41,184 nucleotides of DNA. Source: an uncultured Bacteroidota bacterium. Its GTDB lineage: Bacteria; Bacteroidota; Bacteroidia; JABEUT01. Shown in pieces: positions 1-41,184 of the stretch (position 1 is its first letter; every line of letters starts with the position of its first letter). The position numbers were made by a program, and so were the translations under genes. Where the stretch lies: positions 1 to 41,184 of the forward strand of contig CAIWVW010000035.1 of assembly GCA_903916255.1 (NCBI GenBank). Reading direction: 5' to 3'. Under the pieces are notes generated by a model. That model did no database searches, had not been told where the DNA came from, and saw nothing but the letters and a program-made list of their open reading frames with translations.

Positions 1-186
1 AAAGTTGAAAGTAATACTGTAGAGATTTATAATATGCTTGGACAAAAAGTATGTACCCAATTACTAATTACTAATTACTCATCACTAATTAACATATCTG
101 ACCAACCAAACGGAATTTATTTAATCCGTATATTAGACAATAATGGCAATTTGGTTAGCCAGAAAAAAGTGGTGAAAACAAATTAA
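1..186 (+). CDS. C-terminal end of a T9SS-secreted protein (5' end outside window)
   Basis: The frame is open from base 1 and ends at TAA 184-186, giving 61 residues. The segment contains VEIYNMLGQKV, then NISDQPNGIYLIRI, and ends in a basic Lys-rich tail. This is the typical type A sorting domain (Por_Secre_tail) that directs proteins through the Bacteroidota type IX secretion system to the cell surface. Oddly, between the two conserved blocks about ten codons (LLITNYSSLI) are encoded by a TTACTAATTACTAATTACT-type simple repeat, the same repeat that fills intergenic regions elsewhere in this window. The passenger domain is outside the window, so the protein's function is unknown. Confidence 0.85.
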   Translation, partial: KVESNTVEIYNMLGQKVCTQLLITNYSSLINISDQPNGIYLIRILDNNGNLVSQKKVVKTN

Positions 187-267
<81 letters not shown>

Positions 268-268
268 A

Positions 269-298
269 AGAGGAGCACAGCAATGTTCTCCTTTTTTT
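269..298 (+). terminator. Possible weak intrinsic terminator
   Basis: AGGAG and CTCCT arms, with imperfect pairing between them, are followed by a run of seven T. It lies just before the stop codon of the convergent minus-strand gene at 301. Confidence 0.4.
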
Positions 299-300
299 AG

Positions 301-774
301 TTAATAATTATTCCAGTTTCCATATAAAATGGGTTTGAAATGAATCGTATCGAAAGGACCCTTGTATCGGGCTGTGTCACACCTTGTAATAGTTTTGAAA
401 AATGAGCTATCGGAAGGCGGGTTTGGAGGGGCGGTATACAGTACTTGAAACTGAGTGTTTAATTGTAATACAGGCTGAGGAATTGTAAAGTTAGGTGGAA
501 TAATTACTTTCATTCCGAAGTAATACGTGTAATTACTGTCAAATAAAAGTACAAACATAGTGTCTGTGCGAAGGTTAGCGCAACTGCTGTTGTAGTTTGA
601 AAAAGTGTTTTGCAAAGATTGGCCGCTTATGGCATGGGTAGGGTTTTGATAAATGCTCGAATTGGTATAATTCTGTAATTGAGCTCTGGTAAGAGGCTGC
701 GTTTGTGCTACACACACACTAAATTGCGAAGAAATAAAAGCGAGAAATATAAGAACAATTAATTTTTTACGCAT
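301..774 (-). CDS. Exported protein sharing the N-terminal domain of the 31874 fibre-like protein
   Basis: 157 aa. Residues 1-24 form a Sec signal peptide ending in VCVAQ. The mature part starts LTRAQLQNY and contains NPTHAISGQSLQN and a TDTMFVLLFD block. These align with SLSRAQMFNN, NPNHAITGQTLQN and SDTDFVSVFD at the N-terminus of the 807-aa protein at 31874. This one lacks the repeats and the C-terminal region, so it looks like a stand-alone attachment or adaptor domain. It is the only member of the palindromic-box regulon on the minus strand, and it sits at the left edge of the phage-like region while its paralogue sits near the right edge. I do not recognise a named family. Co-expression with particle genes suggests a surface or appendage role, which is inference. 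Confidence 0.75.
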   Translation of the reverse strand: MRKKLIVLIFLAFISSQFSVCVAQTQPLTRAQLQNYTNSSIYQNPTHAISGQSLQNTFSNYNSSCANLRTDTMFVLLFDSNYTYYFGMKVIIPPNFTIPQPVLQLNTQFQVLYTAPPNPPSDSSFFKTITRCDTARYKGPFDTIHFKPILYGNWNNY

Positions 775-837
775 AAGCTTTTTTAAATTTAAAAGAAGTA
801 GGGAGTGCTTCGCGGTTCATGCAACTTTTTTGCACTG

Positions 838-882
838 CAAAGAAAAAAACAAATAAAGCGGTTTGGAAAATAGTCAATGACT
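838..882 (-). promoter_or_regulatory. Palindromic-box promoter A
   Basis: The box AGTCATTGACT (minus strand, 882-872) is followed by exactly 26 nt and then TTTCTTTG (845-838), a 7/8 match to TAnnTTTG. It drives the minus-strand gene whose ATG is at 774. The box centre would be near -43. This is the weakest -7 element of the nine, but the spacing is identical. Confidence 0.75.
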
Positions 883-1169
883 TTACATGCCTTTTCAGGT
901 TCGGACAAAGTAAGCCATTAAATTATTTGTCGGCCGGACTTAAAGAAAGAAAGAAAGAAAAGAACCAAAAGAAAGAAAGAAAGACATTTTAAATTACATT
1001 TTCATTTTCACCTAGGTTAAGCTACGCATAACCTATCGGTTATTTATTGTTAATGTTCAAATAATCAATAAGAAATGAAGGCTTTGTGTATAAATGCACC
1101 GTAAATCGGCATGTTTTTTTAAAGGATTTTGCCCGGCATGATTGGGCATTGCCCGGCAAAATGCCCGTT
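883..1169. other. Gene-free spacer between divergent box promoters A and B
   Basis: No credible ORF. It contains a purine-rich GAAA tandem run (about 940-985), an AT-rich stretch, and near 1125-1160 two direct copies of TTGCCCGGCA flanking GGGCATTGCCC, an 11-bp palindrome with a 1-nt centre. The GC-rich element is unlike its surroundings and lies just upstream of promoter B. Its role is unknown. Confidence 0.5.
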
Positions 1170-1214
1170 AGTCATTGACTTTTACACAACCCGATATCGC
1201 ACCCTTTATTTTTG
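1170..1214 (+). promoter_or_regulatory. Palindromic-box promoter B
   Basis: AGTCATTGACT at 1170-1180, a 26-nt spacer, then TATTTTTG at 1207-1214. There is no TTG at the usual -33 position. It drives the connector and portal genes. The predicted start near 1218 leaves a leader of about 45 nt before the ATG at 1263. Confidence 0.9.
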
Positions 1215-1262
1215 CATTGTAAAAAAAAAATCACTTACCACTATCCACTAATCATCAATCAA

Positions 1263-2288
1263 ATGTCATTTTTAAGGGCCCGCGATTATTTGCCGCAAAT
1301 ACAAAGCACCATTCTTTCACAGCTTACCAAAGGCGACCCCTTGGTTCAGGCTGATGCCGAAGAAAACGCACAGGAAGAAATCAGTTCTTACCTTCGCCAG
1401 CGGTTTGATATAACCACCGCTTTTGCCAATACGGTAGTCTTCGACCCAACAGCCACTTACAACGCAGGCCAACTGGTTGAATTGAATTATCAGGCATGGA
1501 TAAACCAAAATTATCAGGCAGGCGCATTGGTTTCCTATACCGATGGAAATGCCTATTTATGCACTACTGCCACAGTGAGTAATGATGCTCCGGGGTCAAA
1601 CTTCTGGGCATTGCTGGGTACAAATTTTGGGCTCTGCTACATAGCTTACCCATATGTGCAATTTGATGTGAACAAAGGAAATTATGCCGTTGGAGATATT
1701 GTTTATTGGAAAAATAATATGTATCAATGCTTAATACCAAGCGCAGGATTCGGGCATTCGGCATTAATACAATTCGAGGCGCAGCAAAAAGTTCCGCTCC
1801 TGAATATTTTCCCGGATGACCCTGTAAACGGTTCTACCTATTGGGGTATCGGCACACCATATAGTGTTGCCAACGTATTGCCTTCGCAAAACCTGCAAAA
1901 TACTTCCGCCTGGCTCAATTCAAATACCTACGCTGTTGGTTCGCTTGTAAGCTATAATAACCAGGTATGGCAATCACTGGTTAGAAACAATTTAAATAAT
2001 ATTCCCGGAACGGATATTATAAACTGGCAGCCCGTAAACTGGGTGCCGGGCGATAACCGCGACCGAAGCCTCGTGAAAAACATGGTAGATATTGCGCTTT
2101 ATACGCTTCATTCCAATATTGCCCCGCAAAATATTCCGGCGCTGCGTCAAAAGCGTTACGAAAAAGCATTGGAGTGGTGCATGGCGGTTGCCAAAGGCGA
2201 TATAACCCCAAACCTGCCCCTGTTGCAGCCAGCACAAGGAGGCCGCATTCGCATAGGCGGAAATATTAAACTGGAAAACAGCTGGTGA
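1263..2288 (+). CDS. Mu gp36-like (DUF1320) head-tail connector with inserted carbohydrate-binding-like modules
   Basis: 341 aa from ATG 1263. An upstream TTG at 1212 overlaps the -7 element and is rejected. Residues about 25-50 (EENAQEEISSYLRQRFD) and about 270-325 (a helical RSLVKNMVDIALYTL segment followed by RQKRYEKALEWCMAVAKGDI) match the two ends of the DUF1320 head-completion/connector fold. Between them lie about 220 extra residues built from W/Y-rich units such as YNAGQLV, YQAGALVSY, YAVGDIVYWKNNMYQCL and YAVGSLVSYNNQVWQSL. These resemble small chitin/cellulose-binding (CBM5/12-type) modules. Such an insertion is not part of the normal connector, and it would place sugar-binding modules at the particle neck. 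It is the first gene of the promoter B unit, upstream of the portal gene. The connector assignment rests on family resemblance recognised by eye. Confidence 0.65.
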   Translation: MSFLRARDYLPQIQSTILSQLTKGDPLVQADAEENAQEEISSYLRQRFDITTAFANTVVFDPTATYNAGQLVELNYQAWINQNYQAGALVSYTDGNAYLCTTATVSNDAPGSNFWALLGTNFGLCYIAYPYVQFDVNKGNYAVGDIVYWKNNMYQCLIPSAGFGHSALIQFEAQQKVPLLNIFPDDPVNGSTYWGIGTPYSVANVLPSQNLQNTSAWLNSNTYAVGSLVSYNNQVWQSLVRNNLNNIPGTDIINWQPVNWVPGDNRDRSLVKNMVDIALYTLHSNIAPQNIPALRQKRYEKALEWCMAVAKGDITPNLPLLQPAQGGRIRIGGNIKLENSW

Positions 2289-2395
2289 CAATAATTAGTA
2301 ATTAATAATTAGGAATCAGTAATCGAAAAAGGTTTTTATTTCTACTTATTAATTACACAAAATTACTAATTACTAATTTCTAATTACTAATTAAA
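2289..2395. repeat. Low-complexity inverted repeat (TTAGTAATTA / TAATTACTAA)
   Basis: AATTAGTAATTAATAATTAG-like units are followed about 50 nt later by four tandem ATTACTAATT-like units, ending just before the portal start codon. It is one of several structurally similar but sequence-different intergenic elements. Confidence 0.65.
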
Positions 2396-2399
2396 GAAA

Positions 2400-3908
2400 G
2401 TGAGCAACATCCGCAAAATATCTTACAATTCCGAGCTGGATAAAGCCGGTAAAAAGCCTTACAGCATCAGTGTGAATGGCAAACCCCATTTTTTTGATAT
2501 GGAACAGGCTACCATTATTCCGGAGCTTGGGCGGGGACAGGTGAACATTAAAGGAAAGAACTACTGGTTCCCTACGGAGATGTTCGACCCTACCTCGCCT
2601 AACTTCGGACGGAACCACGAGAATCCCATCAACATGGCCTATGATGCTAAAAATGTGAGCCGCAGCATTGCGCCTGTCCAGTTTCCGCGTGTGCGCATGG
2701 ATATTCGCGAATGGCGCGATGCCATCAGCGAAGCTGAAATGCCCATTTTCCCATACCGGGTGAAGATGCAGCAGATTTACCAGGATTTGATTTTAGACGG
2801 TTACGTATATGCCTGCTGGCAAAAGCGCAAGCGATTAACTCTGTCTAAACGGGCTGCATTTTTCGACAGGGATAACAAACAGGTTACAAATCCCAATCTT
2901 GATTTTATCAATTCGCAATGGTGGACTACACTTGTCGATTATCTGCTCGATGCACAGGGATATGGCTACCAGCTGATATCGTTGGGCGATATGATTGGTA
3001 ATGGTTTCCCCGAGTTGAGCGTGGTGCGCCGCCAAAATATTTCTCCCGACAGGGAAGTGGTGAGCCCGATTGTATATATGATTGACGGCATCCATTACGA
3101 TGACCCAAACTATCGCGCGCCCAAATATTTCTTTGACAAAGAGAAAGAAATTAGTTTTAATAAACCGCAAGCGTTCGACGATGGGGGTGAACCTTACGCC
3201 GATTGGCATATTTGGGTAAAAACCCCAAACCCTTTCGGGATGAGCAATTGCGGTTATGGCATTTTTTATCAGGTAGCGTTGTTTGCAATACTTATGCGCA
3301 ACAACCTCAAGTTTAATGCTGACTTTGTCGAGTTATTCGCACAACCCATACGTTGGCTGAAGACTAATAAAACGAATGAATCAGAGCGTGCCGCAGCAGA
3401 AATAGCATTGCAAAATATGGGCAGCTCGCCTTACATAATGACCGATAAGGACGATGATTTGCAACTGGTGCAAAACCCTTCGAGTGGCAATGCATGGCAG
3501 AGTTATACAAGTCTGGAAGAACGCTGCAAGAAATCCATATCCGCAGTAATACTGGGCCACGAAGATTGCATGAGCGGCACGGCCGGCAAACTTGGCTCGC
3601 AGCAAGGCGATGAAAACAGCCCGACCAATATCGCTTTAAAAGAAATTGAGAACGAACAAGACAAATGGCTGAGTGGAGTTATCAATGATAACGTATTGCC
3701 AAAGCTGCGTAATTTGGGTTTTGATATTCCGGAAGATGTTTGTTATGGTTACCCCAATAATTCCGAACTAAGTGAAATTGCAGATTTAGAATGCAAACGT
3801 AAAACCGAGTTTGCAACAATAGTTGAAACCCTTTCCCGTGCAGGGTATGAAGTGGACAACGAAGAACTGGAAAAGCAGATGGGGTTTAAGGTGAAGAGGA
3901 GGGGGTAG
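2400..3908 (+). CDS. Phage portal protein, DUF935 (Mu gp29-like)
   Basis: 502 aa from a GTG start; no in-frame ATG lies nearby upstream. The portal forms the ring at the head vertex through which DNA enters and leaves. DUF935-like features are an N-terminal helical segment (MQQIYQDLILDGYVYACWQKRKR, about residues 122-145), a central mixed region, and the block GSSPYIMTDKDDDLQL (about 342-357). Then comes KSISAVILGHEDCMSGTAGKLGSQQGD, in which an oligomer-forming helix leads into a Gly/Gln loop, and a C-terminal helical part. Length fits the family. It is second in the promoter B unit after the gp36-like connector. In Mu-like phages the terminase large subunit lies immediately before the portal; here there is none. 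Confidence 0.85.
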   Translation: MSNIRKISYNSELDKAGKKPYSISVNGKPHFFDMEQATIIPELGRGQVNIKGKNYWFPTEMFDPTSPNFGRNHENPINMAYDAKNVSRSIAPVQFPRVRMDIREWRDAISEAEMPIFPYRVKMQQIYQDLILDGYVYACWQKRKRLTLSKRAAFFDRDNKQVTNPNLDFINSQWWTTLVDYLLDAQGYGYQLISLGDMIGNGFPELSVVRRQNISPDREVVSPIVYMIDGIHYDDPNYRAPKYFFDKEKEISFNKPQAFDDGGEPYADWHIWVKTPNPFGMSNCGYGIFYQVALFAILMRNNLKFNADFVELFAQPIRWLKTNKTNESERAAAEIALQNMGSSPYIMTDKDDDLQLVQNPSSGNAWQSYTSLEERCKKSISAVILGHEDCMSGTAGKLGSQQGDENSPTNIALKEIENEQDKWLSGVINDNVLPKLRNLGFDIPEDVCYGYPNNSELSEIADLECKRKTEFATIVETLSRAGYEVDNEELEKQMGFKVKRRG

Positions 3909-3969
3909 GGGTTTGAGATTTCAATTTGCAACCTCAAAACATCCGGTCACAGCTTGTTACAGCATAATA

Positions 3970-4010
3970 TTATAAACTTGAGGTCGCAATTTGCGACCTC
4001 AAGTTTATAA
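3970..4010. terminator. 41-bp perfect palindrome between convergent genes
   Basis: Twenty bases (3970-3989) are exactly complementary to 3991-4010 around a single central T, with GAGGTCGCAA/TTGCGACCTC at the core. It lies between the portal gene (+) and the aldo/keto reductase (-). The AT-rich ends could act as U-tracts in both directions, so a bidirectional terminator is likely. A degenerate half copy (TTTGCAACCTC) lies at about 3926-3940. Confidence 0.6.
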
Positions 4011-4017
4011 TTTATTG

Positions 4018-4062
4018 TAGTTGAGATTCTTCGCTCCACTCAGAATGACAATCTCATTTGGT
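4018..4062. repeat. REP-like intergenic element (GAGATTCTTCGCTCC..AGAATGACA)
   Basis: The sequence GTTGAGATTCTTCGCTCCACTCAGAATGACAATCTC is a diverged copy of one arm of the nested element at 9224-9362, so this is a dispersed family. It lies 3' of the reductase gene. Confidence 0.55.
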
Positions 4063-4090
4063 AGGAGTAGAGAATTAAAACATTCCCCTT

Positions 4091-5116
4091 TTAACTCTGC
4101 TTTTTACGGTCCCCGCCTTGCCTTTCCATCATCCAGCCCGGATATTCAGGAGTTAATTTGCTTATTTCATCCAGCTTTTGCAGTTCGTCGGAAGTGAAGG
4201 TTACATCAACAGATTTAAGATTGTCGTCGAGTTGTTCCGGTTTTTTAGCACCGATAATAACGGTGGTAACAACACGTTGGTGCAATAGCCATGCCAGTGC
4301 AAGCTGCGCTACTGATGCATTTTTGGCTTTAGCCATTGGTTCCAGCATATCCACAATATCAAATGCTTTTTCTTTATTCACCGGAGGGAAATCGAAGTTG
4401 ATGCGTCGTGCTCCTTCCTCTTTTTGTCCGTCGCGTTTAAATTTGCCGCTCAGGAAACCGCCTGCCAGCGGGCTCCACACCATCAGCCCCATGTGCTGGT
4501 CTTTCAACACAGGCACTATCTCACGTTCCAGATCGCGCGAAGCAATAGTATAGTAAGCCTGTAGCGAAACAAACGATGCAAGCCTGTTGTAATGAGAATA
4601 AGCCTTTGCTTTCATAATGTGCCAGGCTGCAATATTGCTGCAACCTATATAACGCACTTTACCACTTTTCACAAGGCTATCGAGGGCATCAAGGGTTTCT
4701 TCTATAGGTGTCAGTTCATCAAAACCATGAATTTGGTAAAGGTCAATATAGTCCATGTTGAGGCGTTTCAGGCTGGCCTCCACTTCATTCAATATGTGTT
4801 TGCGGGTTAGTCCGCTGCCATTTGGTCCTTCGTGCATTTTACCGCGCACTTTGGTGGCAATAACCAGCTGGTCGCGGTCAAGGCCAAGGTCGCGGATAGC
4901 TTTTCCGGTCATCTGTTCTGATAGCCCTTCAGAATAAACATTGGCCGTATCAATAAAGTTGATGCCGCCATCAACCGATTTTTTCACAAGCTCATTTACA
5001 ATGTCTTGTTCAATAGCGCCAATGTTGGTCCAGTAGCCTTTGCCGCCAAAGGTCATCGTGCCAAGGCATAGTTCCGATACTTTCAGTCCCGTGTTTCCAA
5101 GTAAGTTGTATTTCAT
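4091..5116 (-). CDS. Aldo/keto reductase
   Basis: 341 aa, NAD(P)H-dependent carbonyl reductase of the AKR superfamily, cytoplasmic. The catalytic tetrad is visible: Asp56 (FIDTANVYS), Tyr61, Lys89 (VIATKV) and His130 (LYQIHGFD). The C-terminal cofactor region contains VVTTVIIGAKKPEQLDDN. It resembles the L-glyceraldehyde-3-phosphate reductase/YhdN-type group. It is transcribed against the portal gene from its own promoter (CAAAGTTA at 5183-5190, TAACTTTG on the minus strand) and has no palindromic box, so it looks like a host gene separating two particle-gene blocks. The substrate cannot be told from sequence. Confidence 0.93.
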   Translation of the reverse strand: MKYNLLGNTGLKVSELCLGTMTFGGKGYWTNIGAIEQDIVNELVKKSVDGGINFIDTANVYSEGLSEQMTGKAIRDLGLDRDQLVIATKVRGKMHEGPNGSGLTRKHILNEVEASLKRLNMDYIDLYQIHGFDELTPIEETLDALDSLVKSGKVRYIGCSNIAAWHIMKAKAYSHYNRLASFVSLQAYYTIASRDLEREIVPVLKDQHMGLMVWSPLAGGFLSGKFKRDGQKEEGARRINFDFPPVNKEKAFDIVDMLEPMAKAKNASVAQLALAWLLHQRVVTTVIIGAKKPEQLDDNLKSVDVTFTSDELQKLDEISKLTPEYPGWMMERQGGDRKKQS

Positions 5117-5182
5117 AGTAGAGGTTGTTTATTTTTAGGGAGACGTAAAGGTAGGGCATTTTATTTTGAAGGCGTGTTAATT

Positions 5183-5190
5183 CAAAGTTA
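5183..5190 (-). promoter_or_regulatory. -7 element of the aldo/keto reductase gene
   Basis: TAACTTTG on the minus strand matches TAnnTTTG, about 66 nt before the ATG at 5116. No palindromic box is present upstream. Confidence 0.55.
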
Positions 5191-5239
5191 CTATCGTATG
5201 GCAATGATGAACATTCTTACCGCATACATACTAAATTCA

Positions 5240-5247
5240 TATCTTTG
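5240..5247 (+). promoter_or_regulatory. -7 element for the T9SS repeat-protein pair
   Basis: TATCTTTG matches TAnnTTTG, 16 nt before the ATG at 5264. It is the likely promoter of 5264-8101 and is divergent from the reductase promoter. No palindromic box is present. Confidence 0.6.
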
Positions 5248-5263
5248 AGTAATATTCTTGCAG

Positions 5264-6667
5264 ATGAAAAGGGTGATTCTACTTTCATTTTTCATTCTTA
5301 GTTCTCTTTTCTACACGCTGTGTAATGGGCAGTACAAAGTTCTCTTGAATTTTAACGACACCAACGGAAAGAACCCTTATTTGGGCGCTCCTGTAGTTTC
5401 CGGAAAAACGATTTACGGAACTGCATCTTCTGGTGGCGCGCATGGAGACGGTTGTGTTTTCTCACTCGATACGAATGGCGGCAACTACAAGGACCTGCTC
5501 GATTTTAATGTTACCAATGGTTCCGATGCCAGCGCACCATTATTGCTTGTAGGGAATAAATTGTATGGAACCACCACCATGGGCGGTGCGAATGGTAAGG
5601 GTTGTATTTATTCGCTTGATACAAATGGAAGCGGGTATAAAGACCTGCTCGATTTTAATGGAGTGAACGGTTCCCGCCCCTATGGCGGTGTTCAGCTTTG
5701 CGGCAACCGCTTGTTTGGCATGACAGCTTACGGAGGCGCAAACAGCGCAGGTGTTGTTTATTCTATCGATACCAATGGAACAGGATTTAAAACGCTGTTA
5801 ATTTTTAACGGAGTAGATGGCTCGAATGCGAATGGAGAACTATTAATTTTGGGTAATCGTTTAATTGGTATGACATTTGCGGGTGGTTCGTTTGGCGAGG
5901 GTGATATTTTTTCGATGGATACTAGCGGAAGAGGTTTCAAGTATCTGCTTAACTTTTCCGGCGGTAATGGTTCTTATCCCGATGGCGATTTGATATTCTC
6001 GAATGGTAAATTATTTGGCATGACGGAAGAAGGCGGTATAAATGCGGAGGGAAATATTTTTACAATTGACAGCAGCGGTAATAACTACAAGGACCTTATG
6101 GATTTTAATTTAACCGACGGGTCACTGCCATTTGGTTCATTGGTATTATCGGGTAGAACCTTGTATGGCATGGCGCAGCAGGGCGGCGCAAACAACGACG
6201 GACTTATTTTCTCCATCGATACCAGCGGTACACCTTATACCGATTTATATGATTTTACCGGAACCAAAGGCTCAACTCCGTATGGAACACTGGCACTTTC
6301 CAACGGTAGTTTTTACGGAATGACGTATAACGGTGGCGTCCACTCAGATGGTGTTGTTTTTAAGTGGAGTGACAGCAGCATAGCTACTTCTGCAAATGCA
6401 ATAGCTGCGAATGCCCGAAAAGTGAATGTATTTCCTAATCCTTGTAATGGCAGTTTTCAATTTCAAATTAAAAATGACGGATTACGGAATGCCTGCCTGG
6501 AAGTGTATAATCTTCTCGGAAAGCAAATCTATAATTCTCAAAACGTAAGTGGTAATTTCCAATTCTCAATTGACTTGAGCGGTCAGCCCAATGGGGTTTA
6601 CTTCTACAGGTTTCTGGCAGAAGACGGCAGCTTGATTGGAGATGGAAAATTAATAATTCAAAAATAA
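5264..6667 (+). CDS. T9SS-secreted repeat protein (GGxxxxGxxFSxDTxG repeats)
   Basis: 467 aa from ATG 5264; a TTG six bases upstream is less likely. The signal peptide is residues 1-22, ending near CNGQ. About eight repeats of roughly 45 aa follow, with the pattern DLLDFNG.NGS.PYG...L.GN.L.GMT..GG.N..G..FSIDTNG.GYK, the TIGR03803-type repeat often annotated as choice-of-anchor tandem repeat proteins, expected to form a beta-propeller-like extracellular domain. From about residue 385 a sorting domain follows (VFPNPCNGSF, LEVYNLLGKQI, LSGQPNGVYFYRF, GKLIIQK). It is a surface or secreted host protein of unknown ligand, in tandem with its paralogue 12 nt downstream. Confidence 0.9.
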   Translation: MKRVILLSFFILSSLFYTLCNGQYKVLLNFNDTNGKNPYLGAPVVSGKTIYGTASSGGAHGDGCVFSLDTNGGNYKDLLDFNVTNGSDASAPLLLVGNKLYGTTTMGGANGKGCIYSLDTNGSGYKDLLDFNGVNGSRPYGGVQLCGNRLFGMTAYGGANSAGVVYSIDTNGTGFKTLLIFNGVDGSNANGELLILGNRLIGMTFAGGSFGEGDIFSMDTSGRGFKYLLNFSGGNGSYPDGDLIFSNGKLFGMTEEGGINAEGNIFTIDSSGNNYKDLMDFNLTDGSLPFGSLVLSGRTLYGMAQQGGANNDGLIFSIDTSGTPYTDLYDFTGTKGSTPYGTLALSNGSFYGMTYNGGVHSDGVVFKWSDSSIATSANAIAANARKVNVFPNPCNGSFQFQIKNDGLRNACLEVYNLLGKQIYNSQNVSGNFQFSIDLSGQPNGVYFYRFLAEDGSLIGDGKLIIQK

Positions 6668-6679
6668 TTCAAATTTACT

Positions 6680-8101
6680 ATGAAAAAAATAGCACGTATT
6701 TCACTTTTTACTTTTACATTTTCACTTTTAACTTATCTGTGCCCGGCACAATATACCAACTTGCTTACCTTCAGCGGTACGAATAATGGCGCTACTCCCT
6801 GGGGTACATTGGTATTATCGGGCAATGTGCTTTATGGAATGACCTTTGAAGGCGGAACGGTGAATGACGGGGTTGTTTTTTCCATTCATACGGATGGAAC
6901 GGGCTATAAAATGCTGATTGATTTTACCGGAACAAATGGATTAGGCCCTTATGGTTCTGTTAGATTATCGGGTAAAACATTGTTTGGCATGACTACCGGT
7001 GGCGGTGCGCATAGCAATGGAACGATATTCTCAATAGATACCAATGGAAATAACTATAAAGATTTACATGACTTCGATATGATAGGTGGGGCTTCACCCA
7101 CCGGAGATGTAACCATTGCGGGAACCAAGTTATTCGGAATGACCACTACCGGCGGATTGTATGATAGCGGTATGGTTTTTTCCATGGACACTGCCGGAAG
7201 TAACTTTAAAGATATTCATGATTTTGACGGTCCGGATGGCGATGACCCCAATGGCTCCGTCACCATTTCAGGGTATAAATTATATGGCATGACTTTTTAT
7301 GGAGGCTATCACGACAGTGGTGTAATATTCTCGATGGATACGAATGGTGGCGGCTTTAAAGTAATGCACGACTTTACCGAATCAACCGGCTTTAACCCGC
7401 TTGGTTCGTTGCTATTGGTGGGCGGTAAATTGTTTGGTATGCCATGGCAAGGCGGCACCAGCAATGCGGGCACCATTTTTTCAATAGATACAAACGGTAG
7501 CAATTACAAAGACATTTTGAATTTTAACAATGCGAATGGAGCAAGCCCAACCGACGGCAATATATTGCAAAATAAAGGGCATAATTTATACGGGCTAATT
7601 GGCGGCGGTGGCGCAAATGGCGCAGGGCGTATGTTTGTGCTTGATACAAGCGGCAGCGGATATTTGGATTTATATGATTTTGTTTACGCAACAGGCGGCA
7701 ATCCATATGGCGGTTTAACACTTGGCGTTGGTGGAATGTTTTATGGCATGAATAATAGCGGAGAAACCTTCAGCGATGGAAATGTATTTAGTTTTGATTC
7801 AACGCTAACTACAGCTGCTCAAACATTATCTGCAGGTAATAGCGGAGTTAGTGTATATCCAAATCCTTCAACCGGGATGTATACCATTTCGCTCGGTTAT
7901 CCTCAATTTGTTTCGGGGTTGCAAACAATGGTTGAAGTTTATAATGTTTTAGGAGAACAAGTATTGGAACAGGCTCTTCGCTTCACTCAGGGTGACAATA
8001 TCTTGGACTTGTCAGGTCAACCAAATGGAGTTTATCTATACAGGCTTGTTTCTATGGGTGGCAATTTGATAGGGGAGGGGAAGGTGGTTATACAGAAGTA
8101 A
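6680..8101 (+). CDS. T9SS-secreted repeat protein, paralogue of the preceding gene
   Basis: 473 aa. It has the same architecture as its neighbour: signal peptide (residues 1-24, ending LCPAQ), about eight repeats with GMT..GG.....G..FSIDTNG, then a C-terminal sorting domain with VYPNPSTGMY, VEVYNVLGEQV, LSGQPNGVYLYRL and GKVVIQK. It starts 12 nt after the upstream stop and is probably co-transcribed. The pair arose by tandem duplication. They contain no phage features and interrupt the particle genes between the portal unit and promoter C. Confidence 0.9.
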   Translation: MKKIARISLFTFTFSLLTYLCPAQYTNLLTFSGTNNGATPWGTLVLSGNVLYGMTFEGGTVNDGVVFSIHTDGTGYKMLIDFTGTNGLGPYGSVRLSGKTLFGMTTGGGAHSNGTIFSIDTNGNNYKDLHDFDMIGGASPTGDVTIAGTKLFGMTTTGGLYDSGMVFSMDTAGSNFKDIHDFDGPDGDDPNGSVTISGYKLYGMTFYGGYHDSGVIFSMDTNGGGFKVMHDFTESTGFNPLGSLLLVGGKLFGMPWQGGTSNAGTIFSIDTNGSNYKDILNFNNANGASPTDGNILQNKGHNLYGLIGGGGANGAGRMFVLDTSGSGYLDLYDFVYATGGNPYGGLTLGVGGMFYGMNNSGETFSDGNVFSFDSTLTTAAQTLSAGNSGVSVYPNPSTGMYTISLGYPQFVSGLQTMVEVYNVLGEQVLEQALRFTQGDNILDLSGQPNGVYLYRLVSMGGNLIGEGKVVIQK

Positions 8102-8122
8102 ATTGCCAGTCGGGCTCCGAAA

Positions 8123-8167
8123 AGTCAATGACTTTCATAAAAACCTCATCTTGCTGATATAGCTTTG
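8123..8167 (+). promoter_or_regulatory. Palindromic-box promoter C
   Basis: AGTCAATGACT (8123-8133), a 26-nt spacer, then TAGCTTTG (8160-8167). It starts 22 nt after the stop of the T9SS gene and serves the 121-aa orphan at 8192. Confidence 0.9.
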
Positions 8168-8191
8168 GTGTTGAACCTAACAACCTAAGCT

Positions 8192-8557
8192 ATGAAAGAC
8201 ACAACCATTAAAATTCCCGAAGCCGACAAGGCTCGCTACATTACACAGGTGGTGCTTACCGGCAACCAGGTGATAGACTGCATACAGGCAGCCATCAAAT
8301 TTCATCAGGATAATTTTATTCCGCTACGGACCATTTCACTTATACCATCGTGGTATGAAAAATTTTTCGCTTACATGGACAAGGCGAATTACAAGCGCAC
8401 CCGCGAGCATTTAAGCGAAGATGCCATTCTCTGCATGTTTGATGTGGATATTAAAAAAGGCACCCGCCTGCAGAAAACAGAAATGTATTTCGAGCACTAT
8501 TTCACCAGCCGCGATGAGAATGCAGTAGCCTATTTCGGGCCGGAAGCGAAAGCGTAG
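8192..8557 (+). CDS. Unrecognised 121-aa member of the palindromic-box regulon
   Basis: 121 aa, no signal peptide or membrane segment, mixed charged and aromatic composition (SLIPSWYEKFFAYMDKANYKRTREHLSEDAILCMFDV). I do not recognise the family. It is a single-gene unit driven by box promoter C, lying between host T9SS genes and a host membrane protein, so regulation is the only link to the particle genes. Possibilities are a small head-decoration, neck or packaging-accessory protein, or a regulator of the process. A small-terminase role is not supported, because no DNA-binding helix-turn-helix can be seen. Confidence 0.8.
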   Translation: MKDTTIKIPEADKARYITQVVLTGNQVIDCIQAAIKFHQDNFIPLRTISLIPSWYEKFFAYMDKANYKRTREHLSEDAILCMFDVDIKKGTRLQKTEMYFEHYFTSRDENAVAYFGPEAKA

Positions 8558-8589
8558 CATTAGTATAAAGGGAAAAGTAGAAAGTATAA

Positions 8590-8626
8590 AGTGGGAGGCA
8601 TAGCTTCATTGCGAGGCTTTGCGGGC
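8590..8626. repeat. REP-like element copy (CATTGCGAGGCTTTGCGGGCAATCTTAC)
   Basis: The sequence resembles the arms of the element at 12464-12557 (CATTGCGAAGC...AAGCAATCT). It lies 3' of both the 121-aa gene and the convergent membrane-protein gene and may act as a terminator. Confidence 0.45.
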
Positions 8627-8630
8627 AATC

Positions 8631-9131
8631 TTACTTAATAGTAAAATATTTTCTGTTAAACTTCAATACCCATTTCAAGCTATCGGGAAAGGGGAGATTG
8701 AATTGCTTAAAATCTTCAGGGAAAATCAATAGGAAATTAGTAAACTTAAGTGGTGGGTGAATACGGGATGTTGTATCGTACAAAATGGGAAATGATTTTC
8801 CAACGAGGGAATCCATCATAATACCATCCCCTTGCTTGAATTGACGGTCTATATCATATTCATCACCGATCATTTGTTGTGCCAACGTTGTTTTGCCCTT
8901 TACAGAAAGTTTGTAAATATAGCAAGGATAAATATCCGGAGATTTTGCATCGCGCGACCAATCAATTCGAAGGATAACGCCCGTAGTAAATCCTTTATTT
9001 TTAATCAGGGAAGTCTTTTCAAGGGTTTCCATATAGTAAGCGAACGCAGAGATAACCACAATTACAATAAGGAAAACTATTGAAAATTTCTTGATTTGTT
9101 CAGGTGTTGTTTTGGGTTCATTAATTTCCAT
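8631..9131 (-). CDS. Single-pass membrane protein, hypothetical
   Basis: 166 aa from ATG 9131. The longer frame to 9164 is rejected because it runs through the promoter. Residues about 16-34 are one strongly hydrophobic segment (FSIVFLIVIVVISAFAYYM). The remainder is a soluble domain with a KGFTTGVILRIDW strand and a KSFPILYD strand, loosely reminiscent of DUF3592-like membrane-anchored domains. The -7 element TATTTTTG ends four bases before the ATG, so the mRNA is probably leaderless. There is no palindromic box. It is a host gene convergent with the 121-aa orphan. Confidence 0.75.
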   Translation of the reverse strand: MEINEPKTTPEQIKKFSIVFLIVIVVISAFAYYMETLEKTSLIKNKGFTTGVILRIDWSRDAKSPDIYPCYIYKLSVKGKTTLAQQMIGDEYDIDRQFKQGDGIMMDSLVGKSFPILYDTTSRIHPPLKFTNFLLIFPEDFKQFNLPFPDSLKWVLKFNRKYFTIK

Positions 9132-9135
9132 ACTA

Positions 9136-9143
9136 CAAAAATA
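9136..9143 (-). promoter_or_regulatory. -7 element giving a probable leaderless mRNA
   Basis: TATTTTTG on the minus strand, then TAGT, then the ATG at 9131. The four-base gap places the predicted transcription start at or next to the start codon. Confidence 0.6.
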
Positions 9144-9223
9144 TAATTCTAGTGAAAATAGCAATAGGTGATTTGATTTTGAGGAACCAAATTGGCACCT
9201 TAAGTTTTGGAATGTTTATAGTT

Positions 9224-9362
9224 GAGATTCCTCACTTCGTTCGGAATGACATCCGCTTTTGGTGAGAGGGAAGGGGAGGGCGGTCAAAGCCCGCCCTCCC
9301 CTTCCCTGAATGATATATTGAACCTGTCATTCCGAACGGAACGAAGTGAAGTGAGGAATCTC
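9224..9362. repeat. Nested inverted repeat (REP-like)
   Basis: Outer arms GAGATTCCTCACTTCG..GGAATGACA (9224-9251) and TGTCATTCCG..AGTGAGGAATCTC (9325-9362) enclose a perfect 16-bp GC-rich hairpin (9268-9283 with 9291-9306, 7-nt loop). The outer arms match the dispersed element at 4018. It lies between a host gene and box promoter D, where it may insulate the two units. Confidence 0.75.
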
Positions 9363-9396
9363 GGGCTTTCATTATTAATTCCAAATAAAAAGGGCA

Positions 9397-9441
9397 AGTC
9401 ATTGACTTTTTCCTTCTCCGACATTTCAGCATTTATTTTTG
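9397..9441 (+). promoter_or_regulatory. Palindromic-box promoter D
   Basis: AGTCATTGACT (9397-9407), a 26-nt spacer, then TATTTTTG (9434-9441). It drives the tail-terminator, baseplate and fibre unit 9508-15917. Confidence 0.92.
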
Positions 9442-9507
9442 CGGGTGTTAAGTCGTAAGTCAATGCAGGGTAATTTATTTTTCACTTTTCATTTTTCATT
9501 TAAGGCC

Positions 9508-10098
9508 ATGCCAACTACCGCTTTTTTCAATGCTATTAAATCGCAACTGCAAAACATTGCGTCCTTCGATTCAAGTTTCGATATTTCTTCGTTTGATAAT
9601 ACCATGCCCCAGTTTGTGCAGCTTTGGAATAACCAGCTGGCAAGCCTGAAAGCCTCCGATAGCGAGGCAAACATCCTGTATTCGTTCTCGCTCCCCGCGC
9701 TTTTTATCGAGTTCCTTAACTTGGAAACCGAGCAGCTTGGCAACGGTAACCAGATTTATCCCGACCTGGTGGTGCGCATACACATATTACACCGTTTAGA
9801 AGACGCAGGCGACGGAACACTGGAGCAAAACCTTGCCGTGCTTGGGCTTCGCGATGCTGTGCAAACAGCATTGCAGAATTTCAGGCCGGCAGGCGCTTCA
9901 GAATTTATCCGCCATAAGCAGCAGATGGATTATAACCATAATAATGTTTACCATTATACTATGGATTATGAATGCACCTATGTGGATACCCTTACCAATC
10001 AGCCTGTGGATGGGATAACAACCAATCCTGCGCTGCAACCTATCACGCCTCAAATTACAAGCACTTATGACCCGCCACCGTTTATAAAACAAAGCTAA
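9508..10098 (+). CDS. Tail terminator / tail completion-like protein (DUF1834-like, tentative)
   Basis: 196 aa from ATG 9508; the frame's earlier start codons overlap the promoter and are rejected. The compact alpha/beta layout includes PDLVVRIHILHRLEDAGDGTLEQ, a long helix (GLRDAVQTALQNF), then HYTMDYECTYVD. This is the layout of tail-terminator and tail-completion proteins such as Mu gp37 (DUF1834), which cap the tube and control joining to the head. It is first in the promoter D unit, ahead of baseplate J. The role is judged from fold-like pattern and context rather than a clear signature, so the name is provisional while coding status is solid. Confidence 0.55.
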   Translation: MPTTAFFNAIKSQLQNIASFDSSFDISSFDNTMPQFVQLWNNQLASLKASDSEANILYSFSLPALFIEFLNLETEQLGNGNQIYPDLVVRIHILHRLEDAGDGTLEQNLAVLGLRDAVQTALQNFRPAGASEFIRHKQQMDYNHNNVYHYTMDYECTYVDTLTNQPVDGITTNPALQPITPQITSTYDPPPFIKQS

Positions 10099-10176
10099 AA
10101 TACAAATGGTAAATTGTAAATGCTTAATGCTAAATGAAATTCATTCACAATTTACAATTCACAATTTACAAATAAA
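10099..10176. repeat. Low-complexity inverted repeat (AAATTGTAAAT / TTTACAATTT)
   Basis: GGTAAATTGTAAATGC on the left pairs with CACAATTTACAATTCACAATTTAC on the right; a long imperfect hairpin between 10098 and the start of the baseplate J gene. Confidence 0.6.
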
Positions 10177-10181
10177 AGCAA

Positions 10182-11105
10182 ATGGCACGCAGCATACCGG
10201 TAATATATAATCAGCTTTTGCAGCAGAAGAATTCGCAATCTGCATTAAGCGGACTTACTTCAACATCGCAGGTTAGCATCTGGAATTTATGGCTCTGGAT
10301 AACGGCTGTATCGCAAAATCTTTTCGAGCAGCTCTGCGATTTATTCCAGGCGAATATAGAAGCTACCATTGCTAATGCGGCGGTGTACACTCCACAATGG
10401 ATTGTATCCAAGCTTCAGCAATTTCAATATAGCACATCGGTTCCGCAAAACGTGGTACTCGATACGGCCAATTTCACCATTAATTATCCGTCGGTTATTC
10501 CCGCTTATCAGTTGATTTCACAGGCATCTGTACAGATAAATGCAAACCGCTCTCTCACTATCAAAGTGGCCGGAGGCTCGCCATTGGCGCCTGTGTACAC
10601 ATTACCCGGCGGCGTTGCTATTTACGATTCCATTATTTCGTATATAAATACCTGGATGATTCCCGGAACGCAATATACACTGGTGAGCCTCGCTCCCGAT
10701 ATTGTGTATGTTTTTGCCCAGGTTTATTATGATGCGTCATATTCCGGTGTTATATCGGGAAATATGCAGACAGCCATAAATAATTACCTGGCAAGTATTC
10801 CGTTCGATGGTACCTTTAATGTAAGCGGGCTGGAAGATGCCATGCTGAACGTGAGTGGGGTGGAGGATGTGGTGCTGAATAATGTGTGGGTGCAAACTAA
10901 TGCAGAATATACGGGTTATCCGCTTCCTTCCAGTCCCACCTATCCATGGACGTATGGTACTTACCTGGTACAGTCGAACTTGCCGACCGTCCTGCCTACG
11001 CTGGTTAACCGCTATTGGCAAACCTATGCAGGCTATGCAACGGCAGTTCCTTCGGGCAATGCAAACTATAACCTTAGCAAAACGATTACTTACATTCCTG
11101 TTTAA
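10182..11105 (+). CDS. Baseplate J-like protein (Mu gp47 / P2 gpJ family)
   Basis: 307 aa. The C-terminal third has the recognisable J pattern: YVFAQVYYDASYSGVISGNMQTAINNYLASIPFDGTFNVSGLEDAMLNVSGVEDVVL. It combines a short strand, a helix before a conserved proline/phenylalanine turn, and a final helix with a GV-D motif. J proteins form the baseplate wedge arms that link the tail tip to fibres and trigger contraction. Family members are often 300-400 aa, so length fits. It follows the terminator-like gene and precedes an unknown structural protein and the gpW/gp46-like wedge, as in contractile-phage baseplate clusters. Confidence 0.78.
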   Translation: MARSIPVIYNQLLQQKNSQSALSGLTSTSQVSIWNLWLWITAVSQNLFEQLCDLFQANIEATIANAAVYTPQWIVSKLQQFQYSTSVPQNVVLDTANFTINYPSVIPAYQLISQASVQINANRSLTIKVAGGSPLAPVYTLPGGVAIYDSIISYINTWMIPGTQYTLVSLAPDIVYVFAQVYYDASYSGVISGNMQTAINNYLASIPFDGTFNVSGLEDAMLNVSGVEDVVLNNVWVQTNAEYTGYPLPSSPTYPWTYGTYLVQSNLPTVLPTLVNRYWQTYAGYATAVPSGNANYNLSKTITYIPV

Positions 11106-11109
11106 ATAT

Positions 11110-11185
11110 TCTATTTTAAGTATGAGATATAAGATTAGCTATAGAACTTTATGTGATACTTACCACTTATCACTTACGACTTACT
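11110..11185. repeat. Low-complexity inverted repeat (TAAGTATGAGATATAAG / CTTATCACTTACGACTTAC)
   Basis: Imperfect complementary tracts fill the gap between the baseplate J gene and the ATG at 11187, the same architecture as the other intergenic hairpins. Confidence 0.5.
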
Positions 11186-11186
11186 C

Positions 11187-12077
11187 ATGAGCGTATTTGA
11201 TTTAGACCATATTAATACTGCCTGGAGGCTGTTACTGCCACCTGATAAGCGTTTGCCAAGTTGGCTCGCATGGGGTAATGCCCTTATGTCGGGTAAAGAA
11301 TGGAAGCAGGAAGCATTTTTTACGGGGTACATGACAGGGGCATTGAACTTGCCGGGTTCGGGCTTGTTGCCTGCGCCTGCGGTTTACAATAATTCGATTG
11401 CCTACACCAGCGGACAAACGGTAATTTACGCCATACAGGGCGGCGGTAGCTATTTTGGAAATAATGCGGTATATCAGTGCATCAGCAATGCACCGGCGGA
11501 AACACCTCCTAAGGGAACCAGCCTGGTTCCGGATGTGGCTCCGGCATGGGTTGTTAACAGCACTACCGCTGCAGAATGGTTATCTACCGGAAATATGGGC
11601 TCCCCATTTTACTGGGTAAAGGTGCAGGATAATTTTGTGGGTGCCGGAGAACGTGTAATGTATAATGCAAGCCGCCTTGTTTTTGAGTATGCGCTGAATA
11701 AATGGTTTTACAATTCATCCACGCATTATCGCGACCCTGCGTCGGGCAATTCAGATATTTATATTGTGCCCAATGTGCTCGATTATGATATGTTGTACAT
11801 GGGCCCTGCCGGAAATGGTTATAACTTTATTCCTGCTGCTTATGGCGTTGCAATGCCTTATATAAATAGCACCTCAGTGCCTTCAAGTTTATTCGATTTC
11901 AATATTCACATTCCGGTTGCTGTTTATAATGGTTTGGTAAGCAGCAATCCTATGATATTACCCTATGAAGCAGCCGTTGCAGCAGGCTACAATTCCGCTT
12001 TGCGCGATAGTATTGTAAGGGCATTTGCCGACCAGCTTAATGTAGCGGGAATGACCTATAACATTGTAACATATTAA
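11187..12077 (+). CDS. Baseplate-associated structural protein with a CBM-like module (unrecognised family)
   Basis: 296 aa, no signal peptide. The N-terminus (DLDHINTAWRLLLPPDKRLPSWLAWGNALMSG) is conserved-looking but unknown to me. Residues about 66-115 hold a module of the YTSGQTVIYAI..AVYQCISNAP..PP type, similar to the sugar-binding-like inserts of the 1263 connector. The C-terminus ends in an amphipathic helix (RDSIVRAFADQLNVAG). Its place directly after baseplate J and six bases before the gpW/gp46-like gene suggests the tail-tip position occupied by gpI-type proteins in P2 and Mu (inference). Confidence 0.6.
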   Translation: MSVFDLDHINTAWRLLLPPDKRLPSWLAWGNALMSGKEWKQEAFFTGYMTGALNLPGSGLLPAPAVYNNSIAYTSGQTVIYAIQGGGSYFGNNAVYQCISNAPAETPPKGTSLVPDVAPAWVVNSTTAAEWLSTGNMGSPFYWVKVQDNFVGAGERVMYNASRLVFEYALNKWFYNSSTHYRDPASGNSDIYIVPNVLDYDMLYMGPAGNGYNFIPAAYGVAMPYINSTSVPSSLFDFNIHIPVAVYNGLVSSNPMILPYEAAVAAGYNSALRDSIVRAFADQLNVAGMTYNIVTY

Positions 12078-12082
12078 ATAGA

Positions 12083-12397
12083 ATGAATGATATTTTGTTA
12101 AATAGCATAGGTGATTTGCAAATTAGCAACGGAGACTTTTCCATCGGTGAAAGCATTTACCGGGAAGTTCAGGATATTATTATGAGCTACCAGGGGTGGT
12201 GGAAAGAATATCCATTGGTGGGTTGTGCCGCGCCCAGTTACCTGAATTCTCCGTCTATAGGGCAGCAGCTTAGCAATACTATTAAACAGCAATTGAAACT
12301 GGACGGTAAAACCGTAACCTCGCTATCCTCTTCGGTAAGCGCCGATGGAACATTGACCATAAATGTGAACGGGCAAAGCATTGAAGTAAGTAACTAG
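12083..12397 (+). CDS. Baseplate wedge protein, gpW/gp25/gp46-like
   Basis: 104 aa. The start LNSIGDLQISNGDFSIGESIYREVQDIIMSYQGWWKEYPLVGC is the pattern of small wedge proteins: a short beta-hairpin naming default state, a helix, then a conserved tryptophan-containing turn. The C-terminal beta segment is DGTLTINVNGQSIEV. Mu gp46 and related gp25-like proteins join the J arms to the hub in contractile baseplates. It starts 6 nt after the upstream gene, so the two are translationally close. Automated pipelines sometimes label such small baseplate proteins as enzymes; nothing here supports an enzyme. Confidence 0.65.
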   Translation: MNDILLNSIGDLQISNGDFSIGESIYREVQDIIMSYQGWWKEYPLVGCAAPSYLNSPSIGQQLSNTIKQQLKLDGKTVTSLSSSVSADGTLTINVNGQSIEVSN

Positions 12398-12463
12398 TAT
12401 TACGAATTAAAAATTACAATGAAAAACGGGGGGAAGTCTGATATGGTAAAATCAAGCAAGGTT

Positions 12464-12557
12464 CGTCATTGCGAAGCTCCGCTAAGCAATCTTACAATCA
12501 AAGGGAAAAGTGCTGTGCATGAGATTGGGCAAGACTGCTTCCTTCCTCGCATTGACG
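12464..12557. repeat. REP-like inverted element
   Basis: Arms CGTCATTGCGAAGC..AAGCAATCT and AGATTGGGCAAGACTGCTTCC..CGCATTGACG face each other over about 30 nt. It sits in the 192-nt gap between the wedge gene and the first fibre paralogue and could attenuate fibre expression. Confidence 0.6.
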
Positions 12558-12589
12558 GACAAATACAATAAGTAATAACGGTAATACCA

Positions 12590-13747
12590 ATGAAAAAGAT
12601 TGATACATCAGCTATAACTTCCGGTTCATGGATGCCCGTATTGGGAAATTACGGAGGCAACAACTTTGTGAATGGAAGCCCTTCGGGCAGCCTTGCAGGG
12701 CTTGATTTTTTGCAGCAGGCCTATTATGAATGCCTGAATGCTTTGTCGCAATTTATTGTGAACGACCAAACCCAACCCACCGTTATGTATATTGCGCCGC
12801 CTCCGCCTCCAAGCCCGGGGCCTTATCAGGTGGCAAATTTCGGCACACAGGGATTTATGAATTACCAGGGCGAGATTTATGCTTTTTCTTTTCCCAATGA
12901 AGTCGCTTTGCGCATAGGCGGAGGGCCGCAATACCAGAATGCGAATATTGTAACCACTTTCAGCGGGGCCGACCCCGTTACCTTCAGCGATTCATCCATT
13001 CATAATGTGCACCAGATAAGGCAAGTGCAGTTCAGCTGGAGCAGTACCCGCAATGCGGGCAATATTCCCGACTATGATTTATGGCTGAATGCCACCAACA
13101 ATTCCTATGCAAGTGTTTTGGCGCAAACTACTTTGAATAACTGGGTAACTGCTAACTATACTCCTTTTTTATCTGCCTACAATGCGAATGTAACTCCAAC
13201 GGTAATACAGGTGGGCGCAATGGGCGCTCCGGCCTTTCAAAACAGTTGGGGTAATTCTACAGGCATACCGCAGCATACGGGCAATTATCCAAGCCCGCTT
13301 TCGTATTGTATAATGTTTAACAGAGTATATATATGGGGCGAAATAACGAACAACAGCGTAACGGGCAACTCTACTATTTTCACGCTTCCTTCAGGTTATA
13401 CGCCATTGGCATACGAGGAAGTTTTTCAAGTTTGGAACACCGGTTTGCAACATGCTGTTGGCGGGAGCGATGTAACGCCTCCTTATTACCTGGTAATTAC
13501 AAGCGGAGGCGCTGTACAATTGCTTAGTCAAACAACTACGCCATTTAATGCCATCAGGAATATTACACTTTCGGGTATCAGTTTTGTGCAAGGCGTTCAT
13601 AGTTCTACCTTGGTTTCGGATTTCTATTCTACAGCTCTTACGGATGTTGCAACTCATACAGACACCTATACCACTTCGTTAACCGATTATTACTATTCCG
13701 GTGAAGAAATGGAAGATACAGAATCTGACGAACATCCATTGGGGTAA
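12590..13747 (+). CDS. Tail fibre / receptor-binding-like protein, paralogue 1
   Basis: 385 aa, no signal peptide. The N-terminus KKIDTSAITSGSWMPVLGNYGG..LDFLQQAYYECLNAL is shared with the next two genes and is probably the baseplate attachment domain. The middle carries FMNYQGEIYAFSFP, a helix after NAGNIPDYDLW, and NWVTANYTPFLSAYN. The distal part has SPLSYCIMFNRVYIWGEI..STIFTLPSGYTPLAYEEVFQV, a beta-sandwich-like tip pattern seen in many fibre tips. The C-terminus is acidic (EEMEDTESDE). It is fifth in the promoter D unit. The receptor-binding role is inferred from position downstream of the baseplate genes and from triplication. Confidence 0.6.
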   Translation: MKKIDTSAITSGSWMPVLGNYGGNNFVNGSPSGSLAGLDFLQQAYYECLNALSQFIVNDQTQPTVMYIAPPPPPSPGPYQVANFGTQGFMNYQGEIYAFSFPNEVALRIGGGPQYQNANIVTTFSGADPVTFSDSSIHNVHQIRQVQFSWSSTRNAGNIPDYDLWLNATNNSYASVLAQTTLNNWVTANYTPFLSAYNANVTPTVIQVGAMGAPAFQNSWGNSTGIPQHTGNYPSPLSYCIMFNRVYIWGEITNNSVTGNSTIFTLPSGYTPLAYEEVFQVWNTGLQHAVGGSDVTPPYYLVITSGGAVQLLSQTTTPFNAIRNITLSGISFVQGVHSSTLVSDFYSTALTDVATHTDTYTTSLTDYYYSGEEMEDTESDEHPLG

Positions 13748-13781
13748 TCAGTTTATACTATACTACATAATATTTATATAA

Positions 13782-14900
13782 ATGAAAATAATCGACACAT
13801 CAGCGGTAAATGAAAACAGTTGGCTCCCATTACTGGGAAACTACAACGGCGTAGTGGCTAATTCTTTTGTAAATGGGGGTTCGGCAAGTATGGTGGGCAT
13901 TGATTTTATCCAGCAGGCCTACACCGAATGCCTCAACGCGATAGCTGAATTTGCTATTCAGGACACTACCAAAATAACGGTGATGTATGGTTGCAATCAA
14001 TTTTTCACTCCGCCTACCTATGCCGTTTTCGATACGTATTACGAATCTGTTTACCGTGTTTCTACCCCTAATTCATACGGCATAAATCCGGGATGGGCAT
14101 ATTATAACGGAGAATTATTTTATGTGTCCGGCCTGGCATACACCGATCTTACAGGCCTGTACGTTAATGCAACTATAACTACCACTTATAGTACAGCTGA
14201 TGAAGCCTTGTTCAGTAATGCTGCATCGCACAATGTGCATACCATACGCACCATCGTTTTAAGCGCAAGCTCTTCAACACATGCAACTTCTTCCGGCACT
14301 ACGCTGCAGGATTACAGTTACTGGAAATTTGCAAGTAATAATTCCAATGCGCAAACCCCGATTTCAAATGTTATTAATAACTGGGTTACCAATACCTGGG
14401 ATATATTTACAGCCAATTATAATACTTTAACATCACCTCCCACCACAATAGTGGGCACCACGGGCAATCCGCAGTTTGAAAACGGCTGGGTGGCAAGCGG
14501 GCTTCTTACAACATATACAACCGACCTTAACCCGCTGTCTTATTTCAAACTATTTAACCGTGTTTATTTATGCGGTGAAATTCATCTGCCAACCGCTACC
14601 AGCGGGCCAACCAGTTCCACTATATTCCATTTGCCTCCGGGGTTCCATCCGCTTGCGGCGGAAGAAGTGTTTGCTGTTCCTGATATTACGGCATCTAATT
14701 ATACCGCCGGCGGAAACAACGTTGGAAACACCTGGTATATATGGATACAAAGTGATGGTTCTGTTACCTTTTTAGGAAATATACTAAGCACCGGCCCGCG
14801 CATTTCATTAAGCGGCATTAACTTTTTAAGCGGAGTTTATAAAGCGCCGGTGGAAGTATTGGCACCCGTAACTTATTTAACGGAATCATTTACCGAATAA
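13782..14900 (+). CDS. Tail fibre / receptor-binding-like protein, paralogue 2
   Basis: 372 aa. It has the same N-terminal block (KIIDTSAVNENSWLPLLGNYNG..IDFIQQAYTECLNAI), the same GWAYYNGELFYVSG motif as paralogue 3 and the same tip motif (NRVYLCGEI..STIFHLPPGFHPLAAEEVFAV). The central segment and C-terminus differ, so the copies appear to keep a common anchor while varying exposed parts. It begins 34 nt after paralogue 1. Confidence 0.6.
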   Translation: MKIIDTSAVNENSWLPLLGNYNGVVANSFVNGGSASMVGIDFIQQAYTECLNAIAEFAIQDTTKITVMYGCNQFFTPPTYAVFDTYYESVYRVSTPNSYGINPGWAYYNGELFYVSGLAYTDLTGLYVNATITTTYSTADEALFSNAASHNVHTIRTIVLSASSSTHATSSGTTLQDYSYWKFASNNSNAQTPISNVINNWVTNTWDIFTANYNTLTSPPTTIVGTTGNPQFENGWVASGLLTTYTTDLNPLSYFKLFNRVYLCGEIHLPTATSGPTSSTIFHLPPGFHPLAAEEVFAVPDITASNYTAGGNNVGNTWYIWIQSDGSVTFLGNILSTGPRISLSGINFLSGVYKAPVEVLAPVTYLTESFTE

Positions 14901-14915
14901 AGAGGCATAACATAT

Positions 14916-15917
14916 ATGAAAAAACTAGATACATCAGCCGTCACCAATATCTCCTGGATGCCTTTGCTGGCCAATAATCTGTCAGGCCCGGGAGGAATCG
15001 ATTTTTTACAGCAGGCTTATTCGGAATGCCTAACCGCGTTGGCCGGGTTTTTGGTGGCCGACCAAACCCTGGCAACCATTATGTATGGCTGTACCATTTC
15101 CGGCGGAACGGTTGCACCTGGCTGGGTCTTTTACCGCGGCGAACTTTTTTATGTACCGGGCGGTACGTATACTTTTCCGCCTTCCGATGCCTATTTGAAT
15201 GCTAGTATTTATCTGAACAACAGCCTTGCCGACCCTACTTATTTTAGCGACGGGGCATTGAATACTGTCCACATACAAAGGGAAATACATTTTAACCCCA
15301 GCGGAACTCCAAATGCCGGCAATTTACCTGACTATGGAAACTGGTGCACTATAGCTGCTAATTCCAGTGCTACGCCTGCCACTACAGCGGTTTTGAATAC
15401 ATGGCTTACATCTACCTACAATACATTTGTTGCAAACTATAATACCTGGGCGGCGGGCCTGTCGCCTGTTCCCGTGCAGGTGGGCACTCCCGGTGCGCCC
15501 TCTTTTCTGAATGGATGGGCCAACGATTCGGGTGTTATGAATGTTGGAACCCCAAGCCCGTTGAGTTTTTACAAAATACAAAACAGGGTTTATATATGGG
15601 GCGAAATAGTACATGCCGGAAATACGAATGCTTCCACTATATTTAATTTGCCTATGGGATATTATCCGGCGGCACAGGAAGAAGTGTTTAACGTGCCTGA
15701 TGTAGGAGCGCTCACATCTGCCGGTTCGGGCTATTCAGTTACCGTAAGGGCGCCCTTCTATACTATATGGATTACCGCGGGCGGCTCAGTTACCTTTTTG
15801 GGTGGAGGTACCGGAACCTTTTCTATTTCCCTTAGCGGAATAAACTTTTTGGCAGCACCCGATAACCTGCAACTGGTTATGGAGCTGGATTCGGAAGTGC
15901 AATCGCAGACGAGTTAG
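14916..15917 (+). CDS. Tail fibre / receptor-binding-like protein, paralogue 3
   Basis: 333 aa, the shortest of the three. The N-terminus is KKLDTSAVTNISWMPLLANNLSG..IDFLQQAYSECLTAL; the centre has GWVFYRGELFYVPGG; the tip has NRVYIWGEIVHAG..STIFNLPMGYYPAAQEEVFNV. The shared region between the N-terminal block and the GEL(F/Y) motif is shortened relative to copies 1 and 2. It is the last gene of the promoter D unit and ends 4 nt from the stop codon of a convergent host gene, so transcription probably stops within or after that gene. Confidence 0.6.
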   Translation: MKKLDTSAVTNISWMPLLANNLSGPGGIDFLQQAYSECLTALAGFLVADQTLATIMYGCTISGGTVAPGWVFYRGELFYVPGGTYTFPPSDAYLNASIYLNNSLADPTYFSDGALNTVHIQREIHFNPSGTPNAGNLPDYGNWCTIAANSSATPATTAVLNTWLTSTYNTFVANYNTWAAGLSPVPVQVGTPGAPSFLNGWANDSGVMNVGTPSPLSFYKIQNRVYIWGEIVHAGNTNASTIFNLPMGYYPAAQEEVFNVPDVGALTSAGSGYSVTVRAPFYTIWITAGGSVTFLGGGTGTFSISLSGINFLAAPDNLQLVMELDSEVQSQTS

Positions 15918-15921
15918 GGCG

Positions 15922-16305
15922 TTATTGTTTTATTAAATAATGTTCTCCTTCATCATTTGTTATTATTAAAATGGAATCTTGGAGTTTATAGTTTCCGCTA
16001 TAGTTCTGGTAATCAGAGATAAAATCATAAGGCCGGGGACAATACATTTTAGTGCAACCAACAGTACCGTCTAATTTTATACTCGTATCTGTAACGAAAG
16101 CTATTTGCTTTGTGCATCTATTACAGCCATCACTATAACTTAAGGTTGTTTGATTAATAATAACGAAGAAGCTATGTTTTTCAGGATAAATAGGAGTATC
16201 TCCCATTACTACTTTTTCCAATTTCCATTTTCCAATTAGCTTATCAAGCGGGTCTTTCCCAAAGCCAAATGTACAAAGTAATAATAATACGAGAGAGGTT
16301 TTCAT
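15922..16305 (-). CDS. Small exported protein (lipocalin/META-like), hypothetical
   Basis: 127 aa with an N-terminal signal peptide (KTSLVLLLLCTFGFG), so probably periplasmic or secreted. The mature part begins LDKLIGKWKLEKVVMGD, the WKL-type opening common in small beta-barrel or lipocalin-like proteins. Four cysteines cluster as CNRC and CTKMYC, suggesting disulfides. It has no palindromic box and points against the fibre operon. It is treated as a host gene; its role is unknown. Confidence 0.75.
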   Translation of the reverse strand: MKTSLVLLLLCTFGFGKDPLDKLIGKWKLEKVVMGDTPIYPEKHSFFVIINQTTLSYSDGCNRCTKQIAFVTDTSIKLDGTVGCTKMYCPRPYDFISDYQNYSGNYKLQDSILIITNDEGEHYLIKQ

Positions 16306-16343
16306 ATATCAAATGTATGAAAATTGGAGAATTAATCTATCCC

Positions 16344-16470
16344 CATCACAAAGTGTGATACCATTTTTATGATGAATCAGTTTTAAGGTGCTATTTTAGC
16401 ACCTTAGAAACTTCACATCATAAATTGTGACCTCATGACAAATAAGCTGTCATCACAATTTGTGATGACA
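16344..16470. repeat. Cluster of three palindromes between two minus-strand genes
   Basis: ATCACA-AAG-TGTGAT at 16345-16359; TAAGGTGCTA-TTT-TAGCACCTTA at 16384-16406, a perfect 10-bp stem; and TGTCATCACAA-T-TTGTGATGACA at 16448-16470, a perfect 23-bp palindrome. The last two may terminate the 75-aa gene. The TCACAA/TTGTGA theme recurs in CACATCATAAATTGTGA at 16413-16430, so these could also be operator-like sites upstream of the 16305 gene. Confidence 0.55.
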
Positions 16471-16482
16471 TATCTAAACTGC

Positions 16483-16710
16483 TCACTCCATCCCCTGCAA
16501 ATCCTTGGCGTCGTCAGGGAAATGCTTTTCGATGTAGCGTTTATACATCAGTTTGTCGGGCAGGGGCAGTTTATCGAATTTTTCTTCGATGATGGCACGT
16601 ATAGCATGCGATTCGTTGTCTTTGCCGGTTAAGTTTCGGAAAGCCAGCAGCAATAGTTTATAGCGCGGGCTTAAACTCGATTGAATGGATTTTCGGTAAC
16701 TGAGCGCCAT
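16483..16710 (-). CDS. Small hypothetical protein (75 aa)
   Basis: 75 aa, basic N-terminal half (SYRKSIQSSLSPRYKLLLLAFRNLTGK), helical and charged, with RAIIEEKFDKLPLPDKLMYKRYIEKHF. The amino-acid composition looks genuinely coding, unlike the overlapping plus-strand frame. There is no signal peptide or membrane segment. No box-type promoter reads into it. It is probably a host gene of unknown function left between fibre and capsid blocks. Confidence 0.55.
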   Translation of the reverse strand: MALSYRKSIQSSLSPRYKLLLLAFRNLTGKDNESHAIRAIIEEKFDKLPLPDKLMYKRYIEKHFPDDAKDLQGME

Positions 16711-16739
16711 AAGTTAGGTGTATTGATTTTATCTCCTGT

Positions 16740-16802
16740 GCAGGCTGCCTCCGGATGTTTTGCATAAGCGTCAGCTATGTAATAAAACCTTTGGCAGCCT
16801 GC
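16740..16802. repeat. Inverted repeat GCAGGCTGCC ... GGCAGCCTGC
   Basis: A perfect 10-bp inverted repeat (16740-16749 and 16793-16802) with a 43-nt spacer. The rest of 16711-16934 holds no gene I can support. Confidence 0.5.
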
Positions 16803-16934
16803 CGTTGGAGATATGCACAAAGGTCGGAAGCAAGATGTATTCTTCGACAAAAGTCATTAACCGATTACCGATACTTTTTAACAGTGCTATTTGTAATTAT
16901 CTAACTAATTGTATTTGTACAAGTTTGCTGAAAG

Positions 16935-16990
16935 AGTCAATGACAAGTCAATGACTATTTTATAAATGGGTATGTGGCAATCTATTTTTG
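16935..16990 (+). promoter_or_regulatory. Palindromic-box promoter E with tandem box
   Basis: Two adjoining boxes, AGTCAATGACA (16935-16945) and AGTCAATGACT (16946-16956), are in exact 11-bp register. The second lies 26 nt before TATTTTTG (16983-16990). It is the only promoter with a double box, and it drives the highest-copy virion proteins (capsid, sheath, tube). Confidence 0.92.
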
Positions 16991-16994
16991 CATC

Positions 16995-18137
16995 ATGATT
17001 TTTTGCAAGAACGAAAACGACGAAATCCCGGTATTACAGATTTATGATGTAATAGGGGAAACCAAAGACGAAAACGGAACTCTTAGCGGCATTAGCGGCA
17101 AAGAGTTTGCCGATTATTTATCGTCCATTGAAAATAAAGGCAAGAAGGGCATCGAGATACACATCAACAGTCTGGGCGGTTCTATACTAGATGGTATGAC
17201 CATTTACTCCGCCATTAAATCCTGCTCTATACCGGTAGATACGGTTTGCGTAGGAATTGCCGTAAGCATGGCTGGTGTAATTCTGCAAGCAGGAAGAACC
17301 CGCAAAATGGTTCCATGGGGGCAGGTAATGCTTCACAACCCAAGTGGCGGCGACAGCAAAGAACTCGATACCTTAAAAGAAACACTCATTAAAATGCTTT
17401 GCCCGCGCACCGGGTTTTCGGAAGCGGAGATGAGCGATTTGATGGATGAAACATCTTGGCTGAATGCGGAAGCAAGTTTGAAAAACAAACTTATAGATGA
17501 GATTGCCGACATCACCACCGATGCCAATTTGCCAAGGATTACCGAAAAAACCACACCACAGGCAGCTTACAAAAAACTGCTGGAAGTGGTGAACAGTATT
17601 CATACAACTAAAACTGAAAACATGAAAGGACTTGCATCTCTATTGGAACTTCCGGAGAGTGCTTCGGAAAAGGACTTTATTAAAGCTATTAAAGCCCTGA
17701 AAAATGAACTTCCGTCGAAAGACGAAATGGACAAACTTTCGGAAGCTATTCTTTCCAAAGAAAAAGAATTGGCTGAACTGAAAGAAAAATATGCCAAAAT
17801 GGAAGAAGATTGCAAATGCGCCAAACTGGAAGCTGAAACGCTGAAAAGCAAACGCCAGGAAGCAGAAGCGCTCGCGCTCAAAATGGAAGCAGAAAACATA
17901 GTGAACGAAGCGGTGAAAACCGGCAAGCTGAAAGCTGAAGCTAAAGCCGCATGGGTTGATTTGTATGTAGCCGATAAGGAAAGAACCCGCTCACTTATTG
18001 ACGGGCTATCTTCTTACCGCGCTGCCGCAAAACTAAATGTGGAAAACGCAGGCGGCGCCGGCAGGCCCATGAACATCGGTTCCTATATGGCTGAAAAGCG
18101 CAGGGAAGCTGAAGAGCAAAATAAAAAACGCAAATAA
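16995..18137 (+). CDS. Head maturation protease (ClpP/S14-like) with scaffold-like C-terminal region
   Basis: 380 aa from ATG 16995, four bases after the -7 element, so the message is probably leaderless; the upstream in-frame start at 16974 lies inside the promoter. The protease domain covers residues about 10-175 with a Clp-type catalytic triad: Ser91 (GIAVSMAG), His114 (MLHNP) and Asp168 (KLIDEI). The GGSILDG loop at 61-67 matches the substrate-binding turn. Residues about 195-340 are a Lys/Glu-rich coiled coil, as expected for a scaffold fused to the protease, which is common in Mu-like and lambda-like capsids. It cuts scaffold and capsid precursors during head assembly. The capsid gene is next. 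Confidence 0.88.
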   Translation: MIFCKNENDEIPVLQIYDVIGETKDENGTLSGISGKEFADYLSSIENKGKKGIEIHINSLGGSILDGMTIYSAIKSCSIPVDTVCVGIAVSMAGVILQAGRTRKMVPWGQVMLHNPSGGDSKELDTLKETLIKMLCPRTGFSEAEMSDLMDETSWLNAEASLKNKLIDEIADITTDANLPRITEKTTPQAAYKKLLEVVNSIHTTKTENMKGLASLLELPESASEKDFIKAIKALKNELPSKDEMDKLSEAILSKEKELAELKEKYAKMEEDCKCAKLEAETLKSKRQEAEALALKMEAENIVNEAVKTGKLKAEAKAAWVDLYVADKERTRSLIDGLSSYRAAAKLNVENAGGAGRPMNIGSYMAEKRREAEEQNKKRK

Positions 18138-18167
18138 AAAACCAACATAAATTAAATTTAAAAAGAC

Positions 18168-19193
18168 ATGGCAGATTCATTGAATATTACAGACACCAGT
18201 TGGTCGGGTCCCGCACTCGACTATATGATAACCCGGGCCGTTGTTGACGTAGACACCATTGTAAAAGGTTGCGCCAACGTGGTAGACGGAATCCGTAAGC
18301 AAATTACTATTCCGCGTGTGGAAGTAAGCGGACTAATCCAGCATTATGCAGTAACGCCTACCAGCAGCGGCAATACTACTGTCGATGGTCGCGTACTTGA
18401 CCCGAAAAAGTTTGAAATGTACCAGGAGTTTAATCCGGCTGATTTCGAGCAGCACTTTTTTGCAGAGCAGTTTGAGCAGGACAGGCTTATTGACCGCACC
18501 CTGCCTCCAACTGCCGAAAATTTTATCATGTTGCAATACATGAAACGCCTGAACGAATATTTTGAAAATGCGTTTTGGAATTCACGCCTTAACTTTGACC
18601 CGGCATACGCCAGTCCGGTAAACCCTACTACTGTTGGATATCCGCTAACCAATACCTTGGTTGCCAATGCAGATTATATGTTCGACGGGTTTATTTACAA
18701 AGCCCTTACCGACCCTACGGTTCAAGCCCTTACACCGGTAGCGTATGATAATACCAATATCCGCGAAAACGTTCTTACGCCAATGCGCCAAACTATTATG
18801 AATAACCCAATCAGCAAGGCCCTGAGTTATAAATATGGCCCGCTTGGATTGCGTTATTTTATGAGTTATGCCGACCAGGATACCTATGAAGAAGCATTGC
18901 GCAAGGATGTTTATAAGAACATTGATTCTACCCAAAGTGGCATTAACCGTTACAAAGGGCACGACATTGTTCCATTGGCAGGCTTAAATGCAGGAACCTT
19001 ATTCCTTACCGTTGGCCGCCCCGATATTCAAAGTAACTTTTGGATTGGCGTAAACAGCACCGACGATGTACAACTTGAAATGAAAAAAACCAGTAATCCA
19101 AGCGACCTCTGGTATGTGAAAGGCATCTTTAAAGTAGATGTGAACCACGGCTGGGGCGACCAAATGGCATTATTCACAAACTTAACTGCATAG
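18168..19193 (+). CDS. Major capsid protein (HK97-fold, by context)
   Basis: 341 aa, soluble, no signal peptide. It follows the protease-scaffold gene by 30 nt, the standard position. The sequence has a helix-rich N-terminal third, a central YMKRLNEYFENAFWNSRLNF (spine-helix-like) and a C-terminal beta-rich part (GHDIVPLAGLNAGTLFLTVGRP..NFWIGVNSTDDVQLEMKK) ending in the WGDQMALF block. This resembles other Bacteroidota phage capsids of 330-360 aa. I do not see a short-motif signature, so the assignment rests on order, size and pattern. A GC-rich hairpin 3' of the gene may help keep this message level above that of downstream genes. Confidence 0.78.
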   Translation: MADSLNITDTSWSGPALDYMITRAVVDVDTIVKGCANVVDGIRKQITIPRVEVSGLIQHYAVTPTSSGNTTVDGRVLDPKKFEMYQEFNPADFEQHFFAEQFEQDRLIDRTLPPTAENFIMLQYMKRLNEYFENAFWNSRLNFDPAYASPVNPTTVGYPLTNTLVANADYMFDGFIYKALTDPTVQALTPVAYDNTNIRENVLTPMRQTIMNNPISKALSYKYGPLGLRYFMSYADQDTYEEALRKDVYKNIDSTQSGINRYKGHDIVPLAGLNAGTLFLTVGRPDIQSNFWIGVNSTDDVQLEMKKTSNPSDLWYVKGIFKVDVNHGWGDQMALFTNLTA

Positions 19194-19221
19194 TTTCCAT
19201 AGAGGTTGATTCGGGCAAATA

Positions 19222-19244
19222 CCCCCGGTGTAAAAAACCGGGGG
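19222..19244 (+). terminator. GC-rich hairpin after the capsid gene (no U-tract)
   Basis: CCCCCGG (19222-19228), a 9-nt loop, then CCGGGGG (19238-19244). With no T-run after it, partial attenuation or protection of the 3' end of the capsid message is more likely than full termination, since tail genes follow without a new box. Confidence 0.55.
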
Positions 19245-19319
19245 GAAACCCCGACAATCTGAATGAAATTTTATTATAAAAATTAATCTCAAATCGCTAT
19301 CTATAAAACATCAACACCT

Positions 19320-19808
19320 ATGCCGGTAAAAACACTAAAACCACCTGTCAGGTCAAAAGCGGAAACTAAGTCCTCGTCTGAGAATATTATTGCGGAGCTT
19401 ACGAATGCTCAAGCCTATAATTTGGTTTGTTCTCTCGAATTGCCGCAAAACAGCCATGTAGGAATAGTATATATCACCGGCGACGGTTATTATTTTTCTC
19501 AGGGCATGGACCTTCATGAACTGGTTGACCTGGACCCCGGCAACCCTGCCGAAGCCTTGCTGATAAAACAGGGCCGCAAGCAGAAACGTATTTTACTTCC
19601 CGGCAAGTACATTGCCCGCAAGCGGGTAATAAAGGAATACAGCCGGGCTGAAGTTATGGAATGCCGCAATGAAATTGTGGCGGCACATTCGGCGGAGCAG
19701 AAAGTTTTAAAAGCGAAACAAAAAGCAGCTTCGGGCGACGAAGACGGAAATCCGGTGAAAGCCATAACCGACGCACTGCAAAAACTATCGGAAACAAGAA
19801 AAGGCTAA
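19320..19808 (+). CDS. Unrecognised protein between capsid and sheath genes
   Basis: 162 aa. The N-terminus is basic and disordered-looking (KPPVRSKAETKSSS). Residues about 25-105 form a beta-rich core (NLVCSLELP..HVGIVYITGDGYYFSQG, LLPGKYIARKRVIKEYS). The C-terminal 50 residues are a charged helix. No family is recognised. Position suggests a neck or head-decoration protein. It is co-transcribed from promoter E. Confidence 0.7.
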   Translation: MPVKTLKPPVRSKAETKSSSENIIAELTNAQAYNLVCSLELPQNSHVGIVYITGDGYYFSQGMDLHELVDLDPGNPAEALLIKQGRKQKRILLPGKYIARKRVIKEYSRAEVMECRNEIVAAHSAEQKVLKAKQKAASGDEDGNPVKAITDALQKLSETRKG

Positions 19809-19850
19809 AAGCTTAAAACAAAAACTAAACATTATAATTATAAAACAAAA

Positions 19851-21425
19851 ATGAATAACGTAATAATTAACAGAGGGCAAGGCGGACTGGGAAGGCAACC
19901 ATTGGGCCAGGACTATATATCTGGTCTTATTTTTTATCCTTCGGCTACCACATTTTCCATTGCCGGGTTTCCCGCCAGCGGAACAATTTTGCAATTGGGC
20001 GGCATATCTGATGCCATTGCCGCGGGCATAACCAACACACATGTTGGAGAAACTGCCGCTATTTTTCATGGCGCCGTTAGCGCAGGCGCTACCGGTGATG
20101 TTATATCCATTTATTTTAACGAACCATTGAACAATGTGTTGCTTTGCACCTATACACAGCAACCTTCCGACAGTACATCCACTATTCTTGCAGCCAGCCT
20201 GGTAAATGCCATTAACCTGAATACTGCTAGTACACAATACACAGCTTCGGTGGTAACTACAAATACCATCAGCATTAAAGCGCGCCCGGGACTTGGAACA
20301 TATCCTACCGCTGCTAACTTTACTACGTATGTGAACGGAACTTTATCCGGTTCTTTCTTTTCAAGTGCATTGGCTTTATACAATATTCCTGCCGCTTCGG
20401 CAACCGATGTGTATTATTACCACATAAACCGTTTCTTCACACAATGCCCAAACAGCACATTATATGTAGGCTTTTTTGAAGTGACCGGTTCCTGGACGGG
20501 ATATTTATTCCCCGAGGTGGCTTCTATGCAAAACTTTGCTACCGGTTCAATCAGGCAGCTTGGCGTATATGTCGACCAAACTCCGTTTGTAACCGCACAG
20601 GTAACAGCCTTGCAGGCACAGGCCAGCACGCAGATTGCCAGAAACTGTCCATTATCTATTATTCTGGGTGCCGATATGCATGGTATTGGTGCAGCTAACT
20701 TAACCAGCCTTGCCAGCCTTAACAGCGAACATGTTAGTGTGGTTGCAGGACAAGACGGAGGCGCGCAGGGATATTCCTTATTTTATGCCTATGACAAGTC
20801 TATTACTCAATTGGGCGATGTGCTCGGGCTTGTTGCTTCTTCTCAGGTATCGGATGATATTGCATGGGTAGCCACTTACACTCTTAGCCCTGATGGCGTT
20901 GAAAACGCAGTTCCTGCTTTAGCTACCGGTACGCTTGCTTCATTCGACTTTTTAAGTAATTTGAGCGACGGCACAATCGATGCGGTGGATGCCAATCGGT
21001 ATATTTTCGGAAGGCAGTTTGTGAATGACAGCCCGAACGGAACATTCGTAAACGACAGCCATTGCGCAACAGCCTATACAAGCGATTATGCCTATATTGA
21101 AAATAACCGCACATTCGATAAAGCAGCACGCCAGTTATATGCTGCCTACATTGTGCAATTAGCCGCACCATTGGTGCTGAATTCAGATGGTACGCTGTCT
21201 AATTCAACGGTGGCATTCTTTGAAGGGCTGGGTGAACAGGCCTTGAGCAATATGGCACAAAATAATCCGAACACCGGCAGGCCTGAACTGAGCGGATTCA
21301 AGGTATTTATCAATCCTGCTCAAAACGTTTTACAAACAAGTTCGCTTATTGTTAGCGTTAAGATGGAGCCTGTAGGCGTGGCACGCGAAATAATTCTTAA
21401 CCTTCAATTTGCAGTGTCTTTATAA
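19851..21425 (+). CDS. Contractile tail sheath protein (DUF2586-like)
   Basis: 524 aa. The sheath surrounds the tube and shortens on contraction to drive the tube through the recipient envelope. The C-terminal part is diagnostic: YIENNRTFDKAARQLYAAYIVQLAAPLVLNSDGTLS, FFEGLGEQAL, then ELSGFKVFINPAQNVLQTSSLIVSVKMEPVGVAREIILNL. This is the sheath core pattern with the extended C-terminal arm that links to neighbours. The N-terminal half is variable and surface exposed. It is immediately upstream of the tube gene, which is the universal order. Length is within the sheath range. Confidence 0.88.
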   Translation: MNNVIINRGQGGLGRQPLGQDYISGLIFYPSATTFSIAGFPASGTILQLGGISDAIAAGITNTHVGETAAIFHGAVSAGATGDVISIYFNEPLNNVLLCTYTQQPSDSTSTILAASLVNAINLNTASTQYTASVVTTNTISIKARPGLGTYPTAANFTTYVNGTLSGSFFSSALALYNIPAASATDVYYYHINRFFTQCPNSTLYVGFFEVTGSWTGYLFPEVASMQNFATGSIRQLGVYVDQTPFVTAQVTALQAQASTQIARNCPLSIILGADMHGIGAANLTSLASLNSEHVSVVAGQDGGAQGYSLFYAYDKSITQLGDVLGLVASSQVSDDIAWVATYTLSPDGVENAVPALATGTLASFDFLSNLSDGTIDAVDANRYIFGRQFVNDSPNGTFVNDSHCATAYTSDYAYIENNRTFDKAARQLYAAYIVQLAAPLVLNSDGTLSNSTVAFFEGLGEQALSNMAQNNPNTGRPELSGFKVFINPAQNVLQTSSLIVSVKMEPVGVAREIILNLQFAVSL

Positions 21426-21426
21426 A

Positions 21427-21500
21427 TAGTAGTCAGTAGTCAGTGGTCAGTTATCAGTAAATGAGCAACTGACCACTGACTACTGATAACTGACAACTAA
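21427..21500. repeat. Low-complexity inverted repeat (GTCAGTGGTCAG / CTGACCACTGAC)
   Basis: Tandem GTAGTCAGTAGTCAGTGGTCAGTTATCAG is followed over a 12-nt loop by CTGACCACTGACTACTGATAACTGAC, forming a long near-perfect stem between sheath and tube genes. Confidence 0.75.
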
Positions 21501-21526
21501 TAAAATAACTTTTAATAAAATAAAAA

Positions 21527-21952
21527 ATGGCAAATCCACTTATAAACGGTATAAACTACAGCTGGGGCGACGTTCAAGTAATGCTTTTTGGAAGCACCCC
21601 CCTGGTAGGCATCACTTCCATCGAATATGACGAAGAGCAGGCAATGGAAAATAACTACGGTGCCGGTAATTTCCCTATCGGGCAAGGTTACGGACAGTTT
21701 AAATACACCGGTTCCATCGAGCTTTACAAAGAGGAAATAAACAACATTATCTCTATGGCTCCCATGGGCAAAATTCAACTGATACCTGCTTTCAGCATTA
21801 AGGTTGTATATGGCAACAGCAGCCAGGCATTAACAGTAGATACGTTGCAAAGCTGCGTGTTTATGAAAAATCCTTTCTCTGCCAAAGCCAACGACAAAAA
21901 GCTGGTTATGAAAATCCCTCTTTTAATCGGCAACATTAACTGGAACTCTTAA
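21527..21952 (+). CDS. Tail tube protein
   Basis: 141 aa, the typical tube size. The features ANPLINGINYSWGDVQVMLFGSTPLVGITSIEYDEEQAMENNYGAG..GYGQFKYTGSIEL, then a helix-hairpin and a strand-rich end (KKLVMKIPLLIGNINW), match the tube fold of contractile tails, in which hexameric rings stack inside the sheath. It lies 101 nt after the sheath gene and just before the frameshifted chaperone, which supports the call. Confidence 0.88.
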   Translation: MANPLINGINYSWGDVQVMLFGSTPLVGITSIEYDEEQAMENNYGAGNFPIGQGYGQFKYTGSIELYKEEINNIISMAPMGKIQLIPAFSIKVVYGNSSQALTVDTLQSCVFMKNPFSAKANDKKLVMKIPLLIGNINWNS

Positions 21953-21954
21953 AA

Positions 21955-22030
21955 CAGTTGTCAGTGGTCAGTAATCAGTTGTCAGTAATTGGGCGGCTGA
22001 CAACTGACCACTGATTACTGGCCACTTAAT
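21955..22030. repeat. Low-complexity inverted repeat (GTCAGTGGTCAGTAATCAG / CTGACCACTGATTACTG)
   Basis: The same theme as the sheath-tube gap: TTGTCAGTGGTCAGTAATCAG pairs with CTGACCACTGATTACTGG around GGGCGG. It lies between tube and chaperone genes. Confidence 0.75.
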
Positions 22031-22050
22031 ATTTAACCAATCTCTAAATT

Positions 22051-22422
22051 ATGACAAAATCAACAGAAAAGGCAAATCATCTTGAACAGGTGTATGCCGA
22101 TGCGGAAACAGACCGGCTGAAACTGGAAGAAAAGCTGAAAGTAAAAGTGAAAGTAGCCATACTTACTGCGGATGCCAATGAGGAACCGTGTGTGGTATTT
22201 TTCAGAACGGCAACCACATTTACCAAAATGCAGTGTATCGACCTGGCAATGCAAAGCCCTATGAAGGCCAGCGCAACTATGTTTGATGCAACGGTAATAA
22301 GGGAAGCATCAGACCCGCGTGTTTTTCAAATGGATAATGATAATGACGCCTATTATTTAGGCGCCATACAGTTTTGCGGAGGGCTTATAAAAGTGGCCCG
22401 CAACTCGTTAAAAAAAAAGTAG
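22051..22422 (+). CDS. Tail assembly chaperone, short form (G-like)
   Basis: 123 aa. It lies directly after the tube gene, where contractile and siphophage tails encode the chaperone that coats the tape measure during tail assembly. The N-terminus is a charged coiled coil (KANHLEQVYADAETDRLKLEEKLKVKVKVA). The C-terminal end reads TTA AAA AAA AAG TAG, placing the slippery A AAA AAG directly before the stop codon. A -1 slip extends the protein into the 22374-22586 frame (see next entry). Confidence 0.82.
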   Translation: MTKSTEKANHLEQVYADAETDRLKLEEKLKVKVKVAILTADANEEPCVVFFRTATTFTKMQCIDLAMQSPMKASATMFDATVIREASDPRVFQMDNDNDAYYLGAIQFCGGLIKVARNSLKKK

Positions 22423-22586
22423 CCGCCTACAAAGAGATTTTTGATTCGAGCGATACGCTGAAAAAGGCGGCGCTCCTCAGGTATTATTTCCACGTAGATG
22501 CGGACAAACTTTCAGAAAAACGGTTTTGGGAGCTATGGATTCAACTTTGCTACTGCCTGAATTGGGTAAATGGAAAGGAGGAATAG
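22051..22586 (+). CDS. Tail assembly chaperone, frameshifted long form (GT-like)
   Basis: A -1 shift on A AAA AAG (22413-22419), the classic bacterial slippery heptamer, avoids TAG 22420-22422. Reading continues as VAAYKEIFDSSDTLKKAALLRYYFHVDADKLSEKRFWELW to the stop at 22584-22586, giving about 178 aa. The second frame has no good start of its own near the junction and is helical and coding-like. The layout is the same as lambda G/GT and P2 E/E+E', where the ratio of forms controls tail assembly and the long form binds the tape measure. Here the expected tape measure gene does not follow. Confidence 0.8.
22413..22419 (+). other. -1 ribosomal frameshift site A AAA AAG
   Basis: The heptamer is in the correct phase (zero-frame AAA AAG) with the TAG stop directly after it. 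It links the two chaperone frames. Confidence 0.85.
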
Positions 22587-22640
22587 TCCATTGTAACCAG
22601 AAAGCTACAAAATATAGTTTTCTTGCTTCAATTTAGTGCT

Positions 22641-22648
22641 TACCTTTG
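22641..22648 (+). promoter_or_regulatory. -7 element of the lipoprotein gene
   Basis: TACCTTTG matches TAnnTTTG, 20 nt before the ATG at 22669. It overlaps the longer frame from 22636, which therefore is not the real start. No palindromic box is present. Confidence 0.6.
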
Positions 22649-22668
22649 ATATACTAAATAAAAAAGGT

Positions 22669-24078
22669 ATGTTAAGGAGGCAAATTGGTTTCAGATTTTC
22701 AGTTGTTTTATTGAGTATTGCCGTAACTATTGCAAGCTGCCACAATTCAACGGGGAAAGTTACCGTTCCGGATAGCAGGGCAAAAAAAGATTCTTTAAAG
22801 GCTGTTGAAAAAACAGAAACGCACAAAGGCCCTTTCCCAACATTTGTTATTTTAGATACCGTTGTGGGTAGCGACACTATGAAGTTTACAATGTATGGTG
22901 ATTCCCTTGTTAAATGTTCAATAAATAGATTGTCGGATACCAGCAATTGCGGCGGGCATTTCGAGCACTGGGACAGTTCATTTGGCGATTACGGACTAAT
23001 TATAGTTCCGGATAAAATGAAATTACAGAAATTTATTCTGAATGATTCCATCCTTATAGTTCCGGTTTCATATGGCTTTATGAGGATGAGCGGCGGAGTA
23101 GCGCTTTTTCTATTAAACCGAACGAAATATTCATTAAAGTTTGCCCCCGTTAATACGGATAACCCATGTCGCATTGGCTCAGAATGCCCTTATGTGGATA
23201 TTAAATCCAATCAAATAATAGACTATTACTACCATGCCATATATAATGATGAAGACTATGGGAATGGTGGAGACGAGCATGGCCGGTATATGACATTCAG
23301 GTCAAGAATTAAGAATAAGCAGTTTGTGCAGGCAGATGAAATAGCTGCATCGTCCAAAGAAATAGAAAAACTGGAACTGTTTGACCCCGGAAATAGTGAC
23401 CTTATAGCCTACTATACCCTGCTTGCTCATCATGAAGATTGGAACCGCGACCGTTATGATTCTTCCAATATTCAGCGAATTACAGCTATAGACACGCTTA
23501 TTGGCGAAGCTAAAATAAAAGTATGGTATGATAATAACGGAAATGTGGTATGCAGATTAAACGGCAAATGCGATTCCACGGATTGGGATGAACAATGGAT
23601 GGGGTACGAGTGGTGGATGAAAAAAGACGCTCACCGCATTATTGTTCCGGGTGAAAAGAAACCAAAGGCCTTTATCCTGAATGATTCGCTCTTGCTTTTT
23701 ACTCTTGTAAATAACGATAACAGAGCAGTGCTGTTTATTTTCGACCGAAAGAAAACCAACCTTGATTCCACTCAGATTAACACATTTGCCAATTACATTT
23801 ATGTAGATTTAAAAAAGAATGTCATTCTTAGTTATGAAGATTCCGATGAGCGGGTAGATTTGAGGGATAATGCGGAAGTATTTCCCCATCCTAAAGGTGC
23901 TCCGTGGGGGCTTGGCAAATATAAAATTCAAAATCGGGTTTTTGTTGATGTGGGAAATGACTTGTGTTATTGTAAAGGCGAAAACCCGCAAGTTTTGAAT
24001 TCACCGGAAGATTTCAAATGGTTTTACAACTGCGGATTGCACAGTAAAGATTCAATCTTTTCCGATAAATCAAAATAG
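22669..24078 (+). CDS. Two-repeat lipoprotein, hypothetical
   Basis: 469 aa from ATG 22669. A lipoprotein signal peptide ends at Cys24 (VTIASC). The protein contains two diverged copies of one domain: LDTVVGSDTMKFTMYGD..LIIVPDKMKLQKFILNDSILIVPVSY (about residues 62-140) and IDTLIGEAKIKVWYDNN..RIIVPGEKKPKAFILNDSLLLFTLVNN (about 280-355). It is probably an outer-membrane lipoprotein; no enzyme motif is seen. It has its own ordinary promoter and occupies the place where a tape measure gene normally sits, between the chaperone and the tail-tip genes, so it probably inserted there or replaced part of the operon. Confidence 0.8.
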   Translation: MLRRQIGFRFSVVLLSIAVTIASCHNSTGKVTVPDSRAKKDSLKAVEKTETHKGPFPTFVILDTVVGSDTMKFTMYGDSLVKCSINRLSDTSNCGGHFEHWDSSFGDYGLIIVPDKMKLQKFILNDSILIVPVSYGFMRMSGGVALFLLNRTKYSLKFAPVNTDNPCRIGSECPYVDIKSNQIIDYYYHAIYNDEDYGNGGDEHGRYMTFRSRIKNKQFVQADEIAASSKEIEKLELFDPGNSDLIAYYTLLAHHEDWNRDRYDSSNIQRITAIDTLIGEAKIKVWYDNNGNVVCRLNGKCDSTDWDEQWMGYEWWMKKDAHRIIVPGEKKPKAFILNDSLLLFTLVNNDNRAVLFIFDRKKTNLDSTQINTFANYIYVDLKKNVILSYEDSDERVDLRDNAEVFPHPKGAPWGLGKYKIQNRVFVDVGNDLCYCKGENPQVLNSPEDFKWFYNCGLHSKDSIFSDKSK

Positions 24079-24121
24079 TCATTGACTATTCCTGAAAACG
24101 ATATTGCAGCTATTAATTTTG
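24077..24121 (+). promoter_or_regulatory. Palindromic-box promoter F
   Basis: AGTCATTGACT (24077-24087) overlaps the end of the lipoprotein gene by two bases. After a 26-nt spacer comes TAATTTTG (24114-24121). It drives the GH73 protein at 24172. Confidence 0.92.
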
Positions 24122-24171
24122 TATAGGTATGGATTAGCCATGCTTTCTGTAACTATACCATTATTAGTAGT

Positions 24172-25431
24172 ATGCCACCAAAAAAGAAGAAAAAAAAGAA
24201 GAGTGTTCCGGCAAAAGTGGTTAAATCGAATCCCCCGGTTACCAGTGCAACCAAACAAAGTGAAGGACTAACCAACTGGTGGGATTTTAATTCGGACCAG
24301 AATTATGGCATAAGCAACACCAACTGGAATTTTATAAATAACCAGGGTTTTGACATCTACAATTATGCCCGCAAGTTGGGTTACAGTGTTCAGGGCGCAT
24401 CTCTTATGCTGGCATTATCAGCCACGGAAGCCGGGTACGGACAAGAAAATCAATATGAAAAATCAGAAAAACAACATAATTACTGGGGGTATAAAATTCC
24501 GGGAACTCAAACGAATAAAACATTTCATGACGAAGAGACAGGTGAACGTGCAGGAATTAATCTGGTAGAAACAGATTCAAGGTATGCGGACTTGAAAGAG
24601 TTGGTAAGAAAGGATAACGTACCACTATCAAAATTAGACCCTGCAATGAAGAATTATGACCCGAAGGAGCAGCCGACTTATGCAACTGACTTACATGACG
24701 GGAAAATGGAAGGGGTATTGGTGCGGACACTTGCCGCTCTTGGTGAAAAAATAAAGGAAATACAAGGAGAGATAGATGCGTATAATCCGGAATATGTGAA
24801 AACCCTTAAAAATGCATATCCCGGCTCTTTAAATTTACAGCAACAGGTTGACCTGAACAACATAAATCAACTGGCTACGGAGGAGAATAAATTCAAGGAA
24901 ATTCAAAAGGAACTGCAAACGGGCAAAGAATCGGATAAAAAATGGTACGACAATAACGCAGCACCAGACAATAATCAATTACAAGACCCATATCAAGAGA
25001 TGTTTCCCGGCTTGTTTACTCTGCCGCAGCAGATAAGCCCCTCAAATGGCAGTGGTGGAGGAACCAAAGGTCATGGACCTGACCCTGACGGCTATGATGA
25101 GCCTACCGGTTTTATATCTCAACCTTTGCTGGATAACGGCAGCGGAAATAGTGAACCATTGATGACCATACAAACTACGGACTTTCAAAGCCTGCCTGAT
25201 ACTTCAGGTAACGGGAATAATTTAACGCAAGGGCTGGGAATACCATCAGCACAACAAGGAAATTCTAATACCATGCAGGTAACTTATAATTACAATTTTG
25301 GTTCTGTGGCTACTTTTCATGGCACACATGGCAATGCTGCCGGAACTACAGGCGGAAATTTTCAGGCGCAATTTATCGAAATGCTTACCCAAGCTGTTCA
25401 GGAGGCCAAGGTGGGGGCTGATGTACACTAA
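24172..25431 (+). CDS. GH73-like glucosaminidase protein; possible tape-measure substitute
   Basis: 419 aa, no signal peptide. The start is strikingly basic (PPKKKKKKKSVPAKVVK). Residues about 55-175 form a GH73/FlgJ-type peptidoglycan hydrolase domain: YNYARKLGYSVQGASLMLALSATEAGYG, with the predicted catalytic Glu in SATEAG, then HNYWGYKIPG and a KTFHDEETGERAG block. The middle (about 200-250) is a coiled coil. Residues about 270-360 are low-complexity Gly/Asn/Ser. The end (TYNYNFGSVATFHGT..AQFIEMLTQAVQEAK) resembles the strand-helix termini of tape measures. It is a single-gene unit under promoter F. A virion-associated wall hydrolase is likely; a tape-measure role is speculative. Confidence 0.65.
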   Translation: MPPKKKKKKKSVPAKVVKSNPPVTSATKQSEGLTNWWDFNSDQNYGISNTNWNFINNQGFDIYNYARKLGYSVQGASLMLALSATEAGYGQENQYEKSEKQHNYWGYKIPGTQTNKTFHDEETGERAGINLVETDSRYADLKELVRKDNVPLSKLDPAMKNYDPKEQPTYATDLHDGKMEGVLVRTLAALGEKIKEIQGEIDAYNPEYVKTLKNAYPGSLNLQQQVDLNNINQLATEENKFKEIQKELQTGKESDKKWYDNNAAPDNNQLQDPYQEMFPGLFTLPQQISPSNGSGGGTKGHGPDPDGYDEPTGFISQPLLDNGSGNSEPLMTIQTTDFQSLPDTSGNGNNLTQGLGIPSAQQGNSNTMQVTYNYNFGSVATFHGTHGNAAGTTGGNFQAQFIEMLTQAVQEAKVGADVH

Positions 25432-25465
25432 GCCAGGAGCAAATGTTTCAGGGGCTCGCGCTGTC

Positions 25466-25510
25466 AGTCATTGACTTTTTTAGAAACCATATATCCGAAC
25501 CTTATTTTTG
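25466..25510 (+). promoter_or_regulatory. Palindromic-box promoter G
   Basis: AGTCATTGACT (25466-25476), a 26-nt spacer, then TATTTTTG (25503-25510). It drives the hub genes and the GH19 lysin. Confidence 0.92.
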
Positions 25511-25517
25511 CAAGGAA

Positions 25518-25575
25518 GTTGTCAGTCGTCAGTCGTAACTTATGCTGACCACTGATTACTGACCACTGATAACTA
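25518..25575. repeat. Low-complexity inverted repeat in the leader of the 25583 gene
   Basis: GTTGTCAGTCGTCAGTCGTAAC pairs imperfectly with CTGACCACTGATTACTGACCACTGATAAC. It lies in the 5' leader between promoter G and the start codon, so it would be at the 5' end of the message. Confidence 0.65.
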
Positions 25576-25582
25576 AACTACC

Positions 25583-26104
25583 ATGTCAATCTTTACCGAC
25601 GCATTATCGCAGTCTCTGGCAGCCGCCGGACTTCCGGGCGTTTCCATAAGCCCGCTGGGCACCCCTGTGTTTTCCGATTTAAGTGTTGCTGGCGGTTCCT
25701 ACAGTGTTAACGGCAATACTGTAAGCTACAACCCAATTAACGTGCCCAATACTATGTTTGTAGTGAAAAAGCGCAAACGCGTAATTACTACCAGTATTAA
25801 CGGGGCCACCAGCGATGTGCTTGAATACACCGGTTCTTCGAGCGCAGAAATCGAATGCACCATTCGCGTATATGGCATGAATTTGATTTACCCGGTATAC
25901 GACGTAAGCAATATATACCTGATGCTGGAAAGCAACCAACCCATACAAATACTGAGCTGGTACCTGAACCAGTTCGATATTTATTATGCGGTAATTACCG
26001 ACTATGAAATACCTCAGCAAACGGGCAACATAAGCGACCAGCAGATAAAATTCAACATGCGCCATATCGACCCGAACCAATACCCAACGTTGCTTAATGG
26101 ATGA
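25583..26104 (+). CDS. Baseplate/tail-tip protein (DUF6046-like)
   Basis: 173 aa. Hydrophobic and beta-rich, with MFVVKKRKRVITTSINGATSDVLEYTGSSSAEIECTIRVYG, then YPVYDVSNIYLMLESNQPIQILSWYLNQFDIYYAVITDYEIPQ, and a C-terminal strand. This resembles the DUF6046 family common in Bacteroidota phage tails, and in position it corresponds to the distal tail proteins (gpU or Xkd-like) that join the tube to the hub. The family name is recalled from memory, while location before the hub gene is directly visible. Confidence 0.6.
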   Translation: MSIFTDALSQSLAAAGLPGVSISPLGTPVFSDLSVAGGSYSVNGNTVSYNPINVPNTMFVVKKRKRVITTSINGATSDVLEYTGSSSAEIECTIRVYGMNLIYPVYDVSNIYLMLESNQPIQILSWYLNQFDIYYAVITDYEIPQQTGNISDQQIKFNMRHIDPNQYPTLLNG

Positions 26105-26225
26105 ACTAACAGAGATAAGTTATAAGAGATGAGAGATAAGCGAAATCACAAAACCAATTCATATTCTGCAATCCCGTCACCCGCTTATAACTTATCTCTT
26201 ATCACTCATCTCTTATCTCTATTTT
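26105..26225. repeat. Low-complexity inverted repeat (AGAGATAAGTTATAAGAGATGAGAGATAAG / complementary tract)
   Basis: The left arm 26111-26141 and the right arm 26184-26221 (TTATAACTTATCTCTTATCACTCATCTCTTATCTC) are largely complementary. They fill the whole gap before the hub gene. Confidence 0.75.
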
Positions 26226-26226
26226 C

Positions 26227-27534
26227 ATGTTACAGTGCATAATAAATATAACCGTTCAGCAGGTTTCCGATACCGACAACACAGGCGAGGATAACGGACG
26301 TAACAAAACTTTCTACATCCCGTTTTGTAATTCCTATGAAATATACAGCAGTTGGAAAAACCTTTCTGATACCGCTGTTGTTGAGATTCCGAAGAACGTA
26401 TATGTTACCGATGAAAATGGCGACCAGGTGGTATGGGGCGATTCGACTACGGCCGATAAACAGAATGGGTATGTAAACGCCGGCGGCTTTGATAACGATG
26501 AAGTATCAAACCCTCCGCTTATTATGCGCGGAGATATGGTTACCATTGAAGCAGGATATTCTTATATTTCACAGGTAAACCCGGATGGCAGCCTTAATTA
26601 CCATACCGAAACAAATACACTTTTTGAAGGTTTTGTTTCCGCACTTGAAATGAAAAGCTCCATGCGTATACATTGCGAAGACAATATGTGGATGCTGAAA
26701 CAAACCGGCATGACCGAAAAAACCTATGGCGGTGACGTAAGCAACGACATAAGTGATGTAATGGACGATATAAAAACGCAGGTAAATGCCATCTATACCG
26801 ATAACCAGATTGATGATGACGCCTGCCAGTTTTCGCTGAGCGTGGGTAATTTCGCCACAGGCGAGAATGAAACAGCGGCGGAAGTGCTGGATAAGCTGAA
26901 AAAAATAATGCCTTCCATAGCATTTTATTTTCGCGGAAATGTATTGCGGGGCGGCGGCATCGTTTATTTTCCATCCGACCGGAGTAAAGGGTACGACAAT
27001 AATGGAAACCCCTTATATCCGAATTTTAATTTTCAGCGCAATATTATTTCCGAGGAACTTACTTACAACCAAATGTCGGATATAAATATGGGCGCCAAAT
27101 GTTATTCTGTAAACAGCACTTCCGACCCCGATAGCTCTCCGAAAAACAAAATGGGTGCCCCGCAATGCAAAACTATCAGGCTTGAAACGGAAGTGGGCGA
27201 CCAGAGCCAGGGCGATGCTGATTCTTTTGAATACTATACTTTTTATTTCAGGGATATAACCAGTGAAGACGAGCTGAAAGCTAAAGGGCAGACATATCTT
27301 AACCGATATCACTATAATGGTTTCCGCGGTAAGTTTAAAACCTTCGGGCTGCCATTTGTGCAACATGGCAATATTATAAACATTACCGACGACATACTTC
27401 CGGAACGTAATGGACACTACATGGTGAAAGGAGTTCATTATACCTATTCGCTCGACAGCGGGATGCGGCAGGAAATAGAATTGCATTTCCGCACCGATGA
27501 TATTGACAGCGACACGCTGAGTGGCGGCATGTGA
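26227..27534 (+). CDS. Baseplate hub protein (gpD / gp27-like)
   Basis: 435 aa. The layout fits the late-control gpD/gp27 hub family: an N-terminal beta-barrel part (YIPFCNSYEIYSSWKNLSDTAVVEIPKNV; LIMRGDMVTIEAGYSY..LFEGFVSALEMKSSMRIHCEDNMWMLKQ), a helical middle, and a C-terminal part with KGQTYLNRYHYNGFRGKFKTFGLPFVQHGNIINITDDILPERNGHYMVKGVHYTYSLDSGMRQEIELHF. The last block is the classic end of such hubs, a strand-turn motif describing a second barrel. The trimeric hub caps the tube and holds the spike. It is second in the promoter G unit. Confidence 0.7.
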   Translation: MLQCIINITVQQVSDTDNTGEDNGRNKTFYIPFCNSYEIYSSWKNLSDTAVVEIPKNVYVTDENGDQVVWGDSTTADKQNGYVNAGGFDNDEVSNPPLIMRGDMVTIEAGYSYISQVNPDGSLNYHTETNTLFEGFVSALEMKSSMRIHCEDNMWMLKQTGMTEKTYGGDVSNDISDVMDDIKTQVNAIYTDNQIDDDACQFSLSVGNFATGENETAAEVLDKLKKIMPSIAFYFRGNVLRGGGIVYFPSDRSKGYDNNGNPLYPNFNFQRNIISEELTYNQMSDINMGAKCYSVNSTSDPDSSPKNKMGAPQCKTIRLETEVGDQSQGDADSFEYYTFYFRDITSEDELKAKGQTYLNRYHYNGFRGKFKTFGLPFVQHGNIINITDDILPERNGHYMVKGVHYTYSLDSGMRQEIELHFRTDDIDSDTLSGGM

Positions 27535-27594
27535 CCGAACCGGGCGCCTGCCGCGAATTGAAAAATCATTTAGTAAGGAATAATCAGGAATGAA

Positions 27595-27664
27595 TAGCAA
27601 AAGCCTGAAACCTGATTACCATTTTTAACAAAATTATTAATTACTAATTGCTAATTACTAATTA
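27595..27664. repeat. AT-rich simple repeat (ATTACTAATTGCTAATTACTAATTA)
   Basis: Same repeat family as at 59-85 and 2370-2395, here with only a weak complementary left arm. It ends 15 nt before the start of the GH19 gene. Confidence 0.55.
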
Positions 27665-27678
27665 AATTTGTTTTCGGT

Positions 27679-28995
27679 ATGGGAGCAAAAGACAGCACAA
27701 AGAGCAAAGAAACGAAGGTTCACTTACCTAAGCAGGATACCTTAGTTCCCGGTATTATAACTTTAAATGGCCCTAATGATATTGATAATGTTAAGTACGT
27801 TATACGTTCGTCGTTAGATAACCTGCGATTAGAATCAAAGAAAAAACTTTATGAGTTTATGAATCAGGGTGGGTTTAATCCCAAGGTGCCGTCTATTTCA
27901 TCGTCCTCCATAGGAACGGATAAATTCACAAACCCTTTTGTGTTTACAGATAGTACATTTGGAGTAGGGAATTACCCCGTTGCCAATTATGGAATTCCAT
28001 TGGGTAGCCAACTGCAACAACAGGCAAGACCTAAGCAGGCAACCCTGGTGGCAAAAAAAGATAATGGGAAGACGGATAGCGCTAATGATAAAGGAAAGGT
28101 ACCTGTGAAAAAGGCAAATGCAACCAATAAAGCTAAAGCAGCTAAGCCCATAAAGAAACCTGCTTCTTCCCAAAAAAAACCACCAGGTTTAGGAACTCCT
28201 GTAAATTTGGGTCAGTCAAATGATAAAATATGGGAATTTTCGGGAAGTAGTAAACCACCGGGAAATCCGGAAATGAATACTGCAAAGGCCTCAGAAATCC
28301 AAATAAACAGTGATGGGTGTTATATTTTATCAAATCAACAAGTTAAGGACATTTTTCCGAATGGTAAAAAAGCTACAATTAAGGATTTTACATCAGATTT
28401 AAATAAATATAGCGCAAAGTATGGCATTGAAAATAAGGAGGCGTTAGAACATTTTCTTGGACAAGTTGGTGGAGAAACGAGTGGCCTTGGCGGTTCCCTT
28501 ATTGAGGACATGGATTACAAAGAAGACCGCTTAAAGGTGGTATTTCCTAAATATTTTGCGAGCCGCAAAGATAAAAAGACTAAAACCATAAAACCACCAT
28601 TATATGACCCCAAAGAGTATGCTCATAATGCAGAAAAATTGGGCAATTTGGTTTATGCAAAACATGGTGGCTATAAATACAGGGGTAGGGGCATTATTCA
28701 ATTAACAGGGGAAAAGCAGTATAAAGATTTTTTCGATTATTACAATAAAACCTACAATGCACATTTGGATTATACATCCGAAACTGATTTGGATAAAGTA
28801 GGGAATGATATGAATATTGCTGTAATCAGCGGCCTTTGGTTTTATCAGAATAATGTATTGGATAGTGATATTGATATAAAGAACGCAAGTGTTGAAGACG
28901 TTACACAAATAGTAAATGGGGGACAAAACGGAATTAAAGAGAGAAGGCAATATTATAAAAAAGCGGTGGATGGGTTAACCTACCCAAGCCCATAA
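27679..28995 (+). CDS. GH19-type endolysin / tail lysin with long N-terminal extension
   Basis: 438 aa. Residues 1-170 are low-complexity and rich in Lys, Ala, Pro and Ser (linker). The catalytic GH19-like domain covers about 225-435: EHFLGQVGGETSG (predicted acid Glu266), AEKLGNLVYA, then YKYRGRGIIQLTG (334-344, the conserved GH19 lysin signature), and QIVNGGQNGIKERRQYYKKA near the end. It cleaves the glycan backbone of peptidoglycan (or chitin-like polymers). It has no signal peptide, so it acts either as a virion component delivered by the tail or after lysis. It is third in the promoter G unit behind two hub genes, which favours a tail-tip role. Confidence 0.82.
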   Translation: MGAKDSTKSKETKVHLPKQDTLVPGIITLNGPNDIDNVKYVIRSSLDNLRLESKKKLYEFMNQGGFNPKVPSISSSSIGTDKFTNPFVFTDSTFGVGNYPVANYGIPLGSQLQQQARPKQATLVAKKDNGKTDSANDKGKVPVKKANATNKAKAAKPIKKPASSQKKPPGLGTPVNLGQSNDKIWEFSGSSKPPGNPEMNTAKASEIQINSDGCYILSNQQVKDIFPNGKKATIKDFTSDLNKYSAKYGIENKEALEHFLGQVGGETSGLGGSLIEDMDYKEDRLKVVFPKYFASRKDKKTKTIKPPLYDPKEYAHNAEKLGNLVYAKHGGYKYRGRGIIQLTGEKQYKDFFDYYNKTYNAHLDYTSETDLDKVGNDMNIAVISGLWFYQNNVLDSDIDIKNASVEDVTQIVNGGQNGIKERRQYYKKAVDGLTYPSP

Positions 28996-29035
28996 TGTTT
29001 TGGCATATTTAAAATAAGTAGAACTTTGACAAATA

Positions 29036-29464
29036 ATGGTGAAGCAAACAGTTTATGAAATAAGCATTAAATACTATTGCAGGATAATCCTGCTGATTAG
29101 TATTGCATCTGTATTTTCTTTCCGGGTAAGTGCCCAGAAAAATATACCTGTCGACTCTGTTCGTTCTTTATTAATAGGCACCTGGCAATCGGCATTAGAT
29201 AAAAATGATGTATGGGTTTTTAATAAAAACACTATGAGCGAGTATTACAATTCCAAAGAGGAGCATTATGCGGATACTGATAAATATAAAATAGTGGACA
29301 GTATAATAAGTATTAACCCGCCTTCTTTTGTAAAAAGCTATTGTATAGTTCGCAAGGAAAAATATAAAATGCTGTATTATGAAATAGATGATATTAGCGA
29401 TAACTACCTCACCCTGATATTCATGTCCAGTGGCAGGAATATGGAATTTGTGAGATTAAAATGA
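29036..29464 (+). CDS. Small exported lipocalin-like protein, hypothetical
   Basis: 142 aa. Residues about 14-34 form a signal peptide ending RVSAQ. The mature sequence opens with SVRSLLIGTWQSALDKNDVWVFNKNTMSEYY, a lipocalin-like GTW start followed by alternating strands. It resembles in style, but not obviously in sequence, the minus-strand gene at 15922. It has no palindromic box and is separated from the GH19 gene by 40 nt. Treated as an interspersed host gene; function unknown. Confidence 0.72.
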   Translation: MVKQTVYEISIKYYCRIILLISIASVFSFRVSAQKNIPVDSVRSLLIGTWQSALDKNDVWVFNKNTMSEYYNSKEEHYADTDKYKIVDSIISINPPSFVKSYCIVRKEKYKMLYYEIDDISDNYLTLIFMSSGRNMEFVRLK

Positions 29465-29506
29465 TACTCTGCTGGTTATTACAAATTCTGTGATGCACTA
29501 TGTTAA

Positions 29507-29602
29507 AATGATAATCCCGCAGAAGTGAGAAACGAACGGAAGAAATATGTTTTTCATATAAACAATGAGGGTAAATTTATTGTACGCGGCCATTATAACT
29601 AA
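29507..29602 (+). pseudogene. Possible gene relic
   Basis: A frame with no start codon reads NDNPAEVRNERKKYVFHINNEGKFIVRGHYN then TAA at 29600-29602. The upstream frame is closed by TAA right before it. The composition looks like a true C-terminus, so it may be a decayed gene. The rest of 29465-29672 holds nothing I can support. Confidence 0.25.
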
Positions 29603-29672
29603 TCGAATTATTATTTAAAATGGAGAACAGATGTTCGAATGCCCGAATAAACACGCCTATGCTCGCTTAAAT

Positions 29673-29717
29673 AGTCATTGACTTTTTCAGGAACAGAATT
29701 CTGATGCTATATTTTTG
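29673..29717 (+). promoter_or_regulatory. Palindromic-box promoter H
   Basis: AGTCATTGACT (29673-29683), a 26-nt spacer, then TATTTTTG (29710-29717). It drives the spike and LysM genes. Confidence 0.92.
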
Positions 29718-29763
29718 TGCGGAGGTAAGCCGCATTCCGGTAGCCAATTAAAAAATAAAATAT

Positions 29764-30690
29764 ATGAGCGGTCTTAAAAAAGACATGGGTACCATTCAGC
29801 GGGCCATTCAAATGCTGGCTGGCACATACGATAAAGATAAGCTAGACTTTGAATTGGCTACCGTTACAGAGGTCGATACACAAAAATGGCAATGTACCGC
29901 GCAATTGATAAGCGGCACCAAACAAACCGTTTATTCGAATGTGCAACTTACAGCGGAAGTGGCAAGCAATGGTTTTGTGCAGGTTCCGAAGGTGGGTTCA
30001 AATGTTATTCTTGCTATAACATGGCGCAATGAAGTATATGTGTTTATGTGTTCGGAAATTGATGCGCTAGTATTTCATCAGGCCAATGATGATGACGGAA
30101 GTTCATTCGAAGAGTTTGTAATTTGCTGCAATTCCAATTTAAGTTTGCCATTGGGTATCCAGCTTATAGATGGCGGGGGCAATGGCATTGTAATTAATAG
30201 TGGAGGCGCCCAGAATATTTCCAATAGCCAGGGCAATAACGGAATAGTTGTTAGTAATGGAACCGCCGATATTTCTAATGACAGCAATGGTATTGTAATA
30301 ACGAACAGTGACAGTCCGCCATCCAACAGTTCCGATTCGATTTTGGTAAGTGCAAAAGACGGTATAGTGATAACCAATAGTAGCAGTCCTCCATCCAACA
30401 GCAGCAGTGGTTTATTAATAACCTGTAGCGGTACCATGCAGTTGAATGACGGCAGCTATGGCGGGTTGGTAAAAGTAATCAACTTAACTACCAAGTTGAA
30501 TAACCTTGAAAAGTTAGTAAATGACCTTTTGTCAGCATGGAATAATTTTGCCAACGTATATAAGCCAGGGAGCCCTTCAACAACAGGCTTACCGGCTGTT
30601 TTAACCGAATTAACAGATAATAGTTTAACATTGACTCAACAGAGCGATATAGAAAATACTGACATAAAGCACGGGGCTGCAGTTAGTTAA
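29764..30690 (+). CDS. Baseplate spike protein (gpV / gp5-like)
   Basis: 308 aa. Residues about 30-105 form the OB-fold domain of spike proteins (ELATVTEVDTQKWQCTAQLISG..VYSNVQLTAEVASNGFVQVPKVGSNVILAITWRNEVYVFMCSEI). Residues about 130-235 are repetitive NGIVI-N-S-type units, such as GNGIVINSGG, NNGIVVSNG and SNGIVITNSDSPPSNSS, expected to form an intertwined beta-helical needle. The C-terminal part is helical. The trimeric spike punctures the recipient outer membrane. The conserved part is the OB domain; no lysozyme domain is fused here, unlike T4 gp5, so cell-wall hydrolysis must come from the separate GH19 or GH73 proteins. Confidence 0.8.
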   Translation: MSGLKKDMGTIQRAIQMLAGTYDKDKLDFELATVTEVDTQKWQCTAQLISGTKQTVYSNVQLTAEVASNGFVQVPKVGSNVILAITWRNEVYVFMCSEIDALVFHQANDDDGSSFEEFVICCNSNLSLPLGIQLIDGGGNGIVINSGGAQNISNSQGNNGIVVSNGTADISNDSNGIVITNSDSPPSNSSDSILVSAKDGIVITNSSSPPSNSSSGLLITCSGTMQLNDGSYGGLVKVINLTTKLNNLEKLVNDLLSAWNNFANVYKPGSPSTTGLPAVLTELTDNSLTLTQQSDIENTDIKHGAAVS

Positions 30691-30710
30691 TTTTAATATA
30701 ATTATTTATC

Positions 30711-31163
30711 ATGAATTCCTATACAATTAAAGTACCGTCCGATATTTTTAGCCTTATAATGTCCGTATATGGAACACTGGAGCAAAGCGTTAAGCTAGTC
30801 TCTGATAACAACAGCCTGATACCTTCTTTCAATTCCGATATCAGCACATTGGCCGGAACAGTTGTTAGTTATGATACCACATTGGTTCAAACATCCTTGC
30901 CACCTGTTTCCGTATTGCCAACACCCAAAACTCCCGTTACCCAATATACCTGGACAGGCAGGGAAGGGCAGAATATATTTGATGTCTGCCTACAGACCTA
31001 CGGAATACTCGAAAATCAGGTTAAACTGATGATAAATAATAATGCGGATTTTACAACTACCGTTTATTCACAACCCTTCATCTACCAAAGCTCCTTGATA
31101 GCCAGCAGCACCACCTGGAACCGTACCACCGGTATGGGCGTGGTACTCAGTTCTGGAAATTAA
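30711..31163 (+). CDS. LysM-like tail-tip protein
   Basis: 150 aa. Residues about 85-112 read TGREGQNIFDVCLQTYGILENQVKLMINNN, a LysM pattern, and an N-terminal copy is suggested by SDIFSLIMSVYGTLEQSVKLVSDNN (about 10-34). A Pro/Thr linker joins the two. Small LysM proteins such as P2 gpX and T4 gp53 lie at the tail tip or baseplate and help stabilise it. It starts 20 nt after the spike gene and is the last gene of the promoter H unit. Confidence 0.65.
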   Translation: MNSYTIKVPSDIFSLIMSVYGTLEQSVKLVSDNNSLIPSFNSDISTLAGTVVSYDTTLVQTSLPPVSVLPTPKTPVTQYTWTGREGQNIFDVCLQTYGILENQVKLMINNNADFTTTVYSQPFIYQSSLIASSTTWNRTTGMGVVLSSGN

Positions 31164-31184
31164 TTAAAACTCTTATCGATTGTA

Positions 31185-31255
31185 CACTATAAGTTATATT
31201 AAATTAATAATTAATAACAAATTAGGTCATAATTTATAAATTATAACTTATAACT
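31185..31255. repeat. Inverted repeat between convergent genes (TATAAGTTATA / TATAACTTATA)
   Basis: TATAAGTTATATTAAATTAATAATTAA is followed by TAATTTATAAATTATAACTTATAAC. It can fold in either strand, so it may serve as a terminator for the LysM gene and the S24 gene. Confidence 0.5.
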
Positions 31256-31258
31256 GTT

Positions 31259-31639
31259 CTATGTCAGTTCGAATTTTCCTCTTACCAGATAAACTTCCAG
31301 TAAATCCGCGCGTTTAACCTCCATTGGTTCAAATTTCTCATTTGCGCTTCGCAACAAATACATTGCTTTATCTGTCGGGTGCGGATGTATAAACTTTAAT
31401 AAGTAGCAATCCTCCATCACCACCAAATGAGGTTCACCAAAAGGCACATAATTGTGGTTATGAATTCGCTTGCAAACCACTATATCCCCATTGCAATATC
31501 GCGGATACATGCTGTGTCCGCTCACCCTTATGGCTACTTCGCAATCCGCAAAATGAGGGATCGTTTTAAAGTAGGACGTATCTTCCCATATTCCAGTTCC
31601 CAGCCTTCGGGCCAATGCCTCTATACTTAAATTAGTCAT
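31259..31639 (-). CDS. Stand-alone S24-type (LexA/CI C-terminal-like) peptidase domain
   Basis: 126 aa from ATG 31639, which has AGGAAG nine bases upstream; the longer frame to 31657 is less likely. It contains the S24 catalytic pair: Ser43 in RVSGHSMYP and Lys82 in CYLLKFIHP, with GDIVVCKR between them. Related repressors (LexA, lambda CI) have an N-terminal helix-turn-helix; here only about 35 residues precede the Ser, too few for a clear DNA-binding domain. It may be a self-cleaving regulatory partner or a relic of a repressor. It has a canonical promoter (TTG, 19 nt, TATTTTTG) and no palindromic box, and it lies immediately upstream of, and divergent from, box promoter I. Confidence 0.78.
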   Translation of the reverse strand: MTNLSIEALARRLGTGIWEDTSYFKTIPHFADCEVAIRVSGHSMYPRYCNGDIVVCKRIHNHNYVPFGEPHLVVMEDCYLLKFIHPHPTDKAMYLLRSANEKFEPMEVKRADLLEVYLVRGKFELT

Positions 31640-31696
31640 AATGCTTCCTTTTAACATCGATTAATTTTTTTACTCCACGCAGGTAGAGTACTTTCA

Positions 31697-31726
31697 CAAA
31701 AATAGCCATAAATATGTATAATACAA
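31697..31726 (-). promoter_or_regulatory. Canonical Bacteroidota promoter of the S24 gene
   Basis: On the minus strand TTG, a 19-nt spacer, then TATTTTTG (31704-31697). This vegetative-type -33/-7 pair contrasts with the box promoters, which lack the -33 TTG. Confidence 0.65.
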
Positions 31727-31771
31727 GATAAAGCACTATTATTTTACATAAACCAGGGATTATGTGTGTTA

Positions 31772-31816
31772 AGTCATTGACTTTTATTTAAAGCACTTTC
31801 CCGCGCTCTAATTTTG
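31772..31816 (+). promoter_or_regulatory. Palindromic-box promoter I
   Basis: AGTCATTGACT (31772-31782), a 26-nt spacer, then TAATTTTG (31809-31816). It drives the fibre-like protein and the lysis genes to 36112. Confidence 0.92.
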
Positions 31817-31873
31817 CCTTGTCTAAATATACTTCAGTAGAAAATAAAATTATTTGGCTAATCCATAAAATTA

Positions 31874-34297
31874 ATGAAACAGCAAAAAATATTCACCAGG
31901 GTATCTTTATTTTGTTTTTTTTGTCTCGCACCTTGTTCTGTTTTTGCACAGAGTTTGAGCCGTGCGCAAATGTTCAATAACATTATTACCAATGTATACA
32001 CCAACCCCAACCATGCAATTACCGGCCAAACACTTCAAAATGTACTTTTAAATCAAAATTACTCGTATTATAACCTGAAATCAGATACCGATTTTGTTTC
32101 TGTTTTTGATACAGGCTTTACTTATTTGAAAGGTATGCCGGTATTGACAATTGGTGATTCCCTATATAGATGCGATGTTACAACTCATCATGGACCATGG
32201 AATAGTAATGATTTCCGCTTTGTTTTGCCTTTAGGTATTGGAGGTGGGGGGATTTCAGGAGGAGGTAATCCTCCTTTTATTCCAGTTTTTAATGGGCCGC
32301 ATTCATTAGGAGTCAGTCATATTTCAGATGGAAATGGGCAGCAATTGTTGTATGACTGGGCCTCAAATATTTCAGTAAACTGGCAAAAAAGGCTTTTATA
32401 TAATCACGGTTCTGTAGATTTTTTAGCATGGGGAAACGGTACCCACCCTTCCGTTACTAATGATATTATAAGCAAAGGATATGCAGATTCCGTATACACC
32501 CCAAGGATAACGGGTAATGGCTCTAACCCATACATTCCGGTTTTTTCTTCTGGTAATGTGCTCGGAAACAGTCATATAATTGATGGTGGAGGAATACAAC
32601 GGATGATGGACAGTTCTTCGAATGTTGCAGTTGATTGGAATAACAGACAATTGTATAATAATGGTGGTTCGGGTTATTTAACTTGGGGTAATGGTACTGC
32701 CCCTTCCTCGCCAACGGATATTATTAGCAAAGGATATGCGGATATTACTTACACAGGAGGAACTTCAAGTGCGGGAAGCGCACCGCATCTTGCAGTATTC
32801 ACTGCTACCAGTGCATTAGGTAACAGCCATATAATTGATGGAGGCGGGAGTCAGCAAATGCTTGATAATTCATCTGCTATTTCTCTTGATTGGCTAAACC
32901 GGAACTTATATTCCAACGGAGCCACTTCTTATTTAACCTGGGGAAATGGCACCACACCTTCAGCGCCAACCGATATAATAAGCAAAGGCTATGCTGATGC
33001 AACATACACAGCAGGTGTTACCAGCACCGGTGGTTCGCCCTACGTTACTGTTTTTACGGGAGCCAATACTGTAGGCAACAGCCATATAATTGATGGAGGC
33101 GGGAGTCAGCAAATGTTTGATAATTCATCCACTCTTTCTCTTGATTGGTTAAACCGGAATTTATATTCAAACGGAGCAACTACCTATCTAACATGGGGAA
33201 ACGGTACAGCACCCTCGGCCCCAACAGATATAATAAGCAAAGGTTATGCCGATGCTACATACACAGGTGGAGGAAGAATCTCCAGCACAGGCAGTGCAAC
33301 GTATGTGCCTGTTTTTACCGCCAGCAATGCTGTTGGTAACAGTCATATAATTGATGGGGGAGGAGCCCAGCAAATGCTTGATAATTCTTCGAGTATATCT
33401 GTAGATTGGTTAAACAGAAGTTTGTTCAGCACGGGCGCAGTTGCCAGGTTAACTTGGGGTAATGGGCTCAATCCGGCTGCAGTTTCGGATATTATTACCA
33501 AAGGATATGCAGATGCAACCTATATAACCCTTTTAGGCAGCACCGGTGGTTATCATGGGCCTTTAAGGCCTGTAAGCTCAGCGGAAACCTGGTTAGGTGG
33601 GTATGCAGGTGGCACAGGTGTGTCCACTGACAATACTACGTTCATTGGAATACATACTGGTGATGGCGCTATAGCAGCACACCGCAGTACATTTTTAGGT
33701 GCTTATGCAGGATATCAGGCTCCGGGCGCCTGGAATGCGGTTTTTATAGGTGATAGTGCCGGATGCCAGGATAGGTTAGCTGCAACCAGCGGATGGTCAA
33801 TATTAATTGGCCCAAAAACTAGCACCGGCGGATTTGATAATAGTATTGTGCTGGGAGGAAATACTGCCAACACAGCCCCTAATCAACTATACATTGCCGA
33901 TAATATTAACAACTTCCACCTGGCGGGAAATACATATAAGGTCCCTCAAATAGGTGGTACGCTGGCATTAGCTAATTACCATTTTGATATTCCTATGGTA
34001 ACAAATTACAGGATTCCTGTCAGCGATTTTGACGGACAAACTGTAGTAGAAGTTATTGGCGGCCCTACTGCATATGCTCTTATGCCCAGCCCTGCAAGCG
34101 TTGTCAGAGGTATTCCTGTAATTATTAAAGCTACAGGAACCCCTGCAACCACCACATTAAACGTATTGCCATTTGGTACAGAAATGATTGATAACAACCC
34201 TGCAGGATTACTTATTACAATGTCTACCGCACAATCTCCGCAACCATGCATAAAAATATTAACTCCCGATAACATTAACTGGATAACAATTCCATAA
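31874..34297 (+). CDS. Exported tail-fibre-like protein with five long repeats
   Basis: 807 aa. It has a clear Sec signal peptide (residues 1-26, ending CSVFAQ), unusual for a virion fibre. Residues 27-100 match the 157-aa protein at 301-774. About 135-560 hold five repeats of 83-87 aa, each with GNSHIIDGGG.QQM.DNSS..S.DWLNR.LYSNG....LTWGNGT.PS.PTDIISKGYADATYT. Copies 3 and 4 are very similar at DNA level. The rest (560-807) is beta-rich with GGYAGGTGVSTDNTTFIGIHTGDGA, AHRSTFLGAYAGYQAPG and LYIADNINNFHLAG, typical of fibre shafts and tips; no S74 autocleavage domain is evident. It is the first gene under promoter I, ahead of the lysis genes. Confidence 0.78.
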   Translation: MKQQKIFTRVSLFCFFCLAPCSVFAQSLSRAQMFNNIITNVYTNPNHAITGQTLQNVLLNQNYSYYNLKSDTDFVSVFDTGFTYLKGMPVLTIGDSLYRCDVTTHHGPWNSNDFRFVLPLGIGGGGISGGGNPPFIPVFNGPHSLGVSHISDGNGQQLLYDWASNISVNWQKRLLYNHGSVDFLAWGNGTHPSVTNDIISKGYADSVYTPRITGNGSNPYIPVFSSGNVLGNSHIIDGGGIQRMMDSSSNVAVDWNNRQLYNNGGSGYLTWGNGTAPSSPTDIISKGYADITYTGGTSSAGSAPHLAVFTATSALGNSHIIDGGGSQQMLDNSSAISLDWLNRNLYSNGATSYLTWGNGTTPSAPTDIISKGYADATYTAGVTSTGGSPYVTVFTGANTVGNSHIIDGGGSQQMFDNSSTLSLDWLNRNLYSNGATTYLTWGNGTAPSAPTDIISKGYADATYTGGGRISSTGSATYVPVFTASNAVGNSHIIDGGGAQQMLDNSSSISVDWLNRSLFSTGAVARLTWGNGLNPAAVSDIITKGYADATYITLLGSTGGYHGPLRPVSSAETWLGGYAGGTGVSTDNTTFIGIHTGDGAIAAHRSTFLGAYAGYQAPGAWNAVFIGDSAGCQDRLAATSGWSILIGPKTSTGGFDNSIVLGGNTANTAPNQLYIADNINNFHLAGNTYKVPQIGGTLALANYHFDIPMVTNYRIPVSDFDGQTVVEVIGGPTAYALMPSPASVVRGIPVIIKATGTPATTTLNVLPFGTEMIDNNPAGLLITMSTAQSPQPCIKILTPDNINWITIP
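32265..33547 (+). repeat. Five in-frame tandem repeats (about 250-260 bp each)
   Basis: Units start at about 32265, 32520, 32771, 33029 and 33290. A run beginning AACAGCCATATAATTGATGG is identical in the third and fourth copies over almost 40 nt, showing recent duplication or gene conversion. Confidence 0.8.
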
Positions 34298-34340
34298 GCC
34301 ACGCGTCAAATTAGTATAGAGAATAAAAGTTTTAATTAAA

Positions 34341-34652
34341 ATGGACGAAGAACTCCGCAACGCACTAAACACGCAAAATGCAAAGCTCGACAGAATAAGC
34401 CAAGCTCTCTATGGGTCCGAGGCCGATTCATCCACTCCAAATAAAATTATTGGAAAAGGCCTTATAGAAGTAGTTACAGAACATGAAGCCGAAATACAAT
34501 CATTCAAAGATTTTAAAAGCAAAGGGAAATTGCTCTGGAAATTCACCATTGCAGGTCTTACCATATTTGGTTATGCCTTTGGTAAAGGCCTTGAGCACCT
34601 TGTTTTGCACATAGAGCATCTTGTTTTTATTTTCAGTCAACATAGTCATTAA
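34341..34652 (+). CDS. Small membrane protein, holin/XhlA-like candidate
   Basis: 103 aa. The N-terminus is a charged helix (DEELRNALNTQNAKLDRISQAL). One membrane segment lies at about 74-92 (KFTIAGLTIFGYAFGKGL), followed by a His-rich tail. A coiled-coil start with one C-terminal membrane helix is the pattern of haemolysin XhlA-type and T7-like holins. It lies between the fibre gene and the GH108 endolysin, 33 nt upstream of the latter, so a holin role is reasonable but not certain. Confidence 0.55.
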   Translation: MDEELRNALNTQNAKLDRISQALYGSEADSSTPNKIIGKGLIEVVTEHEAEIQSFKDFKSKGKLLWKFTIAGLTIFGYAFGKGLEHLVLHIEHLVFIFSQHSH

Positions 34653-34684
34653 CCATTAAAGCTAATAGCTAAAAACAAAAAAAT

Positions 34685-35248
34685 ATGTCAGATTGTAAAC
34701 TTTTAGCCCCGTTTATACTTGCCGCCGAAGGCGGTTATGTAAATAATCCTTCCGATAAAGGCGGAGAAACAAACAAAGGTATCACATGGCCGGTATGGGT
34801 CTCCTACAATGGCGATTCAAGCGGAAGCCACAACCGGTTTATCATAATGATGACAGACGACTGGGCAAAAATATTTAAAACCGGTTATTGGGACAAATGC
34901 CTCGCCGACCAAATTACCGACCAGCGCATAGCCAATACCATAGCCGATTGGGTATGGAGCAGCGGACAGCATTATCCTGAATTGGATGTGCAAAAATTAA
35001 TCAATACTATTTTTAATAAGCACCTGACGGAAGACGGCGTATTTGGCCCCGCAACTATCGAGGAGATTAATGCTGCTGACCAGGCCGAGCTTTACAATTC
35101 CCTTATCGAGCGCCGCCAACAATACTATAAAGATATAGTAGCATTGGCACAGGCAAATGGCGACCATAGCCAGGATGGCTTCCTTACAGGTTGGTTGAAC
35201 CGCATTAATAATCTGGTGAAATATAATGAGCAATTTAATAAAGTATAG
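34685..35248 (+). CDS. GH108 N-acetylmuramidase endolysin
   Basis: 187 aa. The N-terminal GH108 domain starts with FILAAEGGYVNNPSDKGGETNKGIT, holding the conserved EGGY motif with catalytic Glu15 and the DKGGxTNxGIT signature. The C-terminal part (VQKLINTIF..DGVFGPATIEEINAAD) is a PG-binding_3 domain. It cleaves the N-acetylmuramic acid to N-acetylglucosamine bond of peptidoglycan. With no signal peptide it needs a holin for export. It is flanked by small membrane proteins and a spanin candidate, making it the lysis enzyme of the set, distinct from the GH19 and GH73 proteins in tail units. Confidence 0.88.
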   Translation: MSDCKLLAPFILAAEGGYVNNPSDKGGETNKGITWPVWVSYNGDSSGSHNRFIIMMTDDWAKIFKTGYWDKCLADQITDQRIANTIADWVWSSGQHYPELDVQKLINTIFNKHLTEDGVFGPATIEEINAADQAELYNSLIERRQQYYKDIVALAQANGDHSQDGFLTGWLNRINNLVKYNEQFNKV

Positions 35249-35327
35249 GGTAGTGGGTAATAAGTAGTATGCTGTAAATAAAAGCACAGCAATCAATATC
35301 CAACATTCAATACCAAAAATAAGAAAC

Positions 35328-35594
35328 ATGAACCAAACAATCTGGACTATTTTAAAAGGCAGCCTGCTCGAAGGTGAGAAGGGCTCGGGCAAAGCCATGT
35401 GTGCATTTGCATCAATGCTGATAATTCTTTTTATGTGCATTTATTCCACCATTAAAAATACGCCAATCGACCTGGCTGTTATTCTGGAGCTGATAGGCTT
35501 TATTCTTACCCTTTACGGTATAAAAGGATGGACGGCTGTAAAGCTAAGCAAGAATGGCAGCAGCAGCGTCAGCTCAAATCCGGATGACAAATGA
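35328..35594 (+). CDS. Two-helix membrane protein, holin candidate
   Basis: 88 aa. Two hydrophobic segments, about 23-40 (AMCAFASMLIILFMCIYS) and 47-66 (DLAVILELIGFILTLYGI), joined by a short loop, then a basic and polar tail. This is the class II holin plan. It lies between the GH108 endolysin and the spanin candidate, and its stop overlaps the next start as ATGA, indicating coupled translation. Confidence 0.65.
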   Translation: MNQTIWTILKGSLLEGEKGSGKAMCAFASMLIILFMCIYSTIKNTPIDLAVILELIGFILTLYGIKGWTAVKLSKNGSSSVSSNPDDK

Positions 35595-36112
35595 AAAAAC
35601 TATTATTCACGTTTTCACTTTTCAGTTTTACCTTTTCACTCTTTATTGGTTGCACCCCCCAGCAAAAACTTCAGCATTTGGAAAACAACCATCCGGAATT
35701 ATTTAAACCAACAGTAAAGGATAGTATTTCGAATATGGTGCAATATGTAACGCACGACAGTATTATAGATATTCCAGGGCAATCGGTTGTGTTGTATGAT
35801 ACTTTCCTGGTTAATAAACCTTGCCCAACGCATTTTCATAAAGTACTGAAAACGGGTAATGAAACCGCTACGTTGAATATCGATTCCGGCCGGATAACGG
35901 TTACTTGCCATGACGACAGCCTGAAAAAAGAAATTGCAGTTCGCGATAAAATAATCAGTTCTTTTAAAGAGCATATTCAGGTTGGCGTTGCCGAACACGA
36001 TGTGTACTTAACCCACTGGTACGATTATTTCTGCCGCACAATAGTTGCGATATCACTCTTGTTTCTATTAATTTGGGTTTTGCTTCATTCATTCAAGTTT
36101 CCACTGCCATAA
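35591..36112 (+). CDS. Unimolecular spanin candidate (lipoprotein plus C-terminal membrane helix)
   Basis: 173 aa. A lipoprotein signal ends at Cys21 (SLFIGC). The periplasmic domain spans about 22-145. A strong C-terminal membrane helix follows at about 150-167 (TIVAISLLFLLIWVLLHS). One chain anchored by lipid in the outer membrane and by a helix in the inner membrane is the plan of u-spanins such as T1 gp11, which fuse the two membranes in the last step of Gram-negative lysis. It overlaps the holin candidate by ATGA and is the last gene of the promoter I unit. Confidence 0.72.
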   Translation: MKKLLFTFSLFSFTFSLFIGCTPQQKLQHLENNHPELFKPTVKDSISNMVQYVTHDSIIDIPGQSVVLYDTFLVNKPCPTHFHKVLKTGNETATLNIDSGRITVTCHDDSLKKEIAVRDKIISSFKEHIQVGVAEHDVYLTHWYDYFCRTIVAISLLFLLIWVLLHSFKFPLP

Positions 36113-36197
36113 CCGGGCGGAAAAGTGGTTTAATCTAATTTTCATTGCCAGTAGGCGCCCGACTGTTACATTTGGAGTTGAAAATTCGATTTCCAAA

Positions 36198-37520
36198 TTG
36201 AGAACAGTAAACGCAAATAAAAGATTGTTAAAACCGTTATCGCTGGTAGCGGTAATTTTTCTAACCGTTTCCGGCGGACCATATGGGTTAGAGCCGCTAT
36301 TGCAGTTTGTTGGTAAAAACGGAGCAGTATTTTTGCTATTAACAGTACCCTTTTTATGGGACCTGCCTGCCATACTCACCGTGCTCGAACTTAACAGTAT
36401 GATGCCCGTAAACGGCGGCTATTATAAATGGGTTAAGCGCGCTTTGGGTATGCGCTGGGCCTTTTACGAAGGCTGGTGGAGCTGGCTCTATTCATTTACC
36501 GATTTGGCAATTTACCCCGTACTGTTTGTAACATACCTTTCGTTTTTCTTTCCCGAAATTGTACATTATAAAATATACATCTGCCTGATTATAATTTGGG
36601 GAAGCGCAGGGTTGAACATATTGGGTATTGTGCCTGTGGGCAAAGTTTCGGTAATACTTGGAACTATTGTTTTAATACCATTTTTTATTTTATTCGGTGT
36701 AAGTTTTTTAAGTCCTGCCTTTCATTTTCCGCTTTCTGCACTTCACTTTTCACTCAATGGAATTGGTTTCACCGGAATTGGTATGGGTTTGTACACCGTT
36801 ATGTGGAATTTTTTAGGTTGGGATAATACCACCACTTACGCCGGAGAGGTTGATAAGCCCGTCCGTTCTTATTTAATTTCTATGGGAATTGCATTTATAT
36901 TGGTTATAGTAGTTTATGTGCTTGCCACTTTCATAGCGCAAAACTCAGGAGTCGATTTGAAGGAATTAACGGATAAAGGATACCCGTTGTTAGGTGTAAA
37001 AGTTGCCGGGCGCTGGCTGGGCGTATTGCTCTCTATTGGCGGACTGGCGAGCTCTGTGGGTATATTTTCCGCAGTTATGTTGTCCATATCGCGCGTACCT
37101 GTGGTATTGGCCGAAGACAAACTTCTCCCCATGGTATTTAGTACTACACATAAACAATACAATACGCCTTATGTTGCAATTATTGCTTGTTCGGTAATTG
37201 TTAGTTTTATGGTATTATGGACCTTCACCGACCTGCTGGTGATTGATGTGATACTATACGGAGCCGGTTTATTCCTCGAATTTATTTCACTTATTGTATT
37301 GCGCGTAAAAGAACCCGAAGCACCTCGTCCATTCAAAATTCCCTTGAATGTTTTTGGGCTTTCCTTAATGATGTTGCTGCCTGTTGGTGTTTATACTATG
37401 GCGTTGGTTGCGGTGTTCAGCCAGACCAGCAAAATGTTTGTACCCGCTGTGTTTGCTGTGTGCGCCCTGATTACTGCTGAAATGGTGTGGTGGTTTGTGC
37501 GGCGGATAAATAAATGGTAG
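36198..37520 (+). CDS. APC-family amino acid permease
   Basis: 440 aa from TTG 36198, about 12 membrane helices. The first helix carries LVAVIFLTVSGGPYGLEPLLQ, the APC helix I break, with substrate-binding backbone at SGGPYG. Helix VI contains WNFLGWDNTTTYAGEVDKP, typical of plant-like and bacterial APC members of the amino-acid or polyamine exchanger type. It imports amino acids or amines across the inner membrane. No box precedes it; it marks the return to host sequence after the spanin gene. The TTG start is the best I can see; an internal start would remove helix I. Confidence 0.82.
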   Translation: MRTVNANKRLLKPLSLVAVIFLTVSGGPYGLEPLLQFVGKNGAVFLLLTVPFLWDLPAILTVLELNSMMPVNGGYYKWVKRALGMRWAFYEGWWSWLYSFTDLAIYPVLFVTYLSFFFPEIVHYKIYICLIIIWGSAGLNILGIVPVGKVSVILGTIVLIPFFILFGVSFLSPAFHFPLSALHFSLNGIGFTGIGMGLYTVMWNFLGWDNTTTYAGEVDKPVRSYLISMGIAFILVIVVYVLATFIAQNSGVDLKELTDKGYPLLGVKVAGRWLGVLLSIGGLASSVGIFSAVMLSISRVPVVLAEDKLLPMVFSTTHKQYNTPYVAIIACSVIVSFMVLWTFTDLLVIDVILYGAGLFLEFISLIVLRVKEPEAPRPFKIPLNVFGLSLMMLLPVGVYTMALVAVFSQTSKMFVPAVFAVCALITAEMVWWFVRRINKW

Positions 37521-37521
37521 G

Positions 37522-37615
37522 ACGTACACCAAGCCTCGCAAGGGGGGGGCTTTCCGCTGCAAGTCCTCGCTGATGCTTCGGGCTTTCCGCTTCTATCCCT
37601 CACGTGGAAAGGCAA
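37522..37615. repeat. GC-rich dispersed-repeat-like intergenic segment
   Basis: The sequence around AGCCTCGCAAGGGGGGGGCTTTCCGCTGC..GATGCTTCGGGCTTTCCGCTTC holds two GGGCTTTCCGCT units and differs in composition from its surroundings. It is likely a dispersed intergenic repeat. No gene is seen in 37521-37677. Confidence 0.4.
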
Positions 37616-37677
37616 GTCGGCACTGTTTGGGAAAATATCACTTCTAAATAATAAATATCCCGCGTTTTTCCACGTTT

Positions 37678-37790
37678 TTATTGCACCACAATCCTATTTG
37701 TAATTCCTTCTCCCTACCGTACTAATGTAACATTCCCGTTTTGTTCCACGGTAGTTCCATCTTGCATAGTGGCTTTCAAATTAACCACGA
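37678..37790 (-). pseudogene. C-terminal relic of a secreted-protein gene with in-frame amber codon
   Basis: On the minus strand the frame reads VNLKATMQDGTTVEQNGNVTLVR, then TAG (37716-37714), then in the same frame GEGITNRIVVQ and TAA (37680-37678). The ending IVVQ is T9SS-like. Upstream the homology stops at the border of the IS1595 fragment. It looks like a host gene truncated by the element and then mutated. Confidence 0.35.
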
Positions 37791-38052
37791 TACCGTTAAA
37801 CACATGATTAAAGAGTATGTAAGGGGTGACGTGCATACTAATACCATTGAAAACTTTTGGAGCGTTCTAAAGCGTCAGATATACGGAACACACCACCAAG
37901 TTAGCCGAAAGCATATCCAAAAATATTTGGATGAAGTTTCTTTTAAGTATTCAACTCGTAAAAACACGGAACAGGAAAGATTTGATAAGGCTCTTAGTTT
38001 GTGTTCAGGAAGGCTTAAATATCCACAATTAATACAAGATATTAAAAAATGA
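37741..38052 (+). pseudogene. IS1595-family transposase, C-terminal fragment
   Basis: 103 codons; convincing similarity starts near codon 20 (VKHMIKEYVRGDVHTNTIENFWSVLKRQIYGTHHQVSRKHIQKYLDEVSFKY). This is the end of the IS1595 DDE/N transposase, where HTN-E-FWS-LKR carries the last catalytic-region residues. The N-terminal two thirds, including the zinc ribbon and first catalytic Asp residues, are missing. The first in-frame ATG is at 37804. It is a non-functional remnant adjoining the truncated host gene above. Confidence 0.8.
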
Positions 38053-38054
38053 TA

Positions 38055-38137
38055 TATCTTTGCAAAACTATAGTGATAATATTATCAAAGGCATTAGTAC
38101 AGAGTAGGGTTCCGAAGGCTTAGACTAATGCCTTTTT
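38055..38137 (+). ncRNA. Candidate small RNA with intrinsic terminator
   Basis: TATCTTTG at 38055-38062 matches TAnnTTTG. About 25 nt later AAAGGCATTAGT (38087-38098) and ACTAATGCCTTT (38124-38135) form a 12-bp stem followed by further T. The predicted transcript is about 70 nt with no ORF. The stop codon of the convergent HEPN-like gene lies inside the terminator, so it may simply be a shared terminator. Confidence 0.35.
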
Positions 38138-38701
38138 CCATTTACTTCCATTCCTATCCCTTATTATTTTAATAAGTAAATCAAGCTCTGTTTTTACGCT
38201 CCAATATTTTCCGTAAAATATTTGCAATGTTTTTTCATTGAGTAAACTGGTATGAATGTCAGGTTTACTTCTTTTTGTTTTTACCTGAGCAAGCATATAA
38301 ATTTTATAGTCATTACTATACGGTCTTATTACCTTAGAATGTGCGTATCTATTCCTTAAAGTAATTAATTCTCCAAATGTATCTAATAGGTGAGGATGTT
38401 GTTCCCTAAAGTCTGGAAAAATATTTGTTATAATGTAAGACAGAATAGAATGTTTAGTATGTAATCCAAAACTTTCTGAAGTAAAAAAACTATAAACAAA
38501 TGTTTTCAATAGTTCATCTGATTCGGTAAGTTTGAAGTAATTAAGAATAGCTAATTCAGTCAGATATTCTAACTCCGTAACATAGTGTATTACCTTGCCT
38601 CTATAAACCGATATTTCTTTGTCTAAATCATTTCCGATTGCGTTTTCATCTAAAGGCATTTCTGCTTTAGGTGGCTTAATTTTCTTTTGGCTCTTTCCCA
38701 T
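38120..38701 (-). CDS. HEPN-like protein (possible RNase/toxin)
   Basis: 193 aa from ATG 38701; the longer frame to 38809 runs through the divergent mini-gene and is rejected. The protein is all-helical in appearance and contains ITLRNRYAHSK, with Arg116 and His121 spaced as in the R-x4-H motif of HEPN nucleases. Helices before it (ISVYRGKVIHYVTELEYLTELAILNYF) match the HEPN four-helix plan. HEPN proteins are often RNases in toxin-antitoxin or defence systems. The ATG is four bases after TATGTTTG, so the message is probably leaderless. Divergent from a 37-codon Lys-rich ORF. Nuclease activity is inferred. Confidence 0.55.
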   Translation of the reverse strand: MGKSQKKIKPPKAEMPLDENAIGNDLDKEISVYRGKVIHYVTELEYLTELAILNYFKLTESDELLKTFVYSFFTSESFGLHTKHSILSYIITNIFPDFREQHPHLLDTFGELITLRNRYAHSKVIRPYSNDYKIYMLAQVKTKRSKPDIHTSLLNEKTLQIFYGKYWSVKTELDLLIKIIRDRNGSKWKKALV

Positions 38702-38705
38702 ACTA

Positions 38706-38731
38706 CAAACATAACAGTTTTTGTATATTTG
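38706..38731. promoter_or_regulatory. Divergent, probably leaderless promoters
   Basis: TATGTTTG on the minus strand (38713-38706) and TATATTTG on the plus strand (38724-38731) each end exactly four bases before the ATG of the gene they serve (38701 minus, 38736 plus). Confidence 0.6.
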
Positions 38732-38735
38732 TGGG

Positions 38736-38849
38736 ATGAAATCCAAGAAAAAGAAAGCCAAAAAGGAAAAACCATTAAAACTGACGGGTAAAATGGACGA
38801 TTTACTCAAACTAATGGTAAAAGCCCCGAAAATAAAGGGAAAGAAGTAA
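38736..38849 (+). CDS. Lys-rich 37-aa mini-protein divergent from the HEPN-like gene
   Basis: 37 aa with 17 Lys: a basic start (KSKKKKAKKEKPLKLTG) and a short amphipathic helix (KMDDLLKLMVKAP). The ATG is four bases after a TATATTTG element. Placement back-to-back with a HEPN-like gene raises the possibility of an antitoxin-like partner, but small basic proteins of this style also occur alone. No family assignment. Confidence 0.55.
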   Translation: MKSKKKKAKKEKPLKLTGKMDDLLKLMVKAPKIKGKK

Positions 38850-39055
38850 TAATGAACTAATTTGTTTATCTTTTGGCGTAAGTGCTTGATTCTGTTTACT
38901 GCTCATTAATATATCGTTGCCTTTAACATCCGGAATTGTCAGCTATTATATTTTTTTGTAATATTGCATAGCATTTTATGGAACGATAATGTGGTTTCAT
39001 AATTAATGCGGACCTGCCAGCCTATTAAAACTGCTAAATTTTTATTTCTATCGAT

Positions 39056-41110
39056 ATGAAAAAAATTACATTGTTCTTTTTACTTTTACCTTTTAGCTTT
39101 ACACTCGTAAAAGCACAGTCGGGCATAATTAACACTATTGCCGGAGATGCCGGTGTGGGGTATAATGGCGACAACCGTCAGGCCACCACTGCCGAACTGG
39201 ACCAGGATGGGGGTGTTGCAGTTGATGCTGCTGGCAATGTTTATATTGCCGATTATAACAACAACCGTATCCGTAAAGTAGCCACCACAGGCATTATAAC
39301 CACCGTTGCCGGGAACGGGTTTAACGGCTTCTCCGGTAACGGAGGCCAAGCCACTGCGGCTGAAATCAGTTTCCCCGAATGTGTTCGCGTGGATACGCTG
39401 GGCAATATTTATTTTTCGGAAGCAGGCAATGCCATTATCCGTAAGGTGAATGCTGCCGGCCGAATAAGCACTATTGCAGGTATTCCCGGTATTGGCGGAT
39501 TCAGCGGAAATGGCGGACAAGCCACCGCAGCCGAATTGAACAATCCGGTTGGTATAGCTATAGATAAAAACCTGAATGTGTATGTTGCCGACCAGGTGAA
39601 CAACCAAATCCGTAAAATATCCACTTCAGGAATTATTACCGCAGTTGCGGGAACCGGCGCTGCCGGGTTCAGCGGAAACGGAGCTCAGGCAACAAATGCA
39701 AAACTTGACCAGCCCACAGGCGTTGCAGTTGACCGTGCAGGCAACATGTATATTGCCGATTATATGAATAACGAGGTACGAAAAGTATCGTCAACGGGAA
39801 TAATAAATCAGTTTGCAGGAACTACGGTTGGAAATTTTAATGGTTTTGGCGGAACAGCCGATACCACAGAATTATTTAATCCTACCGGGGTTGCAGTATC
39901 GAATGTTACAGGCAATGTATATATAGCTGATGCAGGAAACGGCGTAGTGCGCGAAGTAATAGTATCAACCAACCAAATGTATGTTATTGCAGGTATTGTG
40001 GACGATGCTTTTAGCGGAGATGGCGGCCCTGCTTATCTGGCAGAGGTGAACTATCCGTTCGATGTGATGCCCGATAATAACAGCAATGTATATATCGCCG
40101 ATTTAGGCAATAACCGTATTCGTAAAATTACTGCCGGATGCGCCGGAAATACAGCCACCATTGGCGTGTATAACTATCCGGAATGCTATGGCGGAACCGA
40201 TGGAATTATGGAAGGCTTCACCAATTCGAATTTTGAGCCATATCAATATCTATGGTCGCCAGGCGGAAAAACCACTATGAAAGATTCAGGCGTTGTTGCC
40301 GGCACCTATACGCTTACTGTTACCGATGCATTAGGATGTTCAGCAACTACTTCTACTGCTATTACACAGCCTACACAGGTTGTGGTTACCACCGGAACTT
40401 ACACCACTTGTGCGGGTAGCCAGGTAACCATGTCATCGAGTGCTTCGGGTGGAGTAGGGGCTTATACCTACACCTGGATTACAGGCGCGCCTACCGATAC
40501 TACAACCGTACTTGCAGTAGATTCCACTACCTACACTATATATGTAAACGATGGAAACGGTTGTTATGATTCGGCTACAGCCTATGTAGATGTAAATCCG
40601 CTGCCATTGGTAATATTGAATGCGCAAACCTACAGGGTATGCACAACAGATACCAGCGATACCCTTGCAGGTTCCCCCGCAGGCGGAACATATTCCGGGC
40701 CCGACTTAACAGGCAATATTTTCAACCCAAGTGCAGCCGGAGCAGGTACATGGAATTTTACCTATTCCTATACCGACCCTAATACAGGTTGCTCCGCGAC
40801 AGGCGTGCAGAGCATTATTGTAAGTACATGCACAGGCATAGAGGCCCTGAAAGGCGATTCAAGGATTGCGGTTTATCCGAACCCTGCCAGCAACCAATTT
40901 ACCGTAGAATTGCAAAGCGGCGATGCAGCCCAAATAATAACCATGTATAACGTGACCGGACAACAGGTGTATGAACACAAATATACTTCTGCCGATAACT
41001 CTCAACTGACAACCATCAATACACAAGAGTTCTCCAACGGAGTTTACTTCCTGAAAGTTGTGTTGCAAGATGGCAGCACCCTAGTTCAGAAGGTTGACAT
41101 TGTGAAATAG
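39056..41110 (+). CDS. Large T9SS-secreted NHL-repeat protein
   Basis: 684 aa. Signal peptide 1-21 (ending LVKAQ). Residues about 23-360 hold six NHL-type repeats with the pattern TIAG..GF.GNGGQAT.A.L..P.GVAVD..GN.YIAD..NN.IRK, predicted to form a beta-propeller. Then comes a SprB-like repeat (CYGGTDGIMEGF..YQYLWSPGGKTTMKDSGVVAGTYTLTVTDALGCSA), further Ig/PKD-like segments to about 600, and a sorting domain (AVYPNPASNQFTVEL, ITMYNVTGQQV, FSNGVYFLKV, VQKVDIVK). It is a surface or extracellular host protein, perhaps adhesion or gliding related, unrelated to the phage region. Confidence 0.9.
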   Translation: MKKITLFFLLLPFSFTLVKAQSGIINTIAGDAGVGYNGDNRQATTAELDQDGGVAVDAAGNVYIADYNNNRIRKVATTGIITTVAGNGFNGFSGNGGQATAAEISFPECVRVDTLGNIYFSEAGNAIIRKVNAAGRISTIAGIPGIGGFSGNGGQATAAELNNPVGIAIDKNLNVYVADQVNNQIRKISTSGIITAVAGTGAAGFSGNGAQATNAKLDQPTGVAVDRAGNMYIADYMNNEVRKVSSTGIINQFAGTTVGNFNGFGGTADTTELFNPTGVAVSNVTGNVYIADAGNGVVREVIVSTNQMYVIAGIVDDAFSGDGGPAYLAEVNYPFDVMPDNNSNVYIADLGNNRIRKITAGCAGNTATIGVYNYPECYGGTDGIMEGFTNSNFEPYQYLWSPGGKTTMKDSGVVAGTYTLTVTDALGCSATTSTAITQPTQVVVTTGTYTTCAGSQVTMSSSASGGVGAYTYTWITGAPTDTTTVLAVDSTTYTIYVNDGNGCYDSATAYVDVNPLPLVILNAQTYRVCTTDTSDTLAGSPAGGTYSGPDLTGNIFNPSAAGAGTWNFTYSYTDPNTGCSATGVQSIIVSTCTGIEALKGDSRIAVYPNPASNQFTVELQSGDAAQIITMYNVTGQQVYEHKYTSADNSQLTTINTQEFSNGVYFLKVVLQDGSTLVQKVDIVK

Positions 41111-41130
41111 GATATTGGATTTAATAATGG

Positions 41131-41162
41131 AAAACCCTGACGGTAAACGTCAGGGTTTTTTG
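41131..41162 (+). terminator. Strong intrinsic terminator
   Basis: AAAACCCTGACG (41131-41142), loop GTAAA, then CGTCAGGGTTTT (41148-41159) and further T residues. A perfect 12-bp stem directly after the NHL gene. Confidence 0.9.
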
Positions 41163-41184
41163 TTTCGGCCTAATGGGTATTCGC

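Follow-up and report, generated by a model that had tools for sequence, protein, structure and literature searches.

Predicted Sec-exported fibre and a separately encoded paralogue of its N-terminal domain in a dispersed phage-derived particle system of a Bacteroidota bacterium

Related phages and particles

In textbook tailed-phage assembly, fibres are put on the particles in the cytoplasm. Proteins of the Cellulophaga phages phi18:3, phi10:1 and phiSM (PHROGs 17619, 21199 and 16053) resemble the fibre described here in that they are large, repetitive and of fibre type, are encoded at a tail/fibre position and carry Q-rule signal peptides. Under the Bacteroidetes Q-rule, cleavage by signal peptidase I leaves an N-terminal glutamine, which is then converted to pyroglutamate (PMC5837995; PMC10653852). 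The Cellulophaga phages differ in being lytic and not a dispersed cell-encoded cluster. Their proteins have other N-terminal domains, and no stand-alone copy of an N-terminal domain was seen in them.

Phages of Porphyromonas gingivalis also have signal-peptide genes that expose an N-terminal Gln, as well as signal peptides on capsid proteins (PMC10367356). There, however, the Q-rule proteins are encoded by genes of unknown function that were read as possible modifiers of the outer membrane, with no tie to fibres or to virion proteomics. The same study suggested that the prohead protease cuts off the signal-peptide-like N-termini of the capsid proteins.

The Winoviridae (Flavobacterium phages lotta8-1 and FPSV-S1, Winogradskyella phage Peternella_1) share with the present system a contractile Mu-type module, the common parts of which are a portal (PF06074), a gp36-type adaptor, a ClpP protease and a DUF2586 sheath. 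Unlike the present system, they have compact phage genomes and not a dispersed cluster with box promoters, and their fibre genes lack signal peptides. The gene transfer agent RcGTA is similar in another respect: its particle genes occupy several chromosomal loci under shared control, with the terminase at a separate locus. It derives from a different phage ancestor and is found in another phylum, and RcGTA fibres are not known to be exported.

In the literature searched, which mostly excluded subscription journals, Q-rule signal peptides are not linked to virion fibres and exported virion fibres are nowhere described as a general trait; this is weak evidence of novelty.

The particle module of the window

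The window, meaning the whole stretch of DNA analysed, corresponds to the whole of contig C35 (41184 bp) in a Bacteroidota genome that comprises 149 contigs and 3.74 Mb. Host genes are interspersed here among those of a phage-derived contractile module, which consists of a Mu-type portal (PF06074), a gp36-type adaptor, a ClpP/Mu-I protease, a DUF2586 sheath, a tube, baseplate components and a GH108 lysin.

Two loci are of main concern. A 157-aa protein is encoded on the minus strand at 301-774, and an 807-aa fibre-like protein on the plus strand at 31874-34297. The latter consists of an N-terminal domain, about five repeats of about 85 aa, FIG-type repeats and a fibre-like C-terminus. Upstream of it lie a gene for a baseplate spike-type protein (29764-30690, plus), assigned by sequence and by synteny with IMG/VR contigs, with a weak match to phrog_27270, and, directly before the fibre gene, a 150-aa small tail/LysM-type gene (30711-31163, plus), assigned by the same synteny and by motif. 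Downstream are a 103-aa membrane protein that is probably holin-like, judging from position and a hydrophobic segment (34341-34652, plus), a GH108 endolysin (34685-35248, plus; PF05838 E=2e-20, PF09374) and a 173-aa predicted lipoprotein with a lipobox, which may be spanin-like (35591-36112, plus). The locus order is thus spike, small tail gene, fibre, holin-like gene, GH108 lysin and lipoprotein, and the 807-aa gene lies where a tail fibre gene is expected, between spike/tail and lysis genes. A 132-aa protein with an S24/LexA-type peptidase domain and no obvious DNA-binding domain (31259-31657) is encoded divergently to the fibre gene and adjoins its box promoter.

Three fibre-like paralogues lacking signal peptides are encoded in tandem on the plus strand, adjoining the baseplate genes. 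The first (12590-13747) matches phrog_5339, a virion structural protein family (E=5e-6), and the second (13782-14900) and third (14916-15917) are similar to their neighbours. A single counterpart is found in G007 and in the conventional prophage G368 of the same class. These cytosolic paralogues (12590-15917) could be the real particle fibres, which counts against the 807-aa protein in that role, and they show that the particle may have fibres of different kinds.

Signal peptides and predicted export

The N-terminus of each protein combines a positive n-region and a hydrophobic core with small residues ahead of the cleavage site, as expected of substrates of Q-rule signal peptidase I. The signal peptides, MRKKLIVLIFLAFISSQFSVCVA in the 157-aa protein and MKQQKIFTRVSLFCFFCLAPCSVFA in the 807-aa protein, give clear scores with a home-made predictor and are followed in both cases by Gln at +1. 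Predicted cleavage is at SVCVA/QTQPL in the former (signal peptide 706-774, minus; rule from PMC5837995) and at SVFA/QSLSR in the latter (31874-31948, plus). The Sec signal peptides that the original prediction assigned to the two proteins are thus borne out, and both proteins are very probably exported, judging from their N-termini. Because the predictor yields false negatives as well as false positives (e.g., a tail-tube protein starting MANPLINGVNYSW), the counts for fibre genes given below were redone with a separate rule of a small residue followed by Gln, together with reading by eye.

The T9SS C-terminal sorting domain (PF18962/TIGR04183) is absent from both proteins and is present in three other exported proteins of the window, which serve as positive controls. 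Neither protein has a lipobox, the residue predicted at +1 being Gln and not Cys. As there is neither a T9SS domain nor a lipobox, nothing marks the two proteins for the cell surface, and by the usual rules they are expected to remain in the periplasm.

Relationship of the two proteins

Residues 21-150 of the 157-aa protein align with residues 21-118 of the 807-aa protein over 130 columns at 33% identity (BLASTP E=1e-18), which confirms the paralogy proposed earlier. An alignment of the mature parts only, with signal peptides removed, has a score of 166, whereas the highest score among 2000 shuffles was 63. The common domain begins right behind the signal peptide; in the 807-aa protein it reaches to about residue 120 and is encoded at 31952-32227 (plus). 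The 157-aa and 807-aa copies differ by a dN of 0.48 and synonymous sites are saturated; the divergence thus took place under constraint at the protein level.

Profile searches assigned the 157-aa protein to no Pfam, PHROG or NCBIfam family and gave no match to a fibre family. It has a single domain, and its earlier description as a fibre-domain protein is retained on the homology to the 807-aa N-terminus only. Searches of 119 and of 395 genomes detected the N-terminal domain in no other genome, nor was an orthologue of the 157-aa protein present in 11 genomes of the genus or 395 of the class. Scans of viral contigs with the N-terminal domain and with the 807-aa protein returned no relatives, and a sequence search of the PDB gave no match. 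Weak matches to the domain in G002:C74, G026, G046 and C55 were rejected as out of frame or limited to the signal peptide, and others among the 395 genomes (E about 0.007-0.01) were short or broken. The AlphaFold2 model of the 157-aa protein has a pLDDT of 35.

The lack of any family match or orthologue and the presence of the N-terminal domain only are what would be expected if the 157-aa gene were a functionless relic, left by truncation of a further fibre gene and preserved only through its box promoter. This is the foremost of the alternatives considered here but still an unlikely one, as the open reading frame is intact, with a signal peptide and a perfect box, and has diverged from the 807-aa copy under constraint. 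The protein also shows an insertion and extra residues, which is not a pattern of simple loss. In the reading preferred here, the 157-aa protein represents the N-terminal domain of the fibre, exported as a protein of its own. It would most likely work with the fibre at the fibre base, as a partner or a short fibre, but its gene may instead be a second fibre gene that has become shorter.

Box promoters and extent of the regulon

The box promoter has the form AGTCAWTGACTNT-N28-TTTG, with identical spacing in all nine perfect copies of the window. Eleven perfect copies are present in the genome, compared with about 0.007 expected genome-wide from base composition; a reversed-pattern control gave none at up to one mismatch. 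Each of the two genes has a box, as had been noted before, and both copies are perfect: AGTCATTGACTAT-N28-TTTG at 838-882 (minus) for the 157-aa gene and AGTCATTGACTTT-N28-TTTG at 31772-31816 (plus) for the 807-aa gene, which is the first gene of an operon that runs into the lysis genes.

Boxes with at most one mismatch are found on other contigs. One (C118, locus L056; one mismatch) is upstream of a large terminase (Terminase_3, PF04466 E=7e-39) and a DUF5681-type protein, and those on C132 (L058) and C4 (L053) are upstream of terminase-small-like proteins. Others precede a paralogue of the window gene at 27679-28995 together with a peptidase-like gene (C37, L054), a small XRE regulator (C101, L055) and a 219-aa exported protein that matches no Pfam family (C34, L051), and one is near an FtsK gene (C125, L052). 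With boxes on several contigs, the genes for structure and packaging are dispersed but co-regulated, as they are in a gene transfer agent. The original prediction had placed the 157-aa and 807-aa genes at both ends of the regulon. This does not hold, since boxes extend to other contigs, including that of the large terminase, and the operon of the 807-aa gene itself continues to about 36112.

A second genome of the same genus (G002, 98% complete) has 32 boxes spread over the genome and no sheath match, so the box is not diagnostic of particle genes. The G002 boxes (L211-L242) have a longer consensus, GTCAWTGACTTTT-AAA-CACTTTTT-TG-TAT-TTTG, and many of them lie ahead of genes for terminase-small-like or DUF5681-like proteins, or of repeated sequences without a clear gene.

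Exported fibres in related phages

Relatives of the sheath were collected from IMG/VR (80 contigs, 35-44% identity), and the fibre slot was defined as the gene behind the spike and small tail genes and ahead of the lysis genes. A Q-rule signal peptide is present on the fibre-slot gene in 14 of 23 nonredundant loci. Most other slot proteins of this set start straight with a cytosolic fibre domain, KISxLPxxTG, and in one locus (L114) a signal peptide is fused to the KISxLP fibre domain. The G368 prophage has an exported fibre in the same arrangement, and PAU gp257, the nearest homologue of the 807-aa protein in an isolated phage, has a signal peptide. An ordinary siphovirus-like prophage of the same genus with no box nearby (G002:C85) encodes a 378-aa exported fibre that matches the 807-aa protein in its C-terminal part (32% identity, E=2e-15). 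The control fibres Mu S, S' and P2 H have no signal peptide by the predictor, nor do the fibres of lotta8-1, FPSV-S1, Peternella_1 and B40-8; in view of these last four, exported fibres are common but not universal. Their presence on many Bacteroidota phage contigs and in the boxless prophage indicates that fibre export is not tied to the box regulon. It had been argued that export is unexpected for fibres, which the 14 of 23 loci and the prophage of the same genus contradict.

Other signal-peptide-like sequences are found among the structural genes of relatives. Major capsid proteins of a subgroup have a hydrophobic, signal-peptide-like N-terminal extension; it is present in G368 (L086/L087), L121, L132, L136, L152, L166, L169 (20810-21892), L170 (11142-12239) and L171 (22360-23367), and the subgroup includes lotta8-1 (annotated as structural protein), FPSV-S1 and Peternella_1. 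The capsid protein of the window lacks it. A small exported protein (~143 aa, ...AQSTTPRxGTGANNDNTxRxLT...) is encoded between the capsid and sheath genes in 26 of 48 nonredundant IMG/VR loci, always with a small residue followed by Gln (e.g., L085 6870-7319, L086 18637-19587). It is absent from the window. An unrelated prophage encodes a protein similar in kind close to its head genes (L244 10846-11241).

Since capsid proteins of some relatives have such N-termini, and since those of the Porphyromonas phages were suggested to be cut off by the prohead protease, signal-peptide-like sequences need not mean export. The N-termini of the fibres might accordingly be retained and aid particle assembly or membrane docking in the cytoplasm, as the capsid proteins of some relatives would suggest. 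We regard this as the least probable of the readings weighed here. A small residue followed by Gln is found at the predicted cut in 14 of 14 slot proteins, Gln being itself part of the test, and among the slot proteins listed none was seen that bears a signal peptide without this motif. The capsid N-termini, by comparison, carry an extra hydrophobic segment and lack a uniform motif of this kind, and a signal-peptidase site would serve no purpose in a segment that stays uncut. Export of the 807-aa protein is the preferred reading.

Evidence from virion proteomics

GenBank notes for the Cellulophaga phages state that certain proteins were annotated from experimental MS/MS proteomics. Eight of these virion proteins have Q-rule signal peptides (phi18:3 gp085-087, phi10:1 gp091-094 and phiSM gp08), though the eight are not independent cases, as some are homologous to each other, and the MS/MS detection is silent on signal-peptide removal and allows for carry-over of vesicles. 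Two of them, phi18:3 gp085 (E=1.7e-273) and phi10:1 gp092 (E=2.5e-112), define phrog_17619, the family that the 807-aa protein matches in a profile search (E=1.2e-11) over four short stretches. Direct pairwise BLAST of the 807-aa protein with gp085 and gp092 was not significant. As the match consists of short repeat stretches and the pairwise comparison is negative, it represents shared fibre modules and not orthology. By the Cellulophaga precedent, the best reading is that the 807-aa protein is part of the particle.

The opposite had been proposed, namely that an exported protein would not be a virion fibre and that both proteins may sit on the surface of the producer or recipient, for example as receptor, shield or attachment sites, when particles are made. 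A decoy role is counted here with this reading. Its premises of export and of promoters shared with the particle genes are sound, since export is likely and would be timed with these genes, and the Q-rule proteins of the Porphyromonas phages were interpreted in a comparable way. A surface role is nonetheless improbable. Three neighbouring exported proteins carry T9SS domains and these two do not, nor do they have a lipobox. Signal-peptide-bearing proteins of the same fibre-type architecture are on record from MS/MS as virion components of three phages, two of them in the same PHROG. In addition, the 807-aa gene occupies the fibre slot, and an ordinary prophage without a box also has an exported fibre. 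Exported receptor blockers are used by other phages, which was counted in favour of the surface role.

A possible reason for export

Fibres might be exported so that a periplasmic O-glycosylation system can decorate them. In 17 exported IMG/VR fibre-slot proteins the motif D[ST][AILMTV] occurs 221 times where 65 are expected, a 3.4-fold enrichment that follows the exact pattern of D, S/T and A/I/L/V/T, and it is at the expected level (1.0-fold; 15 seen, 15 expected) in eight non-exported ones. Exported proteins of the host are enriched 2.5-fold (31 seen, 12 expected), and the 157-aa protein has three motifs against 0.3 expected. The 807-aa protein, however, is not enriched (3 against 3.3), nor are the fibres of G368, PAU and G002, and the MS/MS-verified Cellulophaga virion proteins are depleted (8 against 20). 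Exported proteins may also have a like composition for other reasons. The enrichment in slot proteins agrees with real export but is not general. O-glycosylation is thus demoted as the general cause of export, because neither the 807-aa protein nor the verified Cellulophaga proteins are enriched, and we consider it quite improbable in that role.

Proposed role of the two proteins

The explanation favoured here, with somewhat better than even confidence as a whole, is that the 807-aa protein is a Sec-exported fibre that docks at lysis and the 157-aa protein an exported copy of its N-terminal domain. The former would serve as tail fibre, or as a fibre equivalent to it, on a contractile particle that is derived from a phage and encoded at dispersed loci, and would be made as a Sec/signal-peptidase-I pre-protein under the Q-rule, like many Bacteroidota phage fibres. 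Particles would be assembled in the cytoplasm, whereas the fibre would be exported to the periplasm and cleaved there, and the two would come together once the inner membrane is opened by the lysis genes that share the fibre operon. The 157-aa gene has the same type of promoter.

A broader hypothesis is put forward more tentatively. Bacteroidota phages and particles may build their fibres from the outside in, that is, Sec-exported, cut by signal peptidase, capped with pyroglutamate and docked only at lysis, with O-glycosylation in the periplasm added in some lineages. The window would represent a domesticated example in which the anchor domain of the fibre is also made separately.

Biological significance

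Fibre export is widespread among the phages of Bacteroidota, and virion evidence for it is on record. What appeared to be an oddity of the window would then be an instance of a trait of the phylum. Virion fibres that bear signal peptides and are detected by MS/MS either contradict the cytoplasmic route of assembly or demand a late docking step, and they raise the question of how an exported protein reaches particles assembled in the cytoplasm. The annotation of Bacteroidota phages is also affected, as many particle parts would be called secreted or membrane-modifying proteins.
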